From: Opitutus terrae PB90-1
GTDB lineage: Bacteria > Verrucomicrobiota > Verrucomicrobiia > Opitutales > Opitutaceae
DNA length: 64,000 bases
Direction of reading: 5' to 3'
Assembly: GCF_000019965.1 (NCBI RefSeq)
Contig: NC_010571.1
Span: 4,907,001-4,971,000 of the forward strand
Made by a program: the position numbers and the translations under genes. The notes beneath the pieces were generated by a model. The model did no database searches. It saw only the letters and a list, made by a program, of their open reading frames with translations, and was not told the origin of the DNA. Positions 1 to 64,000 of the stretch are shown here, piece by piece (the stretch's first letter is position 1; every line of letters begins with the position of its first letter).

Positions 1-163
1 TTGGGTCAGTTTCGAATCAATGTGCGAGGCCTGGATCAGGAGTTCGTAACAGAAGTTCCTCCGCACATACCATGAAGAATCCAGCCGGCACACCCAACGC
101 GGCCAGTCGTCCGTTCTGGCATAGCTGATTTCCATTCGTGCCCGCGCGCCTATTCCGGGCCGC

Positions 164-595
164 GTGGCTGACCTCAACGTTCGGCAGAATTTTATGGGCG
201 CTCTAAAAGATATCGTTGATTTGACCAAGGACCTCGAATCGCGTGCGAAGGATCGCCGCGATATGGAAATCATCCACAAGATTCAGTCGCTCGCGTTCTC
301 GTTTCAGTCCAATTACGCGGACATGGTCGAGCGTGATGTTCAGCTCGTGCAGGAGAATGCGGAGCTCAAGAAGAAGTTGGCGGAAGCACAAGCAGAGGAG
401 GTCAGGATTCATCGTTCGATCGAGTTCCGAAAAGGGCCTCGCACCGGCAACCGATGGGCCGCCTTTTGTCCGAAGTGCCACATGCCGGCCGACACGCCTT
501 CCTTGGGTGTTTACATCGAGTGCACGGCGCAGTGCGGCTGGACTTCCAGTGTTAAGCACCTGGAATTCTCGCGAGTTTTGGCGGAACTCGGATGA
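164..595 (+). CDS. Hypothetical coiled-coil protein with C-terminal zinc-ribbon-like motif
   Basis: 143 residues from a GTG start; an ATG at 194 (residue 11) is an equally good start. Residues about 15-80 are charged and heptad-like, so a coiled coil is likely. Residues about 100-125 hold CPKCHMPAD and IECTAQCGW, two Cys pairs that could bind one zinc. I do not recognise the family and assign no function. The base composition is clearly less GC-rich than the genes after 1.3 kb, and the gene lies on the 3' side of the tRNA-Ser gene. Both fit acquired DNA. The open frame, start and Cys pairs are seen; zinc binding and transfer are inferred. Confidence 0.55.
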   Translation: MADLNVRQNFMGALKDIVDLTKDLESRAKDRRDMEIIHKIQSLAFSFQSNYADMVERDVQLVQENAELKKKLAEAQAEEVRIHRSIEFRKGPRTGNRWAAFCPKCHMPADTPSLGVYIECTAQCGWTSSVKHLEFSRVLAELG

Positions 596-794
596 AAAAC
601 GAGCCGAACAGGTCGGCAGGCCCGATGCCTTTCCCAAACCTTTGTCGTTGTCAGCATTTTGGGCTCGGCGCTTCTCAAATCCGCCGCTTCGCCTATTAGG
701 CACGCAACCGATTGATTTTCGGGCTCGTTAGCGCTGATCCGGGCAGTTTCGGCCATTTCTCAAACCTGCCGGCAATCATCATTTCTTCGAAAAA

Positions 795-884
795 TGGCGG
801 AGAGGGAGGGATTCGAACCCCCGGTGAGCTTGCGCCCACAGCGGTTTTCAAGACCGCCGCAATAGACCACTCTGCCACCTCTCC
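795..884 (-). tRNA. tRNA-Ser (UGA anticodon)
   Basis: Read on the minus strand, the gene starts GGAGAGGTGGCAGAGTGG and ends CCTCTCC, discriminator G, encoded CCA (795-797). The 7-bp acceptor stem pairs perfectly (878-884 with 799-805). The anticodon stem GCGGT/ACCGC closes the loop CTTGAAA, giving anticodon UGA (848-850). A long variable arm and a GGTTCGAATCC T-arm follow, as expected for a class II serine tRNA. The 3' end points left, toward the atypical DNA at 1-780. Confidence 0.96.
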
Positions 885-967
885 GGCGGAATCGCCTTCC
901 ACGGTCCGCGAATCCCCGCACGTGTCCAGCCCGGAGTGACGGCGACCGGGCGCGTCGCGCCCGGCCG

Positions 968-1045
968 CAAGTAACAAGGGACAAGGAGCAAGTAACAGGT
1001 TCTGACCGCGTCCTGTCCGTGTGTTCGGTGTGTTCCGTGGGCCAA
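968..1045. repeat. Degenerate 7-bp tandem array with a second array after it
   Basis: 968-998 reads as heptamers caagtaa, caaggga, caaggag, caagtaa, cagg. 1012-1040 is a second degenerate heptamer run of the gtgttcg/gtgttcc type. The two arms are only weakly complementary here, unlike other loci in this window. There is no open frame of interest. Confidence 0.6.
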
Positions 1046-1097
1046 CGCTTCAGCAATTCAGCCGGTCGGTTCGGTTGCCTCGCGAGGGTCCACTCAC

Positions 1098-1303
1098 GCT
1101 CTCAACCCTCGACCTTTGCTTCGCTCGCCCTGCCCGCCGCTCCGCGCCGGGCTCTCAACACTCAACCTTCGCTTCGCTCCCCCTGCGGGCCAACTTCGCC
1201 GGGGCCCGCCGCTCCGCGTCGGGCTCTCAACACTCAACCTTCGCTTCGCTCCCCCTGCGGGCCGACTTCGTCGGGGCCCGCCGCTCCGCGTCGGGCTCTC
1301 AAC
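1098..1303. repeat. 72-bp direct tandem repeat, about 2.7 copies
   Basis: The word gctctcaac starts at 1151, 1223 and 1295, an exact 72-bp period. The two full units differ at only a few bases, and a more diverged partial unit precedes them. Each unit holds an internal GGGCCCGCC-rich segment. The last copy runs into the end of the small gene at 1299-1508 and supplies its stop codon. Confidence 0.85.
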
Positions 1304-1508
1304 TAATCTCATGCACCATCACATCGCGCGCTTTTTCGTAATCCACGTCAGCGACCTCGACGCGCACGCGACCAAACGTGTGCGCCGAAAACATGTTCAA
1401 CTCCACGCGCTGCTCGTCGTGCACAATCGCCTCGATGCCGCGATCGTGCAGCTCGTCGATCAGCACCTGGGCCTCAATGGGGGTTTCGAACGTCGCAAGG
1501 TTCTTCAT
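1299..1508 (-). CDS. DUF2007-type small signal-transduction-like protein
   Basis: 69 residues from ATG at 1508. The protein starts MKNLATFETPIEAQVLIDEL and continues through a short alpha/beta fold with a VRVEVADVDYEKARDV segment. This matches small DUF2007-type proteins, which resemble one half of a PII-like ferredoxin fold and have no known reaction. An open frame extends upstream to 1700, but that part is arginine- and proline-rich repeat DNA and is not taken as protein. The stop codon lies in the last unit of the 72-bp repeat. The family call rests on overall pattern, not on a search. Confidence 0.7.
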   Translation of the reverse strand: MKNLATFETPIEAQVLIDELHDRGIEAIVHDEQRVELNMFSAHTFGRVRVEVADVDYEKARDVMVHEIS

Positions 1509-1589
1509 TCCGGAACTCGATGGTTGGTCCGATCGTAGCGCCGGTAGTTCCGGGAGCAAGCCCGGTGGCGCGCAGGTCCACACGCACGA

Positions 1590-1698
1590 TGGCGGACGCC
1601 GGCAAGCGGCGTCCCTACGAGTGAGACGGCACGTGCTGACTGAGGCGCGACGGCTCCATGGCTTCCGCAGAAAGAGCGCGTTGAGGACAACGCGCTCC
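1590..1698. repeat. Two REP-like palindromes
   Basis: A GGACGCCGGCAAGCGGCGTCC hairpin lies near 1593-1613. A GCGCGTTG...CAACGCGC hairpin lies at 1677-1696. The second type recurs near 6972-7046, 36480-36502 and 49497-49571. The rest of 1509-1742 shows nothing else. Confidence 0.6.
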
Positions 1699-1742
1699 AC
1701 CTTTCTTTCGACAACGCCGCGAGGGCGAAATGCGCAGTTGCG

Positions 1743-2573
1743 CTACGCCCGCACCGCAACCGGCACGTTGCGACGCGTGCGACGCCACCACACGAGCCCG
1801 AGCAGCGCCGCCGCGGCGATCGCGCCGTACGTGCTCGGTTCCGGCACGGGCGTGATGCTGATCCGGAACAGCGGAGCATCCGTCAACGCCCGACCGATCG
1901 TCGTGCCCGCCGGCGTCTCGAGCCCGATCACGTTGTCCAGTCCGTCGAGCGGCTGCAGGTGAACCACGCCACCTTCGCTCGTCCCCAGCATCGCATCGAC
2001 TCCGGCCACGAACGCCGCGCCGTTCATCGGATCGTTTTGCTCGGTGCCGGCATCCCACACGTTCGCGCCCGTGAAGGTCCAGCTTTGCGCGCCGAGGGAA
2101 TGGCCGCTGGCATCGAACAACTCCAGCGCGAGCGGATTGCCGTTCGCAACGAATGAATCGTTCGACGGCACGATCATCGCGCCGAAGCTCAGGTAACGGT
2201 TGTTCGTCGCGTTCAACGTCACGGTCGCGGAGCGACTGCGGCCCGGTGCGAAAATCCCGGGTCCGGGCCCGGCCGGATCATTGAGCGTCATGCTCAGCCC
2301 GCTCGGCTGCGCGGCGGCGAAAGCCGCGGCGATGCCGCTGGAGTCACCGAGTTCGGCCAGCGCCTCCAGTCCGGCGCTCGCCGCGCTGCCGGAATTGAAC
2401 AGATCGAAGCTGCCGTTGTGGAATCCGAGCCAGACGGGCGAATGGTAGAGCCCGGTCGGCGTGGCGGAGCCGAGGTTTTGAACGGTGACTTTGTAGCTCA
2501 GCTGCGCGTGCAGCGGCAGAGCGAGAGCGCCGGCGACAAGCGCCAGTGCGAGGGAACGTGTGACCGATTTCAT
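1743..2573 (-). CDS. Spondin-domain PEP-CTERM sorting-signal protein
   Basis: 276 residues from ATG at 2573. A signal peptide (MKSVTRSLALALVAGALALP, then LHA) is followed by a Spondin_N-like domain. The domain shows YKVTVQNL at its start, HSPVWLGFHNG, and the NSGSAASAGLEALAELGD region. Residues about 245-276 form a PEP-CTERM signal: VPEPS, a hydrophobic helix, then WWRRTRR. PEP-CTERM proteins are exported and processed by exosortase systems, usually in exopolysaccharide producers; no exosortase is in this window. The frame stays open to 2750 upstream, but that stretch lacks a signal peptide and overlaps a palindrome. The role of the spondin domain in bacteria is unknown. Confidence 0.85.
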   Translation of the reverse strand: MKSVTRSLALALVAGALALPLHAQLSYKVTVQNLGSATPTGLYHSPVWLGFHNGSFDLFNSGSAASAGLEALAELGDSSGIAAAFAAAQPSGLSMTLNDPAGPGPGIFAPGRSRSATVTLNATNNRYLSFGAMIVPSNDSFVANGNPLALELFDASGHSLGAQSWTFTGANVWDAGTEQNDPMNGAAFVAGVDAMLGTSEGGVVHLQPLDGLDNVIGLETPAGTTIGRALTDAPLFRISITPVPEPSTYGAIAAAALLGLVWWRRTRRNVPVAVRA

Positions 2574-2600
2574 GTGGTATGCGTGTGGTTGTGTGCTGTC

Positions 2601-2626
2601 GTGGCACGGGCATCCTGCCCGTGTGG
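2601..2626. repeat. Short palindrome, GGCACGGGC/GCCCGTG type
   Basis: GTGGCACGGGC and GCCCGTGTGG face each other around a 5-base centre. The same palindrome recurs at 24518-24647, 26671-26762 and 36527-36575. The rest of the 2574-2806 spacer, which must hold the sigma-factor promoter, shows no other clear signal. Confidence 0.65.
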
Positions 2627-2806
2627 GGGAACGTTGAAGCCGGTCCATGACGCAGAGGGCGTCACGAGGATGGGAGTCCGGCCCTTGCGACGTATTCCGG
2701 CCGTGACGCTCGCAAATCAGCGGGAACATCACTTGTTGTCTGGTCGGCAAATCCCGCAGCCCGCCTCGGGAATAGATCCGCGGTTCCGCCGCTCTTACTT
2801 ACCACC

Positions 2807-3340
2807 ATGCCCGAAGAGGTCTTCACGCAGCTCGTTGATGCGCACTACACGGCGCTGTACCGGTTCGCGCTGAGCCTCGCCCGGAACGCCCAGGACGCCG
2901 GCGATCTGGTGCAGCAGACGTTCTTTGTCTGGGCCACCAAGGGCGCCAGCCTGCGCGACGCCACCAAGGCGAAGAGCTGGCTGTTCACCACGCTCTATCG
3001 CGAATTTCTCCGCACGCGCCGGCATGATGCCCGCGCCACGTCGTTGGACTCGCTGCCGGAACCGGAGCGGGAAATCGCGACGGAAGACGTCAACCAGGTC
3101 GCGCAGCTCGACGCGCCCGCGGTGATGCTGGCGCTCCAGAACGTCGACGAGACCTTCCGCGCTCCGCTCACGCTCTTTTATCTCCAGGATCTCTCCTATC
3201 GCGAAATTGCCGACGTGCTCGACGTGCCGATCGGCACGGTGATGTCACGGCTCTCGCGCGGTAAAGCCCAGCTCCGCGCCGCGCTCCGGAGCGATCTATC
3301 CACGGCCGCCAAGGTGGTGCCGTTTCGCCAAGCCCAATGA
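2807..3340 (+). CDS. RNA polymerase sigma factor, ECF type
   Basis: 177 residues from ATG at 2807. Region 2 spans about residues 8-75 and includes the QDAGDLVQQTFFVWATKG core-binding helix. Region 4 spans about residues 105-160, with LQDLSYREIADVLDVPIGTV and MSRLSRGKAQLR as the DNA-binding helix-turn-helix. The length fits a short ECF sigma-70 factor, with no regions 1 or 3. It directs core polymerase to a set of promoters and is probably held inactive by the membrane protein encoded 6 bp downstream. The stimulus is unknown. The downstream gene is co-directional and the pair is a typical sigma/anti-sigma operon. Confidence 0.92.
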   Translation: MPEEVFTQLVDAHYTALYRFALSLARNAQDAGDLVQQTFFVWATKGASLRDATKAKSWLFTTLYREFLRTRRHDARATSLDSLPEPEREIATEDVNQVAQLDAPAVMLALQNVDETFRAPLTLFYLQDLSYREIADVLDVPIGTVMSRLSRGKAQLRAALRSDLSTAAKVVPFRQAQ

Positions 3341-3346
3341 TTCTCC

Positions 3347-4084
3347 ATGACCAATAACGAAGCGAAATTCCTGCTGCAGGCGTATCGCGCCGGCGGACTC
3401 GATGCGTCTGATCCGGCGCTGGCGGAAGCGCTCGCGCAGGCGAAGAACGACCCTGCGCTCGCGGCCTGGTTCGCTCGGGAGCAGGCGCACGCCACGGCCA
3501 TCGCGGCGAAGCTGCGGGAAATTCAGCCGCCGGCCGGGTTGCGCGAGATGATCCTCGCCGGAGTCCATGCCGACGTGCAGCGGCAGACGCAGACCCAGCG
3601 GCGGTATAAACGCCTGTGGTGGGGGCTCGCCGCCTCGCTGGCGCTGCTGCTAAGCCTCGCCGCGTGGTGGCGGCTCACGCCAATCCGCGGCGAGACCCTC
3701 GATCAGTTTGCGGTCAATTTCGTGAGTCACGGGTTCATGCTGCAGGAGCGCAGCCCGGACGTGGCCCACCTCAAAGCCTGGCTCGCCGCCCGCGAAACGC
3801 CGCTGCCGGAGAAACTGCCGGCGGAGTTCGCGCGGCTGCGTGCGCTCGGCTGCCGCACACTCAAATTCGAGGGACAGGATGTTTCGCTGATCTGCTTCGA
3901 ACGCGGTGGACATGAATACCACGTCTTCGTCGCCCACCGCGCCGATTTCGCCGCTCCGCCCTCCGCGGTTCCCCGTCCGCTGCGCGAACGCCGCGGCCAC
4001 GTCTTCACCAGCTGGTCCGACGCGCACAACGACTACGTCCTCGTCAGCGACGCGAGCATGGACGAAGTCCGGCAGCTGCTGTAG
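3347..4084 (+). CDS. Predicted membrane anti-sigma factor
   Basis: 245 residues. Residues 1-85 are soluble and helical, with no HxxxCxxC zinc anti-sigma motif. One transmembrane helix follows at about 90-110 (LWWGLAASLALLLSLAAWW). Residues 111-245 are predicted periplasmic and contain Cys at LGCRTL and SLICFERGG. It starts 6 bp after the sigma-factor stop, the usual place for its antagonist. The role is inferred from position and topology, since the sequence matches no anti-sigma class I can name. Confidence 0.7.
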   Translation: MTNNEAKFLLQAYRAGGLDASDPALAEALAQAKNDPALAAWFAREQAHATAIAAKLREIQPPAGLREMILAGVHADVQRQTQTQRRYKRLWWGLAASLALLLSLAAWWRLTPIRGETLDQFAVNFVSHGFMLQERSPDVAHLKAWLAARETPLPEKLPAEFARLRALGCRTLKFEGQDVSLICFERGGHEYHVFVAHRADFAAPPSAVPRPLRERRGHVFTSWSDAHNDYVLVSDASMDEVRQLL

Positions 4085-4123
4085 GCGGATCGAGGGCGCC
4101 GATTCGGCGCGCGATTGCGAAAT

Positions 4124-4177
4124 GGAGCGGCGACGCCCTCGTCGCCGCCGCTGACGCGACGAGGGCGTCGCGTCCCC
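4124..4177. repeat. REP-like palindrome, GACGCCCTCGTCGC family
   Basis: GGCGACGCCCTCGTCGC and GCGACGAGGGCGTCGC face each other across about 8 bases and would form a long stem. An almost identical element sits at 53380-53432, between unrelated genes. It lies just past the anti-sigma stop and may terminate both it and the convergent helicase. Confidence 0.8.
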
Positions 4178-4230
4178 AGAACGGCTCGGCGGGACGCCTC
4201 GCCCCACCCGCCTTTTCGCGCGCACAACTC

Positions 4231-6861
4231 TCACCGCCCGATTTCGTTCACATCCACGAATCGCAGCGCGACTCGACTCTCAGCGCGGGATTGATCGAGC
4301 GACACGGTGAATCGCGCCTCCCAGTCGTTCTGCTCCGCCGGATCCACCAACACCTGCGCGATCTCCCACTCGCCGGTGTCCGGCGTCGCATCCCAGTGCG
4401 TGTGCTTGGTCGAGCGACCTTCGGGATCCAACTGGAACCGACCGCGGGCGTCGAAGTAGCGCATGAACGCATCCTCGATCCGGCGCGGCTCACCCTCGCC
4501 TCCGCCGACGCGTTCGGCGGCGTTTTCCCAATCGCCACCGGCCACGTCCTGCAGGAAACCGAGCAGCGCCGTGCGCACCAGCCGCCGGAATCCAGCGCGA
4601 TCGCGCGTGATATCGAATGTCGCCGGCCGCTCGGGTTTGTCCGCCGTCTCCGCGGCGACAAAATTCGGATCGCGCAGCCGTTCCCATTCCTCGAGCAGGC
4701 TTGAGTCGATCCCGCGGATCAGCTCGCGAAAATAGGTTTCCATTTCGATGACCGGCTCCGTCTTCGCGGTGTCAGGCACCGTCTGGCTCAGCACTTTCCA
4801 GGTTTGGGAAAGATGGCGCAACAGCAGCCCTTCCGAGCGTTCGAGACCGTAATCGCGGATGTAGTCGGCGAACGACAGGTAGCGCTCATACATCTCGCGC
4901 GCGATCGATTTAGGCCGGATGTTCTCCTCGCCCACCCACGGATGCGCCGCCGCCCAGGCGTTGAAGGTGTCGTAGAGAAATTCCCGTCGCGGTTTCGGAT
5001 GCTCGACCTCGTCGAGTTTCTCCATCCGTTCCTCATACGGCACGTCGGCGGCCTTCAGTTCGGCGAGCTTCTCCGTCTTCAGCTTGTCCACCTGCCGCCG
5101 CAGGATCTGCTCGGGATCCTCGACGATCGCCTCGCACAGCGTGAGCACGTCGAACGGATAGTCCGGCGACTCGCGGTCGAGCAGCGGCAGCGTGTCGATC
5201 AAGTAGAGCGAGAGCGCCTGATGCAGTGAGAAATCCTCCTGCAGGTCCACGTTCACGCGGAGTTTGCTCGGCGGTAGGGCCGCCGCTTGCCGGCGACCGG
5301 GATCATCGACAGGCGAACGCACCCCGCCTTCGCGGCCGGCGGCGAGCGCCGGCCCTACATCGGAATATGCGGCCGTGGCCTTCGGCAGAAACTCCACGAT
5401 CTTCCGTTCGAGCAGCGCGCGGAAAAGCTGCCACGCGCGATGGCGCAGCGCCTTCTTCTTGTGCGGCGTTTCATGACAGTCCGCGATCATCTGCCGCATC
5501 GCCCGGCAGCCATCGGTCTCGCGGCTCAGCATGAGCAGCAGCATGCCGTGCGAAATCTCGAACCGGGACACCAGCCCCTCCGGCGGCGCCGCCAGCAGCC
5601 GCTCGTAGGTGCGAAAATCCCAGCTCACCGCGCCTTCGGGTGCGCGCTGCTTCACGACCTTTTTCTTCTTCGGATCGGCCGCGGCTTTCTCCTCCGCGCG
5701 CTTGTTCTCGATCACGTGCTCTGGTGCCTGCACGACGACGTAGCCGGTGTCGTCGAAACCTTTCCGCCCGGCCCGGCCCGCCACCTGCCGGAAATCGCGC
5801 ACGCTCAGAACTGCCGCCTTGATGCCGTCGTATTTCCACAGCTGCGTGAACAACACCGTGCGGATCGGCACGTTGATGCCGACGCCCAGCGTGTCCGTGC
5901 CGCAGATCAACTTGAGCAGTCCTTTCTGCGCGAGCTGCTCCACCAACACGCGATACTTCGGCAGCAGACCAGCGTGATGCACGCCGATGCCGTGCCGCAG
6001 CCAGCGCTTCATTTCCTTGCCGTAGGGGCTGTTAAACTTCGCGCCGAGCAACGCCTCCTGCAGCGCCGCCTTTTCCTCCTTGGTGCAGACGTTCAGGCTC
6101 ATCAACGCCTGCGCCGCGTCCGATGCCGACCGCTGCGTGAAATACACCAGGTAGATCGGCGCCCGCCGCATCTGGATCAGCTCGGCGATCTTCTCGGTCA
6201 GCGGCGTCTCCGAATACTCGAACGTCAGCGGCACCGGCCGGCGATCGCCGCGCACCGTGACCGTCGGTGCGCCGGTGATCCGGGTGAGTTCCTTTTCGAA
6301 GAACTCCGTCGCGCCGAGCGTGGCCGACATGAGCAGGAAGCGCGTTTGCGGCATCGTGAGCAGCGGCACCTGCCACGCGTAGCCGCGCTCCGGATCTCTG
6401 TAGTAGTGAAACTCGTCCATCACCACCGCGCGGATGTCGCTGCGGTCGCCGCGATGCAGCGCGATGTTGGCCAGGATCTCCGCCGTGCAGCAGAGCACGG
6501 GGGCCTGCGGGTTCACGCTCGCGTCACCGGTCATCATGCCGACGTTTTCCGGACCGTAGTCGCGGCAGAGCGCGAGAAACTTTTCGTTCACCAGCGCCTT
6601 GATCGGACAGGTGTAGACCGAACGTTCGCCCGCGCAGAGCGACTTGAAGTGCAGCGCCGAGGCGACGAGAGATTTACCCGAACCGGTGGGCGTGTTGAGG
6701 ATCACGTTATGCCCGGCGAGCAGCTCGAGAATCGCCTCCTCCTGCTCCGGAAACAGCGTCAGCCCACGCTGCGACATCGCGCCCAGAAAATGATCGAGCA
6801 CTGCGTCCGGGTTGAACGGTCCGGGCAGCGGCGCCAAGGGTGCGGCAGGCGTGGTCGACAT
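4231..6861 (-). CDS. Ski2-like DEAD/DEAH-box helicase with DUF3516-type C-terminus
   Basis: 876 residues from ATG at 6861. The open frame continues to 7035, but that part is repeat DNA. Helicase motifs in order: Walker A TPTGSGKS, motif II DEFHYY, motif III MSATLG, motif IV-V around [16 protein letters not shown], and motif [13 protein letters not shown]. The C-terminal half (about 480-876) resembles DUF3516, which follows superfamily 2 helicases in some bacteria. The protein should unwind RNA or DNA with ATP; its substrate is unknown. About residues 500-530 are encoded by a palindromic repeat (5274-5358) that recurs in spacers, so they are probably a surface insertion, and the gene is still open. 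Confidence 0.88.
5274..5358. repeat. REP-like element inserted within the helicase gene
   Basis: It starts GTAGGGCCGCCGCTTGCCGG and ends GGCGAGCGCCGGCCCTAC, so the ends are complementary. The same layout is found in spacers at 8176-8257, 8305-8413, 13401-13452 and 22394-22474. Here it is translated in frame as an alanine-, arginine- and proline-rich segment starting near [14 protein letters not shown]. Confidence 0.88.
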
Positions 6862-6914
6862 CGCGCAAGGTCTTGCGTGCTTCGCGCCGCGATGGCGAGC
6901 TTCGACCGGTGCGA

Positions 6915-7076
6915 CGGTGAAGCGGTGAAGCCGTGAAACGGTTTCGCGATGGACGGGCAGTCCGCAGGTGGGCGCGTGATCCGTAACGCGCCGGGTTCGG
7001 CGAACCTTGGACCATCTCAGCGGCGCGTTAGGCATAACGCGCCCTACCGCCTCACCGCTTCACCGTTTCACCGATT
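6915..7076. repeat. Facing 8-bp tandem arrays bracketing two palindromes
   Basis: 6915-6945 reads ggtgaagc, ggtgaagc, cgtgaaac, ggtttcgc. 7045-7076 is the inverted partner: accgcctc, accgcttc, accgtttc, accgattg. Between them are GCGCGT...ACGCGC palindromes at 6972-6991 and 7021-7046. The right array encodes the last residues of TsaD (GETVKR), and the left one lies upstream of the helicase start. Confidence 0.8.
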
Positions 7077-8101
7077 GTCGCGCTCGGCTCCACCGTCAGC
7101 TTCATGCCCGCGGCATCCGTGCCGGCGGAATCAGCCCACGCCGCGAACGCGATCATGCCGGCGTTGTCGCCCGTGTGCTGCGGCTGCGCCGCGAAAAATG
7201 GGATCTGCGACCGCTGCGCCTCGCGCTCCAACGCCGCGCGCAGCGTGCGGTTGTTCGCGACGCCGCCGGAAAGCCCAAGGCTGCGGTAGTCGCCCTCACC
7301 CTGCCGCAGCGCGGCGCGCGTTTTGCGGACGAGCGCGTCGACCACCGCCTGCTGGTAGCTCGCACACAGGTCGGATCGACGGGCCACGACCTCCTCGGGC
7401 GAGAGCTTCTCGATGAGGTAGCGCAAGCTCGTCTTCAGCCCGGAAAAACTGAAATCCAGTTCGTCGCGCCGGCCGATTCCGCGCGGGAAATCATACGCGT
7501 CGGCGCGACCTGTCGCCGCGAGTTTCTCGATCAGCGGTCCGCCCGGATAGCTGAGTCCGAGCAGCTTCGCGCCTTTGTCGAGCGCCTCGCCCGCCGCGTC
7601 GTCGCGCGTCGTGGAGAGCACGGTGACCTGGCGCGCGCGATCAACCGCGAACAGCAGCGTGTTGCCACCCGACACGATCAGCCCGAGATGCGGCAGCAGC
7701 GCGGCGAGCCGATCGCCGAACTCCGCCGGCGCGTCAGCGTGGAGTCGAATGAACGGCGACCAGACGTGCCCGCGCAGGTGGTTGACTCCGACGAGCGGCA
7801 CGCGCCATTGGAGCGCCAGCGCTTTCGCCGCGGCCACGCCGATCGCGAGGCAGGCCGCGAGCCCGGGCCCGTTGGTCACCGCGACTTGCGTGATCGCGTC
7901 AAACGGCACTGCCGCCTGCGCCCGTTCGAGCAGCGGCGCGAAATGCCGCAGGTGCTCGCGGGTGGCTAGGTCCGGCACGACGCCACCGTGGCGCTCGTGC
8001 AGCGCGATCTGACTGTGCACCCACTCGCCGACGAGGCCGCGCGCCGGGTCGAATACCGCCACCGCGGTTTCGTCGCAGGAACTTTCGAGCGCGAGGATCA
8101 T
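7052..8101 (-). CDS. tsaD: tRNA N6-threonylcarbamoyladenosine synthase TsaD
   Basis: 349 residues from ATG, close to the family's usual 335-345. It transfers the threonylcarbamoyl group from TC-AMP to A37 of ANN-decoding tRNAs, together with TsaB and TsaE, in the cytosol. Visible marks: N-terminal [13 protein letters not shown], metal-binding [30 protein letters not shown] (usually NHxEGH), [18 protein letters not shown], and C-terminal [12 protein letters not shown] with the conserved Asp. The last residues are written by an 8-bp tandem array, so the tail may vary between strains. tsaB and tsaE are not adjacent. Confidence 0.96.
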
Positions 8102-8109
8102 TGGGTGCG

Positions 8110-8150
8110 GAGTCTAGAGCTGAGAGTCCAGAGCTGAGAGTCCGGAGACC
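8110..8150. repeat. Degenerate 7-bp tandem array
   Basis: The heptamers are gagtcta, gagctga, gagtcca, gagctga, gagtccg, gagacca. It begins 9 bp upstream of the tsaD start. No inverted partner was found nearby. The word resembles the array at 55051-55160. Confidence 0.7.
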
Positions 8151-8175
8151 ATCCGAAAATCGCACGATATCGGTT

Positions 8176-8413
8176 GTAGGGCTGCCGCTGGCCGGCAGCC
8201 GCGAACCACCACCGAGCGCCTGACGCGTCCCCGGCCGGCGGCAAGCACCGGCCCTACGTCCGATCCGCCCTCCGGCAATCGACTTTCGCCATCGTCGACT
8301 CGCTGTAGGGCCGCCGCTGGCCGGCGGCCGGGATCACCGACAGTCGAACGTTCCTCGCCTTCGCGGCCGGCGGCGGGTTCGACGGGCTCACCGCGGGCGA
8401 ACACCGGCCCTAC
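8176..8413. repeat. Two REP-like elements in tandem
   Basis: 8176-8257 and 8305-8413 both start GTAGGGC(T/C)GCCGCTGGCCGGC and end CACCGGCCCTAC. The second carries an extra segment (about 8373-8400) with a GGTTCGACGGGCTCACCG motif. They fill most of the gene-free stretch 8102-8469; nothing else is evident there. Confidence 0.85.
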
Positions 8414-8469
8414 GGAGAGTCTGCTGCCGGAATGCGGTTTCAGAAAGCCTCCAAAACTGAGAGAGCGCA

Positions 8470-9774
8470 TCATCGGTGCGCCACCGGCTCGCCCGCCGCG
8501 GCCACTGTGCGCCGCTGATCCAGCAGCTTGATGCCACGGAGCACGCCGAGCGCCGCCGCGAGTTGCCGGTCTTCGATCGGCGTGAAGCCGAACCGAGCTT
8601 TGAACTCGGCCGGATCCGTCACGTCCGGCCGCGTGCGCTGCACGCGCAGCTTGCTGTCCTCCTCCGGCGACAGCACCAGCTCCACGTGCGGCGCGATGCC
8701 TTTCTCGTGAATGCTGATGCCGTTCGGCGTGAAGTAGCGCGCGGTGGTCAGCCGCAGGCCCTCGCCGTCGTTGAGCTTGAAGATCGATTGCACGGAGCCC
8801 TTGCCGAACGACCGCTCGCCGAGCACGACTGCACGGCCCGTGTCCTTCAAGGCCCCAGTCACCACCTCGGCTGCGCTGGCGGTGCCGGCGTTGATGAGCA
8901 CAACGACCGGCAGGTCCAGCGGTTCGCCGTCGACTTCCGCGTGAAAGCTCTCCGAGTCGATCGCCTTGCGGCCGCGCGTGTAGACGATCAACTCGCCTCG
9001 CCGGAAAAACGGCTCGGCCACGGCAACCGCGGCATCGAGCAGTCCACCGGGATTGTTGCGCAAGTCGATCACCAGGCTGTCAACGCCCTCCTGCAGCAGC
9101 GTGTCCAACGCCCGGCCAAACTCCTCGCCGGTGCGCTCGGAAAAATCGGTGATCAGGATGTAGCCCGTGTGATCGGCGAGCACCTGCGGCGCGCGCACGC
9201 TCTCGAGTTGGATCAGCTCACGCGTGAGCGTGTGTCGGAACCGCTGGCCCGTGCTCGCGCGCAACAGCTCGATCGTCACCTGCGTGCCGGGTTTGCCCCG
9301 CAGGTTCTCGATCACGCCCTCCATCGGCGACTCCTTGTCCAGCCCCTTGCCGTCAACACTCAGAATCTCGTCGCCGCGCTGGACGCCCGCGCGCTCGCTC
9401 GGTGAGTTCGCGATCGGCGCGATGACGAGTACGTGACCTTTGCGCAGTTCGACCTGGATGCCGATGCCGCTGAAGTCGCCGGTCAGCTGTTCCTCCAGCT
9501 CGTCGAAATCGCCCGGCTCCAAGAATTCCGAATGTGGGTCGAGCGACTCGACCATGCCGTGCACCGCCTGTTTCGCCAGCTGACGGTAGCCCGCGCGGCC
9601 CGCGTCGACATAGTTTTCATTCACCATCCGGAGGACGTCGCGCACATAGTCGGTGGAGCGGTTGAGCTCGCGATTAGGCCACCAGCTCCACGCAAGTGAA
9701 AGCCGGGCCGCCGTCACCGTGAGCGCAAAGCCCAACGCGACGCCCACCGCGAGCACGAGGATCCGTCTAAACAT
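8470..9774 (-). CDS. S41 C-terminal processing peptidase (CtpA/Prc type)
   Basis: 434 residues from ATG at 9774, where a signal anchor begins (MFRRILVLAVGVALGFAL). An N-terminal helical region with ESLDPHSEFLEP is followed by a PDZ domain at about residues 90-180 (GIGIQVELRKGHVLVIAPI, then GVQRGDEILSVDG). The S41 catalytic domain follows. Ser in NAGTASAAEVV and Lys in FGKGSVQS form the expected Ser-Lys dyad. These periplasmic proteases trim C-termini of envelope proteins. The region past about residue 390 is a short helical tail. The target here is unknown. Confidence 0.93.
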   Translation of the reverse strand: MFRRILVLAVGVALGFALTVTAARLSLAWSWWPNRELNRSTDYVRDVLRMVNENYVDAGRAGYRQLAKQAVHGMVESLDPHSEFLEPGDFDELEEQLTGDFSGIGIQVELRKGHVLVIAPIANSPSERAGVQRGDEILSVDGKGLDKESPMEGVIENLRGKPGTQVTIELLRASTGQRFRHTLTRELIQLESVRAPQVLADHTGYILITDFSERTGEEFGRALDTLLQEGVDSLVIDLRNNPGGLLDAAVAVAEPFFRRGELIVYTRGRKAIDSESFHAEVDGEPLDLPVVVLINAGTASAAEVVTGALKDTGRAVVLGERSFGKGSVQSIFKLNDGEGLRLTTARYFTPNGISIHEKGIAPHVELVLSPEEDSKLRVQRTRPDVTDPAEFKARFGFTPIEDRQLAAALGVLRGIKLLDQRRTVAAAGEPVAHR

Positions 9775-9860
9775 GGCCGCGACTGTGGGCAGCCAACGTG
9801 GCTTTGTAAATGGGTTCGTCAGCCCCGCCGTCGAACGCCGCAATTACCGCCCATCGTCGT

Positions 9861-9971
9861 CGTTCTCGTTCTCCTTCCCGTTCTCGTTCTCGTTTTCATT
9901 GTCTGAATCCCGGGAGCACGAGAACGATTACGAGAACGAGAACGATCATGAGGGGAGAGAAAGAGAACGAC
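9861..9971. repeat. Facing 6-bp tandem arrays (CGTTCT / AGAACG)
   Basis: 9861-9898 is built of cgttct, cgttct, ccttcc, cgttct, cgttct, cgtttt. 9915-9971 is the inverted partner, built of acgaga/gaacga words. The whole could fold as one long imperfect hairpin. It sits in the spacer between the S41 protease and the divergent methyltransferase gene, so promoters of both must lie beside it. Confidence 0.85.
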
Positions 9972-10039
9972 ATGGGCGCGCTCACCGCCGGCCTATTTCT
10001 CTTGTGCGTTTTGCGCCTTTTTGCGGCATGTTCCGTTTC

Positions 10040-11014
10040 ATGTCCGCTCCGACCGAACCTTCGGCTGAGTTTCTCGCCCTCTTCCGCGCGCAGGCGGATG
10101 CCGACGAGCGGATGGACTTCGCCCGGTTCATGGCACTGGCGCTCTACGCGCCGGGTGTCGGCTATTACCGCCGCGGCCAGCCGCGGATCGGGTTCGGCCA
10201 GGGCACGGACTTTTTCACGGCCAGCAGCAGCGGACCGGTCTTTGGCGAACTCGTCGCCTGCGCCTGCGCGGAGTTGCTCGGCGCGGCGGCCGCGCAGGCC
10301 ACGTTCGTCGAAATCGGCAACGAAACCCCGGGCGGCATCCTCGCGGGCGTGCCACATCCGTTCGCCGGCGTGCGCACGCTCCCGTTGGGTGAACCGATCG
10401 AGCTGAGCGGAGCGTGCGTCGTGTTCTCGAACGAGCTGTTCGACGCGCAACCGTTTCGGCGGTTCGCCTTCCGTGACGGGGCGTGGCGCGAACTCGGCGT
10501 CGCCTTTCGCGGCGGCCGACTCGTCGAAACGGAATTGGAAACCGCCCCGCCGGACGAACTCCCCACGCTCGCACCCGAAGGCTACGTGATCGACGCGCCG
10601 ATCGCCGCCGCCGCGCTCGCGGGCCAAATCGCCGCGCAGCCGTGGACGGGATTGTTCGTCGCTTTCGATTACGGCAAATCGTGGCGTGAGCTCACCGAGG
10701 CATGCCCGGCCGGCACCGCCCGCGCTTACCACGCCCACCAGCAAAGCAACGATCTGCTCGCCCGTCCCGGGGAGCAGGACCTCACGTGTCACGTGTGCTG
10801 GGACTGGATCGCGGCGGCGCTGACGAAGCACGGCTTCGCGGCGCCCGCGCTCGATTCCCAGGAGGCGTTCCTGATCCGGCACGCGCAATCCGCGATCGCC
10901 GCGATTTCCACCAGCGAAGCCGCCCACTACAGCCGCAAGAAGCTGTCGCTGCTGCAGCTGCTGCATCCCAGCCACCTCGGGCAGAAGTTTCAGGTGCTGC
11001 ACGCGCGGCGATGA
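10040..11014 (+). CDS. SAM-dependent methyltransferase, MidA/NDUFAF7-like
   Basis: 324 residues from ATG at 10040 (MSAPTEPS); ATG at 10028 would add four residues. The N-terminal MDFARFMALALYAPGVGYY and the FGQGTDFFTASSSGPVFGELVA block match the COG1565 family. In those proteins this region precedes a Rossmann fold that binds SAM. FVEIGNETPGGIL stands where the usual EIGAGxG SAM loop is found; NETPGG is not canonical, so catalytic activity is uncertain. FSNELFDAQPFRRF is the family's conserved NEL(F/L)DA segment. In mitochondria the family dimethylates an arginine of complex I; the bacterial substrate is unknown. Confidence 0.8.
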   Translation: MSAPTEPSAEFLALFRAQADADERMDFARFMALALYAPGVGYYRRGQPRIGFGQGTDFFTASSSGPVFGELVACACAELLGAAAAQATFVEIGNETPGGILAGVPHPFAGVRTLPLGEPIELSGACVVFSNELFDAQPFRRFAFRDGAWRELGVAFRGGRLVETELETAPPDELPTLAPEGYVIDAPIAAAALAGQIAAQPWTGLFVAFDYGKSWRELTEACPAGTARAYHAHQQSNDLLARPGEQDLTCHVCWDWIAAALTKHGFAAPALDSQEAFLIRHAQSAIAAISTSEAAHYSRKKLSLLQLLHPSHLGQKFQVLHARR

Positions 11015-11047
11015 GGAGAGAATATCGCTCCGGGGCGCCTGCCCGGT

Positions 11048-11098
11048 TGTAGCCGAGGTCGCCGACCTCGGCAGCCGGGCTCACCGAGCCCGGCTACA
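11048..11098. repeat. REP-like double palindrome
   Basis: TAGCCGAGGTCGCCGACCTCGGC is one hairpin and AGCCGGGCTCACCGAGCCCGGCT is the next, bounded by TGTAGCC and GGCTACA. A relative with TGTAGCCGGACTCGG and GGCTAC ends lies at 53322-53372. Confidence 0.75.
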
Positions 11099-11227
11099 AT
11101 GACACGGCAGGTCAGGACCGCCTCGTCCGTCGGTCACAGCGTTCCCCGTCCGCCACCTCTGAGAAATCACTTGCTTCGCCTCTGCGCCGGCCTTTACTCC
11201 CGACCCTTTAACTAAACCGACACCATC

Positions 11228-11458
11228 ATGGCTAGAATCTGTGCAATCACCGGTCGCCGGCCCGTCAAGGGCTCGATCATCAACCGCAAAGGTCAGTCGA
11301 AGAAGAGCGGCGGCATCGGCACGCACGTGACCACCATCACGAAGCGCAAGTTTCGGCCGAACCTCCAGCGCATCCGCGTGAAGCTGCCGAACGGCGGCAC
11401 CAAGCGCATGTTGGTGTCCGTCAAGGCCCTGAAGGCCGGTCTGGTCGAAAAGGCCTGA
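11228..11458 (+). CDS. rpmB: 50S ribosomal protein L28
   Basis: 76 residues, the usual length for L28. The ICAITGRRP start, NRKGQSKKSGGIGTH and the KRKFRPNLQRI(R)VKL block are standard. The protein binds 23S rRNA in the large subunit. It is usually paired with rpmG, which is not next to it here. It is followed by a strong terminator, so it is a single-gene transcript. Confidence 0.97.
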   Translation: MARICAITGRRPVKGSIINRKGQSKKSGGIGTHVTTITKRKFRPNLQRIRVKLPNGGTKRMLVSVKALKAGLVEKA

Positions 11459-11481
11459 TCGTTCTCCTCCCCCTCTCTTTC

Positions 11482-11512
11482 GGCCCGCGAGTCCACTCGC
11501 GGGCCTTTTTTT
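11482..11512 (+). terminator. Rho-independent terminator of rpmB
   Basis: GGCCCGCGAG, a 4-base loop, then CTCGCGGGCC, followed by seven T. It begins 24 bases after the rpmB stop. Confidence 0.95.
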
Positions 11513-11546
11513 GCCCGCGTGACGGGAATTGGCTTCTCGCCATCGA

Positions 11547-13367
11547 ATGGAGTTGCCATACCAGCGCTCACGCATGGCTGCCCCCGCCCCGCCTGCCCCG
11601 GCCGCGCTCCCGATCGCTGCGAAAGTAGACGGTGAGATGACGCGGCTTTTGTATCGATCCGCGGGTTTCGGGCTGTTTTCCAACTTCATTCTCGCCGCGA
11701 TTCTCGTCGTCGGCACGAGCCGATCGCTGTCCTGGTCGCTCCACATTCCCTGGCTGGCGGCCATTGTGCTCGTTTCCGGTGCGCGGCTGCGGCTCAACCT
11801 CCGGTTTCGCCGCGAGCAACCAAGACTCGAAACGCTGCCCCGCTGGCGCCGTGCGTTCGTCGTCGGCGTCATCGCGTCGGGGATCGTCTGGGGTATTGCC
11901 GGCTGGGTGTATTTCGGCGCCAGCGACAGCACCGGCCGCCTCCTGCTGGCGATGATTCTCATGGGGCTCAATGCCGGCGCCGCGCGTTCGCTGGCTTCGG
12001 TGCCCGCTTCCTACCGGCTCTACGTGCTCACCACGCTCGGACCGATTCTCCTGCGGTTCGCCACGTGGCCCGACGGCGGCTGGACCCTCGCGCTCATCAC
12101 CATCACCTACGCTTTGTTTCTCATCAACACGATGCGGCTGCACCACGGCGACCTCCGGCGACTCTGGCAGCTCATCTTCGAGAACGAGGAATTGGTCGGC
12201 ACCTTGAGCCAGGCGAAGGAGCGCGCCGACGCGGCGAACCGCGCGAAGAGCGATTTTCTCGCCACGATGAGCCACGAGATCCGCACGCCGATGAACGGCA
12301 TCATGGGCATGCTGCAGGTGCTGCACGGCTCGTCGCTCACGGTGGAGCAGCGCGCCCAGGTCGAGATCGCCGGCAACTCCGCCGAGAGCCTGATGCGGCT
12401 GCTCAACGACATTCTCGATTTCTCCAAAATCGAGAGCGGCAAGCTCGAGTTCGAATCCGTTTCCTTCGACCTGAAGGCCGCGCTCCACGACGTCGTGTCG
12501 CTGCTGCGCCCCCGCGCCGCCGAGAAAGGCCTCGCGCTCGAGCTGCACCTGCCGGACAACCTGCCCGATCACGTGATCGGCGATTCGGTGCGGCTGAAAC
12601 AGGTGCTCCTCAATCTGACCGGCAACGCCATCAAGTTCACCGAGCAGGGCGAAGTGGCCCTCCGGGTCCGGGTCAGCCAGCGCGACACCACGTCGGCGCG
12701 GGTGGGATTCAGTGTGCGCGACACCGGGATCGGCATGGACGACGCCACGCGGCAAAAGCTGTTTCAGCTGTTCAGCCAGGGAGACAGCTCGATGAACCGG
12801 CGTTTCGGCGGCACGGGGCTCGGACTCGCGATCTCACAGCGATTGGCGGAGCACATGGGCGGAAAGATCGAAGTGCGCAGCAGCCCGGGCCAAGGCGCCG
12901 AATTCTCCTTCGAGCTTAGCTTCGCCACCGACGACGCGAGGCCGCCGCGGCACGTCACCCCGCCGGTATTCCACCGGCCCGTCGCCGGACGACTGCTCGT
13001 GGTGGAAGACGATCGCATCAATCAGCAAGTGATCCATCTGCTGCTGGCGAAGCTCGGGCTCGAGAGCGTGATTCTCAGCGACGGCGCCGCCGCCGTCGCC
13101 GCTGCCGCGCAGGAAAACTGGGACGCCGTCATCATGGACTGCCAGTTGCCGGGCATGGACGGATTCGAGGCGACGCGGCAGATCCGCCGCAAGCTGGCGG
13201 GTCGGCCGCTGCCGATCATCGCGCTCACCGCCAACGCCCGACCGGAGGATCGCGCCGCGTGCGTCGCGGCCGGGATGGACGACTTTCTCACCAAGCCCGT
13301 ACGGCAGGACGAGTTGCGTGCCTGTTTGGGGAAGTGGCTGCAACGGCCGGCGGCGGAGTCGCGATAA
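11547..13367 (+). CDS. Membrane-bound hybrid sensor histidine kinase with receiver domain
   Basis: 606 residues from ATG at 11547. ATG at 11574 (MAAPAPPAP) and TTG at 11529 are alternatives, and none has a clear ribosome site. Several hydrophobic helices fill residues about 30-190, with no periplasmic sensor domain. A coiled linker leads to the HisKA domain with the phosphorylated His in [13 protein letters not shown], then HATPase_c ([26 protein letters not shown]). The C-terminal receiver has acidic VVEDD, phospho-acceptor Asp in [12 protein letters not shown], and the KP pair in FLTKPVRQ. No output regulator is adjacent. The signal is unknown. Confidence 0.92.
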
Positions 13368-13400
13368 TACCGCCTCGACCATCGCGTCCAGCCGCGATCC

Positions 13401-13526
13401 GTAGGGCTGCCGCTCGCCGGCAGCCGCGGCCGGCGGCGAGCGCCGGCCCTACCCCAGGCAGATTCCCTGCCGTGTAGCCGCGCCGGTTACGACGCGGGCC
13501 GCACGGCAAAGCCGCGCGGCTGCGGA
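13401..13526. repeat. Two different REP-like palindromes side by side
   Basis: 13401-13452 is a short member of the GTAGGGCTGCCG...CCGGCCCTAC family. 13474-13526 starts GTAGCCGCGCCGGTTACG and ends AAAGCCGCGCGGCTGCGG. The second type recurs at 21291-21342 and near 38913-38955. They lie between convergent genes. Confidence 0.8.
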
Positions 13527-13555
13527 ATGAACACCACCCTCGCCGGTGCGTGCCG

Positions 13556-14806
13556 TCAGATCTTCCGGAACACCGCGGCGGCGTTCTGGCCGCCGAAGCC
13601 GAGGTTGTTGCTCAACACGGTCCGCACCGACGCGGGACGCGCCTGATTCGGAACGTAGTCGAGATCACATTCGGGATCGGGATTCGCCAGATTGATTGTA
13701 GGCGGCAGCGTGCCGGTCTCAATGATCTTCGCGCAGATCACCGACTCGATTCCGCCCGCCGCGCCGAGCAGGTGTCCGGTCATCGACTTGGTCGAACTCA
13801 CCGCCAGCTTTCGCGCGTGTTCGCCGAAGATTTGCTTGATCGCCAGCGTTTCGAACCGGTCGTTGTAAGGCGTGCTGGTGCCGTGCGCATTGATGTAGTC
13901 GACGCTCTCCGGTGCCGCGCCGGCGCTCGCCAGGGCGCGCTTCATCGCCATCGAGAGCCCCTTGCCCTCGGGATCCGGTTGCGTGATGTGGTGGGCGTCG
14001 CAGGTCGCGGCGTACCCCGCCAGCTCGCAATAGATCTTCGCGCCCCGCGCGCGGGCATGCGCCAGCGACTCCAGCACGAGAATACCCGCGCCCTCGCCCA
14101 TCACGAACCCGTCGCGGTCGCGGTCGAACGGCCGGCTCGCCGTCTCCGGTGAGTCGTTGCGCGTGCTCATCGCTTTCATCGCGCAGAAGCTGGCGTAAGC
14201 GAAAGGCGTGATCGACGCCTCGCTGCCGCCGGCGATCATCACGTCGGCATCGCCGCGCCGAATCATGTGCGCCGCCTCGCCAATCGCGTGCGTGCCCGTG
14301 GCGCAGGCCGACACGACGCCGAAATTCGGTCCGCGCGCGCCCAGCTCGATCGCCACGAGCCCGGAGCAGATGTTGCCGATCAGCGAGGGGATGGTGAACG
14401 CCGACACCTTGCGCGGCCCACGCTCGGCCAGCACGCGCAGCTGCGATTCGTAAGTGTTCATCCCGCCGATGCCGGAGCCGATCACTACGCCGACGCGATC
14501 GAGGTCCTCGCGCGCAGGGTCGAGCGCGGCATCACGGACCGCCTGCAGCGCGGCCACAAAGCCGAAATGCGTGTAGCGATCGTTGCGCCGCGCCTCCTTC
14601 GGGTCCATGTGCTGCGCCGCGTCCCAGTCGCGGACCTCCGCGCCGATCTGGCAGGCGAAATCCGTGGGATCGAACGCGGTGACGCGGTGCACACCCGGCC
14701 GCCCAGCCACCAGCCCGGCCCAGAACGAGGCGACCTCGTGTCCGAGCCCGTGGATGGCACCCAAGCCGGTGATCACGACGCGACGGGAATCAGGGGATGT
14801 ATCCAT
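13556..14806 (-). CDS. fabF: 3-oxoacyl-[acyl-carrier-protein] synthase II
   Basis: 416 residues, normal for KAS II. It elongates acyl-ACP with malonyl-ACP in type II fatty-acid synthesis. The catalytic triad is visible: Cys in VVSACATGTHAIGEA, His in NAHGTSTPYND, and His in SSTKSMTGHLLGAAGG. The glycine-rich tail SNNLGFGGQNAA is intact. It lies downstream of acpP and fabG in the same direction, but a strong terminator hairpin (14834-14881) separates it from acpP. Confidence 0.96.
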   Translation of the reverse strand: MDTSPDSRRVVITGLGAIHGLGHEVASFWAGLVAGRPGVHRVTAFDPTDFACQIGAEVRDWDAAQHMDPKEARRNDRYTHFGFVAALQAVRDAALDPAREDLDRVGVVIGSGIGGMNTYESQLRVLAERGPRKVSAFTIPSLIGNICSGLVAIELGARGPNFGVVSACATGTHAIGEAAHMIRRGDADVMIAGGSEASITPFAYASFCAMKAMSTRNDSPETASRPFDRDRDGFVMGEGAGILVLESLAHARARGAKIYCELAGYAATCDAHHITQPDPEGKGLSMAMKRALASAGAAPESVDYINAHGTSTPYNDRFETLAIKQIFGEHARKLAVSSTKSMTGHLLGAAGGIESVICAKIIETGTLPPTINLANPDPECDLDYVPNQARPASVRTVLSNNLGFGGQNAAAVFRKI

Positions 14807-14833
14807 GGTTCAGCGTGGAAAATCTGGGCCAAC

Positions 14834-14881
14834 AAAAAGGCGCCCTGCCACAGATTTCCGCGAGGAAATGGGCAGGACGCC
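14834..14881 (-). terminator. Intrinsic terminator or attenuator between acpP and fabF
   Basis: On the minus-strand RNA, GGCGTCCTGCC pairs with GGCAGGGCGCC (11 pairs, one G-U). An inner ATTTCC/GGAAAT stem follows, and UUUUUG comes directly after the outer stem. It starts 22 bases past the acpP stop and ends 28 bases before the fabF start. Confidence 0.9.
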
Positions 14882-14902
14882 GAAAATCAATTCGCGCTGG
14901 GA

Positions 14903-15166
14903 TCAGGCCTGACCGGCTTTGGCTTTGATGTAGTCGGTGACCTGGCCGACGGTCTGCAGCTTCTCGGCGTCAGCCTCGGGAATCTCACCCTTGATCTCGT
15001 CCTTGAATTCTTCTTCGAAAGCCATGATCAGCTCGACCGTGTCGAGTGAATCGGCGCCAAGGTCGTCGAGAAAAGAAGCGGTCGGCGTCACCTGCTCTTC
15101 ATTCACGTTGAGCTGGTTGACGATGATCTCTTTGACGCGTTGTTCGATGGTTTTTTGATCGGCCAT
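14903..15166 (-). CDS. acpP: Acyl carrier protein
   Basis: 87 residues, acidic. The phosphopantetheine Ser is in [19 protein letters not shown]. It carries growing acyl chains for FabG and FabF, whose genes flank it. The order fabG-acpP-fabF is a conserved fatty-acid gene order. The terminator just downstream would favour ACP over FabF, which fits the large amounts of ACP a cell needs (inference). Confidence 0.97.
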
Positions 15167-15205
15167 GTTCGGTAAAAGTGAAAGGACGGGGTGAGTTGCG
15201 AGGCT

Positions 15206-15955
15206 TCACATTGCCATGCCGCCGTCAACGGCAAAAACTTGCCCGGTAACGTATCCCGCCTCTTCTGAACAGAGGTACGCGCAGAGGTTCGCCACGTCGG
15301 CCGCTTCGCCGAATCTTTTCAGCGGCACCGCCTCCAGAATCTTGCCGGCGATCTCCGGATTGTTGACGAAATCCGTGGTCATGTCGGTCTTGATGAACCC
15401 GGGCGCGACGGCGTTCACCGTGACACTCCGGCTGGCGAATTCCCGGGCGAGCGTCTTCGTGAGGCCAATCATGCCGGCCTTGGCCGCGGAGTAGTTGGCC
15501 TGGCCTGCGTTACCCATGATGCCACTCACGGAAGTGATGTTCACGATCCGGCCCCAGCGCGCGCGGGTCATCGGCCGCGCCAGCGCTTTCGTCCAGTGAA
15601 AGCAGCTCGTCAGGTTGGTGCTGATGACGTCGTTCCAGTCGGCGTCGCTCATCCGGAACAGCAGCCCATCGCGGGTGATGCCGGCGTTGTTCACGAGGAT
15701 GTCGATGGTCGGGAATTCCCCGAGGAGCGCTTCCGCCGCCTTCGCGATCGCCGCGCCGTCGGCCACGTCCACCGCCATCGCCTTCGCCTTGCCGCCGGTC
15801 TCGGTGATCGCCGCCGCGGCCGCACCGCAGGAATCGGCGGACTTGGAGACGCAGATCACGGTGACGCCGTGCCGGGCCAGGGTTTCGGCAATGGCCTTGC
15901 CGATCCCGCGACCGGCACCGGTCACGAGCGCAGTGCGAGAATTGAAGGTAAGCAT
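15206..15955 (-). CDS. fabG: 3-oxoacyl-[acyl-carrier-protein] reductase
   Basis: 249 residues, a classical SDR. NADPH loop TGAGRGIGKAIAE, NNAGITRDGLLFRM, catalytic Ser in NITSVSGIMGN, and Tyr/Lys in YSAAKAGMIGLTK. The C-terminal YVTGQVFAVDGGMAM is diagnostic of FabG. It reduces 3-oxoacyl-ACP to 3-hydroxyacyl-ACP. It is first in the fabG-acpP-fabF cluster, with 39 bp to acpP. Confidence 0.96.
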   Translation of the reverse strand: MLTFNSRTALVTGAGRGIGKAIAETLARHGVTVICVSKSADSCGAAAAAITETGGKAKAMAVDVADGAAIAKAAEALLGEFPTIDILVNNAGITRDGLLFRMSDADWNDVISTNLTSCFHWTKALARPMTRARWGRIVNITSVSGIMGNAGQANYSAAKAGMIGLTKTLAREFASRSVTVNAVAPGFIKTDMTTDFVNNPEIAGKILEAVPLKRFGEAADVANLCAYLCSEEAGYVTGQVFAVDGGMAM

Positions 15956-15959
15956 GAGC

Positions 15960-16057
15960 AGATTTTCGATTTGCGATTAGCGACTTCCGATTAGAGCCGA
16001 GCCGCTTGCTCGGCCGCCTGCAATCGAAAATCCCCAATCCAAAATCGAAAATCAATA
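15960..16057. repeat. Facing 7-bp tandem arrays around a small palindrome
   Basis: Left arm: tcgattt, gcgatta, gcgactt, ccgatta. The right arm, read on the opposite strand, is tcgattt, tggattg, gggattt, tcgattg. Between them, GAGCCGCTTGCTC lies within a small GCCGAGCC...GGC palindrome. The element fills the spacer from the fabG start to the stop of the upstream reductase gene and overlaps that stop. Confidence 0.88.
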
Positions 16058-17218
16058 CACGTCCCGCTGGTAGCGCTTCTCCTTTTTCATCTGCTTCACG
16101 TAGTCGATCGCGGCGGCGGGATCCATCCCGCCTTGCTGCGCGACGATATCGTGCAGCGCGACGTCCACGTCCTTCGCCATCCGCTTCGCGTCGCCGCAGA
16201 CGTAGAAATGCGCGCCCTGCTTGATCCACGTCCACAGCTCGGCCGCGTGTTCGCGCATCCGGTCCTGCACATAGATCTTCTGCGCTTGATCGCGCGAAAA
16301 CGCCGATTCGAATCGCACCTGGCCCGCGCGCACGTAGTCAAGCCACTCCTCTTCGTACAGGAAATCGGTCGCGCGACGCTGGTCACCGAAGAACACCCAG
16401 TTGCGCCCCGCGGCGCACGCCGCGACGCGGTCCTGCACAAACGCCCGAAACGGCGCGATGCCCGTGCCCGGCCCGATCATGATCGCATCACGCGACAGAT
16501 CCTCGGGCGGCGCGAAATGCGAGTGCGACACGAAGACCGGCACGGTGGACCCGACCGCCACGCGGTCCGAGAGGTAAGTCGAGCAGACGCCGAGGCGCTT
16601 GCGCTCATTCGTCTCGTAACGCACGACGGCCACCGTCAGGTGCACGTCGGTCGGTGTAACGCGCGGCGACGAAGCGATCGAATACAGCCGCGGCTGCAGC
16701 CGGCGCAGATGATCGACGAATTCCTGCGCCGTCAGCCGGGCGCTGGGAAACTCCTCGATCAGGTCGATGAAGTGTCGCGCCTCCAAAAATCCGGCCAGCA
16801 GCGGTTGCGACTCCGGCGCGAGTAAGCCCGCGAGTTTCGCCTTCTCCGCGGGATCGGTGGCGCGCTCCGCCAGCGCCGCGACGAACTTCCCCGACGGGCC
16901 GGCGAGCGCGAGCCGGTTCATCAGTACGTCCCGCAACGGCAGCGGGTGCGGCGAGCGCAGCATCACCGGCGAAACGAGTTCGTCGCCGTACGCGCCGAGC
17001 GCGCGCAGAATTGCGTCCACCTCCGGCTCCGGATTGGTCGGGTACACGGCGAGCGAATCGCCGGGTTTGTAATGTAGGCCGCTGCCGGCCAGACTCACCA
17101 CGAAATGCCGCGTCTCCTTGGCGGAGCCGGGTTTGGTGAGCAATCGGTTCTCGGTGACGAGCGCCGGAAAAGGTTGGTCTTTCGAATAAGTGGAAGCGGG
17201 GGACGCTACGGTGGACAT
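16052..17218 (-). CDS. CysJ-like NADPH flavin reductase lacking the flavodoxin domain
   Basis: 388 residues from ATG at 17218 (MSTVASPAS). It covers the FAD and NADPH modules of sulfite reductase flavoprotein. FAD contacts are in RLYSIASSP and GVCSTYLSDR, NADPH contacts in IGPGTGIAPFRAFVQDR and YVCGDAKRMAKDV, and the C-terminus is RYQRDVY. The N-terminal FMN/flavodoxin domain of full CysJ is absent, so electrons must pass to a separate flavodoxin or directly to the acceptor. Forms of this size are known for single-module sulfite reductase alpha chains. No cysI or other sulfate genes are nearby, so the partner is open. Confidence 0.82.
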   Translation of the reverse strand: MSTVASPASTYSKDQPFPALVTENRLLTKPGSAKETRHFVVSLAGSGLHYKPGDSLAVYPTNPEPEVDAILRALGAYGDELVSPVMLRSPHPLPLRDVLMNRLALAGPSGKFVAALAERATDPAEKAKLAGLLAPESQPLLAGFLEARHFIDLIEEFPSARLTAQEFVDHLRRLQPRLYSIASSPRVTPTDVHLTVAVVRYETNERKRLGVCSTYLSDRVAVGSTVPVFVSHSHFAPPEDLSRDAIMIGPGTGIAPFRAFVQDRVAACAAGRNWVFFGDQRRATDFLYEEEWLDYVRAGQVRFESAFSRDQAQKIYVQDRMREHAAELWTWIKQGAHFYVCGDAKRMAKDVDVALHDIVAQQGGMDPAAAIDYVKQMKKEKRYQRDVY

Positions 17219-17320
17219 GTGTGCGGGCGACAAGGTATGCAGGCCCGCGGCGGCGCAAGTCCAGCGGACTTTTCGTCAGGCTTGCAGCAGCGGCGGAATT
17301 GCCGCCCACTGTGCTGGTTC

Positions 17321-18121
17321 ATGCGTTCGTTCGAGCCCATCCGTCTGCAAAAATACCTGGCCGACGCGGGCGTGTGCTCGCGCCGCGCCGCCGAAGCGCT
17401 CATCGCCAGCGGTGAGGTGTGGGTCAATGGCGCTCCGGCCCAGGTCGGGCAAAAAGTCACGCCTGGCGTCGACCGCGTCACCACCGGCGGCAAGCCCGTC
17501 CGGACCACCGCCCAGCCGCGCGTGACCCTCGCGATGCACAAGCCCCGCGGGCTCGTCTGCACCAACGAAGATCCGCACAACCCGGAAACGATCTTCTCCG
17601 TGCTGCCGCGCGAGTTCGCGAAACTGCGCTTCTTCTGTGCGGGCCGGCTCGACAAGGACAGCGAGGGTCTGGTGATCCTCACGACGGACGGCGATCTCGC
17701 GCACCGGCTGATGCACCCGTCGAACCTCGTGGTAAAACGCTACCACGTCACGTTGGAGAAACCATTTCCCGCGAAGCGGCTGCCGTTGCTGGTCAAGGGC
17801 GTGATCGCGCAGGGCGAGCGGCTCAAGGTGGAGCGGGCCGCGCTGATCAACCCGTCCGTCAGCCACGAGGCGACGAACCTCGACGTGCACATGCATCACG
17901 GCAAAAAGCGCGAGATCCGGCTGCTGTTCACCGAACTCGGCTATCCCGTGAAGCGGTTGCGCCGGTATCAGATCGGCGGCTTCCGCTTGAAAGGCATCCC
18001 GCTCCGCGCCATGAAAAAAATGTCGCCGGCGGAGATCGAGTCACTCTTCCGGGTGCCGCGCACTCCGCACGCGGCGATCGAAGTCACCGCCGAATCCTTT
18101 GCCTCTCATCATGCAGACTAA
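17321..18121 (+). CDS. rRNA pseudouridine synthase, RsuA/RluB family
   Basis: 266 residues from ATG at 17321. The S4 RNA-binding domain is at residues 7-60 (IRLQKYLADAGVCSRRAAEALI). The catalytic domain has the conserved Asp in CAGRLDKDSEGLVILTTDG, then the HGKKREIRLLFTELGYPVKRLRR block. These enzymes isomerise one uridine in 16S or 23S rRNA. RluB and RsuA types cannot be told apart safely by eye. The stop overlaps the next gene's start by 11 bases. Confidence 0.9.
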   Translation: MRSFEPIRLQKYLADAGVCSRRAAEALIASGEVWVNGAPAQVGQKVTPGVDRVTTGGKPVRTTAQPRVTLAMHKPRGLVCTNEDPHNPETIFSVLPREFAKLRFFCAGRLDKDSEGLVILTTDGDLAHRLMHPSNLVVKRYHVTLEKPFPAKRLPLLVKGVIAQGERLKVERAALINPSVSHEATNLDVHMHHGKKREIRLLFTELGYPVKRLRRYQIGGFRLKGIPLRAMKKMSPAEIESLFRVPRTPHAAIEVTAESFASHHAD

Positions 18122-18944
18122 ACTTGCCTTCCTTCTGGCCGGCTTGGCCGCTGCTGCGACCGCCGTCGCTGCTCCGCTCACCTCCGCCACCGCCGTGCAC
18201 ACGTCGCCCGACGAGAACGCTCCGGTCATCACGGTGCTGAAAGCCGGCACGGAACCCGTGGCCGCCAACGAAGCCCTGGCGACCAGCCCGGCCGGCTGGC
18301 TGCCAGTCACGCTGCCGGGGCCGTTCGAAGGCTACGTGCAGAACAAGGACGTGACCAAGGGGCTCGACATTCGTGTCGGCGCGCAGGTCCGCCAGCAACC
18401 GAAGTCCGACGCCGGGCTGCTCACGGAAATCGACGTGGGCGACAAAACCGAGATCACCGGCCTGCACGGCCGCTGGACGCAGATCAAGGTCGAGAAAACG
18501 CTGACCGGTTACATCCATCTCGGCGGCGCACCTGGTTATATGCCGCCCATCGCGACGACGCCGGCCGGCACGACGGTCGCGCCCGCGCCCACCCCCGCGC
18601 AGACGCCCGTCGCCCCGGCTCCGGTGGCGCCGACCGCCTACGGTGTCGCCGCGCCCGGCCAGGCCGCGCCGGTCGTCGGCATGTCCGGCGGACCGTCGCT
18701 GCCACGGCTGGTGCAGGGCAAATTCGTCTCGACCCAAAGCGCCTTCCGCCCGCGCCGCCCCTACGATTGGGCCATCAACGATGATGCCGGCGTGCGCTAC
18801 GCTTACCTGGATATCAGCAAGCTGATGTTGACCGACCAAATCGAGAACTACGTCAACCACCACGTCGTGGTTTACGGCGCCGCCAAGCCCGTTCCGAATA
18901 CCAAGGACATCGTTATCGAGGTCGAAAGTCTCCAACTGAAGTAG
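18111..18944 (+). CDS. Secreted protein with two bacterial SH3-like domains
   Basis: 277 residues from ATG at 18111. Signal peptide MQTKLAFLLAGLAAAATAVAA. Two SH3b-like segments follow: about 25-85 (SATAVHTSPDENAPVITVLKAG, then WLPVTLPGPFEGYVQNKDV) and about 88-145 (VGAQVRQQPKSDAGLLTEI, then WTQIKVEKTLTGYIHL). A proline-alanine-threonine linker covers about 150-190. The remainder (about 200-277) has no family I know. SH3b domains often bind cell-wall peptides. Translation is probably coupled to the upstream synthase gene. Confidence 0.7.
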   Translation: MQTKLAFLLAGLAAAATAVAAPLTSATAVHTSPDENAPVITVLKAGTEPVAANEALATSPAGWLPVTLPGPFEGYVQNKDVTKGLDIRVGAQVRQQPKSDAGLLTEIDVGDKTEITGLHGRWTQIKVEKTLTGYIHLGGAPGYMPPIATTPAGTTVAPAPTPAQTPVAPAPVAPTAYGVAAPGQAAPVVGMSGGPSLPRLVQGKFVSTQSAFRPRRPYDWAINDDAGVRYAYLDISKLMLTDQIENYVNHHVVVYGAAKPVPNTKDIVIEVESLQLK

Positions 18945-18960
18945 GTGCAAGACTCGCTCC

Positions 18961-19016
18961 GGCGGCAGGCCTTCGCGCCTGCCGTCGATTTCGGCAGGCA
19001 GGGACGTCCCGCCGCT
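18961..19016. repeat. Palindromic repeat
   Basis: GGCAGGCCTTCGCGCCTGCC is a tight hairpin, followed by a second GGCAGGGACG...CCGCC part. It sits in the 18945-19125 spacer upstream of folD. Confidence 0.6.
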
Positions 19017-19125
19017 ACCCGTCGCCAGAAAGCTCAGACATGTCCCAATGACAGACTTGCGCCCTTTGTGACTTGGCAAATGCGCGCGGTTCGCCGCTCC
19101 TTCTCCCTTCCCGTTCTTCCTCCCG

Positions 19126-20007
19126 ATGACCCTCATTGACGGATCCAAGATCGCCGCGACCATCGTGGCGGAACTCAAAGCCGAGGTCGCCGCGCTCACC
19201 GGCCGCAAACCGTGCATCGCGCTGGTGCGCATTGGCGAAGATCCCGCCTCGGTGTCCTACGTGAAGAACAAGGAGCGGACCGCCGCCGAGATCGGGCTCA
19301 CCGGCCGGGTGATCCTGCCGCCGGTCACGATTTCACAGGCAGAGTTGTTCGCGCTGATCGACGGACTCAACGCCGATGCCGGCGTCGACGGCATTCTGGT
19401 TCAGGCGCCAATGCCCAAGCACCTCGACGAACTGCAGGTGTTCCGCCGGATCGCGCCGGAGAAGGACGTCGACGGGCTCGGCACGATGAACCTCGGCAAG
19501 GTTGCCCAGGATGACGACACCGGCTTCGTTTCATGCACGCCGGCGGGGATCATGGAACTGCTCAGCCGCAGCGGCGTCGACCTCAAGGGCAAGCACGTCG
19601 TCGTGGTCGGTCGCAGCCTGCTCGTGGGCAAGCCGGTCGCGCTGCTCGCGCTGCAAAAGAAGGCCGGCGCCAACGGCACGGTCACGATCTGCCACTCCGC
19701 CACGAAGGATCTCCCGGCGATCACCCGGCAGGCCGACGTGCTGATCGCGGCGATCGGCCGCGCCGGCTTCGTCACCGCCGACATGGTCAAACCGGGCGTG
19801 GTCGTGATCGACGTGGGCATCAATCGCGTGCCCGACAGCACGAAGAAGTCCGGGTATCGGCTGGTCGGCGACGTCGATTTCCCCGCGGTGTCGCCCCTCG
19901 CCAGCCAGATCACGCCGGTGCCCGGCGGCGTCGGCCCGATGACCGTAGCGATGTTGATGAAGAACACGGTCAAAGCCTATCGGCTGCGCCAGCACCGCGC
20001 CGGCTAG
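19126..20007 (+). CDS. folD: Bifunctional methylenetetrahydrofolate dehydrogenase/cyclohydrolase
   Basis: 293 residues. It oxidises 5,10-methylene-THF and hydrolyses the methenyl product to 10-formyl-THF, in the cytosol. The active-site Tyr and Lys are in [14 protein letters not shown]. Conserved blocks [37 protein letters not shown] and [18 protein letters not shown] are all present. Single gene; the next gene is 95 bp away. Confidence 0.97.
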
Positions 20008-20102
20008 GCGTCGCTGCAGCCAGCGGGTGCTTCCGCGGGCCGGCTGCGGCACTCCAGCCCGAACTTGCACCGGCCGGCCCGAAGGTCTTCTCTACCCCTA
20101 AA

Positions 20103-21233
20103 ATGCCCCAGCCTTCCATTCTCGTCGTCGACGACCAGCCGATTAATGTTCAGCTGCTGAAGCGCAAACTGGAGCGAGAGGGAATTCAGGTGACGGCAGC
20201 CTACAACGGGCTCGAAGCGCTCGATCTCGTGCGCAAGACCAAGCCCGATCTGATCCTGCTGGACGTGATGATGCCCGACATGGACGGCATCGAGGTTTGC
20301 CAGCGGCTGCAGGCCGACGAGCTGACGCGCTCGATCCCGATCATCTTCATCACCGCTCGCACGTCGAAGGAGGGCAAGATCGAGGGCCTCAACGTCGGCG
20401 CCGTCGACTACATCACCAAGCCCATCGATCTCGACGAGACGCTCGCGCGCGTGCAGACGCAGCTGCGGTTCGTCACGATCAATCGCGAGATGCTCGATTT
20501 GCAGCGCCGGCTCGTCGAAGCCCGTCGCGCGGCCACCATCGGTGCGGTCACGCAGGGCATTGCGCACAACCTGAACAATCTGCTCGGCGTCGTGATCGGT
20601 TATCTCGACCTCATCAAAGCGTATTACGACAAACCGGAGCAGGTCCGGAAAAACGCGCAGAACGTCGAGGACGCGGTGCACCGGATCGTGTCGATCATCA
20701 AGCAGCTCAGCTCGCTCGTGGTGAAGACGCGCCCCCCGCTTTCCAAGGGCAATCTGCAGCGGTTGCTGGAAAGCAGCGTCACCCGGTTCCACTCGGAATG
20801 CCGGCTCACCACGCCGGTGACGATCGAGAATCCGCTCGGCGAACTGATTTTCGAAACCAACTACGAGGTGTTCGAGGAAGTGCTGTCGAAGGTGCTGATC
20901 AACGCCTGGGAATCCTATGGCCAGCAGCCGAACGCACCCCACCCGATCGCAGTCCGCACGCAGCTGCTCGAAAAACCAGGCGAGCCAACCATGATCGAGA
21001 TCCGCGTCGAGGACTCCGGGCGCGGGATCGACGAGGAGATTCGCGATCACATCTTCGAGCCGTTCATCAGCTCCAAACACACGGTCGGCGTCGGCATGGG
21101 CCTGACCGTCGCGCGGCACGCGTTGCGTAATCTCGGGGGCGAGGCGACGATGTCCGACCGGCCGGAGGGCGGCGCCGTCGCCGTGCTCACGCATCCGCTC
21201 GAAGCGCGCAAGCTCCGCAAGCACGAGGCCTGA
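20103..21233 (+). CDS. Response regulator-histidine kinase fusion
   Basis: 376 residues from ATG at 20103. The frame is open far upstream but opposes nothing recognisable; the receiver begins right at MPQPSILVVDDQPINV. Receiver 1-120: DD pair, phospho-Asp in LILLDVMMPDMDG, Lys in YITKPIDLDE. A coiled linker leads to a dimerisation helix with the candidate His in GIAHNLNNLLGVVIGYL. The ATPase has DSGRGIDEE and GVGMGLTVARH. An N-terminal receiver with C-terminal kinase suggests a relay component that takes phosphate from another kinase. It is soluble with no sensor. Confidence 0.88.
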   Translation: MPQPSILVVDDQPINVQLLKRKLEREGIQVTAAYNGLEALDLVRKTKPDLILLDVMMPDMDGIEVCQRLQADELTRSIPIIFITARTSKEGKIEGLNVGAVDYITKPIDLDETLARVQTQLRFVTINREMLDLQRRLVEARRAATIGAVTQGIAHNLNNLLGVVIGYLDLIKAYYDKPEQVRKNAQNVEDAVHRIVSIIKQLSSLVVKTRPPLSKGNLQRLLESSVTRFHSECRLTTPVTIENPLGELIFETNYEVFEEVLSKVLINAWESYGQQPNAPHPIAVRTQLLEKPGEPTMIEIRVEDSGRGIDEEIRDHIFEPFISSKHTVGVGMGLTVARHALRNLGGEATMSDRPEGGAVAVLTHPLEARKLRKHEA

Positions 21234-21260
21234 GGCAGAAACATCTCTGCTGCCGGTGGA

Positions 21261-21449
21261 GCGCCTTGCCCCCAAGGCGCTGCTTTGATCGTAGCCGCGG
21301 TTACAAAGCGGGCCGCACGGCGACGTCATGCGGTTACGGCCAAGCGCGTTGAGGGCAGCGTGCTCGCCAACCAAGGTAGGGCGCTCACTCCGTGAGCGCC
21401 GTGAACGTCAGTTGATATCCCGGCGGGCAGCGGAATGCCCGCCCTACCT
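21261..21449. repeat. Cluster of four palindromes
   Basis: GCGCCTTGCCCCCAAGGCGC lies at 21261-21280. A GTAGCCGCGGTTACA...GCGGTTACGG element lies at 21291-21342, then a GCGCGTTGAGGGC half element, then 21376-21449 with GGCGCTCACTCCGTGAGCGCC and GGCGGGCAGCGGAATGCCCGCC. These fill the gene-free 21234-21568; only the proC promoter can also be there. Confidence 0.8.
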
Positions 21450-21568
21450 TTTGAGCCGCCAGTTCGGCGGTGGCAGCGTCAGTTCAAGCCTGCCGCCCCA
21501 GTGCTGAAGCCGCACCCGCAGACCGGGATTGCCTCGGCGGCACCGGGCATCGATCGTCGTTGCCTCTC

Positions 21569-22378
21569 ATGACAACGCATACCGCCTTCATCGGTTCCGG
21601 GAACATGGCGTCGGCCATGGTGGATGGACTGCTCGCGCGCGATCCGAACGCCCGCGCGAAGCTCGGGTGCTACAGCGCCGCCGATGGCACCGCCGAGACG
21701 CTCGCGAAACGCACGGGCATCGCGCGCGCCACAGACCTGCCGGCGCTGCTCGCCCCGGCGGATCTGGTCGTGCTGGCGTTCAAGCCGCAGCATCTCGCGA
21801 GCGCGGACCCGCAGCTGACCACGCTGACGCGCGGCAAGCTGGTGCTCTCGATTCTCGCCGGCAAGCCGCTCGCCGCGTTGGTGCAGGTGTTCCCGCAGGC
21901 GCGGAACGTCGTGCGCGTCATGCCCAACACGCCCGCCGCAATCGGCGCGGGCATCAGCGCCTACTGCTCGCGTGATCCGCTGTCGCCCGCCGACCGCGAC
22001 ATCGTCGAGACGCTCCTCGGCGCGATGGGCCAGTTTCTCGCGCTGCCCGAGGAACAGATGAACGCGGTCACCGCGCTCAGCGGCAGCGGTCCGGCGTTCC
22101 TGTTCGAATTCGTCGCCGCGCTGCGCGACGGCGGCATCGCCGCCGGGCTCGCACCGGAGATGGCCGCGCAGCTCGCCATGCACACCGTACTCGGCTCCGC
22201 GCAACTGCTCGTGAAGCGTGGCGTGGATCCGGAGACGCTGCGCAACCAGGTCACGTCCCCCAACGGCACCACGCTCGCGGGATTGCAGCAGCTGCAGGCG
22301 GGCGATTTTCGCGGCCTGATCAAAAAGACGATCCTCGCCGCCCAGGCCCGCGCCGTCGAATTGGCGCGCGAAGGGTAA
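21569..22378 (+). CDS. proC: Pyrroline-5-carboxylate reductase
   Basis: 269 residues from ATG at 21569. The Rossmann loop AFIGSGNMASAMVDGL binds NAD(P)H, VVRVMPNTPAAIGAG is the standard motif, and the C-terminal signature spans ALSGSGPAFLFEF to QVTSPNGTTLAGL. It makes the last step of proline synthesis. Single gene, convergent with the polyamine transporter. Confidence 0.96.
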   Translation: MTTHTAFIGSGNMASAMVDGLLARDPNARAKLGCYSAADGTAETLAKRTGIARATDLPALLAPADLVVLAFKPQHLASADPQLTTLTRGKLVLSILAGKPLAALVQVFPQARNVVRVMPNTPAAIGAGISAYCSRDPLSPADRDIVETLLGAMGQFLALPEEQMNAVTALSGSGPAFLFEFVAALRDGGIAAGLAPEMAAQLAMHTVLGSAQLLVKRGVDPETLRNQVTSPNGTTLAGLQQLQAGDFRGLIKKTILAAQARAVELAREG

Positions 22379-22393
22379 GCACCCACTTCGGCA

Positions 22394-22474
22394 GTAGGGC
22401 TGACGCTCGCCGGCAGCCGCTGATGCAGTCGGGGTCGCGCCAATGTCTCGGCCGGCGGCGAGCGCCGGCCCTAC
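22394..22474. repeat. REP-like element, GTAGGGCTG...CCGGCCCTAC family
   Basis: It begins 16 bases after the proC stop. The ends GTAGGGCTGACGCTCGCCGG and CCGGCGGCGAGCGCCGGCCC match the element inside the helicase gene. Confidence 0.85.
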
Positions 22475-22502
22475 AAAAACGACAAACCAGCCGCCAGCTC
22501 CG

Positions 22503-22531
22503 CACCATGTAACCTAATTGGTTACATGGTG
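22503..22531. promoter_or_regulatory. Perfect 12-bp inverted repeat between proC and potA
   Basis: CACCATGTAACC, loop TAATT, GGTTACATGGTG. It lies 14 bases beyond the potA stop, between convergent genes. It is AT-richer than its surroundings and has no U-tract. It may be a bidirectional hairpin or a protein-binding site. Confidence 0.6.
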
Positions 22532-22545
22532 ACCGGTGCGGCAGG

Positions 22546-23628
22546 TCACTCCGCTCGGACGACGACCAGGTCGTCCGGATGCAGCGCGCAGAACACGCTG
22601 TCGCCCGCGTGAAAGATGTCGCCCAGCTCGCTCTCGTTCGCCACGACGGCGTTGAGCCGCGTGCCAATGTCGGTCACCAGCACCAGGTGATCGGTCGCGC
22701 CGCGGAACACCTCTTCCTTCACCTCGACGGCGAACGAATTCGATGCCGCGATGGGCAGCCGAGACACGTGAACCTTCTCGGGCCGGATCGAGATCAGCGC
22801 CCGCGAAAGCTCCATCGGCCAGTTGTTCGCGGGCACCAGCACCTCAAGCCCGCCCGCCAGTCGCACGCGCACATCGAACCCCGCCATGGCCACGCGCTCC
22901 GCCGCGAGCAGGTTGCCCTGGCCGACGAAATCCGCGACGAAGGGCGTCGCCGGCCGGTGATAAATCTCCGGTGCCGTGTCGAGCTGCTCGATTCTGCCGC
23001 GGTTCACGACCGCGATCCGATCGCTCATCGTCAATGCCTCCTCCTGGTCGTGCGTGACAAACACGAACGTGATCCCGAGCTGCCGTTGCAGCCGCTTCAG
23101 CTCGAGTTGCATCGTCAGCCGCAGCTTCGCATCGAGCGCCGACAGCGGCTCGTCGAGCAAGAGCACTTTCGGCCGGCAGACGAGCGCACGCGCGAGCGCC
23201 ACGCGCTGCTTCTGTCCACCCGAAAGCTGGTGCGGCCGCCGCGCGTCGAGCCCGGTCAGCGACACGAGTTCGAGCGTCTGCCGTACGCGCTCGGCGGCCT
23301 CCGCTTTCGGCACCCGCTGCATTTTTAGGCCGAAGCCCACATTCTCCGCGACCGTCAGATGCGGGAAGAGCGCATAGCTCTGAAAAACCTGGTTCACCGG
23401 TCGCCGATACGGCGGCAGCCGCGAAACGTCCGTGCCCTCGATCCACACCTCCCCGCTCGTCGGCGTGTCGAATCCTGCGATCAGTCGCAGCAGGGTGGTT
23501 TTGCCACAACCCGAGGGGCCCAGCAGCGTGAGAAACTCGCCCGCGGCGATCTGCAGGCTGACGTTGTCCACCGCCGCGACGGCGCCGAAACGGCGGGTGA
23601 CTCCGTGCAACTCGACCATCGCATTCAT
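22546..23628 (-). CDS. potA: Polyamine ABC transporter ATP-binding protein
   Basis: 360 residues from ATG at 23628. Walker [11 protein letters not shown]-loop [16 protein letters not shown], signature [15 protein letters not shown], Walker [17 protein letters not shown], and switch His in VTHDQEEAL. The C-terminal about 110 residues form a TOBE-type domain. It drives import by PotB and PotC. Its ATG overlaps the potB stop by 4 bases (ATGA), so translation is coupled. It is the last gene of the cluster. Confidence 0.93.
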
Positions 23629-24506
23629 GGGTGCTCCTCCCGCGTGGTCACGCGCAGCAGGATGAGATACGTGAGGGCGAACAACGCCATAAAAACAACT
23701 CCCAGCGCCGCGCCGAACGGCCAGTCGCGCGCCTGCATGAACTGGTTCTGAATCACGTTGCCGATCATCGGCACGCGCGCACCACCCATGAGGTCGGTGA
23801 TGGCAAACATCCCGATCGCCGGCACGAACACCAGCAGCGTACCCGCCGCGATGCCGGGCAGCGTGAGCGGGATGATCACGCTCGAAAACACGCGCAGCGG
23901 TCCTGCGCCCAGATCGTAGGCCGCTTCGATCAAGGCGCCGTCGAGCTTTTCCGCGCTGCCGTAGATCGGCAGGATCATGAACGGCAGATAAGCGTAAACC
24001 AGTCCGATAATCACCGCCGTCGGCGTGTAGAGCAGCTCGACCGAGGGGAGCGCCAGGCCTTCGAGCAGCCCGTTCAGCAATCCCTCTTTTTTCAGGATCG
24101 TGATCCACGCGTAGGTGCGAATCAGGAAGCTCGTCCAGAACGGAATCATCACCAGCAGCAGCAGCCGTTGCCGCCACTCCTCGCGCGCGCGCGCAACGCA
24201 GAACGCGACCGGATACCCGACCACCACGCAGATGATCGTGGTCAACCCTGCATAACCGATCGAGCGTGCGAAGATCCGGACGTAAACCGGATCGAACACG
24301 CGAATGAAGTTCTCCGTCGTGAACGTGTAAACCACGCGGCCGAGTTCGTCCCGCTCGCAAAAGCTGTAGACCAGCAGGATGACGCTCGGCAGCACCACGA
24401 ACAACACCAGCCACAGCACCATCGGCGCGAGCAGCAGCCACGCGCGCCACGAGGCGCGGCGGCGCTCGAGCCCGACGGCGGCGGAGCTACGGACGTCGTT
24501 CGTCAT
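23625..24506 (-). CDS. potB: Polyamine ABC transporter permease PotB-like
   Basis: 293 residues from ATG at 24506 ([11 protein letters not shown]); longer forms would run into palindromes. Six transmembrane helices are seen, starting [20 protein letters not shown]. The permease EAA loop, [19 protein letters not shown], sits in the fifth quarter as expected. With PotC it forms the membrane channel for spermidine/putrescine. It is separated from potD by a 195-bp spacer full of repeats. Confidence 0.9.
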
Positions 24507-24517
24507 CGCAATTCCGG

Positions 24518-24647
24518 CATGGCACGGGCGTCCCGCCCGTGATCTCAGGGCCGGCAGCGGCCGCCTGCCCGGGTTCGGACCGCTCCAGCGCGGCCGAACC
24601 AACGACGAACAGCGTCCATCGCTCACGGGCGAGACGCCCGTGCCACG
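24518..24647. repeat. Paired palindromes forming one large inverted element
   Basis: GGCACGGGCGTCCCGCCCGT at the left and ACGGGCGAGACGCCCGTGCC at the right are inverted copies about 85 bases apart. Between them lie a CCGGCAGCGGCCGCC segment and a GGTTCGGACC...CGGCCGAACC pair. It splits the transporter operon between potD and potB. Confidence 0.8.
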
Positions 24648-24701
24648 GCCAAGCCGGCCGAAGACCGAGTTCGGTCAGCGTGGGAGTCTGGGCCTGTTCT
24701 C

Positions 24702-25730
24702 TCACAGTCCGCTCTTCAAGTCCGTCACCAGCCGGTCGATGTCGCCGGCGGCGCGACCGATGTCGCGGAACGTTTCCAGTTTGCCGGCGGGCGGATAGCT
24801 CGCGGGATTGGCCAGTTCCTCCGGCGACAGCAGCTTGCGGGCCTCGAGATTCGGGTTCGTGTAGGGGAAATCTGCCGACACCAGTTTCGAGACCTGGGGA
24901 CGAAGGATGTAGTTGATGAACTTGTGAGCGTTTTCCTTGTTCTTCGCCGCTGCCGGGATCGCCAGCACGTCGATGAACTGATGCGCGCCTTCCGCCGGAA
25001 TCACATACTGAAACTTCTTGTCCTGGTTCCAGAGGATCGCCGCTTCGCCGCTCCACACGATGCCGAGGTCGACATCGCCGTTGAGCAGCGCGGTCTTCGG
25101 GCTGTCGGAGTCGAACACTTTCACCCGCTGCACCCAGTCCGCGAGCACCGGCCGCACCTTCGCGAGCGCCTCCGCGTTGATCGTGTTGATCGGCAGACCG
25201 AGCGTGTAGAGCGCCCAGGTCACGAGTTCGCGGTTGTCATTCAGCACCACGATCCGGCCCTGGTGCGCCGGTTGAAACACATCGCGGTAGCCCTTGATCG
25301 GGGTCTTAATGACGTCGGTGTTCACGACGATCCCAACGGTGCCAGCCATGTAGGGGACCGTGTAGCGACCTTCGGGATCGTGCGGCCGCTTCAGGAAGCT
25401 CGGATCGATATTTTTCAAATTGGTCAACTGGCTGAGGTCGAGCGGAGCGAGGAGTTTTTGGCGGATCATCACCTCGGCCGCGTAGTCCGACGGCTGCACG
25501 AGATCATAGGCGCCGCCACCGGCCACGAGTTTCGAGAGCAGTTCCTCGTTGGAGGCATACGTCTCGAAGTTCACGCGAATGCCCGTCTCGGCGGTGAACC
25601 CGTCGATCACGGCTTGCGGCACATACTCGGACCAGCCGAAGAGATTCAGTTCCTGTTTTTTGGAAGCGGCGGAGACGGTGCTGACCGCGGCGGCCAGTCC
25701 GAGCGGGAGGAGGAAACGAACGAGTTTCAT
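24702..25730 (-). CDS. potD: Polyamine ABC transporter substrate-binding protein
   Basis: 342 residues from ATG at 25730. Signal peptide MKLVRFLLPLGLAAAVSTVS. The mature start QELNLFGWSEYVPQAVIDGF is typical of PotD/PotF. The ligand-pocket segments YDLVQPSDYAAEVM, VPYMAGTVGIVVNTD and VDLGIVWSGEAAI are present. It binds spermidine or putrescine in the periplasm; which one cannot be read by eye. It sits between potC and potB instead of at an end. Confidence 0.92.
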   Translation of the reverse strand: MKLVRFLLPLGLAAAVSTVSAASKKQELNLFGWSEYVPQAVIDGFTAETGIRVNFETYASNEELLSKLVAGGGAYDLVQPSDYAAEVMIRQKLLAPLDLSQLTNLKNIDPSFLKRPHDPEGRYTVPYMAGTVGIVVNTDVIKTPIKGYRDVFQPAHQGRIVVLNDNRELVTWALYTLGLPINTINAEALAKVRPVLADWVQRVKVFDSDSPKTALLNGDVDLGIVWSGEAAILWNQDKKFQYVIPAEGAHQFIDVLAIPAAAKNKENAHKFINYILRPQVSKLVSADFPYTNPNLEARKLLSPEELANPASYPPAGKLETFRDIGRAAGDIDRLVTDLKSGL

Positions 25731-25786
25731 AGGCGATGTGGAGGGAAAAGAGGCATAACGCGTGCCGGCGGCGACGGTTGCCGGCG

Positions 25787-26602
25787 TCACCGGTGCAGCT
25801 TGCGCACGTAGTCGGAGAAGAACACCACCGCGACGGTCGCGATGATGAAGAGCGCGGAGAGTGCGTTGAGCATGGGATTGAGTCCGACCTTCGCCATGCC
25901 GAACACCCGGATCGGGAGCGTCGCCGACGCGGCGCTCGTGGTGAAAAACGTCACGATCAGCTCGTCCATCGACAGCGTGAACGCCATCAACGCCCCCGCG
26001 ACGATCGCCGGCCGCAGGCACGGCACGATCACGAGCCAGAAAGCCTTCAGCGGCGTCGCGCCGAGATCGAGCGCCGCCTCCTCGATCGCCGGATCCAGTC
26101 CGCGCAGCCGCGCCTGCACCGCGACCAGCACGAACGGAAAGCAGAACGTCACGTGGCCGATGATCACGGTGATAAAGCCGAGTTGCATTCCTGCCATCGT
26201 GAAAAAGATCAGCAGGCTGATGCCCATCAGCACCTCGGGAATCACCATCGGCACCGCCGCGAGCGTCTGCAGCGTGCGCGCGCCATGAAACCGGTAGCGG
26301 TGCAGCAGCCACGCGCCGGCGGTGCCGAGCACGACCGACAGCACCACCGAAAATGCCGCGATGATCACACTGTTCTTCGCTGCGCGCAGCAGCGGCGCGT
26401 TGTGCAGCAGCCGCTCGTACCATTCCAGCGTGACGCCCTGCCAGACGATGTTCAGCCGCGACGCGTTGAACGAATACACCACGAGCACGAGGATCGGCAG
26501 ATAGAGGAACACGAACACCGCCAGCGTCCACCCGCGCAGCACCCGGTCGAGGGTGCGAATGCCGCCCATGCCGGTGGAGCGCGAATCGGAGGTTGGGGCC
26601 AT
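25787..26602 (-). CDS. potC: Polyamine ABC transporter permease PotC-like
   Basis: 271 residues from ATG at 26602 (MAPTSDSRSTG). Six helices begin at LAVFVFLYLPILVLVVYSFN. The EAA loop is AIEEAALDLGATPLKAFWLV. It is the first gene of the cluster, 56 bp before potD. Upstream is a palindrome pair, so the promoter is probably within 26603-26670. Confidence 0.91.
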   Translation of the reverse strand: MAPTSDSRSTGMGGIRTLDRVLRGWTLAVFVFLYLPILVLVVYSFNASRLNIVWQGVTLEWYERLLHNAPLLRAAKNSVIIAAFSVVLSVVLGTAGAWLLHRYRFHGARTLQTLAAVPMVIPEVLMGISLLIFFTMAGMQLGFITVIIGHVTFCFPFVLVAVQARLRGLDPAIEEAALDLGATPLKAFWLVIVPCLRPAIVAGALMAFTLSMDELIVTFFTTSAASATLPIRVFGMAKVGLNPMLNALSALFIIATVAVVFFSDYVRKLHR

Positions 26603-26670
26603 GCAGGAGCTCACACACTTGCCGACCCGCCGCGCGCAGCGCAAGGCCGCAACACAAGGCCGCGTGGCAC

Positions 26671-26762
26671 GTGGCACGGGCATCTTGCCCGTGGGTGCTA
26701 CGTGACATTGTTTTCGCACCTCAGCCTTGCGTCCTGCTCACGGGCGAGACGCCCGTGCCACC
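26671..26762. repeat. Paired palindromes, same family as 24518-24647
   Basis: GTGGCACGGGCATCTTGCCC is at the left and ACGGGCGAGACGCCCGTGCC at the right, inverted, about 45 bases apart. It lies between the AsmA-like gene end and potC. Confidence 0.8.
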
Positions 26763-26771
26763 TCCACCCAC

Positions 26772-29700
26772 CTATTTCCGTCCGCCGAGGATCTTGTTGA
26801 TCGCCTCGCCCACCCCGCTCTTCTCCACCGCGAGGTTGAGCAACTTCGTCTGCAGGTCGCTCGTGTCGGTATGCGCCAGCGTGCCACCGATCTTGATCGG
26901 CGTGGAGAACGCGCTGTAGCCGAGATTGTCCGTCTCCGCCTTCAGCAATTTCACTTTGCCGAGCAGTTCGCCCAACCGGCCGCGCGCGCCCAGATTGATT
27001 TGCAGGTCGAGCGCCTGCTGCAGCAGCGGCCGGCCCGGCACGTAGTCGAGTTTGCCCGCGCCCGCGAGCCGCACCGTCGGCGAGATCAGTGTGAAATCCT
27101 GCAGCAGCAGATCGAGATTTGTGCCGCGCTCGGCCTTCACGCTCAGCTGGTCGAACGGGATCTCGGCGAGGATCTTCACGATTTCCAGCGTCGTGTTCAC
27201 CGTTTCCTCGGTGGAACCCCCGAACAGGCCGCCCACGATCGAAAGCGCGGACTGCGCCGTCTGCATCCGCTCGGCCGGCAGCACCGTGGCGAGCGCGCGA
27301 AACACGCCGCCCTTGCTCGTGATCTCAAATTGTCCCTGCGTGCGCTCCACCACTTCGCCCAGGCTGGCTCCCGCCCCGGCCAGATGGCTGGTGACGTTCA
27401 CCTTGCCTTCGATGGTCGGCAGCTTCGCCGGATCCATCGCGCGAAACACCGGCCCCGTCTCGAGATTCCGCACCACCAGATCACCGTTGAACGCATAGGC
27501 CTGCGCCGCCTGCGGATCGTAGCGCACGCCGCCGTTCAGCTTCAGATCGCTCTCCGGACCAAACACCGCGCGCACAGCGTCGAGGCTCAGCTTCTGCGGA
27601 TCGATCCGCAGCGCGCCCGCGACGTCGGTCACCTCGAAGTCTTCCGCCTGCACCACTTTTTTCAGCGCGAGCGTGATCTGCCCGCCGATGCCGGCCCACG
27701 GCGCGCCCGCGGGTTTCTCTTCCGGCTTGGCGGACTTGTCCTCGGCCGTCTCGCCCGGCACCAGCAGCGCGAGCATGCGGACATCCTCCAGATGAATCAG
27801 CTCGCCCGTCAGCCGCGCGTCCACCGTGGCCGCGGGTTTACCCGGCGTAAACGTGCCACTCAGGAGCAGATCCGACTTGCGGCCCGCGTGCTCAAAGAGC
27901 CATGGCGATTTGAACGTGACGTGACCGTCGCTTGACATGTCAGCGCGCACCTCGGCCGTGATGGCCGGCAGCGTCTCCTTCGTGGTCGCCACCAGATTCA
28001 TCACGGACAATCTGGTCTCGATCGACCGCGTGCCGTCGATGCTGGCATTGAACTCGCCCTGCGCGGTGCCGCTCACGAGTTGCAGCGCGCCGTGCACGGC
28101 CGGCTGGTTGGTCCAACCCGGCAGGTCGGCACTCCAGCGACCGGTGACTTTGATCGGCTGGGCGGGGCCAGTCAGTCGGCCCGCCTTGGCGTCGAGCGCC
28201 AGCAGCGTCGCGCCGGCCTGTCGCAGCGTGAGCTCGACCACCTGCGCCTGCCAGCCGAGGGGCGTATAGTCCGCCGAGGCGTTGAGCGTCACGTCGAGGT
28301 TCTGCAGCAGCGGCCCGTCCGCGTCGCTCAGCGAAAATCCATGGATCGTCAGCGGCCGGCGGGACCGCAGAGCCAGCCCGCCATCGCGCGCGCTGGCGGC
28401 GAATTCGCCCGAGACGTCGCCGCCGCCCAGCCTGAGTTCGCCCGCGAAGGGCTGCGCCCACGCCACCGGCAGGCCGGTGAGCACGACGCCGACGAGATCC
28501 TGCGCCGGATCCGCCACGCGCAGCTCCGCGGTGCTCAGATTGAATTCAAAAGGCTGCAGCGCGCGCACGCTGGCCACCGGCGCCTGGCCCGAGAGGTTCG
28601 CGGTCAACCGCTCCACGCGAAGCGAACGTCCATGCTGCAACACGTCGAAATCCGCAGTCACGTTCGTGCGGCCGATCCCGGCGAGTTCGGGCCGCGCTAC
28701 GGCGAGCCGATCGGCGGACGCTTGCAGCCGCCCACTCGCGTGCACCTCGCCGAAGGTCGTGTCGGTTGCAAAACCGCCCTCGCCCACCGCCGTGAACGTC
28801 GGCAGCGGCTGCCCCAACAGGAACGGCGCGAGATCCGCGTCGCCGAGATCCACTTTCCACGTGCCACCGATCCGCGCGGTCGCCGTGGTCAACGTGCCCT
28901 GCAGCGACGCGAGTTGCTTCTCGCCCTGCACGAGCAGCAACGCGTAAGTCTCGCCCGTGGGGGTGCGCGTCGCCTCGAGATTCGCGTCGAGCTTCACGCC
29001 CGCCGGATGCTGCGTGCCGCTCATCATGGCCGTGGCGCGGGTGCCGAGCCGCGCGAAGGTGCGCGGCGTGTCCATCGTCGCAGCCAGTTGCGCGTGCAAC
29101 GTGAGCGCCCCGCCGTCGCCTTTCGCCGCGGAAACATCCACGGTAAAATTGCCCTCGCGGTTCGCGGCGAGTCCGCCGCCGTGCACGACCACGCGCAGTC
29201 GCAGGGGCCCCTGCCCCTCCAGCGGCGGCAGGATCACCTCGCCATCGAGTTCCACGCCGTCGAGTGACAGATCCACTGGCAGCTGCAGCTCGTGAAACAC
29301 TCCGCGGAACATCGGTGCCGCCGCCTGCGCCGACTCCGCCGCATACGCCGAGGGCAGCAGGGAAAAATCGCCCCGCGCCGCGGTCGCCCCTGCTGGCTCG
29401 GATCGCAGCCACGCCGCCGCCTGCCGGGCCGGACCCGAGAGCTGCGCCGCCTTCGTCAAATCGAGCGTCCAGCCTTTCGCCACGAGTCGCCGGACGTTCA
29501 CGTTCTGACCGATCCCCGCGCGCACCAGCGGCACATCTGCGTCGAGCGCAGGCAGCGTCAGCACGGCACCGTGGCGTTCCAGCCGCACGTCGCGCAACTG
29601 CACCTGGCTCCACCCGGCCGACACCGAGCCGATCCCGCCATGCAGGTCCGGCCGGCTCGCGAGCGCCTTGCGCGCAGCCCAAGTCTGCACCGAGGAGTTG

Positions 29701-29777
29701 AACGCGACGGCGACCAGCACCAGGAGCAGAAGAATGACGACGCCGAGACCGATGAGAATCCCGCGGACGGCTTTCAT
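26772..29777 (-). CDS. Large AsmA-like inner-membrane-anchored protein
   Basis: 1001 residues from ATG at 29777, where a single N-terminal helix begins (GILIGLGVVILLLLVLVAVA). The body is long beta-rich repeats without catalytic motifs. The last 170 residues, with GQFEITSKGGVFRAL, LTLISPTVRLAGAGKLDY-like and QQALDLQINLGARG blocks, match the AsmA/YhdP/TamB-like C-terminal type. Such proteins bridge the periplasm and are linked to lipid transport to the outer membrane. It follows the TolC gene with a 182-bp gap and may be a separate unit. Confidence 0.78.
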   Translation of the reverse strand: MKAVRGILIGLGVVILLLLVLVAVAFNSSVQTWAARKALASRPDLHGGIGSVSAGWSQVQLRDVRLERHGAVLTLPALDADVPLVRAGIGQNVNVRRLVAKGWTLDLTKAAQLSGPARQAAAWLRSEPAGATAARGDFSLLPSAYAAESAQAAAPMFRGVFHELQLPVDLSLDGVELDGEVILPPLEGQGPLRLRVVVHGGGLAANREGNFTVDVSAAKGDGGALTLHAQLAATMDTPRTFARLGTRATAMMSGTQHPAGVKLDANLEATRTPTGETYALLLVQGEKQLASLQGTLTTATARIGGTWKVDLGDADLAPFLLGQPLPTFTAVGEGGFATDTTFGEVHASGRLQASADRLAVARPELAGIGRTNVTADFDVLQHGRSLRVERLTANLSGQAPVASVRALQPFEFNLSTAELRVADPAQDLVGVVLTGLPVAWAQPFAGELRLGGGDVSGEFAASARDGGLALRSRRPLTIHGFSLSDADGPLLQNLDVTLNASADYTPLGWQAQVVELTLRQAGATLLALDAKAGRLTGPAQPIKVTGRWSADLPGWTNQPAVHGALQLVSGTAQGEFNASIDGTRSIETRLSVMNLVATTKETLPAITAEVRADMSSDGHVTFKSPWLFEHAGRKSDLLLSGTFTPGKPAATVDARLTGELIHLEDVRMLALLVPGETAEDKSAKPEEKPAGAPWAGIGGQITLALKKVVQAEDFEVTDVAGALRIDPQKLSLDAVRAVFGPESDLKLNGGVRYDPQAAQAYAFNGDLVVRNLETGPVFRAMDPAKLPTIEGKVNVTSHLAGAGASLGEVVERTQGQFEITSKGGVFRALATVLPAERMQTAQSALSIVGGLFGGSTEETVNTTLEIVKILAEIPFDQLSVKAERGTNLDLLLQDFTLISPTVRLAGAGKLDYVPGRPLLQQALDLQINLGARGRLGELLGKVKLLKAETDNLGYSAFSTPIKIGGTLAHTDTSDLQTKLLNLAVEKSGVGEAINKILGGRK

Positions 29778-29959
29778 GGACAGCAAGAAGACACGACGAA
29801 ACTTGGCGGGTTGCGAAGAGTTATGGATGCGCGGCAGCCGGCCTGCGCGGGCGGTTGAGTCGCCGAGCCGGACGGCTGCCGTCGGACGCGCCGCACCGCA
29901 CGCCCGCCAAGCGGGCAGCGACGGGCGCGAGTGATCGGACGGCCGCGCGGCCGTCGCGG

Positions 29960-31309
29960 TTACCCTTGAACCAGCGCGTCGGTCAGGCCCATGGCCTGCC
30001 GCAACGTCGCGATCGCAACGTTGTAGTTGTAGTAAGCCTGCACCTGGTTGGTGCGCGCGGTGGTCAACTCGACCTGCGCCTGCAACACGTCGAGCTGCGT
30101 GCCGGTGCCGGCGCTGTAACGCGCGTTGGCCAGCCGGACCGCTTCCTCGGCCTGCTCCACGACGCGGCCCGACGCCTCGACCAGCTCGGTCGCTTCCTGC
30201 CAGGAGGAATAGGCGCGGCGCACCTCGACCTCGGCAGCGAGCTCGCGCTCGACCAGCGTCAGCCGGTTCTGCTCCACGACGGAGCGGGCCTGCGCGACCC
30301 GTCCGGAGGTGGCGCGGCCGTCGAAGATGTCCCATTGCGACTGCACGCCGATGAAGGCGCCTTCGCGTCCGTCACTCACGGCGAGCGTGCGGCCCTTGAA
30401 GGCCTCCCAACCGCCGACCGCGGCGACGCGCGGGTAGTAGCCCGAGCGCGCCGTGGTGATCGCCCGCTCGCTCGCGGCGACGAGCTTGCTCAGCCGCTGG
30501 AGATCGGGGCGGTTGGCGCGCGCCGACTCGGTGGCCGAGCGGAGATCGAAGCTGACGGGCTCGAAATCGAGTTTGCCGACGATTTCGGCGGCCGAATCGA
30601 GCGACTCGGTGCGGCGCGTGGTGAGGCCCAGTGATTGCCGGAGCGCCTCGATCGCGAGGCGGTAGTCGTTGCGCGCGGAGATCAGCGGCGTCTTGGCGTT
30701 TGCCACCGCGACCTCGGCCCGCAGCCGCTCGAAGCCGGATACGGTGCCCGCCTCGAACCGATCGGTCGTCGTCTTCAACTGTTGTTCCAGCAGCCGGAGG
30801 TTTTCCTCCTGCACCGTGATCCGTTCCCGCGCGAGCAGTACCTGATAGTAGTTGGTGCGCACCTGCAGCAGCGCCGCATTGATGACGGCTTTCAGGTCCA
30901 GCAGCGCCGCTTCGCGCACGAGCTCCGAGCTCTGAATCGAGGCGCGGACGCCGCCGCCGGCGAAGAGCGTCTGGCTGGCGGTCAGGTTGAGCGACCAGCC
31001 GTGGTTGCTTTGCGGCTGCGAGTTGGAGATCTCGCGCTCGCCGAACTGATAGTTGCCGCCGGCGCCGACATTCGGCAGCGCCTGCGCCTTCACCTCGACG
31101 ACGACGCCTTCCTGCTCGCGGATGCGCTCGCGCGCCTGCCGGATCGCGAAGTTGTGTTCGAGCGCATAGCCGATCGCCGTCTGCAAATCGATGCGGGCCG
31201 GCGCCGGCGGCGGCGGTTCGGTGGCCGGAGCGGCAAACGGCGTGGTCGCGGCCAGAATGAAGGCGGCCGGTCCGATCGCGGACCGGAAAAAATGGCGGGC
31301 AAACTTCAT
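29960..31309 (-). CDS. TolC-family outer-membrane efflux channel
   Basis: 449 residues from ATG at 31309. Signal peptide about 1-30, then ARIDLQTAIGYALEHNFAIR, the standard start of an OEP domain. Two OEP repeats follow with long helical stretches, as in the trimeric TolC barrel-tunnel. No lipobox. It starts 7 bp after the RND pump gene, so it completes an MFP-RND-OMF tripartite pump. The C-terminus ends with ATLRQAMGLTDALVQG. Confidence 0.9.
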   Translation of the reverse strand: MKFARHFFRSAIGPAAFILAATTPFAAPATEPPPPAPARIDLQTAIGYALEHNFAIRQARERIREQEGVVVEVKAQALPNVGAGGNYQFGEREISNSQPQSNHGWSLNLTASQTLFAGGGVRASIQSSELVREAALLDLKAVINAALLQVRTNYYQVLLARERITVQEENLRLLEQQLKTTTDRFEAGTVSGFERLRAEVAVANAKTPLISARNDYRLAIEALRQSLGLTTRRTESLDSAAEIVGKLDFEPVSFDLRSATESARANRPDLQRLSKLVAASERAITTARSGYYPRVAAVGGWEAFKGRTLAVSDGREGAFIGVQSQWDIFDGRATSGRVAQARSVVEQNRLTLVERELAAEVEVRRAYSSWQEATELVEASGRVVEQAEEAVRLANARYSAGTGTQLDVLQAQVELTTARTNQVQAYYNYNVAIATLRQAMGLTDALVQG

Positions 31310-31316
31310 GGTAGAC

Positions 31317-34300
31317 TTATTTAGCGAACGTGGGCGCGGGCTCGAGATTGGACTCGAACACCGGTTCGCGGGCCACGGCTCGGTGTTCCTTGGCAATCAA
31401 CACGTAGAGCGATGGCAACACGAACAAAGTGAAGATCGTGCCGATCGTCATGCCGCCGACAAGCACCAACCCGATCGAATTGCGGGCCGCCGCGCCGGCC
31501 CCGGTGACGAGCGTCAGCGGGAAGTGACCGGCCACCGTGGCGACGCTCGTCATCAGCACCGGCCGGAGCCGGGTCATGGCCGCCTCGTGCACCGCCTCGA
31601 TCTTCGAGCGGCCCTGCTCCTGTAGCTTGTTGGCGAACTCAACGACGAGAATACCGTTCTTCGCGATCAGCCCGACCAGGGTGACCAGTCCGACCTGCGC
31701 GTAGATGTTCAGCGTCGTCGTCCAGCCGTTGGTCCAGAAGGGCACGTTCGGGTTCGGCATTTTCAAGACCGTGAAGACCAGCGCGCCGAACATCGCCAGC
31801 GGCACCGACCCGAGCAGGATTACCAGCGGATCGCGGAACGAGTTGAACTGCACCGCGAGCGCCAGGAAGATCAGCACGATCGCCAGGATGAATGCCGGCA
31901 GGAACTTGTTGCCCTCCTGCCGCAGCTGCCGCGACTCGCCGGTGTAGTCGACGGAGTATCCGGGCGGCAGGATGTCACGCGCCGCCTCCTCGAGCACCTT
32001 GAGCGCTTGATCGAGCGTGCGATTCGTCTGGCCGGAGAGCGTCACCGCGTTGAGCTGCTGGAAACGATTCAGCGAACGCGGCACGGTCTGGTGCTCGATG
32101 TGCGCGACGGCGTTCAGCGGGATTAGCTGGTTCCGCGGGCCGGTGATGTAGATATCCTCGAGCTGCTCCGGATTGAGCCGCTCGCTGCGCTCGATCTGCG
32201 GGATGACCTTGTAGCTCCGGCCTTCGATGTTGAAGCGGTTGACGAAGTTGCCGCCGAGTGCCGACGCGAGGTCCGCGCCGACCTGCGAGAGGTTGAGTCC
32301 GAGAGTGGCGACTTTTTCGCGGTCGATGATCACGCGCGCCTGCGGCTGGTCGTATTTCAGATCGATCAGCGGCGGAAAGAAGAAGATCCCGCTCTGCATC
32401 GCCTTCGCCTGGATCTGGTGCGCGAACTCGAGCAACTGGTCCGACTCCGCCGTCGAAGCGATGACGAACTCGACCGGAAAATTGCTGCCGCCCGGCAAGG
32501 CGGACGGCGTCGTCGCGAACATCTGGATGCCGGGAATCTGCGAGAGCTTGGCCTGCACCTCGGGGAGAATCTCGAACACCGTGCGCTCGCGCGGCGCGTG
32601 CCAGGGTTTCAGCACCATGCCCGAGAAACCGTCGGCACCGAGCGCAGCGCCGGCCGAAGGCGGGAGCATGATCTGGAAGGTGAGATCGACCTCGGGCGTG
32701 CTGAGGAACGCCTGCTCCGCCGCGCGCGCGTAGATCCGCTTCTGGTCGGCGGTGGCGTTGGCTGGCGCGTTGATGATGCCGAAGATCACGCTCTGGTCCT
32801 CGGTCGGCGCGAGCTCCTTCGGCGAGAACATGTACATCGGGAACGCCAGCGCGCCGACCACGAACCAGATTGCGTAAACGAACGGCCGCGCTTGCAGCGT
32901 CCTGCCGAGCGCGCGGCCATAGGCTTCGCGCAACCGATCGAAGTGATGGTTCACCCAGCCGGTGAACCCGCGCTCCTCCTCGGCGGCGCTGCGCAGCATG
33001 TGCGCGGCCATCGTGGGCGACAGCGTCAGCGCCACGATGCCGGAGATCGTGACGGCGCCGGCGAGCGTCAGCGCGAACTCCCGGAACAGCGCGCCCGTCA
33101 GGCCGCCCTGCAAACCGATCGGCGCGTAGACCGCCGCGAGCGTGACCGTCATCGCGATCACGGGGCCGACCAGTTCGCGCGCGCCCTTCATCGCCGCTTG
33201 GCGCGGCGACAGGCCCTCGCGCAGATGCCGCTCCACGTTTTCAACGACAACGATCGCGTCATCGACCACGAGACCGACCGACAGCACGATCGCGAGCAGC
33301 GTCAGCAGGTTGAGCGTAAACCCGAACGTCTGCATCAGGAACACGCCGCCGATCAGCGACACGGGAATCGCGATCACCGGCACGACGGCGGACCGCAGCG
33401 AGCCCAGGAAGAGGAAGATTACGACGACGACGATCAGCAGCGTGTCGAGCAGCGTGTGCGTGACCTCGCTGATCGCGTTGCTGATGTATTCGGAGGCGTC
33501 GTAGCCGATCCGCGCCTCGAGTCCGCTGGGCAGGTCGCGCTTGATCGCGTCGAGTTCGGTGCGCACGCGTTTCACCACGTCGATGGTGTTGGCGTTGGGC
33601 AGCGGGAAGATCCCCATGAACACCGCGGTCTGCCCGGAATAGCGCACCTCGGTGTCGTAGTCCTCGGCCCCGAGGACGACGTCGGCCACGTCTTCAAGCC
33701 GGACGGTGGTGTCGTTATACTGGCGGACAACGAGCCGCTTGAACTCTTCGACCGAATGCAGATCGGTGTTGGCGGTCAGATTGACCTGAACGAGCGAGCC
33801 CTTCGTGCTGCCGACCGCGGCGAGGTAGTTGTTGGCGGCGAGCGCCTGCCGAACCTGCGCCGGGCTGATGTTGAGCGCGGCCATCTTTTCGGGCTTGAGC
33901 CAGATGCGCATCGCGAACGTGCGTGCGCCGAGCACTTCCGCGCGCTGCACGCCGGCCACGGCGCCGAGCCGCGGCTGTACGACGCGCGTGAGGTAGTCGG
34001 TGATCTCCGCCTGCGACAGCATGTCCGACGCGAAGCTCAGATAGGCCGATGCGAACTGGGAGTCGGCCGACTCGACTGAGATCGAGGGCACCTCCGCCTC
34101 GGGCGGCAGGTCGTTGCGGACCTGGTTCACCTTCGCGGTGATGTCGGCGAGCGCCTTCGTCGGCTCGTAGTTGAGCTTCAGACGCGCGTTGATCATCGAA
34201 AAACCCTGCAGGCTTTTCGATTGCACGTAATCGATGCCGTCGGCTGACGCGATAGCCCGCTCGAGCGGCGTGGTGACGAAGCCGCGGACGAGTTCGGCGC

Positions 34301-34466
34301 TGGCGCCGACATAGACGGTGGAGACGTTGACGGAGGCGTTTTCGCTGCGCGGATACTGGCGGACGTTGAGCGAACGCCAGGCCTGGACGCCGGCGATCAC
34401 GATCACCAGGTTGACGACGATCGCGAGCACGGGCCGCCGGATGAAGATGTCGGTGAAAGATTTCAT
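31317..34466 (-). CDS. RND efflux transporter (AcrB/MexF-like, HAE1-type)
   Basis: 1049 residues from ATG at 34466. The first helix is FIRRPVLAIVVNLVIVIAGV. The proton-relay Asp pair is in VGLVVDDAIVVVENVERH (TM4), and the conserved Lys is in LIAKNGILVVEFAN (TM10). Two large periplasmic loops are present. It exports drugs or other small molecules using the proton gradient, with the MFP upstream and TolC-type protein downstream. The substrate cannot be told from sequence. Confidence 0.94.
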   Translation of the reverse strand: MKSFTDIFIRRPVLAIVVNLVIVIAGVQAWRSLNVRQYPRSENASVNVSTVYVGASAELVRGFVTTPLERAIASADGIDYVQSKSLQGFSMINARLKLNYEPTKALADITAKVNQVRNDLPPEAEVPSISVESADSQFASAYLSFASDMLSQAEITDYLTRVVQPRLGAVAGVQRAEVLGARTFAMRIWLKPEKMAALNISPAQVRQALAANNYLAAVGSTKGSLVQVNLTANTDLHSVEEFKRLVVRQYNDTTVRLEDVADVVLGAEDYDTEVRYSGQTAVFMGIFPLPNANTIDVVKRVRTELDAIKRDLPSGLEARIGYDASEYISNAISEVTHTLLDTLLIVVVVIFLFLGSLRSAVVPVIAIPVSLIGGVFLMQTFGFTLNLLTLLAIVLSVGLVVDDAIVVVENVERHLREGLSPRQAAMKGARELVGPVIAMTVTLAAVYAPIGLQGGLTGALFREFALTLAGAVTISGIVALTLSPTMAAHMLRSAAEEERGFTGWVNHHFDRLREAYGRALGRTLQARPFVYAIWFVVGALAFPMYMFSPKELAPTEDQSVIFGIINAPANATADQKRIYARAAEQAFLSTPEVDLTFQIMLPPSAGAALGADGFSGMVLKPWHAPRERTVFEILPEVQAKLSQIPGIQMFATTPSALPGGSNFPVEFVIASTAESDQLLEFAHQIQAKAMQSGIFFFPPLIDLKYDQPQARVIIDREKVATLGLNLSQVGADLASALGGNFVNRFNIEGRSYKVIPQIERSERLNPEQLEDIYITGPRNQLIPLNAVAHIEHQTVPRSLNRFQQLNAVTLSGQTNRTLDQALKVLEEAARDILPPGYSVDYTGESRQLRQEGNKFLPAFILAIVLIFLALAVQFNSFRDPLVILLGSVPLAMFGALVFTVLKMPNPNVPFWTNGWTTTLNIYAQVGLVTLVGLIAKNGILVVEFANKLQEQGRSKIEAVHEAAMTRLRPVLMTSVATVAGHFPLTLVTGAGAAARNSIGLVLVGGMTIGTIFTLFVLPSLYVLIAKEHRAVAREPVFESNLEPAPTFAK

Positions 34467-34575
34467 GTGGTGGTGGGTGTAGTCGCCCCGCATCCCGTCT
34501 CCCGCCCCGACGAAACTGGTAACAGGTGTTACACGATTTCGTTGGCGGGCGGTGCCGGGGTGGAGGGATGGCGGC

Positions 34576-35706
34576 TCAGGTGTTGGCGGGTTTCGGATCG
34601 AGCTTCGCGTCGGGCGCGAGCTTGTTGTCGATGACCACAGGCGTGCCGGCCCGGAGCTTGAACACGCCACTGGTCACGACCTGGTCGCCCGGCTTCAGCC
34701 CCGAAGTCACCGCCACGTAGTCGCCGCGCGCGCCACCGAGGCGAACGAACTGCTGCCGCAGCACCTGCTGCACCTGGCCGGATTGCGGGTCCTTCTTCTC
34801 TTCGATCACGAAAACCGAATCGCCGTACGGCGCGTAGAGGATGGCCGTCGCCGGGACGATGAGCTTTTTCTCGGCGGTGGGGAGCACGACCTCGACGTTG
34901 GCGAACATGCCCGAACGCAGCCGTTCCTCGACGTTCGGCACCGTGGCCTGCACGCGCACGTTGCGCGTCACGACATCCACCTCGGGGCTGATCGCGGTGA
35001 TCTTGCCGGCGAAGACAACCTTCGGCGCTGCATCCGTCGTCACCCGGACGTCCGCGCCCGGGTGCAACACCGACAGCCGCTGCTGTGGGACGGAGAAATT
35101 CACGTAGACCGGATCGAGCGTCTGCAGCGTGGTGATCGCATCACCCTCGCGGAGGATCTGACCCAGGTTGACGAGCCGCAGCCCGAGCCGGCCGGCGAAG
35201 GGCGCGCGGATCGTTTTCTTGGCGATCGTGGCGCGGATGTTATCAGCCCGGGCGACCGCCTCCTTGTATTGCGCATCGGCGGCGTCGAGTTCGGCCTGCG
35301 AGATCGTCGCCTTTTGGATGAGGTCGCGCGAACGGTCGAAATTGGCCTTCGCGAGTTGGGCGGAGGCCTCGGCCGCGCGCAGCTGCGCCTCTTCGCTCGA
35401 AGTGTCGAGTTGCACCAGCAGATCGCCGGCCTGGACCAATGCGCCGGGCTCGAACGCCAGCTTCATGACCTTGCCCGCCAGTTCCGCGGCGACCGTGACG
35501 CCCTGAACCGATTCGACCGACCCGGTGGCGGTCACGGTGTCGGGCCAGTCTTCCTCGCGCACGGGCGCCGAGGTGACGGTCTCGGGGGGAGGAGTCATGT
35601 GTGCGCCGGCAGCGGCCATGGCGCGGAACTGCAGCAGCTTGGTGCCGACCAGCGCGCCAACAATAACGATGATGGCGACGGTCGTGAGGGCGAATCTCTT
35701 GATCAT
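34576..35706 (-). CDS. RND efflux periplasmic adaptor (membrane fusion protein)
   Basis: 376 residues from ATG at 35706. The N-terminal anchor helix (FALTTVAIIVIVGALVGTKL) has no lipobox Cys. The lipoyl halves are GSVESVQGVTVAAELAGKVM and IRAPFAGRLGLRLVNLGQIL, with a coiled hairpin between. Beta-barrel and proximal domains follow. It links the pump to the outer-membrane channel. It is 56 bp downstream of marR. Confidence 0.92.
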   Translation of the reverse strand: MIKRFALTTVAIIVIVGALVGTKLLQFRAMAAAGAHMTPPPETVTSAPVREEDWPDTVTATGSVESVQGVTVAAELAGKVMKLAFEPGALVQAGDLLVQLDTSSEEAQLRAAEASAQLAKANFDRSRDLIQKATISQAELDAADAQYKEAVARADNIRATIAKKTIRAPFAGRLGLRLVNLGQILREGDAITTLQTLDPVYVNFSVPQQRLSVLHPGADVRVTTDAAPKVVFAGKITAISPEVDVVTRNVRVQATVPNVEERLRSGMFANVEVVLPTAEKKLIVPATAILYAPYGDSVFVIEEKKDPQSGQVQQVLRQQFVRLGGARGDYVAVTSGLKPGDQVVTSGVFKLRAGTPVVIDNKLAPDAKLDPKPANT

Positions 35707-35762
35707 GGCGGGAGTGGTGTGGTGGATTTCGAAACGGCTGGAGCCGGCGGGGGCCGGAAAAT

Positions 35763-36320
35763 TCAGGGCGCGACGGAAACCGGGGGCGATTCCGCCCGCG
35801 GCGAGCCAAGCTTCGCCGCTTGGCCGGTGATCTTGGCCAGCAGCAAGACGAGGGTCTGGCGTTCGGACTCGGTCAACGGCTGCATCAACAATGCCATTCG
35901 CTCGAAGTGCGGCGGCATGACGGCCTGCAACAACGCTCGTGCTTTGCCCGTCAACGTCACCAGCATCATCCTGCGATCGGCTTGATCGGGCTCCCGGTTG
36001 ACCAGCCCGTCGCGCTCGAGCGTGTCGATCAAACCGGTCATGGTGGCACGGGTCACGCCGGCCAGCTCGGCGAGCTCGGCGGGCGTGCATGGGCGGGTAC
36101 CGTGGCAGGCCTTGCTGTGCAGGAGTACCAAGACCATGAACCGGCCCTGCGACAGGTTGTGCTCGGCGAGATGCGCGCCGGCGACGCGAAACGCGTCATC
36201 CCCAGCGCGCAGCAAATGCAGGAAGACCTCCGTCGCGGAAGGGTCGAGTTCAGGAAACGACTTCGACGCCGCGAGGAGGCACTCGTACTTGGGCAGATTG
36301 TTGAGCAGCAAAAAGGACAT
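35763..36320 (-). CDS. MarR-family transcriptional regulator
   Basis: 185 residues from ATG at 36320. The winged helix-turn-helix is at about residues 75-130: TPAELAELAGVTRATMTGLIDTLERDGLVNRE, then the wing DQADRRMMLVTLTGKARALL (cited as two short blocks). MarR proteins act as dimers and release DNA on binding a ligand. It is first in the marR-MFP-RND-TolC operon, so it likely represses itself and the pump from the palindrome at 36347-36367. Confidence 0.9.
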   Translation of the reverse strand: MSFLLLNNLPKYECLLAASKSFPELDPSATEVFLHLLRAGDDAFRVAGAHLAEHNLSQGRFMVLVLLHSKACHGTRPCTPAELAELAGVTRATMTGLIDTLERDGLVNREPDQADRRMMLVTLTGKARALLQAVMPPHFERMALLMQPLTESERQTLVLLLAKITGQAAKLGSPRAESPPVSVAP

Positions 36321-36346
36321 TCAGGGCCCGGCGCGTTGATAAGGGC

Positions 36347-36367
36347 CCTAACTGTTAGCCGGCTAAC
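36347..36367. promoter_or_regulatory. Candidate MarR operator with three TTAG half-sites
   Basis: GTTAGCCGGCTAAC (36354-36367) is a perfect 14-bp palindrome. CTAACTGTTAG (36348-36358) is a second overlapping palindrome sharing one half-site. The region is 27-47 bases upstream of the marR start, where a repressor would cover the promoter. Confidence 0.7.
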
Positions 36368-36477
36368 TATCCGCGCAAGCGGCCAGCGTGTCTGCAGCCG
36401 CGTTGTGAGTTTCTCTGATGCTGCGGCGGCGGCGCGAGAACAGCGCTACTGGCGGCATCGCGTGGTCGCCGGCAAGG

Positions 36478-36575
36478 CGGAGCGCGTTGCCCTCAACGCG
36501 CTTTCGTAGCGGAAGCGCCGGACCTCCACGGGCGGGACGCCCGTGCCACGTGGCATGGGCGTCCCGCCCATGTCA
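36478..36575. repeat. Three palindromes in tandem
   Basis: AGCGCGTTGCCCTCAACGCG (36481-36500), CACGGGCGGGACGCCCGTG (about 36528-36546) and ATGGGCGTCCCGCCCAT (about 36554-36570). The families match those near 24.5 kb and 26.7 kb. Between marR and tkt there is no gene. Confidence 0.75.
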
Positions 36576-36610
36576 GGAATTCGGATGCCACGCTGCAGCG
36601 CTTCAGCATA

Positions 36611-36650
36611 AAACAGAAAGGGCGAGCACCCGCAGTGCGGAAGCTCGCCC
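36611..36650 (-). terminator. Rho-independent terminator of tkt
   Basis: On the minus strand GGGCGAGC and GCTCGCCC pair around a loop with an inner CCGCA/TGCGG stem, followed by TTTCTGTTTT. It starts 25 bases past the tkt stop. Confidence 0.88.
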
Positions 36651-36674
36651 TCGAAAACTTCGCTTCAGATCGGC

Positions 36675-38663
36675 TTACAGCGACTGAGCGGCAGCGACGA
36701 CGGCTTCGGCGGTGATGCCGAGTTCCTTGAACACGACCGGCCCAGGAGCGCTCAGGCCAAAGCGGGCGATGCCCACCACCTTACCCTCGAGGCCGACGTA
36801 TTTATACCAGAGGTCCGGCACACCCGCCTCGACCGCGACACGCTTCCGGCAGCTGGCGGGCAGCACGCTCTCGCGATACTCCGGCGACTGCTGGTCAAAT
36901 CGCTGGAACGACGGCAGCGACACGACGCGCACGCCGGCACCGAGCGTCTTGGCCGCGGCGAGCGCGATCTGCAGTTCGCTGCCCGTCGCGATGAGGATGT
37001 GGGTGAGCGCCGCCGTTTCCTGCTTCGCCACGTAGCCGCCCTTGAGCACGCCTTCGCGGCGCGTCTGCACCGGAATGTCGTTCAGCATCGGCAGCGCCTG
37101 ACGCGTGAGCGCCAGCAGCGTCGGCCCATCCGTCCGTTCGAGCGCCGCAGCAAACGCGCCGGCGGTTTCCTCCGGATCCGCCGGACGGATCACATCCATG
37201 TTCGGAATCACGCGCAGCGCTGAGACCGTCTCCACCGGCTGGTGCGTCGGGCCGTCTTCGCCGACGCCGATCGAGTCGTGCGTGTAGATGTAGACGACGG
37301 GCAGATCCGATAGCGCCGCGAGCCGCATCGGCGGACGCGAGTAGTCGGCAAACACGAGGAACGTCGCCACGCTCGGACGGAAGAGCCCGTCGTAAGCGAT
37401 GCCGTTCGCGATCGCGGCCATGCCGTGCTCGCGAATGCCGAAGCGAATATTCCGGCCGCCGCGATTGCTCGGGTCAAAGTCCTTGTCCGCCGCGATGAGG
37501 TTCAACGTCGAGCCGTAGAGGTCGGCGCTGCCGCCGATCAGCAGCGGCAGTTCCGCGGCGACGGGCTGCAGCACGTCGCGTCCCGCCGCGCGCGTGGCGA
37601 GCTTGGCGTCGGCCGGGAACGCCGGGATCTTCGCGAGCAGTGCGCTCGCGTTCGGCGCGTTCTTCGCGGAGTCGAGCAGCGCGGCCTTGTCCGGATTAGC
37701 GGTGCGCCACGCCTCAAACGTCTTTTCCCACTTCTTGTAGTGGCGGAGCAGTCGTTTCAGATGATCCGCGAAATAGGCGCGGACGTCGTCGCTCACGAAG
37801 AAGTGCTGGTCGGCCGGCAAGCCAAGTCCGGCGCGCGCGCTGTCGGCGAACTTTGCCCCGCCCTCGCCATGGCCCTTGGCCGTGCCGGCGACTTCCGGGA
37901 TGCCGCGCGCGATCTGCGTCTTCGCGATGATCAGCTGCGGTTTTCCACTCGTTGCCTTCTTGGCCTTGTTGAAGGCCTTCAGGAACACCGCCATGTCGTG
38001 GCCGTCGATCGTCTGCACGTCCCAGCCGATGGCCTTGAAGCGCGCGGCGGCGTTCTCGCTCTGCGTCTTCACCGCCATCGCGTCGAGCGTCACGTCGTTC
38101 GAGTCGTAAATCAGGATCAGGTTGTCGAGCTTCTGGTGCCCGGCGAACGCCACGGCCTCCATCGCCACGCCTTCCTGCATGCAGCCGTCGCCCGCGAGGC
38201 AAACGACATGATAGTCGAAAACCGTGTGCTCGGGCGTGTTGAACCGCGCCGCCGCCATCTGGCCGGCGACCGCCATGCCGACCGCGTTGCCCACCCCCTG
38301 CCCCAGCGGGCCGGTCGTCGCCTCGACGCCGGGCGTCTCGCGGAATTCCGGGTGCCCCGGCGTGATGCTGTGCAACGCGCGGAACTTCTTCACCTCGTCC
38401 AGCGGGATGTCGTAGCCGCTCAGGTGCAGCCACGCGTAGAGGAACATGCTGCCGTGGCCGGCGGAGAGAACGAAACGATCGCGGTTGAGCCAGCGCGGAT
38501 GCTCCGGGTTGTGCACCAGCGCATGGCCGTAAAGCACGGCGCCGATTTCGGCGGCTCCGAGCGGGAGCCCGAGGTGGCCCGACGAGCACGCGTGCACCGC
38601 GTCGATGGCGAGTCCACGCGCCTGATTGGCAGCCTTGGCGAGAAGGGGAGTTTGGAGCGGCAT
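36675..38663 (-). CDS. tkt: Transketolase
   Basis: 662 residues, the standard length. It moves two-carbon units between sugar phosphates in the pentose phosphate pathway with thiamine diphosphate. TPP motif [18 protein letters not shown], the [16 protein letters not shown] loop of the pyrimidine domain, and the C-terminal domain ending [14 protein letters not shown] are present. Single gene with its own terminator and a palindrome-filled upstream spacer. Confidence 0.96.
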
Positions 38664-38777
38664 AAAAGTTGGAAGGTTAGGACTAGGATGCGGCGGCGAG
38701 CCGGGGAAGAAGAAACTCAGCGTGCAGTCTTCGCCGGGGGATGCAACCGGCGACGGAATTCAGTCTAACATTGTGCC

Positions 38778-38955
38778 TTGGGAGCGCGGGTGTCGCGCCC
38801 GCCGCAGGTTGGCGGCGGATCGTCGCGCGAGATGCGCCTGCCGTTCCGGCAGGCCTTGTCGGCCTTCGCGCTCAAACCCGCCGGGACGGCGGGCTCCACC
38901 TGTGGCAGCCGTGCCGATTACGGCGCGGTCCGCATGGCGAAGCCATGCGGCTACG
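38778..38955. repeat. Cluster of palindromes upstream of tkt
   Basis: GGGAGCGCGGGTGTCGCGCCC (near 38780), TGCCGTTCCGGCA (near 38839), CCCGCCGGGACGGCGGG (38877-38893) and a GCCGATTACGGCGCGG...AAGCCATGCGGCTAC element (38913-38955). They fill the 38664-38980 gap; no gene is seen there. Confidence 0.75.
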
Positions 38956-38980
38956 GGGATACCCTCCTCGCCACCCTGCC

Positions 38981-40048
38981 CTACTGCAGCTCCTTCGGCA
39001 GCATGGGCATCAATTTCTTGATGTCCTGCACCGCGTCGCGATGGCAGACGAGCACGGCATCCGGAGTCTCGACGACCACAAGGTCCTTCACCCCCACGAG
39101 AGCCACCACGCGGCCGTTGCTGATCGCGATGTTCCGCGTTGCATTCTCCGCGAGGACCGCGCCCTTCACCGCGTTGCCCGCGGCGTCCTGCTGCAGATGC
39201 GGCGGCAACGAGGTCCACATGCCGACGTCGTCCCAATCGTATTCCGCGAGGATGGTTTCGACGCGCGCGGCCTTTTCCATCACGGCGTAATCGACCGAGG
39301 TTTTCGGGAGTGCGCCGAACCGCGCTTGGAGATACGCGCTGGGATCGCCCGCGGGGAACTCGCGCACGAACTTCGCGAGGGCCGGAGCGTGCCGCTCCGC
39401 CTCGTCGAGAAACGCGCTCACGCGCCAGATGAACATGCCGGCATTCCACGCGTGATTGCCGCCGGCGACGTAGCGCTCGGCCGTCGGCAGATCCGGCTTC
39501 TCCACGAAACGCACCGCGCGGCGCACCACGCCGAGGGTCGGGGTGCGGTCCAGTTCCTCGCCCATTTCGAGGTAACCGAATCCCGGTGACGGATAGCTCG
39601 GCTTGATCGCAAACGTCAGCAGCGCATCGGTGCCGGCCGCGCGCGCCAGCGCGGCCCCGAGCTGTTCGGCGAGCCGGGCGGTGTTCTTGATCAGATGATC
39701 GGCCGGCAGCAGCGCCATCACGCCGTCCTTCGCCCGCGCGCGCACGAGGCCGGTGGCCAGCGCCGCGGCCGGCGCGGTGTCGCGTTTTTCCGGTTCGGCG
39801 ATGATCTGATCGGGCGCGAGCATCGGCAACGCCGCGCGGGTGGGCTCGAGCTGCGCCTCGTTGGTCAGCACGAAAATGTTCGCGCGTGGCACCACGCCTT
39901 CGAACCGCCGCACCGTTTCCTCGAGCAGGGTGCGCTCGGAGAAAAGCTTGAGCAGGTGCTTCGGCGTGCGCCGCCGGCTCATCGGCCAGAAGCGTTCGCC
40001 GCTGCCGCCAGCCATGATGCAGACGTAGGTGTTCGAATGTTCGTTCAT
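38981..40048 (-). CDS. Mannose-1-phosphate guanylyltransferase
   Basis: 355 residues. Nucleotidyltransferase signature MAGGSGERFWPMSRRRTPKH near the N-terminus, then LLPADHLI (metal Asp) and VRFVEKPDLPTAERYV. NAGMFIWR and VDYAVMEKA are typical for the family. It makes GDP-mannose for surface glycans. It lacks the C-terminal phosphomannose isomerase domain of bifunctional ManC/AlgA, so it is the short form. No glycan cluster is adjacent. Confidence 0.92.
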   Translation of the reverse strand: MNEHSNTYVCIMAGGSGERFWPMSRRRTPKHLLKLFSERTLLEETVRRFEGVVPRANIFVLTNEAQLEPTRAALPMLAPDQIIAEPEKRDTAPAAALATGLVRARAKDGVMALLPADHLIKNTARLAEQLGAALARAAGTDALLTFAIKPSYPSPGFGYLEMGEELDRTPTLGVVRRAVRFVEKPDLPTAERYVAGGNHAWNAGMFIWRVSAFLDEAERHAPALAKFVREFPAGDPSAYLQARFGALPKTSVDYAVMEKAARVETILAEYDWDDVGMWTSLPPHLQQDAAGNAVKGAVLAENATRNIAISNGRVVALVGVKDLVVVETPDAVLVCHRDAVQDIKKLMPMLPKELQ

Positions 40049-40136
40049 GCGGGAAGAGGAATGTGCGGGACGCGCCGGCCCCGCGAAAGGGCCAAGCCTG
40101 AACGCTTAAAACGGGTTAGGTTCCCCGCGTCCACCC

Positions 40137-41132
40137 TTACGTCACCTGCACCACGATCTTCCCGAACTGCCCCCCGCGCTCCATCAACGCGAACGCATCG
40201 CCGGCCCGCGCGAACGGCACGATTTCGCTGACCACCGGCCGCACGCGATGCGCGGCGAGAAACTGCGTCATCGCCGCCCAATCCGCCGGCGAGCCCATCG
40301 TCGTGCCGAGCAGCGACAGCTGCCGCCAGAAAATCTTCCGCATCGGCAGCACCGGCGGATCGCCGCGCGTCGCGCCGAAAAACGCCACGCGCCCGCCCGG
40401 CGTGGCGAGATCGAGCACGCTCGGGAATCCGGGGCCGCCCGCGCTGTCGACGATCACGTGAAAGTGGCCGGCGGTTTTCGCGAGCTGCGCCGACCAGTCC
40501 GCGTCGGTGTAATTCGCCCCACCCCGCGCGCCCAGTTCCACGGCACGCGCAATCTTCTCGGCCGAGCTCGACGTCACCCACACCTCCGCGCCCGCCGCCA
40601 CCGCGAACTGCAGCGCAAACAGCGCCACGCCGCCGCCGATTCCGGTGATCAACACGCGCTCGCCGCGCTGCAGGCGCGCCCGCGACATCAGTGCCCGCCA
40701 CGCGGTCAACCCCGCCAGCGGCACCGCCGCCGCCTCGGTCCACGATAGATGACCGGGCTTCGCCGCCAGCTGCGCGACCGGCACCGCGATCTTTTCCGCC
40801 AGCGTGCCGTCGCGCGGCAGCCCGAGAATCGAGAAATCCTTTCCCTGCGCGTTCTCATCCGAACCCCAATTGAAGCTCGGATTGATGATCACCTCGCGGC
40901 CGATCCACGACGGATCCCCGCCATCCGCGGTTGCGGATACGACGCCGGCCCCGTCGGAACCCGGGATGCAGGGATACTTTAATCCGGCGTACTGACCGGC
41001 CTTGATCCACACGTCGCGGTGATTCAGCGCCGCCGCGCGGATATCGACCACGACCTCGCCCGCCGCGGGCGTCGGCTCCGCCACGTCGGCGATGGCGAGT
41101 TGGTCAACGGCGGTGAGTCGAACGGCGCGCAT
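40137..41132 (-). CDS. Medium-chain reductase, quinone-oxidoreductase-like
   Basis: 331 residues from ATG at 41132 (MRAVRLTAV). GroES-like fold 1-120 with ALNHRDVWIKAGQY and PGSDGAGVV. Rossmann loop LITGIGGGVALFALQFA binds NADPH. The four-Cys structural zinc lobe is absent, and the catalytic zinc Cys is not evident, so a zinc-free reductase is more likely than an alcohol dehydrogenase. The substrate is unknown. It lies 88 bp upstream of (and in line with) the guanylyltransferase gene, but no functional link is apparent. Confidence 0.82.
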   Translation of the reverse strand: MRAVRLTAVDQLAIADVAEPTPAAGEVVVDIRAAALNHRDVWIKAGQYAGLKYPCIPGSDGAGVVSATADGGDPSWIGREVIINPSFNWGSDENAQGKDFSILGLPRDGTLAEKIAVPVAQLAAKPGHLSWTEAAAVPLAGLTAWRALMSRARLQRGERVLITGIGGGVALFALQFAVAAGAEVWVTSSSAEKIARAVELGARGGANYTDADWSAQLAKTAGHFHVIVDSAGGPGFPSVLDLATPGGRVAFFGATRGDPPVLPMRKIFWRQLSLLGTTMGSPADWAAMTQFLAAHRVRPVVSEIVPFARAGDAFALMERGGQFGKIVVQVT

Positions 41133-41142
41133 GGAGGGAGTC

Positions 41143-41238
41143 ACAAGTGCCAAGTAACAAGTGACAAGTTCGCGAACGTGCAACCGCCAGGAGTTTTCCT
41201 CGCAGCTTGATCCTTGGTCCTTGTTCCTCGTTACTTCG
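41143..41238. repeat. Facing 7-bp tandem arrays between divergent genes
   Basis: Left: aagtgcc, aagtaac, aagtgac, aagttcg. The right, read on the opposite strand, is aagtaac, gaggaac, aaggacc, aaggatc, aag. It fills the 115-bp spacer between the MDR reductase and the rluE-like gene, so both promoters must overlap it. Confidence 0.88.
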
Positions 41239-41247
41239 GTCAGAGCC

Positions 41248-41814
41248 ATGCTCTGCGCGCTCCACAAACCTTACGGTGTGCTCTCGCAATTCACGCCCGA
41301 GCCCGGATCCCGCTGGCGCACGCTCGCGGAGTTCGGGCTGCCGCCAGCAGTCTATCCGCTAGGTCGGCTCGATGCCGATTCCGAGGGGCTGCTGCTGCTG
41401 AGCGACGAACCGGGATTGAATACCCGGCTGCTCAATCCCGACCAAGCGCATCGACGCGAATACTGGGTGCAGGTGGAACGCGTGCCCACCGATGCGGCGC
41501 TCGCGCAACTGCAGCGCGGCGTGAAGATCGGCGACTACGCGACGCGGCCGTGTGCTGCGCGGCGGCTCGATCCGGCGCCCACGCTGCCGCCACGCGATCC
41601 GCCGATTCGCGCGCGCAAGAACGTGCCCGATTGCTGGCTGGCGCTCGAACTCATCGAAGGCAAGAACCGGCAAGTCCGCCGGATGACCGCCGCGATCGGC
41701 CATCCCACACTGCGTCTGGTCCGCGTGCGCATCGGCGATTTCGCGCTCGGGAAACTCGCGGTCGGACAGTGGCGGGAGCTGACGGCGGACGAGCGGAAAT
41801 CCGTCTTTTGCTAG
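41248..41814 (+). CDS. rRNA pseudouridine synthase, RluE-like
   Basis: 188 residues from ATG at 41248, with no S4 domain, which fits the RluE group. It starts LCALHKPYGVLSQFTPEPGS. The catalytic Asp is in YPLGRLDADSEGLLLLSD, and LIEGKNRQVRRMTAAIGHPT follows. RluE modifies one uridine in 23S rRNA. The exact target is inferred from family only. Confidence 0.88.
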   Translation: MLCALHKPYGVLSQFTPEPGSRWRTLAEFGLPPAVYPLGRLDADSEGLLLLSDEPGLNTRLLNPDQAHRREYWVQVERVPTDAALAQLQRGVKIGDYATRPCAARRLDPAPTLPPRDPPIRARKNVPDCWLALELIEGKNRQVRRMTAAIGHPTLRLVRVRIGDFALGKLAVGQWRELTADERKSVFC

Positions 41815-41820
41815 CCTGCA

Positions 41821-41894
41821 GATGGAGCCCGCCGTCCCCAGCGGGCTGTTCGTGCACCGACCGCGGAGCCCGCCGGGATGGCGGGCTCTACCTC
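41821..41894. repeat. Inverted repeat pair GAGCCCGCC...GGCGGGCTC
   Basis: GGAGCCCGCCGTCCCCAGCGGGC lies at the left and GGAGCCCGCCGGGATGGCGGGCTC at the right, each a hairpin. The second type also occurs at about 38875-38897. It sits between convergent genes. Confidence 0.75.
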
Positions 41895-41899
41895 AGCGC

Positions 41900-42550
41900 T
41901 CACCGTTCCTCGATCACGTCCTCGCGCTTGAACCGGACTTTCTTCGTGTGAGCGTATTTGTCGTTCGGGTCGCGGTAACCTGCTGCGCAGGCGACCACAC
42001 TCGAATAATCCGTTCCGGCCAGCCCGAGGATCTCGTCGAATTTCGCCGGTTCGAAGCCTTCCATCGCACACGTGTCGACGCCCAGCACCGCCGCGGCCGT
42101 CACGAAGCTGCCCAGCGCGATGTAGATCTGGTGCGTCTGCCACATGTCGAGCCGGCCTTCGGCGCGCGCCTGATCGAGATTTCGCAACGCCATCTGGCCA
42201 AACCGCGAGAGCGCTTCCGTCGTGGTCCCGCGCACCTCCGCCATTCGGGCCACGTGCCGGTCGACGTGCTCCGCGCCCAGGTTCTTCCGCACCGCGAACA
42301 CGACAAAGTGGGAGCACTCTGTCACCTGCGATTGGTCCCACGCAGCCGGGCGCAGTTGCGCGCGCAAGGTCGGATCGGTGACGACAAAAAATCTCCATGG
42401 CTGCAGTCCGATCGACGACGGCGAGAGGACCAACGCGCCTTCGAGGGCGCTCCACGTTTCCGCCGGGATTTTCCGCGTGGGATCGAACTTTTTCACTGCA
42501 TACCGCCACTGCAGCGCGGCGGTCAGCGTCTCGGGAGTGATCGGCGTCAT
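41900..42550 (-). CDS. NfsB-like NAD(P)H nitroreductase
   Basis: 216 residues, the standard size. FMN-binding start LQWRYAVKKFDPTRKIP, then LSPSSIGLQPWRFFVV, and C-terminal CAAGYRDPNDKYAHTKKVRF. Such enzymes reduce nitroaromatics, quinones and related electrophiles. It follows the Old Yellow Enzyme gene in the same direction after a 155-bp gap and may belong to the TetR-controlled group. Confidence 0.9.
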   Translation of the reverse strand: MTPITPETLTAALQWRYAVKKFDPTRKIPAETWSALEGALVLSPSSIGLQPWRFFVVTDPTLRAQLRPAAWDQSQVTECSHFVVFAVRKNLGAEHVDRHVARMAEVRGTTTEALSRFGQMALRNLDQARAEGRLDMWQTHQIYIALGSFVTAAAVLGVDTCAMEGFEPAKFDEILGLAGTDYSSVVACAAGYRDPNDKYAHTKKVRFKREDVIEER

Positions 42551-42705
42551 GCGCCCGAACCATGCGCGAACGAGGGGCGAACGCCAATCCGGAAGCGGCG
42601 CCCGCGCCGTTCCGTGCGGGGGACGGGGTTATGCGCCGGCGCGGCGGGCGACGCGATTCGATCGCGGCTTACAGCCGCTCCGACCCGCGCCGCAGGCGTG
42701 CCGGT

Positions 42706-43776
42706 CTACCACGCGCGCGCGTATTGCAACGGTGGCGCCACGGCCTCGGCCTGTCCGAGCTCGCGCGCGGCGTGCGCCGGCCAATAAGGATCGCGCAAGA
42801 ATTGCCGCGCGAGCAGCACGACGTCGGCCTGCCCCGAGGTCACGATTTCGTTGGCCTGCTTGGGCTCGGTGATCAGCCCCACCGCAGCCGTCGCGATTTG
42901 CGCCTCGCGCCGGATCCGTTCGGCGAACGGCACCTGATAGCCCGGCTTCAGCGGAATCTTCGCATGCGGCACGATGCCACCCGAGCTGCAGTCGATCAGG
43001 TCAACGCCCTCCACCTTCAGCCGGCGCGACAGCTCCACGGATTGGTCAATGTCCCACGCGCCGTCCACCCAATCCGTGCACGAGAGTCGGACGGTGAGCG
43101 GGAACTTGTCGGGCCAGACCGCGCGCACCGCCCGCGTGGTTTCGAGCAGGAAGCGGATCCGGTTTTCAAAGCTGCCGCCATATTGGTCGGTGCGCAGGTT
43201 CGTGAGCGGCGAGAGAAACTGGTGGCTCAGGTAGCCATGCGCGGAGTGGAGTTCGAGCCATTCGAATCCCGCCGCGAGCGAGCGCTCCGCCGCGCTCACG
43301 AACGCCGCCTGCACGGCCTGAATCTCGGCCGTGGTCAACGCATGCGGCACCTTGTCCAGCCCGTCGCCAAACGCGATCGCACTGGGCGCGACCGGCGTCC
43401 AGCCACCGGCATTGTCCGCGAGATGGTCGCCGCCCACCCACGGCACCGCGGCGCTGGCTTTGCGCCCGGCATGCGCGAGCTGGATGCCCGGCACGGCGCC
43501 ATACTGTTTCAGGAAGCGGTTGATGCGCGCGAGCGGCTCGACGTGCCGGTCCGACCAAAGACCGAGATCACCCGGCGTGATCCGTCCCTCCGGTGTGACT
43601 CCGGTGGCCTCGACGATCACGAGCCCGGCGCCGCCCACCGCGCGCGAGCCGAGGTGCACGAGGTGCCAGTCGTTCGCCAGCCCGTCTACGGAGGAATACT
43701 CGCACATCGGCGAGACGCCCACGCGATTGCGCAGCGTGACGGATTTCAAGGTGTAAGAATCGAAGAGCGAAGGCAT
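42706..43776 (-). CDS. Old Yellow Enzyme family ene-reductase (YqjM/NamA class)
   Basis: 356 residues. FMN barrel with the class II features: GVSPMCEYSS near the N-terminus (Cys that tunes FMN), QLAHAGRKAS, and the substrate/FMN block HSAHGYLSHQFLSPLTN followed by RTDQYGGSFENRIRF. It reduces activated C=C bonds with NAD(P)H. It lies downstream of the efflux channel gene on the same strand. In E. coli the related NemA is controlled by the TetR-type NemR; a similar link here is inference. Confidence 0.92.
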   Translation of the reverse strand: MPSLFDSYTLKSVTLRNRVGVSPMCEYSSVDGLANDWHLVHLGSRAVGGAGLVIVEATGVTPEGRITPGDLGLWSDRHVEPLARINRFLKQYGAVPGIQLAHAGRKASAAVPWVGGDHLADNAGGWTPVAPSAIAFGDGLDKVPHALTTAEIQAVQAAFVSAAERSLAAGFEWLELHSAHGYLSHQFLSPLTNLRTDQYGGSFENRIRFLLETTRAVRAVWPDKFPLTVRLSCTDWVDGAWDIDQSVELSRRLKVEGVDLIDCSSGGIVPHAKIPLKPGYQVPFAERIRREAQIATAAVGLITEPKQANEIVTSGQADVVLLARQFLRDPYWPAHAARELGQAEAVAPPLQYARAW

Positions 43777-43836
43777 GGGTGTAAGAAAGTTAGTCCGACG
43801 CGCCGCCGGACCAAACGATTCGCCCGACCCGATGGA

Positions 43837-43908
43837 TCAGGAATTCGCGGCGGTGTCCCACGACACGAGGAACACCAGCGCCGCCAGTAGAAGAATCAAG
43901 GTGGTCAT
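43837..43908 (-). CDS. Tiny hydrophobic peptide (23 residues)
   Basis: The 23-residue frame starts MTTLILLLAALVFLVSWD and ends TAANS. It is one predicted transmembrane helix with a short polar tail. It begins 22 bases after the efflux channel stop, with GAGG about 12 bases upstream, and ends 61 bases before the ene-reductase start. Small peptides of this kind can attach to RND pumps (AcrZ is one), but no resemblance beyond size and topology is claimed. It could also be chance. Confidence 0.35.
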   Translation of the reverse strand: MTTLILLLAALVFLVSWDTAANS

Positions 43909-43929
43909 AAGCGCAATTCGCCTCGGTGG

Positions 43930-45360
43930 TCAGCGCGCCGCGAGCGAGCCGCCCGGCTGCGGCGCGTGCCAGCCGCCGCCCAGCGCTTTGATCAACGCCA
44001 CGCGCGTGGCCAGCTGGCGACCGATGAGCCGCGCGGTCGCTCGTTCCGTCGCCAGCGCCGTCCGCTGCGCATCGATGACCTCGAGGTAGGACACGTAGCC
44101 GGCGTCGTAGCGGATCTGCGCCAGCCGCTGCGCGCGGCGCGACGATTCGAGCGCGCGCTGCTGGGCGGCCGCCTCCTCCCCGATCAGTCGGCTGGCGGTC
44201 AACGCGTCCTGCACCTCGCGCAGCGCCACGAGCACACGCTGCCGGAACGCAGCCACCGCTTCGTCATACGCCGCGCGGCTGCGCGCGAGATTGGCGCGGT
44301 TGCGGCCGCCTTGGAAAATCGGCAGGTAAAGTTGCGGTCCGATCGACCAGATCCGTGAGTCCGACTCGGTCAACCGATCGATGTCCGCACTGGCATAGCC
44401 CGCAGAGCCGGTGAGCGAAATCGCCGGGAAGAACGCAGCCTTGGCGACACCAATCCGCGCGTTGGCCGCGGCGAGCGAACGCTCCGCGGCCGCGATGTCG
44501 GGCCGCCGCTCCAGCAACTCCGACGGCAGTCCCGCCGGCACGTGCGGCAGCACGGGCTCGTGCTCCACGACCGCGAGCACAAAACCGCTGGCAGGCTCGC
44601 CGACCAGCGTGGCGAGCGCGTTGGCCAACGCGGAACGCTGATTCGCCAGCGTCGCGCGTTCCGCCTCGGTGCTGGCCAGTTCGGTCTCGGCCCGCGCGGC
44701 ATCCAGATCGGCCGCCGTGCCGCTGCGCACGCGCGCGGTCGCGAGTTCCAGCGCGCGACGTCGCAGGCGCACGGTATCGTCCAGCAGCACCAGCTCCCGT
44801 TCGGTAGCACGGAGCGCGAAGTAGTTCGCCGCCACATCGGCCGTGAGCGACAGCCGGACGGATTCGAACGTCGCCTCGCTGGCCGCCGCGACGTCGCGGG
44901 CGGATTCGTTCAAGCGCCGCACGCGGCCAAACAGGTCGAGCTCCCACGCGGCGGTAAGTGGCGCGCGGTAGGTCGTGGTGCGCGGGTCGGGGAAGACATT
45001 CTCCGTCGTCTGCGAGGTCTGCTCGCGGATGACGGCGCCGTGGGCGGCGAGCTGCGGCCAGTAGTCGCCGCGCGCGATGCCGGCAGCCGCGCGGGCCTGC
45101 TCGACGCGCGCGGCGGCGGCACGCAGGTCCTGGTTGGCGGCGAGTGCGCGCGTCTCGAGTCCGTCGAGCACGGGATCGCCGAACAAATTCCACCACGCAC
45201 CGCGGGGCAGCGCGTCAGCCGGATCGGCGGTTTTCCAACCGCCAGCGTCGCGATAACTCGCCAGCGGCGGCAGGTCGGGTCGGTAGTAGTCAGGTCCGAC
45301 CTTTGGCAGTGCCGCAAACCCGAGCGTGGTGAATGCAAAAAACAGCGCGAGGATCTTCAT
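43930..45360 (-). CDS. NodT/OprM-type outer-membrane efflux channel without lipobox Cys
   Basis: 476 residues. KVGPDYYRPDLPPLASY is the NodT-family start and GAWWNLFGDPVLDGLETRAL follows. Two OEP repeats carry the ELLERRPDIAAAERSLAAAN and PQLYLPIFQGGR marks. Members are usually lipoproteins with Cys just before xVGPDY. Here the stretch is LGFAALPKVGPDY with no Cys, so it may be processed as an ordinary secreted protein or the start may be misjudged. It completes the MFP-RND-OMF set with an SDR gene inserted before it. Confidence 0.88.
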   Translation of the reverse strand: MKILALFFAFTTLGFAALPKVGPDYYRPDLPPLASYRDAGGWKTADPADALPRGAWWNLFGDPVLDGLETRALAANQDLRAAAARVEQARAAAGIARGDYWPQLAAHGAVIREQTSQTTENVFPDPRTTTYRAPLTAAWELDLFGRVRRLNESARDVAAASEATFESVRLSLTADVAANYFALRATERELVLLDDTVRLRRRALELATARVRSGTAADLDAARAETELASTEAERATLANQRSALANALATLVGEPASGFVLAVVEHEPVLPHVPAGLPSELLERRPDIAAAERSLAAANARIGVAKAAFFPAISLTGSAGYASADIDRLTESDSRIWSIGPQLYLPIFQGGRNRANLARSRAAYDEAVAAFRQRVLVALREVQDALTASRLIGEEAAAQQRALESSRRAQRLAQIRYDAGYVSYLEVIDAQRTALATERATARLIGRQLATRVALIKALGGGWHAPQPGGSLAAR

Positions 45361-45424
45361 GATTCGTCAAAGGTGTGCTCCGTGCAGGCGTGTTGTGGTC
45401 GGCGGCCCGTATGCGCGCCCCTGT

Positions 45425-46192
45425 TCAGTGCGGGTGTCCGCCCGCCACCGCGATCGTCTCGCCGGTGATCCAACCGGAATCCCCGGAGGCGAGAAACACC
45501 GCCACGCGTCCGATGTCGTCCGGCTGCCCCGTCCGGCCGAGCGGCGTGTCCTGGATGATCTGTTTCTCGAAATCGCTGCCGATGATTCCGCCCGCGCGAC
45601 TGCCCTCGGTGTCGACGGCGCCGGGGTTGAGCGAGTTGACGCGGATGCGGCGGGCACCGAGCTCCTTGGCGAGCGAGCGCGTGATGGCGTCGACGGCGGC
45701 TTTGGTCGCGCTGTAGCCCGAGCCGTTCGCCAGGGCGAACGTGCTCACGATCGACCCGACGTTGATGATGACGCCGCCGTGTTCGTCGAAGTGATCGACC
45801 GCTTTCTGCGTGGCCAGCAGCAGGCCGAGGACGTTCACGTCGAAGTGCCGGTGGAAATGCGCCTCGGTGATCTGGCCGAGCGGGGCGAAATCGTAGACGC
45901 CCGCGTTGTTCACCAGGATGTCGAGCCGGCCGAAGGCCGCGATCGTCTCGGCGAACAGGCGGTCGATGTCGGCGCGCTTCGATACGTCGGCTTGCACGGC
46001 AACCGCGCGACCGCCGTGCTGTGTGATCTGGCCGGCGACGCGCTCGGCGCCTTCGCGGCTGCTGGTGTAGTTGACGACGACCGCCGCCCCGGCTTCGCCG
46101 AGGTGCAGGGCAATCGACGCGCCAATGCCTTTGGACGCGCCGGTGACAAGGGCGACTTTGCCGAAGAGTTTGGGTTTCGTGTGAGTAGACAT
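45425..46192 (-). CDS. Short-chain dehydrogenase/reductase within the efflux operon
   Basis: 255 residues from ATG at 46192 (MSTHTKPKLF). Cofactor loop LVTGASKGIGASIALHLG; the NYTSSREGAE pattern after beta-2 suggests NADP(H). NNAGVYDFAPL, catalytic Ser in NVGSIVSTFA, and Tyr/Lys in YSATKAAVDAIT. C-terminal GETIAVAGGHPH. It lies 55 bp after the RND gene and 64 bp before the channel gene. Its substrate is unknown; the place suggests carbonyl detoxification (inference). Confidence 0.9.
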   Translation of the reverse strand: MSTHTKPKLFGKVALVTGASKGIGASIALHLGEAGAAVVVNYTSSREGAERVAGQITQHGGRAVAVQADVSKRADIDRLFAETIAAFGRLDILVNNAGVYDFAPLGQITEAHFHRHFDVNVLGLLLATQKAVDHFDEHGGVIINVGSIVSTFALANGSGYSATKAAVDAITRSLAKELGARRIRVNSLNPGAVDTEGSRAGGIIGSDFEKQIIQDTPLGRTGQPDDIGRVAVFLASGDSGWITGETIAVAGGHPH

Positions 46193-46247
46193 GGGAGGGA
46201 TGGGTTGAAGAACGAGGTTGCTGACTGAGAGATGAGGGCACGGCGGC

Positions 46248-49200
46248 TCAGGCGGATTGCGGCGCGGGCAGCGGTGCAGCGGCGGCGGCGGGTTTGCGCA
46301 CGCCAAGTTTTTCGAGGACGACGTAGAACACCGGCGTCAGAAAGAGGCCGAACAACGTGACGCCAATCATGCCGGCGAACACGGCGACGCCCATCGCGCG
46401 CCGCATCTCCGCGCCGGCGCCGGTGCTGACCACGAGCGGGAAGACGCCGGCGATGAAAGCGATCGAGGTCATCAGAATCGGGCGCAGCCGCAGCCGCGCG
46501 GCATCGAGCGCCGCCTGCACGACGCTCTCGCCTTCCTCGCGGCGCTTGAGGGCGAACTCGACGATCAGGATGGCGTTTTTCGCCGCCAAGCCGATCAGCA
46601 CCATCAGCCCAATCTGCGTGAACACGTTGTTTTCGCCGTGCGTCAGCCAGAGTCCGACCATGGCGGAGAACAGCGCCATCGGCACGATTAGCAGTACCGC
46701 GAACGGCAGCCGGAAGCTCTCGTATTGTGCCGCGAGGACGAGGAACACGAGCAGGAGGCTCAGCGGAAACACGAGCACGCCGGTGTTGCCCGCGATGATT
46801 TTCTGGTAAGTCAGCTCCGTCCAATCCAGCGCCATGCGGGTGGGCAGATGATCGCGCGCGAGCTGCTCCATCGCCGCCTCCGCCTGACCCGAGCTGAACC
46901 CAGGCGCCGGCGCGCCGTTGATTTCGGCGGCCGGATAACCGTTGTAGCGCACCACGCGGTCGGGCCCGTAGGTCTCGCTGACGTTGACGACGGCGCCGAG
47001 CGGGACGAGCTGGCCGGCGGCGTTGCGGGTCTTGAGCCGCAGGATGTCGTCCGGCTTCTGGCGAAACTCCGCGTCGGCCTGCGCGATCACCTGGTAGGTG
47101 CGGCCGAACCGGTTGAAATCATTCACGTAGAGCGAGCCGAGGTTGATCTGCATCGTCTCGAAAACATTCTGGAGCGGGACGCCCTGGCTCTTCGCCTTCG
47201 CGCGGTCGACGTCCGCCTGCAGCTGCGGCGTGTTGATGGTGAAACCGGAGAACACCCGCGTGAGCACCGGCGTCTGCGCCGCCTGCGCAACCAAGCCCTG
47301 AGTCGCCGCGTAGAGCGCATCCAAGCCGTGGTCGCCGCGGTCCTCGACGTAGAGCTTGAACCCGCCGATCGTGCCGAGCCCCTGCACGGGCGGCGGCGGG
47401 AAGATCGCGATGTAGGCGTCCTGGATCTCACCAAACTGCTGCTGCAGCTGCTGCGCGATCGCCTGGCCGGAAAGCTCCGCGCTGCGACGCTCCTCGAAGG
47501 GCTTCAGCGCCACGAACACGATCCCGCTGTTCGGCGAGTTGGTGAACCCGTTGATCGAGAGTCCGGGGAACGCGATCGCGTTTTGCGCGCCGGGATGATT
47601 GAGGGCAATCTCGCTCATCCGACGGATCACCGCGTCGGTGCGTTCGAGTGACGCTGCAGCCGGAAGTTGTGCGAACGCCACGAGATACTGCTTGTCCTGC
47701 GACGGCACGAAGCCGGTCGGAATCTTGCGGAAAGAGAGCGCCGTGAACGCGAGCAACCCCGCGTACACCAGCAGCGCGACGGCCGAGACGCGCAGCAGTC
47801 GCGCCACGCCGTGCGAATATTTCCGCGCGGACCATTCGAAGAACCGGTTGAACGGCCGGAAGAACCAGCCGAGCGAACGATCCATGCCGCGCGTCAGCCA
47901 GTCCTTTGGCGCGTGATGATCGCGGAGCAGCAGTGCACTCAGCGCGGGCGAAAGCGTCAGCGAATTGAACGCCGAGATGATCGTCGAGATCGCGATCGTG
48001 ATGGCGAACTGCTTGTAGAACTGTCCGGTCAGCCCACTGATGAACGCCGTGGGAATGAAGACCGCCGAGAGCACGAGCGCGGTGGCGATGATTGGGCCGG
48101 TCACCTCGCGCATCGCCTGCTTGGTGGCCTCGAACGGGGTTTTGCCGAGCGCGATGTTCCGCTCGACGTTCTCGACGACCACGATCGCGTCGTCGACCAC
48201 GATGCCGATCGCGAGCACGAGTCCGAACAGCGAGAGCGCGTTGATGGAAAATCCGAGCGCGTGCATCACCGCGAACGTGCCGACGAGGGAGACCGGCACG
48301 GCCGCCAGCGGGATGATGGACGCGCGCCACGTCTGCAGGAACAGGATCACCACGAGCACCACCAGCACGATCGCCTCGAGCAGCGTGTGCACGACCGCGC
48401 GGATCGATTCGCGCACGAAGATCGTCGGATCGTAGACGATGCTGTAGTCGAGCCCCTCCGGGAAATTTTTCTTCAGCTCGGTCATGGTCGCGCGCACCGC
48501 GTCGGAGGTGGCGATGGCGTTGGACCCCGGCAGTTGCGCAATCGGCAGCGCGACGGCCGGCTTGTTGTTCAGGAGCGAGCGGAGCGCGTAGTCGGCGGCG
48601 CCGAGCTCGACGCGCGCGACGTCGCGCAGCTGCACGCGCTCGCCGTGCGCGCCGGTCTTGATGATGATGGCGCCAAACTCGTCCTCGGTCGTGAGCCGGC
48701 CCTGCGTGTTGATCAGCAGCTCCGTGCTGATCGCGTTGGGGTTCGGCTGCTGGCCGACCGCGCCCGAAGCGACTTGCACGTTCTGTTCGCGAATCGCGGC
48801 GACGACCTCGGAAGCGGTGAGCCCCCGCGCCGCGACTTTGTTCGGATCGAGCCACACGCGCATGGCGTAGTCGCCCGACCCAAAGATGCGCACCTGCCCT
48901 ACCCCCGGCAGCCGCGCGAGCACGTCGCGCACCTGCAGCGAGGCGTAGTTGCGGACGTAGATGTCGTCGTAGCGGTTGTCCGGCGAGAACAGGTGCACGA
49001 CCATGAGCAGGTCGGGCGAGGTCTTGGTCGTCGTGATCCCGAGCCGACGCACGACCTCCGGCAGCTTCGGCTCGGCCTGGGCGACGCGGTTCTGCACCTG
49101 CACCTGCGCGTTATCGAGATCGGTGCCGACCTTGAACGTAACGGTGAGCGTCATCACGCCGTCGCTCGTCGCCTGCGACGACATGTAGAGCGAGTTCTCC

Positions 49201-49421
49201 ACGCCGTTGATCGATTGCTCGAGCGGCGCGGCGACGGTTTCGGAGATCGTCTTGGGATTTGCACCGGGATACACCGCGCGGACGACGACGGTCGGCGGCA
49301 CGACTTCGGGATACTCGCTGACCGGCAGTTGCCACAGTGAGATCGCACCGACGAGGAAGATGATCGTGGAAACGACGCCCGCGAAGATCGGACGCTTGAT
49401 GAAGAAATCGGAGAGGTTCAT
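46248..49421 (-). CDS. RND multidrug efflux transporter (AcrB/MexB-like, HAE1)
   Basis: 1057 residues. FFIKRPIFAGVVSTIIFLVG opens the protein. The proton-relay Asp pair is in AIGIVVDDAIVVVENVERN, and the TM10 Lys in IGLAAKNAILIVEFALKRRE. The C-terminus GVTLFGLFLTPVFYVVLEKL is typical. The closer match to the classic HAE1 subfamily separates it from the 31-34 kb pump. It is the core of the TetR-controlled operon. Confidence 0.95.
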   Translation of the reverse strand: MNLSDFFIKRPIFAGVVSTIIFLVGAISLWQLPVSEYPEVVPPTVVVRAVYPGANPKTISETVAAPLEQSINGVENSLYMSSQATSDGVMTLTVTFKVGTDLDNAQVQVQNRVAQAEPKLPEVVRRLGITTTKTSPDLLMVVHLFSPDNRYDDIYVRNYASLQVRDVLARLPGVGQVRIFGSGDYAMRVWLDPNKVAARGLTASEVVAAIREQNVQVASGAVGQQPNPNAISTELLINTQGRLTTEDEFGAIIIKTGAHGERVQLRDVARVELGAADYALRSLLNNKPAVALPIAQLPGSNAIATSDAVRATMTELKKNFPEGLDYSIVYDPTIFVRESIRAVVHTLLEAIVLVVLVVILFLQTWRASIIPLAAVPVSLVGTFAVMHALGFSINALSLFGLVLAIGIVVDDAIVVVENVERNIALGKTPFEATKQAMREVTGPIIATALVLSAVFIPTAFISGLTGQFYKQFAITIAISTIISAFNSLTLSPALSALLLRDHHAPKDWLTRGMDRSLGWFFRPFNRFFEWSARKYSHGVARLLRVSAVALLVYAGLLAFTALSFRKIPTGFVPSQDKQYLVAFAQLPAAASLERTDAVIRRMSEIALNHPGAQNAIAFPGLSINGFTNSPNSGIVFVALKPFEERRSAELSGQAIAQQLQQQFGEIQDAYIAIFPPPPVQGLGTIGGFKLYVEDRGDHGLDALYAATQGLVAQAAQTPVLTRVFSGFTINTPQLQADVDRAKAKSQGVPLQNVFETMQINLGSLYVNDFNRFGRTYQVIAQADAEFRQKPDDILRLKTRNAAGQLVPLGAVVNVSETYGPDRVVRYNGYPAAEINGAPAPGFSSGQAEAAMEQLARDHLPTRMALDWTELTYQKIIAGNTGVLVFPLSLLLVFLVLAAQYESFRLPFAVLLIVPMALFSAMVGLWLTHGENNVFTQIGLMVLIGLAAKNAILIVEFALKRREEGESVVQAALDAARLRLRPILMTSIAFIAGVFPLVVSTGAGAEMRRAMGVAVFAGMIGVTLFGLFLTPVFYVVLEKLGVRKPAAAAAPLPAPQSA

Positions 49422-49496
49422 GAGCAGACTGAACGGGCTAAGCGGGGAATTTGGGCAAGGCAGTGGCCAGGGGGCGCCGGCGGCGCGTTGTGGTGG

Positions 49497-49571
49497 GGCG
49501 CGTTGTCCTCAACGCGCCGAGCGTGAAATGAAGGCCGGGCGAAGCGGCGCGTTAGGGATAACGCGCCCTAC
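49497..49571. repeat. Two GCGCGTT/AACGCGC palindromes
   Basis: GGCGCGTTGTCCTCAACGCG at 49497-49516 and GCGCGTTAGGGATAACGCGC at 49547-49566. They lie between the adaptor stop and the RND start, inside the operon. Confidence 0.8.
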
Positions 49572-49573
49572 CC

Positions 49574-50818
49574 TCAGCGGCTCGCGAGTCGGTTGGCGTT
49601 GGCGTTCTGCGTGGTGGCTTCTGCCGCGAGCAGTTCGGGCTGCACCGTCATGCCGGGTCGCACACGCTGGAGACCGTTGACGATCACGCGGTCGCCCGGC
49701 TCGAGCCCAGACTGGATCACGCGCTTGTCGTGGAAGCTGCCGCCGAGTTTGACGGAGCGATACACGGCCTTGTTGTCCGCGGCGACGGCGAGCACGAATT
49801 TCTGACTCTGGTCCGTGCCGATCGCCCGCTCACTCACGAGCAGCGACGGCCGCGGCGCGCCGACGGGCACGCGCACCCGGGCGAACAGCCCAGGCACGAG
49901 CGCCTGATCACGGTTGGCAAACACGAGCCGGAGCGCGAGCGAACCGGTGGCTGGATTGAGCCGGTTGTCGGTCGACTCGATGTAACCGCGACGCGGATAG
50001 CCGCTCTCATCGGCCAGCTGCATCTCCACCGGCACGCGGCCGTTCTCGAGGGCGAGGCGATTTTCGCGGAGCAGTCGGTTGAACTTGAGCAGCGTGCTCT
50101 CGTCGATGTCCGCATACACATAGGCCTCGCCCGTCGAGACGATCGTCGCCAGCAGGGTGGCGCCGCCGGGGGCGCCGGAGATCAGGTTGCCGGCGGTGAC
50201 GAGGGCGCGGCTGATCCGTCCATCGATCGGTGCGCGGACCTCCGTGTGCTCGAGGTTCAGCCGCGCGGTTGCGAGTGCGGCCTCGGCGGACGCCACGGCG
50301 GCGCGGGCGACGTGCGCCCGCGTGCGCCGGGCTTCGGCCTCTTCGGTCGAGACGGCAGCGACCGCGAGCAGTTCATTCGCGCGACGCGCCTCGCTGTCAG
50401 CCACCTCCGCTTGCGCTCGCGCCTGGTCGGCCCGGGCGAGTGCGAGGTCGAACTCGGCGCGATACCAGCGCGGATCGATCGTGAACAGCACATCGCCACG
50501 GTGCACGATCTCACCGGCCTGGAAACGCACATCTTGGATGTGCCCCGAGACGCGTGCGCGCAGATCGACCGTTTCAATTGAGTCGACGCGGCCGGTGAGT
50601 TCTTCGTAGTCGGTGACGAGTTGGCGTTCGACCGGCGCGACCGTGACCTTGGGTGGCGGAGGCGCGGATGGAGCGGCCTGCGCTTGCTCCGATGCGGTCA
50701 GGTGCGTGACGGCGTAGGTGGCGAGCGCGGCGCCCAACAGCACGGTGGGAATAATGAACGCGGGACGACGCAGTCGAAGCGGGAGCGGCCGGGAACGGGT
50801 GGAGCTTGCAGTGGACAT
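49574..50818 (-). CDS. RND efflux periplasmic adaptor (membrane fusion protein)
   Basis: 414 residues from ATG at 50818. N-terminal anchor helix PAFIIPTVLLGAALATYAV. Lipoyl halves VDLRARVSGHIQDVRFQAGE and VRAPIDGRISRALVTAGNLI, with a coiled hairpin between. The GDRVIVNGLQRVRPGMTV block is typical of the AcrA/MexA group. A palindrome-bearing 152-bp gap separates it from the RND gene. Confidence 0.93.
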   Translation of the reverse strand: MSTASSTRSRPLPLRLRRPAFIIPTVLLGAALATYAVTHLTASEQAQAAPSAPPPPKVTVAPVERQLVTDYEELTGRVDSIETVDLRARVSGHIQDVRFQAGEIVHRGDVLFTIDPRWYRAEFDLALARADQARAQAEVADSEARRANELLAVAAVSTEEAEARRTRAHVARAAVASAEAALATARLNLEHTEVRAPIDGRISRALVTAGNLISGAPGGATLLATIVSTGEAYVYADIDESTLLKFNRLLRENRLALENGRVPVEMQLADESGYPRRGYIESTDNRLNPATGSLALRLVFANRDQALVPGLFARVRVPVGAPRPSLLVSERAIGTDQSQKFVLAVAADNKAVYRSVKLGGSFHDKRVIQSGLEPGDRVIVNGLQRVRPGMTVQPELLAAEATTQNANANRLASR

Positions 50819-50935
50819 ACAGAGACGGGCAGCTGACGGTGTGTGGGTGGTGTTGCAGCAGACGGAAACAAAACGCCCCGGGAGGGAGCGCAGGAGGGTG
50901 CAGCCGAACGGCGCGGTCGCCGATGCGGGGCGAGG

Positions 50936-51172
50936 TTACTCGCGGTAGCGCGTCAGCGGCGGCTCGAGCCGGTCGAGCAGGTCGGTCCGCCAGAGCCGCT
51001 CGGGCGGCGCCGCCCGGTCGCCCGCGGGCGTGCCGACGCCTGGAAATGGCCGCTGCTGGCGCGGATTCGCCGAATCGAAAACGGGATCGCGACCGACGCC
51101 GTAGAAGCGCATGCGAGCGTTGTGCACCGAGCGAAGACCGGAGAGGGAAAGGATGTGGGAGGTGTTGTTCAT
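50936..51172 (-). CDS. Small hypothetical protein at the head of the efflux operon
   Basis: 78 residues from ATG at 51172. No Shine-Dalgarno site is present. The text NARMRFYGVGRDPVFDSANP suggests a real, charged, proline-rich product. I do not recognise it. It begins 19 bases downstream of the TAGTTGAC operator and is 117 bp before the adaptor gene. It could be a leader peptide, an unknown pump partner or chance. Confidence 0.45.
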   Translation of the reverse strand: MNNTSHILSLSGLRSVHNARMRFYGVGRDPVFDSANPRQQRPFPGVGTPAGDRAAPPERLWRTDLLDRLEPPLTRYRE

Positions 51173-51190
51173 CGGAGGAAGTGCAGTTGA

Positions 51191-51210
51191 ATAGTTGACT
51201 AGTTATCTAA
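51191..51210. promoter_or_regulatory. Candidate TetR operator, site 1 (efflux operon)
   Basis: ATAGTTGACTAGTTATCTAA, an imperfect palindrome (TAG...CTA, 7 of 9 pairs). It shares TAGTTGAC and a TCTA end with site 2 at 51924-51944. A TTGACC hexamer on the minus strand (51217-51222) may be the -35 box just upstream. Confidence 0.72.
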
Positions 51211-51271
51211 TAATTAGGTCAAAAAAGAGCGCACGGTTAGGTGCGCCGAGAAAGGAGGATTGAAGGAAACG

Positions 51272-51910
51272 CTAGAGTGCGGGGACCGGTGTCGGTTCGA
51301 GCTCGGGCTGGACGGCCCTGACGCGAAGGATCTCGAGACCCAACTCGGGCAGGCCTTTGAGAATTTCGGGATCATTCATGATTCTGGCCTGCAAGGTCAG
51401 CCCCTCGATGAAGCTCATCAACACGGTCGTGCGCTTCACCGGATCGCCCGGTTCCAGTGAGCCGTTCGCGATGGCTTCACGGACTGTCGCCTCGATGTAG
51501 CGACGCTTGCGACCGACCATCTCGCGGGTCTTTTCACAGATGGTGCACTCGGTCGTACCCATCTCTGAACCCACGGAGGCCACGGGACATCCGAGCATGC
51601 GACCGGTGCGCTTCTTCGTCTCGCTCTGACGGCGGTAGACGCCCGCCAGATAACCTTTGAGTCGATCGAGCGGCTCGAGCGAAGCCGAAAAAATCTCGTC
51701 CATCCGCGGCTTCCAGTCGTCATTCCAAAGTCGTTCGAGCGCGGCGACGGCCAACTGCTCTTTCGAATCGAAAAAGTAATAGAAGCTCCCCTTGCGCACG
51801 TCGGCGCGTTTGCAGATATCGTCGATGGTCACCGCGCCATAGCTCTGCGTCCAGATGAGCTCCAAGGCGGCATCCATGAGGCGTTGATCTGCGTCTGAGG
51901 TTCTTCCCAT
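51272..51910 (-). CDS. TetR-family transcriptional regulator
   Basis: 212 residues. HTH at about 10-55 (VTIDDICKRADVRKGSFYYF). The ligand domain includes RMLGCPVASVGSEMG and TTECTICEKTREM, with three Cys in a short span. Cys in a comparable region lets the TetR-type NemR sense electrophiles, so redox sensing is possible here (inference). It is transcribed in the same direction as the pump genes, and two similar operators flank it. It likely represses itself and the efflux operon. Confidence 0.92.
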   Translation of the reverse strand: MGRTSDADQRLMDAALELIWTQSYGAVTIDDICKRADVRKGSFYYFFDSKEQLAVAALERLWNDDWKPRMDEIFSASLEPLDRLKGYLAGVYRRQSETKKRTGRMLGCPVASVGSEMGTTECTICEKTREMVGRKRRYIEATVREAIANGSLEPGDPVKRTTVLMSFIEGLTLQARIMNDPEILKGLPELGLEILRVRAVQPELEPTPVPAL

Positions 51911-51923
51911 GTCGGCGATACTG

Positions 51924-51944
51924 ATAGTTGACCGTTTAGTCTAT
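51924..51944. promoter_or_regulatory. Candidate TetR operator, site 2 (tetR promoter)
   Basis: ATAGTTGACCGTTTAGTCTA, plus T. It lies 14-34 bases upstream of the tetR ATG. On the minus strand, TTGAAA (51944-51949) and TATCAG (51921-51926), 17 bases apart, form a plausible promoter; the operator fills the space between the boxes. Confidence 0.75.
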
Positions 51945-52010
51945 TTCAAGTCCGAGTTGGGGCTGCCCGAAAAAATTATGACACCGGGCCCGAGCCACCG
52001 TTGCCCTCCC

Positions 52011-52310
52011 CTACTGCGCCACGAGGGCCTGATAGTCCCGGTTCCGCTCGATGAACGCGGCCACGTAGGAGCACGCGGGCACGATCTGCACGCCTTGCTT
52101 TCTCGCGTGTTCGAGGGCCGTGCGCACGAGCTTGGCGGCGATGTTCCGACCGCGCAGCTCCGGCGGGACGTAAGTGTGGGTGAACACCCAGCGGCGGCCC
52201 TCCGGCTGATACTCGCACACGGCGAGCTCGCCCTGGACCTGCGTCTCGAACCGCTGCTCGGCTTCGTTGTGAGTCACTGCGATGTCATCCGGTGCTGCGG
52301 GCATGGCCAT
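52011..52310 (-). CDS. Small GNAT-like N-acetyltransferase (YidJ/COG2388 type)
   Basis: 99 residues from ATG at 52310 (or ATG at 52304). Acetyl-CoA loop PPELRGRNIAAKLVRTALEH and C-terminal VPACSYVAAFIERNRDY match the short GNAT family. Substrate unknown. It overlaps the end of the upstream transporter gene by 26 bases, so the two are co-translated. Confidence 0.88.
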   Translation of the reverse strand: MAMPAAPDDIAVTHNEAEQRFETQVQGELAVCEYQPEGRRWVFTHTYVPPELRGRNIAAKLVRTALEHARKQGVQIVPACSYVAAFIERNRDYQALVAQ

Positions 52311-53283
52311 GGTCGTCGTCCTCCGTTCGATGAGCCCAACGCTGCGCCAGCACGCCGCAGATCACAAGTTGCAGCGGATGATAAATCATGATCGGCAGCA
52401 GAATCAGGCCAATCCCGGGATGCGCCCCGAAGATCAGCCGAGCCATCGGCACGCCGGACGCGAGGGTCTTTTTCGAACCGCAGAACATCGCCGCGATCCG
52501 GTCTTCGCGCGGGAAACCGAGCCAGCGCGACACGCCGCCGGTGATCGCCATGACCAGCGTGAACAACCCGGCCGCGATCGCCAGCACCAGCGCCAGTGTC
52601 GCCCAGCCGTGGTGCGACCACACGCCTTGCTGAAACGAATCGCAGAACGACGTGTAGACGAGCAGCAGAATCGTGAGCCGGTCGACCTTGTTGATCACGC
52701 GCTTGTTTCTCTCGGCCCAGCGGCCGAGCAGCGGTCGCGTGATCTGGCCGAGGATCAACGGAAGGATCAACCAGATCGTCAGGTCCAGCATCACTGGACC
52801 GAGCGGCTGCGCTGCGCCGCGCGAGCGCAGCACCACCGTCACCCACAGCGGCGTGAGGAACACACCGAGCACGCTGGACAGCGTCGCATTGAACAGCGCC
52901 GCGGCGATGTTGCCATGCGCCGCCGCTGTGAGCGCGACCGACGACGACACCGTCGACGGCAGCGCGCAGAGATAAAAAAGTCCCAGCCGGAGCTCGGGCG
53001 AGACGCGCTCGCCGAGCAGCGTGATCAGCCCCAGCCCGATCAATGGGAAAACGAGGAACGTGGTCACCTGAACCACGACGTGCAGCGGCCAGCGCAGCGT
53101 ACCCGCCTTCAGTGCGCCGAACGACAGCGCCAGCCCGTGGAGATAAAAGATCAACGCGATGCCCGCCTTCGTCAGGATGTCCGGATACAACCAGCCGCCG
53201 CTGGCACCGGGCTCGGGGAAGAGCCACGCGAGCGCGGTGGCTGCGACCATCCCGGCGAGAAACCAGTCAACTTTCAGCCGCAT
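52285..53283 (-). CDS. Bile acid:sodium symporter family transporter (SBF-like)
   Basis: 332 residues with about nine or ten helices. FYLHGLALSFGALKAGTLRW, LPSTVSSSVALTAAAHGNIAA and FCGSKKTLASGVPMARLIFG are typical of the PF13593-type group of this superfamily, related to YfeH-like proteins. It probably moves an organic anion with sodium; the substrate is unknown. It ends in the His/Asp-rich tail DDDHGHARSTG. Confidence 0.9.
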   Translation of the reverse strand: MRLKVDWFLAGMVAATALAWLFPEPGASGGWLYPDILTKAGIALIFYLHGLALSFGALKAGTLRWPLHVVVQVTTFLVFPLIGLGLITLLGERVSPELRLGLFYLCALPSTVSSSVALTAAAHGNIAAALFNATLSSVLGVFLTPLWVTVVLRSRGAAQPLGPVMLDLTIWLILPLILGQITRPLLGRWAERNKRVINKVDRLTILLLVYTSFCDSFQQGVWSHHGWATLALVLAIAAGLFTLVMAITGGVSRWLGFPREDRIAAMFCGSKKTLASGVPMARLIFGAHPGIGLILLPIMIYHPLQLVICGVLAQRWAHRTEDDDHGHARSTG

Positions 53284-53319
53284 GGCGCAAAGAGCGGTAC
53301 CCGCCTACTCGCGCAAGAG

Positions 53320-53432
53320 ATGTAGCCGGACTCGGTGAACCCGGTGCCGGGACCAACGGCCACGGCTACAACAGACCTTGGAGCGGCGACGCCCTCGTCG
53401 CCGAATCGACGCGACGAGGGCGTCGCGTCCCC
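53320..53432. repeat. Two REP-like elements
   Basis: 53322-53372 starts TGTAGCCGGACTCGG and ends CACGGCTACAA. 53380-53432 matches the element at 4124-4177: GGAGCGGCGACGCCCTCGTC, then GACGAGGGCGTCGCGTCC. Confidence 0.82.
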
Positions 53433-53470
53433 ATGCGCGTCCACTCGCGCAGCCGAAATGTCATCGCGTT

Positions 53471-55030
53471 TCATCCGCCAAACTTTCCGCGGAAGCGCGC
53501 GAGGATGGCCGAGATTTCCTCCCGCCCTTCCACGCGCACGGCCCACAACACAGCGGCGTAGACCGCCACGCCCACCGGAATCAATCCGCCAATCGCGATC
53601 AGATCCACGGTGCGATTGCCCGCGAACGCGTAGCGCAACGCGGCCCATCCAGCGAACACCACCAAGCTCATCGCGGCGGTCGCGGCGACGATCTTGCCGA
53701 TGGTCCGCCATAGTTCGCCAAACCCGAGCCCCGGCACCGCTCGCGCCAGCAGGCGTTGCATCACGATTGTCTGCACGATGACCGCCGCCGTGCTCGCAAG
53801 CACCAGACCCGGCGCGCCAAGCCAATCCTTCAGTGCCCAGCTCAGCCCCACGTTGATGACAAAGCTCAACGCACCGATTTTCACCGGCGTCACCGTGTCC
53901 TTGAGCGCGTAGAATGCCCGCGTGGTGAGGCTCGAAATCGAGAAGAACGGCATGCCGACCGAGAACAGCGCCAGCAGCGGCCCCATCGCGCGCGTGTCGG
54001 TGGCGGTGAACTCGCCGTGCTGGTAGATCAATCGGACGATCGGCTCGCTCAACAACGCCAGTCCGGCCGCGGCCGGCACGTTGATCATCAGGATCAGCCG
54101 CAGCCCCTTCCGGTAATCATCCGCCATGCCGGCGAAGTTGCGCTCGGTTGCGTGCCGCGCGATCAGCGGGTACACGACCGTCGCCACCGCAATCGCGAAC
54201 ACACCGATCGGCAGCTCCATCAGCCGGTTCGCGTAAAACAGGAGCGTCGCTGACGCTTCATCGATGGAGAAGGCGAACAACCGCGAAACGAATACGTTGA
54301 TTTGATAGATCGCCGTGCCGAACAAACCTGGCGCCATCAGCGCACCGATTTCACGCACGCGCGGCGCCAGCCCGAAATCGAATCGCGGCCGCCAGCCCAT
54401 TTTGACCAGCACGCCGGCTGGCACGCTCAGCTGCAAAAATCCGCCGATCAGCACGCCCGCGCACAGCCAATACATCTGGCCCAGCTCCGTCGTGGCGAGG
54501 TGCCACCCCGCTCCGCCCAGCGTCGCAATCATCGCCAAGTTGAGCCAGATCGGCGAAAGCGCCGGCTCGGTGAAATGCTCGAACACGTTGAGCGTCGCGT
54601 TCAGTGCCGCCGCGATGCAGATCATCGCGAGATACGGGAACAGGATCACCGCGAGATCCGCGGCGAGATACCAGCGCGACTCGTGCCCGGGCAGCAGCCG
54701 CGACTGGCTGAACAGCACCATCGCGAACACCACGAGCGCGCCGGTGATCAGTGCGAGCCAACTCGTGACCTGGTTGAGCAACATGAACGCGCCCGGGCGT
54801 CCTCGCTCATGCAGCTCGTCCTGCAGCGTCGGCACGAACGCGGCCGTCAACGAGCCTTCGCCCAGCAGCCGACGGAACAGATTTGGCAGGCTGAATGCGG
54901 TGATGAACGCCGAGTTCAGCTCGCTCGCGCCGAAGATCGCCGCGCCCAGCTGGTCGCGCACCAACCCGAGCACCCGGGACACCACCGTCAGCAGTGAGAC
55001 GATGCCGATGTGCTTGAGCTTGCTCGCCAC
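53471..55030 (-). CDS. murJ: Lipid II flippase MurJ
   Basis: 519 residues from GTG at 55030; no upstream ATG. About fourteen helices. The start SLLTVVSRVLGLVRDQLGAA and the LGEGSLTAAFVPTL and ALLNQVTSW-like regions are MurJ marks. It flips lipid II across the inner membrane for peptidoglycan synthesis. Single gene; the upstream spacer holds a heptamer-array element. Confidence 0.94.
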   Translation of the reverse strand: MASKLKHIGIVSLLTVVSRVLGLVRDQLGAAIFGASELNSAFITAFSLPNLFRRLLGEGSLTAAFVPTLQDELHERGRPGAFMLLNQVTSWLALITGALVVFAMVLFSQSRLLPGHESRWYLAADLAVILFPYLAMICIAAALNATLNVFEHFTEPALSPIWLNLAMIATLGGAGWHLATTELGQMYWLCAGVLIGGFLQLSVPAGVLVKMGWRPRFDFGLAPRVREIGALMAPGLFGTAIYQINVFVSRLFAFSIDEASATLLFYANRLMELPIGVFAIAVATVVYPLIARHATERNFAGMADDYRKGLRLILMINVPAAAGLALLSEPIVRLIYQHGEFTATDTRAMGPLLALFSVGMPFFSISSLTTRAFYALKDTVTPVKIGALSFVINVGLSWALKDWLGAPGLVLASTAAVIVQTIVMQRLLARAVPGLGFGELWRTIGKIVAATAAMSLVVFAGWAALRYAFAGNRTVDLIAIGGLIPVGVAVYAAVLWAVRVEGREEISAILARFRGKFGG

Positions 55031-55050
55031 GCGTGTCGATCAATCCAGCC

Positions 55051-55160
55051 GAGAGCTGAGAGTCGAGCGTGGAGAACTCGACCACCGGCGGGCTCCGCCG
55101 AAAAGCCGGCCGACCTCGCGGTGCGCCAGGGTTCCGACTCTGGACTCTGGACTCTGGACG
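55051..55160. repeat. Facing 7-bp tandem arrays upstream of murJ
   Basis: Left: gagagct, gagagtc, gagcgtg, gagaact. The right, read on the opposite strand, is cagagtc, cagagtc, cagagtc, ggaaccc. It begins 21 bases upstream of the murJ start. Confidence 0.85.
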
Positions 55161-55201
55161 ATTGACTGCATGGCCATGGCTGAGTTCGCGCGGCCGCCCG
55201 C

Positions 55202-55867
55202 TTATTCCACCGTCAACCGCAGTGCCGATCCTTCGACCGCGACTCCCGTCAGCCGCTGCCAGGCCGCGGCCACGTCCTCGGGAATGGTTGCGCCAGCCAT
55301 GACCTGTTTCACGAGCATCCCTTCGACCGCGGGCAGCCGCTGCAGCGGGCAGGAACCCACGTAAAACTCGGTGGGATCAAACACCCAGCGGTCCCCGCGC
55401 TGCGCGAACCCGCCGCGCGCCTGCACGATCACGTTCTGCGCGAACCCGAGCACCTTGATCTGCACCGGCACGCCGATCTGGAGGACGTTGTCACGAATGC
55501 GGAAATTGGGGGTACCAGGCGTGATCGTTTTCTCGGCCGCGGCGGCCTCGGCTTCCGATTTCGCGACCGCCGGCGTGAGGCCGAGCAGCGTGTTCAACTC
55601 ATCCTCGTTCAGCACCACGGATCCACCCTGCACGAAGGCTTTCTGTTTCGCCGCCGCCTGCCGCGCCTTCGTCAGGTCGCGCGTACCCTCGAGGTAGTAG
55701 ACCACGTCGGTCGCGGGTTCTTTCGGCAGCTCCTTCACGGCGGCGACCGGTTTCAGCACGAGATACACCGCCGCGAGCACCACGCCGAGCAGCAGGCTCA
55801 GCACGGCGCCGAGGATGACTTCAGTCCAACTGGGCCCGTGCAGCTCGCGTTCGAGTTTCTTGTTCAT
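55202..55867 (-). CDS. Membrane-anchored protein of unknown function
   Basis: 221 residues from ATG at 55867 (MNKKLERELHG). One helix at about 15-37 (VILGAVLSLLLGVVLAAVYL) leads to a periplasmic body. The body has a DELNTLLGLTP helix region, then beta-rich FRIRDNVLQIGVPVQIKVLG, and a WVFDPTEFYVGSCPLQRLP block. No known family. It may be an envelope lipid or LPS-related protein, but this is only a guess from topology. Confidence 0.75.
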   Translation of the reverse strand: MNKKLERELHGPSWTEVILGAVLSLLLGVVLAAVYLVLKPVAAVKELPKEPATDVVYYLEGTRDLTKARQAAAKQKAFVQGGSVVLNEDELNTLLGLTPAVAKSEAEAAAAEKTITPGTPNFRIRDNVLQIGVPVQIKVLGFAQNVIVQARGGFAQRGDRWVFDPTEFYVGSCPLQRLPAVEGMLVKQVMAGATIPEDVAAAWQRLTGVAVEGSALRLTVE

Positions 55868-55975
55868 GGGAGGAAGGCTTTCGAGTTGAAGGGGAACGAA
55901 GCCGGGAACACCCGCGGTCTCCGCCGCGAGTTTCCACCGCAAAACGCCGCCGAGCGCAACCGCGGAATGCGCGCG

Positions 55976-56245
55976 CTATTTGTTGGCGGCCGGCTTCGCG
56001 TCCGCCTTGCTCTCGCTCTTCGGCGTGGACGGCTTCTCGCCGCCGCTATCGCCGCCGGACTTCTTTTTGTAGTCGGTGATGTAGAAACCCGAGCCCTTGA
56101 AAATCAGTCCCGCGCCGCCACCGATGAGCCGCTTCAGCCCGAGCTTTTTGCATTCCGGACATTTCTTCAGCGGCGCATCGTGCATCGACTGGAACTGCTC
56201 GAAGGTGTGACCGCACTTCTGACAGGCATACTCGTAGGTCGGCAT
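55976..56245 (-). CDS. FmdB-type zinc-ribbon protein
   Basis: 89 residues from ATG at 56245. MPTYEYACQKCGHTFEQFQS with CxxC, then KKCPECKKLGLKRLIGGG with the second CxxC, is the FmdB regulatory-protein zinc ribbon. The C-terminal 40 residues are Lys/Ser/Ala/Pro-rich and disordered. Its role is unknown. It faces a twin-palindrome region at 56329-56422. Confidence 0.92.
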   Translation of the reverse strand: MPTYEYACQKCGHTFEQFQSMHDAPLKKCPECKKLGLKRLIGGGAGLIFKGSGFYITDYKKKSGGDSGGEKPSTPKSESKADAKPAANK

Positions 56246-56328
56246 GGTCGAAAACCGCGCGTTATGGTCCGCCGCCGCCCGATTGGCGAGTTTGTTTCTA
56301 TCCCTCCCCTCGCCGGTCCTCCTCCGAG

Positions 56329-56422
56329 CCATTTTCACGTAATACGTGAAATTCTGTTGCGCCCGTCCGTGCCGGAGCGCGCGAGGGACGTGAGGCCATT
56401 TTCACGTATTACGTGAAAATGG
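56329..56422. repeat. Twin palindromes with TTTCACGTA/TACGTGAAA arms
   Basis: The right copy, CCATTTTCACGTA, T, TACGTGAAAATGG (56396-56422), has perfect 13-bp arms. The left copy has TTTCACGTA, A, TACGTGAAA (56333-56351) and the same CCATT on its left side. Centres are 67 bases apart. They lie between fmdB and the divergent prenyl synthase gene and are AT-richer than the surroundings. The rest of 56246-56578 shows nothing. Confidence 0.85.
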
Positions 56423-56578
56423 CGTGCGGCTCCGCTTGGCTGGGCAATCATCGCCCAACGTGGCACCGACGGCCGGCGAACGTGCGCCGCAACAGATACG
56501 GTCGGCGGCGATGCGGCGCTCAAGCGACACCTACGCCTCGCTTGCACCGGACGACGATTTCGCACACGCAAGAAGCTG

Positions 56579-57556
56579 ATGGACTTTGCCGCCGAACTTC
56601 GCCGCCTGACGAGCCTCGTCGAGGAAGGCATTGAGCGCCACCTGCCCCCCGCGGCTACGCGTCCCGGACGACTCCACGAGGCGATGCGCTACAGTCTGCA
56701 AGCCGGCGGCAAGCGGTTGCGACCGGTGCTCCTGCTGGCGAGTGCAGAACTGTGTGGCGGATCAGGTCACTCACCTTCCCTACAACAATCCGCGACGCCT
56801 GAACCGCCTGCCGGTCGCCGCGGTGACCTGGTCACGGCCCTGGCGCTGCCCGCCGCCGTCGCCATCGAGTGCCTGCACACCTATTCGCTGATCCACGATG
56901 ACTTGCCGTGCATGGACGACGACGACCTGCGCCGCGGCCGGCCAACCGCGCACAAGGCGTTCGACGAAGCCACCGCGCTGCTGGCGGGCGACGCGCTGCT
57001 CACGCACGCCTTTGCGCTCCTCGCTGAGAACTACGCTTCGCAGCCAGCGCTCGCCATGGCGTTGATCCGCGAACTCGCCGACGCGGCGGGCAGCCGGCGG
57101 CTCATCGGCGGGCAGATGGAGGATCTGCTGGCCGAGAAAAAAGCGGACGCCACGGCCGAGGAACTCGAGTTCATTCACCTCAACAAGACCGCGGCGATGA
57201 TCGAGGCTTCACTGGTGATGGGCGGATGGATCGGACTGCATGCGCAAACCGCCGCGCCGGGAGCGCTGCCGCCGGAGATCACTGCGCTCCGCGCCGCCGG
57301 CCGGCATCTCGGGCTCGCGTTCCAGATCATCGACGACGTGCTGGACGCCACGGCGGACCGTGCGACGCTCGGGAAGACCCCCGGCAAGGACGCGAGGGCG
57401 GGCAAGACCACGTTCGTGAGCCTGCACGGGCTCGATCGCTCGCGGCAATTCGCACGTGAGCACACCGCGGCTGCGCGACAGGCGCTCGCTTCGCTCGAGC
57501 GCGAGCACGCATTCCTCGACGCTCTCATCGATTCGCTCGTCACGCGCGCAAAGTAG
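56579..57556 (+). CDS. Polyprenyl (farnesyl-type) diphosphate synthase
   Basis: 325 residues. First Asp-rich motif [19 protein letters not shown] (about 105-123), with two residues between the Asp clusters as in bacterial IspA. Second motif [31 protein letters not shown] binds diphosphate. It condenses IPP with DMAPP or GPP. Residues about 61-85 ([20 protein letters not shown] region) are an extra loop before the ALPAAVAIE helix, not usual in the family. FPP product is inferred. Confidence 0.88.
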
Positions 57557-57736
57557 CGCGGCTTCTCCGCGCGAAAAGTTCGCCGGCCGCCGCGCGCGGT
57601 AGCTCAAGCGCATGGTCTGTACATGGATGCGTTCAAAACCGCGGTCCGTTAGCTAAACCACTCGTTACCGACCCGGCTCGCCCAATGAAAACGCGGTTGC
57701 GCGCCGCGGCCGAACCCGGCGCTCTGGGGCCACCCC

Positions 57737-60700
57737 ATGCTGCGCACCCGACTGCTTTCGATCTCGCTTCTCCTCGCCCTCACCTGCTCCGTCGCCAGTG
57801 CCGCGCTCGAGTCGTTCACGCTCCCTTGGAACGACGCGACCCCCGGCATCACCAACCTGCAAACGTGGCAACCGACGCCCGCGGGTGACGCCGGATGGGT
57901 ATCCGTGACAGCCGGCGGTCACTACGTCGTCGGCGGCGAACGGATTCGGTTTCTCGGCGTCAACGTGGCCGATCTCAGTTGTTTTCCCACGCATGCGCAG
58001 GCCGAGGGGCACGCGGCGCGACTCGCCCGGTTCGGGTTCAACGCCGTGCGCTTTCATCACATGGAAGCGCAGTGGGCGAAGGACAGCGTCATCATCGATT
58101 ACTCGCTCGGGAACTCGCGCACCCTTTCCGCCGACCGGCTGGAGCGGTTGCACTATTTCGTGGCGCAGCTCGCCGCTCGTGGGATCTACAGCAACATCAA
58201 TCTCCTCGTCTCGCGCGAATTCCAGGCCGGGGATGGGCTTGGCCCCGAGATCACGCAACTCGAGTGGAAGGATCAGCACATTCTCGGGTTCTTCATGGAC
58301 GAGGCGCTGCAGCTGCACAAAGAGCACGCGACCAAGCTCCTGTCCGCCCCGAATCCATATCGCGGCGGCCGCTCGCTCGCCGAGGACCCGGCGGTGTCGT
58401 TCGTCGAGATCATGAACGAGAACGGGCTCCTGCAGAAGTGGTATGAGAACGTCCTCGACACCCTGCCGACGCCCTACCGCAGCGCGCTGCAGGCGAAGTG
58501 GAACGCGTGGTTGAAAACCCGCTACGCCACCACGGCCGAGCTGCTCGCCAGCTGGGGCACCATCGACCAGCCGCTCGGCGCGAACATGCTCGCCAACGGC
58601 GACTTCGCGGCCGGCACCGGCTCGTGGAATTTCGAACAACACAACGGTGCCGTCGCCACGCGCATCGCCGGCACCGAATTCAATGGCCAGCCTTCGCTCC
58701 GGATCGCGGTCACCACTCCCGGCTCCGCCGGTTGGCATATTCAACTCAACCAAGCGGGCCTCGCGTTCACCTCCGGCAAGACGTATACGGTGAGCTTCTC
58801 GGCCAAAGCCGCTGCCGCCACCCCGCTCTCCTGCAGCCTCACCCGCACCGGCCCGAGCGACTACTCCGGCGTCGGTTCCTCGATCAGCACCACGCTGGGC
58901 ACCAGCTGGCAGCGCTATACGTTCACTTTCCAGGCGGCCAACGACGAGCCGAGCGTGCGGCTCAATTTCAATGGCTTCGGCGATCGGCTCTGCACGGTTT
59001 ACCTCGCTGATGTCCGCTTCTCGGAAGGCGGCAAGATCGGCGGACTCGCCGACGGCGTGACGCTCGAGGCCGGCAACATTCCGAATGTTCTCCACAACGC
59101 CGCCGCCGGCAGCGCCACTGCCGGCCAGACCCGCGATTGGATCACCTACGTGTTCGCCGCCGAAAAAGTTTATTGGGACGCGATGAAGGCCCACATCAAA
59201 GACACGCTCGGCTACCGCGGCATCGTCTGGGGCACGATCATCTCCAACAGCCCGCCCAACGCCCAGTCCAGCCTCGATGCGATGGACTCGCACGCCTACT
59301 GGCAGCACCCCGTGTGGCCCGCCGGCAAAGATTGGGATCCGGTCGACTGGACGATCAGCAATGTCTCGATGGTCAACTCGCCGTCGTCGAACACGCTCAC
59401 CGGCATCGCGCGGCAGCGCGTCGAAGGCCGGCCGCACAACGTCACCGAGTATCAGCACGCTTCGCCCAACACCTACGCGAGCGAAACGCCCCTGCTCGCG
59501 GCCGCCTTTGGCGCGCTGCAGGATTGGGACAGCCTTTGGATGTTTGCCTACGACACCAACACGGACGCCGCGGTCAGCGGCTTCTTCGATCACGGCGGAC
59601 ACTCCGGCAAGATGGTCAACCAACTGCTCGCGGCCACGCTCTTCCGCCGCGGCGACGTCGCGCCCGCGAACCTTTCCTACACGCTACCTTTCACGCCCGC
59701 CCAGGAAGTCGAAGCCGCACGCGCTTCCGGCGCCGCGTGGTCGATCGCCGACGGCTCGAAGATCGGGATGCCGGCGTTGATGACTTCTCAGAGTCGCGTC
59801 GCACTCAGCATCGGCGCCACGGCGACCGGTCTCGCCTCACCGCCCGCGACGCCCACGGGATCCGTCTTCACCGCGGACACCGGCGAACTGCGCTGGGACA
59901 CTTCCGTCGCGAACAAAGGCGTCGTCACCGTCAACACGCCGCGGACGAAGGCGGTGATCGGGTTCACCGCAGGTCGCAGCTTCGACCTGGGCGGTGTCGT
60001 TATTGCACCGGGCACCACGCGACAGGACTGGAGCACGATTGGCCTCAGTCTGCTCGAAGGCTACCAATTTGATCAGGCCGGCGCCGCGCGCGCCGTGCTC
60101 GTGGCCACGGGCGACCAGGAGAACACCGGACAGACGTGGAATACGGCCAAGAATTCCATCGGCAACCGTTGGGGAACGAGTCCGGTCCTCGTCGAAGTCG
60201 TTCCCGCCACCATCACGCTGCCGGTCGCCGCCACGCGCGTGAGCGTGTGGTCGCTCGACGAGACCGGCCAGCGCAAGGTGGCCGTGAGCGTTCGCGACGC
60301 CGCCGGCCGCGCGCAGTTCGACCTCGGTCGAAGCGGCACCACGCTGTGGTATGAGATCGCAATCGAAGCCGGTCCTGTAACTGCTGCCGCGATCGCCAGC
60401 CAACCAGCGCCGGCGCGCAGCTCAATCCTCGGCGGCAGTGTCACGCTGGCGTTGTCCGCGAACGGTTCACCGGCGCCCGCCGTGCAGTGGACGCGCAACG
60501 GCAGCGACGTGACGCGGCTCGCCGCACCGGTGGTGACACTGGAAAACCTGCAGCCTGCGGACGCCGGCATTTACCGCGCACGCGTCAGCAACGCGTCGGG
60601 CTCGGTGCTGAGCGAGCCCATGATCCTGGGCCTGACCTCCAGCAGCAAAGTGGTCGGCGCGGGGCATGAAGTCGGCTCCAACATCTACGTGGCGAGCAAC

Positions 60701-61504
60701 GGCAACACGTTTGACCAAGTGCTGCTCGAGGGCGCTGCGGCCGCAATCACAGCTGACCACGCGCTGAATCAGATCACGCGACTCTCCTACATCGATTTGG
60801 ACAACGACATCGTGCAGGTGGAGATGAGCGGTCCGGGCACCTTGTCGCTCGTGCTCGACAGCGCGACCGGCCCGGCGGCGCCGGTGAATTACAACCAATC
60901 AAACGTGGGCTATATGAAAGGGCACGCCGGCATTGTCATCACGGGGGCTGATGAACGCACGAACGTCTCGGCGTTCACCGTGGGGCGGTTCACCGCGTTC
61001 GATCCAACAGGCACCTTCGACGTGACGAAGCCTGTCACCGATCTGAATCATCCCTCGAAGAACGGCAGCCCGCTTTTCGCCGGCCAGGCGGACACCGCGT
61101 ATGACGGGATTGCCGACCTCGCCTTCATCGCGATTGCCAGCACCGACGGCAGGTTCGGCGGCGTGCGCGCGGCGAACGCAAACTTCTTCGCGACCAAAGG
61201 ACTCACCGGCGTTTACGCACCCGGTGTCACGTTCTCCGGTCCCGTGTATGTCGGCGACATCATCGCCAGCGATGACTCAACGCCGGTGCTCCGACTCGGT
61301 GCCGCCAGCAACACACGGATCACCGGCGGCGATTTGCTGCAGGCGAACGGCGCGCCCGTACAGGTCAGCGGAATCACACAACTGGTCTTTGCCGACGGCA
61401 GCGACTCGCACGGCCGACTGCTGCCGGCGCAGCGGAATCAAGCGGTCCTGCAGGAAAACGGCGTCGATGTGACGGCGACAATCGTAGTGAATCCGACGCC
61501 ATAG
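57737..61504 (+). CDS. Large secreted glycoside-hydrolase-like protein with nested carbohydrate-binding and Ig domains
   Basis: 1255 residues. Signal peptide 1-22 (MLRTRLLSISLLLALTCSVA...). A GH5/GHA-type TIM barrel starts near residue 50 (RIRFLGVNVADLSCFP, then ARFGFNAVRFHHMEAQW). A candidate acid/base Glu is at residue 228 in EIMNENG, and a candidate nucleophile Glu at 571 in NVTEYQHASPN. Residues about 285-433 are a CBM4/9-like beta-sandwich (MLANGDFAAGTGSWNFEQHN) lying between the two halves of the barrel. An Ig-like domain covers about 886-968 (VQWTRNGSDVTRL, LQPADAGIYRARVSNASGS). The last 285 residues are a beta-rich unit I cannot name. It probably acts on plant or algal polysaccharide outside the cell. 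Confidence 0.82.
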   Translation: MLRTRLLSISLLLALTCSVASAALESFTLPWNDATPGITNLQTWQPTPAGDAGWVSVTAGGHYVVGGERIRFLGVNVADLSCFPTHAQAEGHAARLARFGFNAVRFHHMEAQWAKDSVIIDYSLGNSRTLSADRLERLHYFVAQLAARGIYSNINLLVSREFQAGDGLGPEITQLEWKDQHILGFFMDEALQLHKEHATKLLSAPNPYRGGRSLAEDPAVSFVEIMNENGLLQKWYENVLDTLPTPYRSALQAKWNAWLKTRYATTAELLASWGTIDQPLGANMLANGDFAAGTGSWNFEQHNGAVATRIAGTEFNGQPSLRIAVTTPGSAGWHIQLNQAGLAFTSGKTYTVSFSAKAAAATPLSCSLTRTGPSDYSGVGSSISTTLGTSWQRYTFTFQAANDEPSVRLNFNGFGDRLCTVYLADVRFSEGGKIGGLADGVTLEAGNIPNVLHNAAAGSATAGQTRDWITYVFAAEKVYWDAMKAHIKDTLGYRGIVWGTIISNSPPNAQSSLDAMDSHAYWQHPVWPAGKDWDPVDWTISNVSMVNSPSSNTLTGIARQRVEGRPHNVTEYQHASPNTYASETPLLAAAFGALQDWDSLWMFAYDTNTDAAVSGFFDHGGHSGKMVNQLLAATLFRRGDVAPANLSYTLPFTPAQEVEAARASGAAWSIADGSKIGMPALMTSQSRVALSIGATATGLASPPATPTGSVFTADTGELRWDTSVANKGVVTVNTPRTKAVIGFTAGRSFDLGGVVIAPGTTRQDWSTIGLSLLEGYQFDQAGAARAVLVATGDQENTGQTWNTAKNSIGNRWGTSPVLVEVVPATITLPVAATRVSVWSLDETGQRKVAVSVRDAAGRAQFDLGRSGTTLWYEIAIEAGPVTAAAIASQPAPARSSILGGSVTLALSANGSPAPAVQWTRNGSDVTRLAAPVVTLENLQPADAGIYRARVSNASGSVLSEPMILGLTSSSKVVGAGHEVGSNIYVASNGNTFDQVLLEGAAAAITADHALNQITRLSYIDLDNDIVQVEMSGPGTLSLVLDSATGPAAPVNYNQSNVGYMKGHAGIVITGADERTNVSAFTVGRFTAFDPTGTFDVTKPVTDLNHPSKNGSPLFAGQADTAYDGIADLAFIAIASTDGRFGGVRAANANFFATKGLTGVYAPGVTFSGPVYVGDIIASDDSTPVLRLGAASNTRITGGDLLQANGAPVQVSGITQLVFADGSDSHGRLLPAQRNQAVLQENGVDVTATIVVNPTP

Positions 61505-61597
61505 CAGCACCGCGGCGCGAAATAGGCGAATTTCGGCGGGCGGTGAAGAGTCCCTCGCAGGAGCCCGGTATCACCGACAGCCAAGCGAAGGACGCCT

Positions 61598-61625
61598 GCG
61601 TGGGAGCGCGGCCGTCCTCGGCCGC
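61598..61625. repeat. Left palindrome flanking the RAYT remnant
   Basis: GCGTGGGAGCGCGGCCGTCC, then TCGGCCGC. It is inverted relative to 61844-61874. Confidence 0.85.
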
Positions 61626-61667
61626 AATGTAGGAGAAGCGATCGACGGCGGTCGCGCTCCCAGGAAA

Positions 61668-61844
61668 AGGCATGTCTGGCAACCCGATTACTGGGATCGC
61701 TTCATCCGCAACGAGCGATACTACCGCGCCGCGGTGAACTACATTCACGAGAATCCGGTGAAGGCGGGATTGGTGGCGCGAGCGGACGAATGGCCGTGGA
61801 GCAGCGCAGCTCTGTGGAAGGAACGAGGGCTCGATCTGGGATAG
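61668..61844 (+). pseudogene. C-terminal remnant of a REP-associated tyrosine transposase (RAYT)
   Basis: The frame reads VWQPDYWDRFIRNERYYRAA, then VNYIHENPVKAGLVARADEW, PWSSAALWKERG, LDLG and stop. This is the C-terminal signature of RAYT (IS200/IS605-like TnpA_REP): the HENPVKAGLV and W-PWSSA blocks. The N-terminal two thirds, with the HUH histidines and probably the tyrosine, are missing, replaced upstream by repeat DNA. No start codon belongs to it. RAYT enzymes are tied to spreading REP palindromes. Inverted palindromes bracket this piece, and the window is full of REP-like elements. Confidence 0.88.
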
Positions 61845-61874
61845 GAGCGGCCGCGGGCGGCCGCGCTCCCACGC
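61844..61874. repeat. Right palindrome flanking the RAYT remnant
   Basis: GGAGCGGCCGCGGGCGGCCG, then CGCTCCCACGC. It is the inverted partner of 61598-61625, and overlaps the remnant's stop codon. Confidence 0.85.
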
Positions 61875-61913
61875 AAGCGTTCTCTCAACGCTGGATTGCC
61901 ATCGCGGAGCAAG

Positions 61914-61940
61914 AAAAAGGCGGAGGCAAGAGCCTCCGCC
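61914..61940 (-). terminator. Rho-independent terminator of tpiA
   Basis: On the minus strand GGCGGAGGC, loop TCTT, GCCTCCGCC, followed by TTTTTC. It starts about 50 bases after the tpiA stop. Confidence 0.94.
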
Positions 61941-61990
61941 CGAAGAATGTGCTCGCTGACGGGGAAACCCGCAGCGGGTCTGCGTTCGCC

Positions 61991-62761
61991 TTACTTGATC
62001 GCCGCGGCGGCGTTGATCAGCTCGAGGAAGCTGCGCGCTTCGAGCGCGGCGCCGCCGATCAGACCACCGTCGATGTCCTTCTGCGCGAGGAGCTCGGGCG
62101 CGTTCGACGGCTTCATCGAACCACCATACAGGATCCGTACCTTCGCCGCGATGGCGTCGCCAAACAGCTTCACGAGCAAGCCGCGGATGAACGCGTGCAC
62201 TTCCTGTGCCTGGTCGGTCGTCGCCACCTTGCCGGTGCCGATCGCCCACACGGGCTCGTAGGCGATCACGACCGTGGCCGCCTGCTCCTTGCTCACGCCC
62301 TCGAGTCCGCCTTCAAGCTGCGTCTGCACGACCTTCAACGTCGAGCCCGCCTCGCGCTCGGCGAGTGTCTCGCCCACGCAGAGGATCGGCTTCAACTGGT
62401 TCTTCAGCGCGGCGAGGACCTTCTTGTTGATGAAGGCATCGGTTTCCGCGAAGTAGGCGCGGCGCTCGCTGTGGCCCAGGATCACGTGCGTCGCGAACAC
62501 GGCGCGGAGCATCGGAGCCGAGACTTCGCCGGTGAAAGCGCCACTCGCCTCGGGGTGCATGTTCTGCGCGCCGAGTTTCACGTTCGAGCCTTCGAGGGCC
62601 TTGCCCACGGACTCGATCGCGACAAACGGCGGGCACACCACCATGTCGACGTCGTTGTTCTTGCCGGCAGCGGCGACGATTTCCTTGACCAGCGCCACAC
62701 CGTCGGCGGGCGTCTTGTTCATCTTCCAGTTACCAGCGATCAGCTTTTTGCGGGGAATCAT
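61991..62761 (-). CDS. tpiA: Triosephosphate isomerase
   Basis: 256 residues. Catalytic Lys in AGNWKMNKTP, electrophilic His in ILGHSERRAYF, and general-base Glu in VIAYEPVWAIGTGK. YGGSMKPSNAPEL binds phosphate. It interconverts DHAP and G3P. It lies downstream of pgk, a common glycolytic pair, and ends at a strong terminator. Confidence 0.97.
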   Translation of the reverse strand: MIPRKKLIAGNWKMNKTPADGVALVKEIVAAAGKNNDVDMVVCPPFVAIESVGKALEGSNVKLGAQNMHPEASGAFTGEVSAPMLRAVFATHVILGHSERRAYFAETDAFINKKVLAALKNQLKPILCVGETLAEREAGSTLKVVQTQLEGGLEGVSKEQAATVVIAYEPVWAIGTGKVATTDQAQEVHAFIRGLLVKLFGDAIAAKVRILYGGSMKPSNAPELLAQKDIDGGLIGGAALEARSFLELINAAAAIK

Positions 62762-62763
62762 GT

Positions 62764-62890
62764 TAGTAAGAAGTAGCGAGTGATGAGTAGCGAGTAGTGA
62801 GTAGAAATGGCGACGTTGCAGCGAGTGTCGGGTCGTGAATCAGCGGCCTGGCGTGCTCGCGACTCACTCCCCGCAACTCGCTACTTCCCG
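62764..62890. repeat. Facing 7-bp tandem arrays between pgk and tpiA
   Basis: Left: aagtagc, gagtgat, gagtagc, gagtagt, gagtaga. The right, read on the opposite strand, is aagtagc, gagttgc, ggggagt, gagtcgc, gagc. It fills the whole pgk-tpiA gap. Confidence 0.9.
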
Positions 62891-64000
62891 TCATGCCGTG
62901 AGGAACGCCACGCCGGGGAGCGTCTTGCCCTCGAGGAGCTCGAGGCTGGCGCCGCCGCCGGTGGAGCAATGGGTCACGACCTTCGCGACCTTGAACTTCT
63001 TCGCAGCCGTGGCTGTGTCGCCGCCGCCGATGACGGTGACCGCACCCGCCTTGGTGGCTTCGGCAATCGCGTCCGCCTGCGTCTTCGTGCCCGTCGCGAA
63101 TGCGTCGAACTCGAATACGCCCGCGGGGCCGTTCCAAACGATCGTCTTCGAGGCGAGGATTTCTTGGCGGAAGAGTTCGTTGGTCTTTGGACCGACGTCG
63201 AGCCCCATCCAGCCGGCGGGAATTCCGGCCTTGTCGTCGACGACCTTCGTCGCGGCGTCAGCGGCGAACTTGTCGCCCGCGACGTAGTCGACCGGCAGCA
63301 CAAGTTTCACGCCCTTGGCTTTCGCCTTGGCGGCGAGTTCGGCGACGATCTTCGCGCCCTCGGGATCGAAGAGGCTCGCGCCGATTTCGACGTTCTCCAG
63401 CACCTTCTTGAAGGTGAACGCCATGCCGCCGCCGATGATGATGGCGTTGGCCTTGTCGATGAGATTGTTGATCAGCGGAATCTTGTCCGCGATCTTTGCG
63501 CCGCCGAGGATGGCGAGTAGCGGCCGCGCCGGATTGTCGACCACCTTGGCGAAGGCCTCGAGTTCGGCCTGCATCAGGAAGCCCGCAGCCTTGTCCTTCA
63601 ACTGCACGCCAACCATCGAGCTGTGCGCGCGATGCGCGGTGCCAAAGGCGTCGTTGACGTAAACGTCGGCGAGCTTCGACAGCGAAGCACGGAACGCCTC
63701 GACCGCTTTCGGATCGGCCTTGACCGACTTCTCGGTGCCGTCGGGCTGCTTCTCCTTCACCTTGCCCTCTTCCTCGATGTGGAAGCGCAGGTTCTCGAGC
63801 AGCACGACCTCGCCCGCTTTCAGCGTGCCCTTGGCGCAAGCCGCCTCGACCGCGGGCCCGACGCAATCGTCCAGAAACTTCACCGGCTTGTTGAGCAGCT
63901 TGGCGAGCTCGTCGGCGACGGGCTTGAGCGAGAACTTGGCGATCTTCTTGCCGTCCGGCCGGCCGAGGTGGCTGGCAAGCACGACCGCCGCGCCCTGCTC
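62891..64000 (-). CDS. pgk: Phosphoglycerate kinase, N-terminus beyond the window
   Basis: Partial: about 369 residues are inside, entering at [20 protein letters not shown]. The missing part is the first 45 or so residues. [46 protein letters not shown] and the ATP/Mg block [14 protein letters not shown] are intact. It converts 1,3-bisphosphoglycerate to 3-phosphoglycerate, making ATP. It lies upstream of tpiA, with an array-type hairpin between. Confidence 0.97.

Follow-up and report, generated by a model that had tools for sequence, protein, structure and literature searches.

A mobile palindromic repeat appears to have become protein sequence in the window, the 64,000-nucleotide stretch of the Opitutus terrae PB90-1 chromosome analyzed here. 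The 85-bp element at 5274-5358 is a REPIN lying within the open reading frame of a DUF3516 helicase, and the corresponding site is empty in a relative of the same genus. The observation is real, mostly as the sequence-only reading first described it, and of a known kind; what is worth following is the parallel use of the same helicase loop by several repeat families.

A REPIN within a helicase gene

The element starts with GTAGGG and stops with CCCTAC, such that GTAG forms the outer end of both REP halves, and these 25-bp halves are arranged in inverted order with a spacer between them (Table 1). Folded whole, the element forms one long hairpin (-34.6 kcal/mol, z score -2.63, with 1 of 200 shuffles equally good). 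Folded alone, the half at 5334-5358 is strong (z -2.90), and the half at 5274-5298 is weaker, with two pairs in addition to its short stem (z -1.46), and is not clearly above shuffled sequences, 15 of 200 of which fold equally well. We identify the element as a REPIN because it is an inverted REP pair, folds as one hairpin, and belongs to a dispersed family of such pairs whose flanks are mostly noncoding.

Table 1. Positions of the REPINs, REPs, and host genes discussed in the text (window coordinates unless marked as genome)
Feature	Position	Strand	Remarks
Ski2/Mtr4-like DEAD/DUF3516 helicase ORF	4231-7035	-	934 aa from first ATG
43-residue loop containing the REPIN	5263-5391	-	10 residues in same-genus relative
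REPIN, 85 bp	5274-5358	minus-strand reading	29 residues, P0001 560-588, the last partly from the flank
REP half a	5334-5358	-	GTAGGGCCGGCGCTCGCCGCCGGCC; exact fit to family pattern; 8-bp stem
Second REP half, inverted	5274-5298	+	GTAGGGCCGCCGCTTGCCGGCGACC; 3 mismatches to either main type; 5-bp stem
Single REP, same pattern	1594-1618	-	coding-like flank on one side only
REPIN, same family, intergenic	8176-8257	.	flank test
REPIN, intergenic, nearest to helicase copy	8305-8413	.	extra sequence in one REP half
REPIN, 52 bp	13401-13452	.	outside genes by flank test
REPIN, 81 bp	22394-22474	.	outside genes by flank test
hrpA, C-terminal part	genome 13592		in-frame REP; Pfam
nuoG	genome 565849		in-frame REP; Pfam
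ASPIC/UnbV FG-GAP proteins (two)	genome 578818, 2232670		in-frame REP; Pfam
GH43 enzymes (two)	genome 5605906, 5567701		in-frame REP; Pfam

The family is abundant and mostly extragenic. A degenerate REP pattern allowing up to two mismatches has 159 matches (79 + 80) in the 5,957,605-bp genome, versus seven (5 + 2) for a reversed-pattern control, and BLAST with the 85-bp element finds 42 places, itself included, at E <= 0.001 (240 first-look candidates, 40 of them scored). Among the matches listed, the closest other copy is at 8305-8375 in the window, 90% identical over 71 bp with the spacer included, and the next full-length copies are 79 to 80% identical. The 83 merged stretches around the listed sites hold at least 156 REPs in at least 95 clusters genome-wide; coding flanks are absent from 71 of the 95, present on a single side in 17, and on opposite strands in 1, and another 6 show the same frame on both sides, including one false match with six mismatches (12650). 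Inverted pairs account for 58 of the 95, with lengths of 82, 52, or 81 bp being the commonest. The element had been described as otherwise confined to spacers; this holds within the window, where none of the other four REP clusters is inside a gene by the flank test, and fails genome-wide, where the family is also present in frame in six further genes. We also note that the extra sequence in a REP half of 8305-8413 is GGTTCGACGGGCTCACC, with a similar one, inverted, in the GH43 copy at genome position 5567701, and that a 119-aa ORF at 8114-8473 (minus strand) is largely REP sequence between genes and is likely spurious.

The host gene codes for a helicase with PF12029 (DUF3516) at 506 bits (cut-off, 25) together with a DEAD core (PF00270 at 67.9, cut-off 26; PF00271 also above its cut-off), and its best solved sequence and fold matches are Mtr4 and Ski2. 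Its true start is probably Met59, beginning at 6861. The ORF is open through the REPIN with no stop or frameshift, and the sequence on either side of it scores high for coding (0.52 and 0.35). The part after the insert, residues 590 to 929, is still recognizable as DUF3516 (whole-protein E, 1.6e-151) and shares 79% identity with the same-genus relative G001. The in-frame insertion proposed from the sequence thus stands, with 28.3 codons and 29 residues measured for the approximately 30 residues claimed. The AlphaFold model has a mean pLDDT of 85.6, and its sole run of three or more residues below 50 (model 499-526) covers 25 of the 29 REPIN residues, which occupy model positions 502 to 530 between strands 489-491 and 534-536; the segment is therefore predicted to be disordered or flexible. 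Going by the architecture of Ski2-like helicases, the loop may be the wing hairpin of the winged-helix domain. A 549-codon open frame antisense to the helicase (window 5287-6936, plus strand) is probably a high-GC artifact.

Alignment with homologues, suggested at the outset together with a search for an empty site, shows that the extra residues are absent from most relatives. The loop is FIPPLPSGRK in G001, 10 aa versus 43 in the window helicase, and among 106 helicases, the window's own included, it has 7 to 13 residues in 89, 15 to 21 in 5, and 23 or more in 12. These counts derive from 114 helicase loci, of which nine lack the loop pattern and four of the other 105 are duplicates; the 89 comprise 85 of the remaining 101 by pattern and four of five read from the alignment (25, 11, 13, 10, and 12 residues), the rest of the nine being a duplicate (L122) and three that stop short of the loop (L026, L032, and L038). 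No conserved, nonrepetitive loop of equal length was found in the homologues, and the insert is a dispersed repeat.

On the tree, the G001 and window helicases are sisters (support, 0.96), and the G001 genome (93% complete) has no match to the REP pattern with up to one mismatch. Because the sister has a short loop and no REP matches, the REPIN most likely entered on the lineage of the window organism, although the event is only loosely dated, since the two proteins are just 76% identical. The net gain relative to G001 is 33 codons (99 nt), of which the REPIN accounts for 85 and leaves 14 extra, and the insertion junctions are thus not clean; as 85 bp is not a multiple of three, the helicase frame is kept only together with these 14 nt. 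No target-site duplication of the type used to recognize MITEs is visible in the comparison with G001, the sites there being too different.

Orientation and frame in other genes

Including the helicase (genome 4912274), seven genes carry the REP family in frame (Table 1). They are the seven retained from a list of 13 rows; the rows dropped were 11921 and 12650 (six mismatches each), 12650, 13592, and 565849 as read on the other strand, and 2096400, where the coding score is about zero on both sides. Two of those retained (2232670 and 5567701) appear at a relaxed threshold only, and Pfam supports both as real genes. Pfam domains also back the identities of the other genes. For the ORFs at 13592 and 565849, the best NCBIfam matches are HrpA and NuoG, respectively, both under cut-off, with the hrpA ORF cut by the fetched stretch.

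All seven genic copies are read in one orientation and one frame, giving VGPALAAGR (VGPALAGG in one case). Among 54 other REPINs, which still included two later placed in genes, four orientation and frame classes are about equally open (44, 46, 42, and 46 of 54), and in the two remaining classes the TAG of GTAG almost always closes the frame (1 and 0 of 54 open). Seven copies would share a class by chance with a probability of 2.4e-4, which becomes 3.9e-3 when five gene families are counted instead; the statistic is post hoc, and its independence is weaker because the seven genes include two pairs of paralogues. Lengths that are multiples of three are found in four of five genic pairs versus 13 of 53 others (Fisher P = 0.023), the 85-bp helicase copy being the exception.

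For nuoG, 28 of 29 aligned relatives reach the site, the turn is short in 25, and the REP peptide is absent from all 28, with other extra residues there in L250, L261, and L269. Opposite the hrpA insert, the Escherichia coli HrpA chain compared is gapped by 15 residues, and the two solved GH43 enzymes compared have 13 fewer residues at the GH43 insert. The two GH43 enzymes of O. terrae (35% identical) carry the REP in the same linker, which joins the catalytic domain to the C-terminal one, and the two UnbV proteins (64% identical) carry it at the same site.

Other repeat-like segments were noted in these genes. A second long insert in nuoG (L163, P0002 416-459) starts HGAATPSSRPAGSAA, and hrpA (P0004) has a similar peptide, DGAATPSSRPDA; the similarity of the two suggests that a second repeat family is read in frame in both genes. 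In hrpA (L158, P0004 1-330), the peptides GTGVPPVSPKR, NAQPSTLNSS, and ENQKSKIENS look repetitive and by eye resemble translated intergenic repeats.

Dispersed repeats in the equivalent loop of other lineages

Several long loops in relatives of the helicase also contain repeats, of other kinds. The G031 loop contains GTGGGGCCG...CGGCCCCAC, as does that of G025 with an altered tag; the L062 loop contains GTAGCAGCCGACG...CGTCGGCTGCTAC, with related sequence in L066 and, at one end only, L076; and the L040 loop contains GTAGCGGCGAGCGCCAGCAAGCC twice, with a diverged pair in L097. Strong hairpins are predicted for L011 (the G031/G025 type, z -4.45) and L062 (z -7.53), with none of 200 shuffles equally good. 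Searches of the relatives' own genomes, with up to three mismatches and the loop copy counted, show that these sequences are dispersed. The G031/G025 type has 16 matches in G031 and 4 in G025 (control, 0); the L062 type has 93, 143, and 56 in the genomes of L062, L066, and L076 (controls, 2, 0, and 3); and the L040/L097 repeat has 86 and 99 in its own genomes (control, 0), often in tandem rows. Off-target matches among the same ten genomes are 23 for the GTAGCAGCCG pattern in the L040 genome (control, 6), 21 in G010 for the GTAGGG variant of the GTGGGG pattern, and, for the GTAGCGGCG pattern, two in G025 and one in G031.

Not all of these are REP-like. As a palindrome, the GTAGCGGCG repeat of the L040 and L097 loops has a z score of only -0.35, with 70 of 200 shuffles equally good, and because its fold is no better than shuffles and it occurs in tandem rows, we treat it as a dispersed GTAG repeat and not as a hairpin family. 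The G010 loop has a strongly folding palindrome (z -6.30) that is single copy in its own genome and so is not counted as a REP insertion. The L074 loop (4483-4551) is a tandem GGAAATC repeat with no palindrome, and no repeat was recognized in the long loop of L079. Judged by these sequence comparisons, the dispersed hairpin families present in the loop number at least three, that of the window included, alongside one dispersed nonhairpin GTAG repeat.

When the long loop is mapped onto a tree of 105 helicases, at least eight gains or losses are required (L010, with 25 residues, being scored short). For L062, L066, and L076, gain and loss are inseparable because these three are interspersed among short-loop helicases. 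Inserts are also present in other helicase loops, after residues 619-623, 845-847, and 884, some with palindromes by eye, and the REPIN loop is thus favored but not unique. The plain reading is that repeats insert widely and that only tolerant turns retain them; a true insertion preference for the helicase turn is possible.

It is conceivable, though we hold this only tentatively, that the helicase turn is a recurrent landing pad for different dispersed repeats in different lineages (at least three hairpin families and one nonhairpin GTAG repeat), and that at the same time the window REPIN family has come to act as an element that can be translated, retained in genes solely in one orientation and frame (VGPALA-), often 72 bp (24 codons) long, with repeated entry into equivalent linkers of related genes. 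REPINs would then continually supply proteins with new disordered segments, subject to selection at the level of the frame.

Additional repeats were observed in the window, some with counterparts in helicases. A second palindrome family, CACGGGCGAGACGCCCGTG, occurs at 24619-24654, 26658-26693, 26734-26769, and 36522-36557, and a similar palindrome is in frame in the L015 helicase near residue 623. Inverted repeats with GAGCGCGTTG / CAACGCGCTC are present at 1661-1717 and 36460-36516, and the C-terminal loop of the L015 and L097 helicases has a similar palindrome, whose reading there is VERVDPNALS. There is also a 72-bp tandem duplication (96% identical) at 1132-1275, and a dispersed repeat, CGGTTACGACGCGGGCCGCACGGC..., at 13484, 21298, and 38915, with copies 79 to 81% like the first.

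Origin of the insertion and relationship to known systems

The insertion was very probably made by a resident REP-associated tyrosine transposase (RAYT) moving a GTAG-family REPIN into the helicase, with selection then keeping in-frame insertions in tolerant loops. The genome codes for a RAYT at 3173203-3173862 (NCBIfam NF047646, 81.6 bits; cut-off, 80) with same-family REPs flanking the transposase domain on both sides, and this is most likely the mover; a second candidate at 576027-576986 scores 71.9 bits, under the cut-off. Under this explanation, the REPIN would have inserted after the split from the closest sampled relative, landing in the turn between two strands that follows the RecA core. 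With the reading frame kept, it would be translated as a flexible segment leaving the rest of the protein unharmed. Selection would purge insertions that shift the frame, meet the TAG of GTAG, or hit structured parts, such that in-frame copies in loops and linkers would remain. The proposal that a mobile palindrome became protein sequence is supported by the empty site and the open frame.

Two alternatives are improbable to a similar degree. Instead of transposing, the sequence could have come by gene conversion or ectopic recombination from the intergenic copy at 8305, which is only about 3 kb distant and by far the closest among the matches listed; however, a new genic site would presumably have lacked homology to recombine with, the other family members are spread along the chromosome, and copying in the opposite direction, from the helicase to 8305, is equally possible. 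The insert could instead have been captured adaptively, either because an mRNA hairpin slows or tunes translation or because the peptide adds a binding segment. The presence of other dispersed repeat families in the same loop elsewhere fits this idea, and one report speculates that REP inserts changed the activity of repair proteins (PMC3733652). Yet the inserts vary in sequence and length between lineages, that of the window is predicted to be disordered, and other loops of the same protein take inserts too, and for these reasons tolerance suffices without function; the window insert may well be neutral.

Decay of the helicase gene with a coincidentally open frame is highly improbable: nothing beyond the presence of a mobile element speaks for it, and the open frame, the high coding scores, and the conserved, in-frame residues after the insert speak against it. 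The idea that the helicase ordinarily has this loop, conserved and similar to a repeat only by chance, can be dismissed, for although palindromes are common at high G+C and the folds of the element and of its weaker half are modest, the dispersed copies far exceed the control and the loop is short in most relatives, including that of the same genus.

RAYT-driven insertion followed by selection is the preferred explanation. The comparison opens two old questions to testing: whether inserts of this kind are retained for a use or simply tolerated, and whether short repeats supply proteins with new loops in a predictable way. The helicase REPIN offers a clear case, with a same-genus empty site, of mobile DNA turned into protein sequence, and the several repeat families in one loop constitute a natural replicate experiment. 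It is also a warning for annotation, as REP-encoded peptides (VGPALAAGR and similar) are not domains.

GTAG-tagged REPs are the subject of a 2013 BMC Genomics paper, reportedly authored by Di Nocera. According to that paper, intragenic GTAG REPs are most numerous in O. terrae, where the targets include both uvrA genes, DNA ligase, and RNA helicases; more than half of the intragenic REPs are dimers or groups encoding 20 to 30 residues, loops or linkers are suggested as tolerant sites, and similar REP sites are described in two Xanthomonas recB genes (PMC3733652). These REPs are like the window element in their GTAG tag, inverted dimers, and genic location, and the phenomenon of REPs inside O. 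terrae genes is thus already published. The paper, as far as its accessible text goes, is without an O. terrae empty-site comparison, the frame and orientation pattern, or one loop with several REP families, and the literature searched, within the same limit, gave no empty site for the helicase, one-frame pattern, or several REP families per loop, which leaves absence from print unproven. The present analysis adds the empty site, the restriction to a single frame, and the presence in this loop, in other lineages, of two further dispersed hairpin families and one dispersed nonhairpin GTAG repeat.

Among DUF3516 helicases of the Ski2/Mtr4 type, the window protein has the same core and DUF3516 region and differs in its long loop. 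Its insert has the architecture of the REPINs as outlined in PMC3116915 (PLoS Genet 2011), namely, two inverted REPs with a spacer, predicted to form a hairpin and thought to be mobile with a RAYT in the genome. Those REPINs are overwhelmingly extragenic, with only 14 of 1,067 occurrences of the commonest 16-mers overlapping genes in Pseudomonas fluorescens SBW25. The Rickettsia palindromic elements (RPEs) are an older example of palindromes inside genes, and they are described as in-frame palindromic repeats in unrelated genes with a conserved peptide (PMC3767692, PMC10969869, PMC3733652). They are about 150 bp long (PMC10969869), whereas the REPINs of the window family are mostly 46 to 106 bp and have a RAYT in the genome, and RPE-4 and RPE-6 are tagged with CGTC as given in PMC3733652, in contrast to the GTAG of the window element. 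In-frame residence in unrelated genes is common to both, and because the window family is in frame in seven genes but GTAG-tagged, we consider that it works like the RPEs without being classed as one of them.
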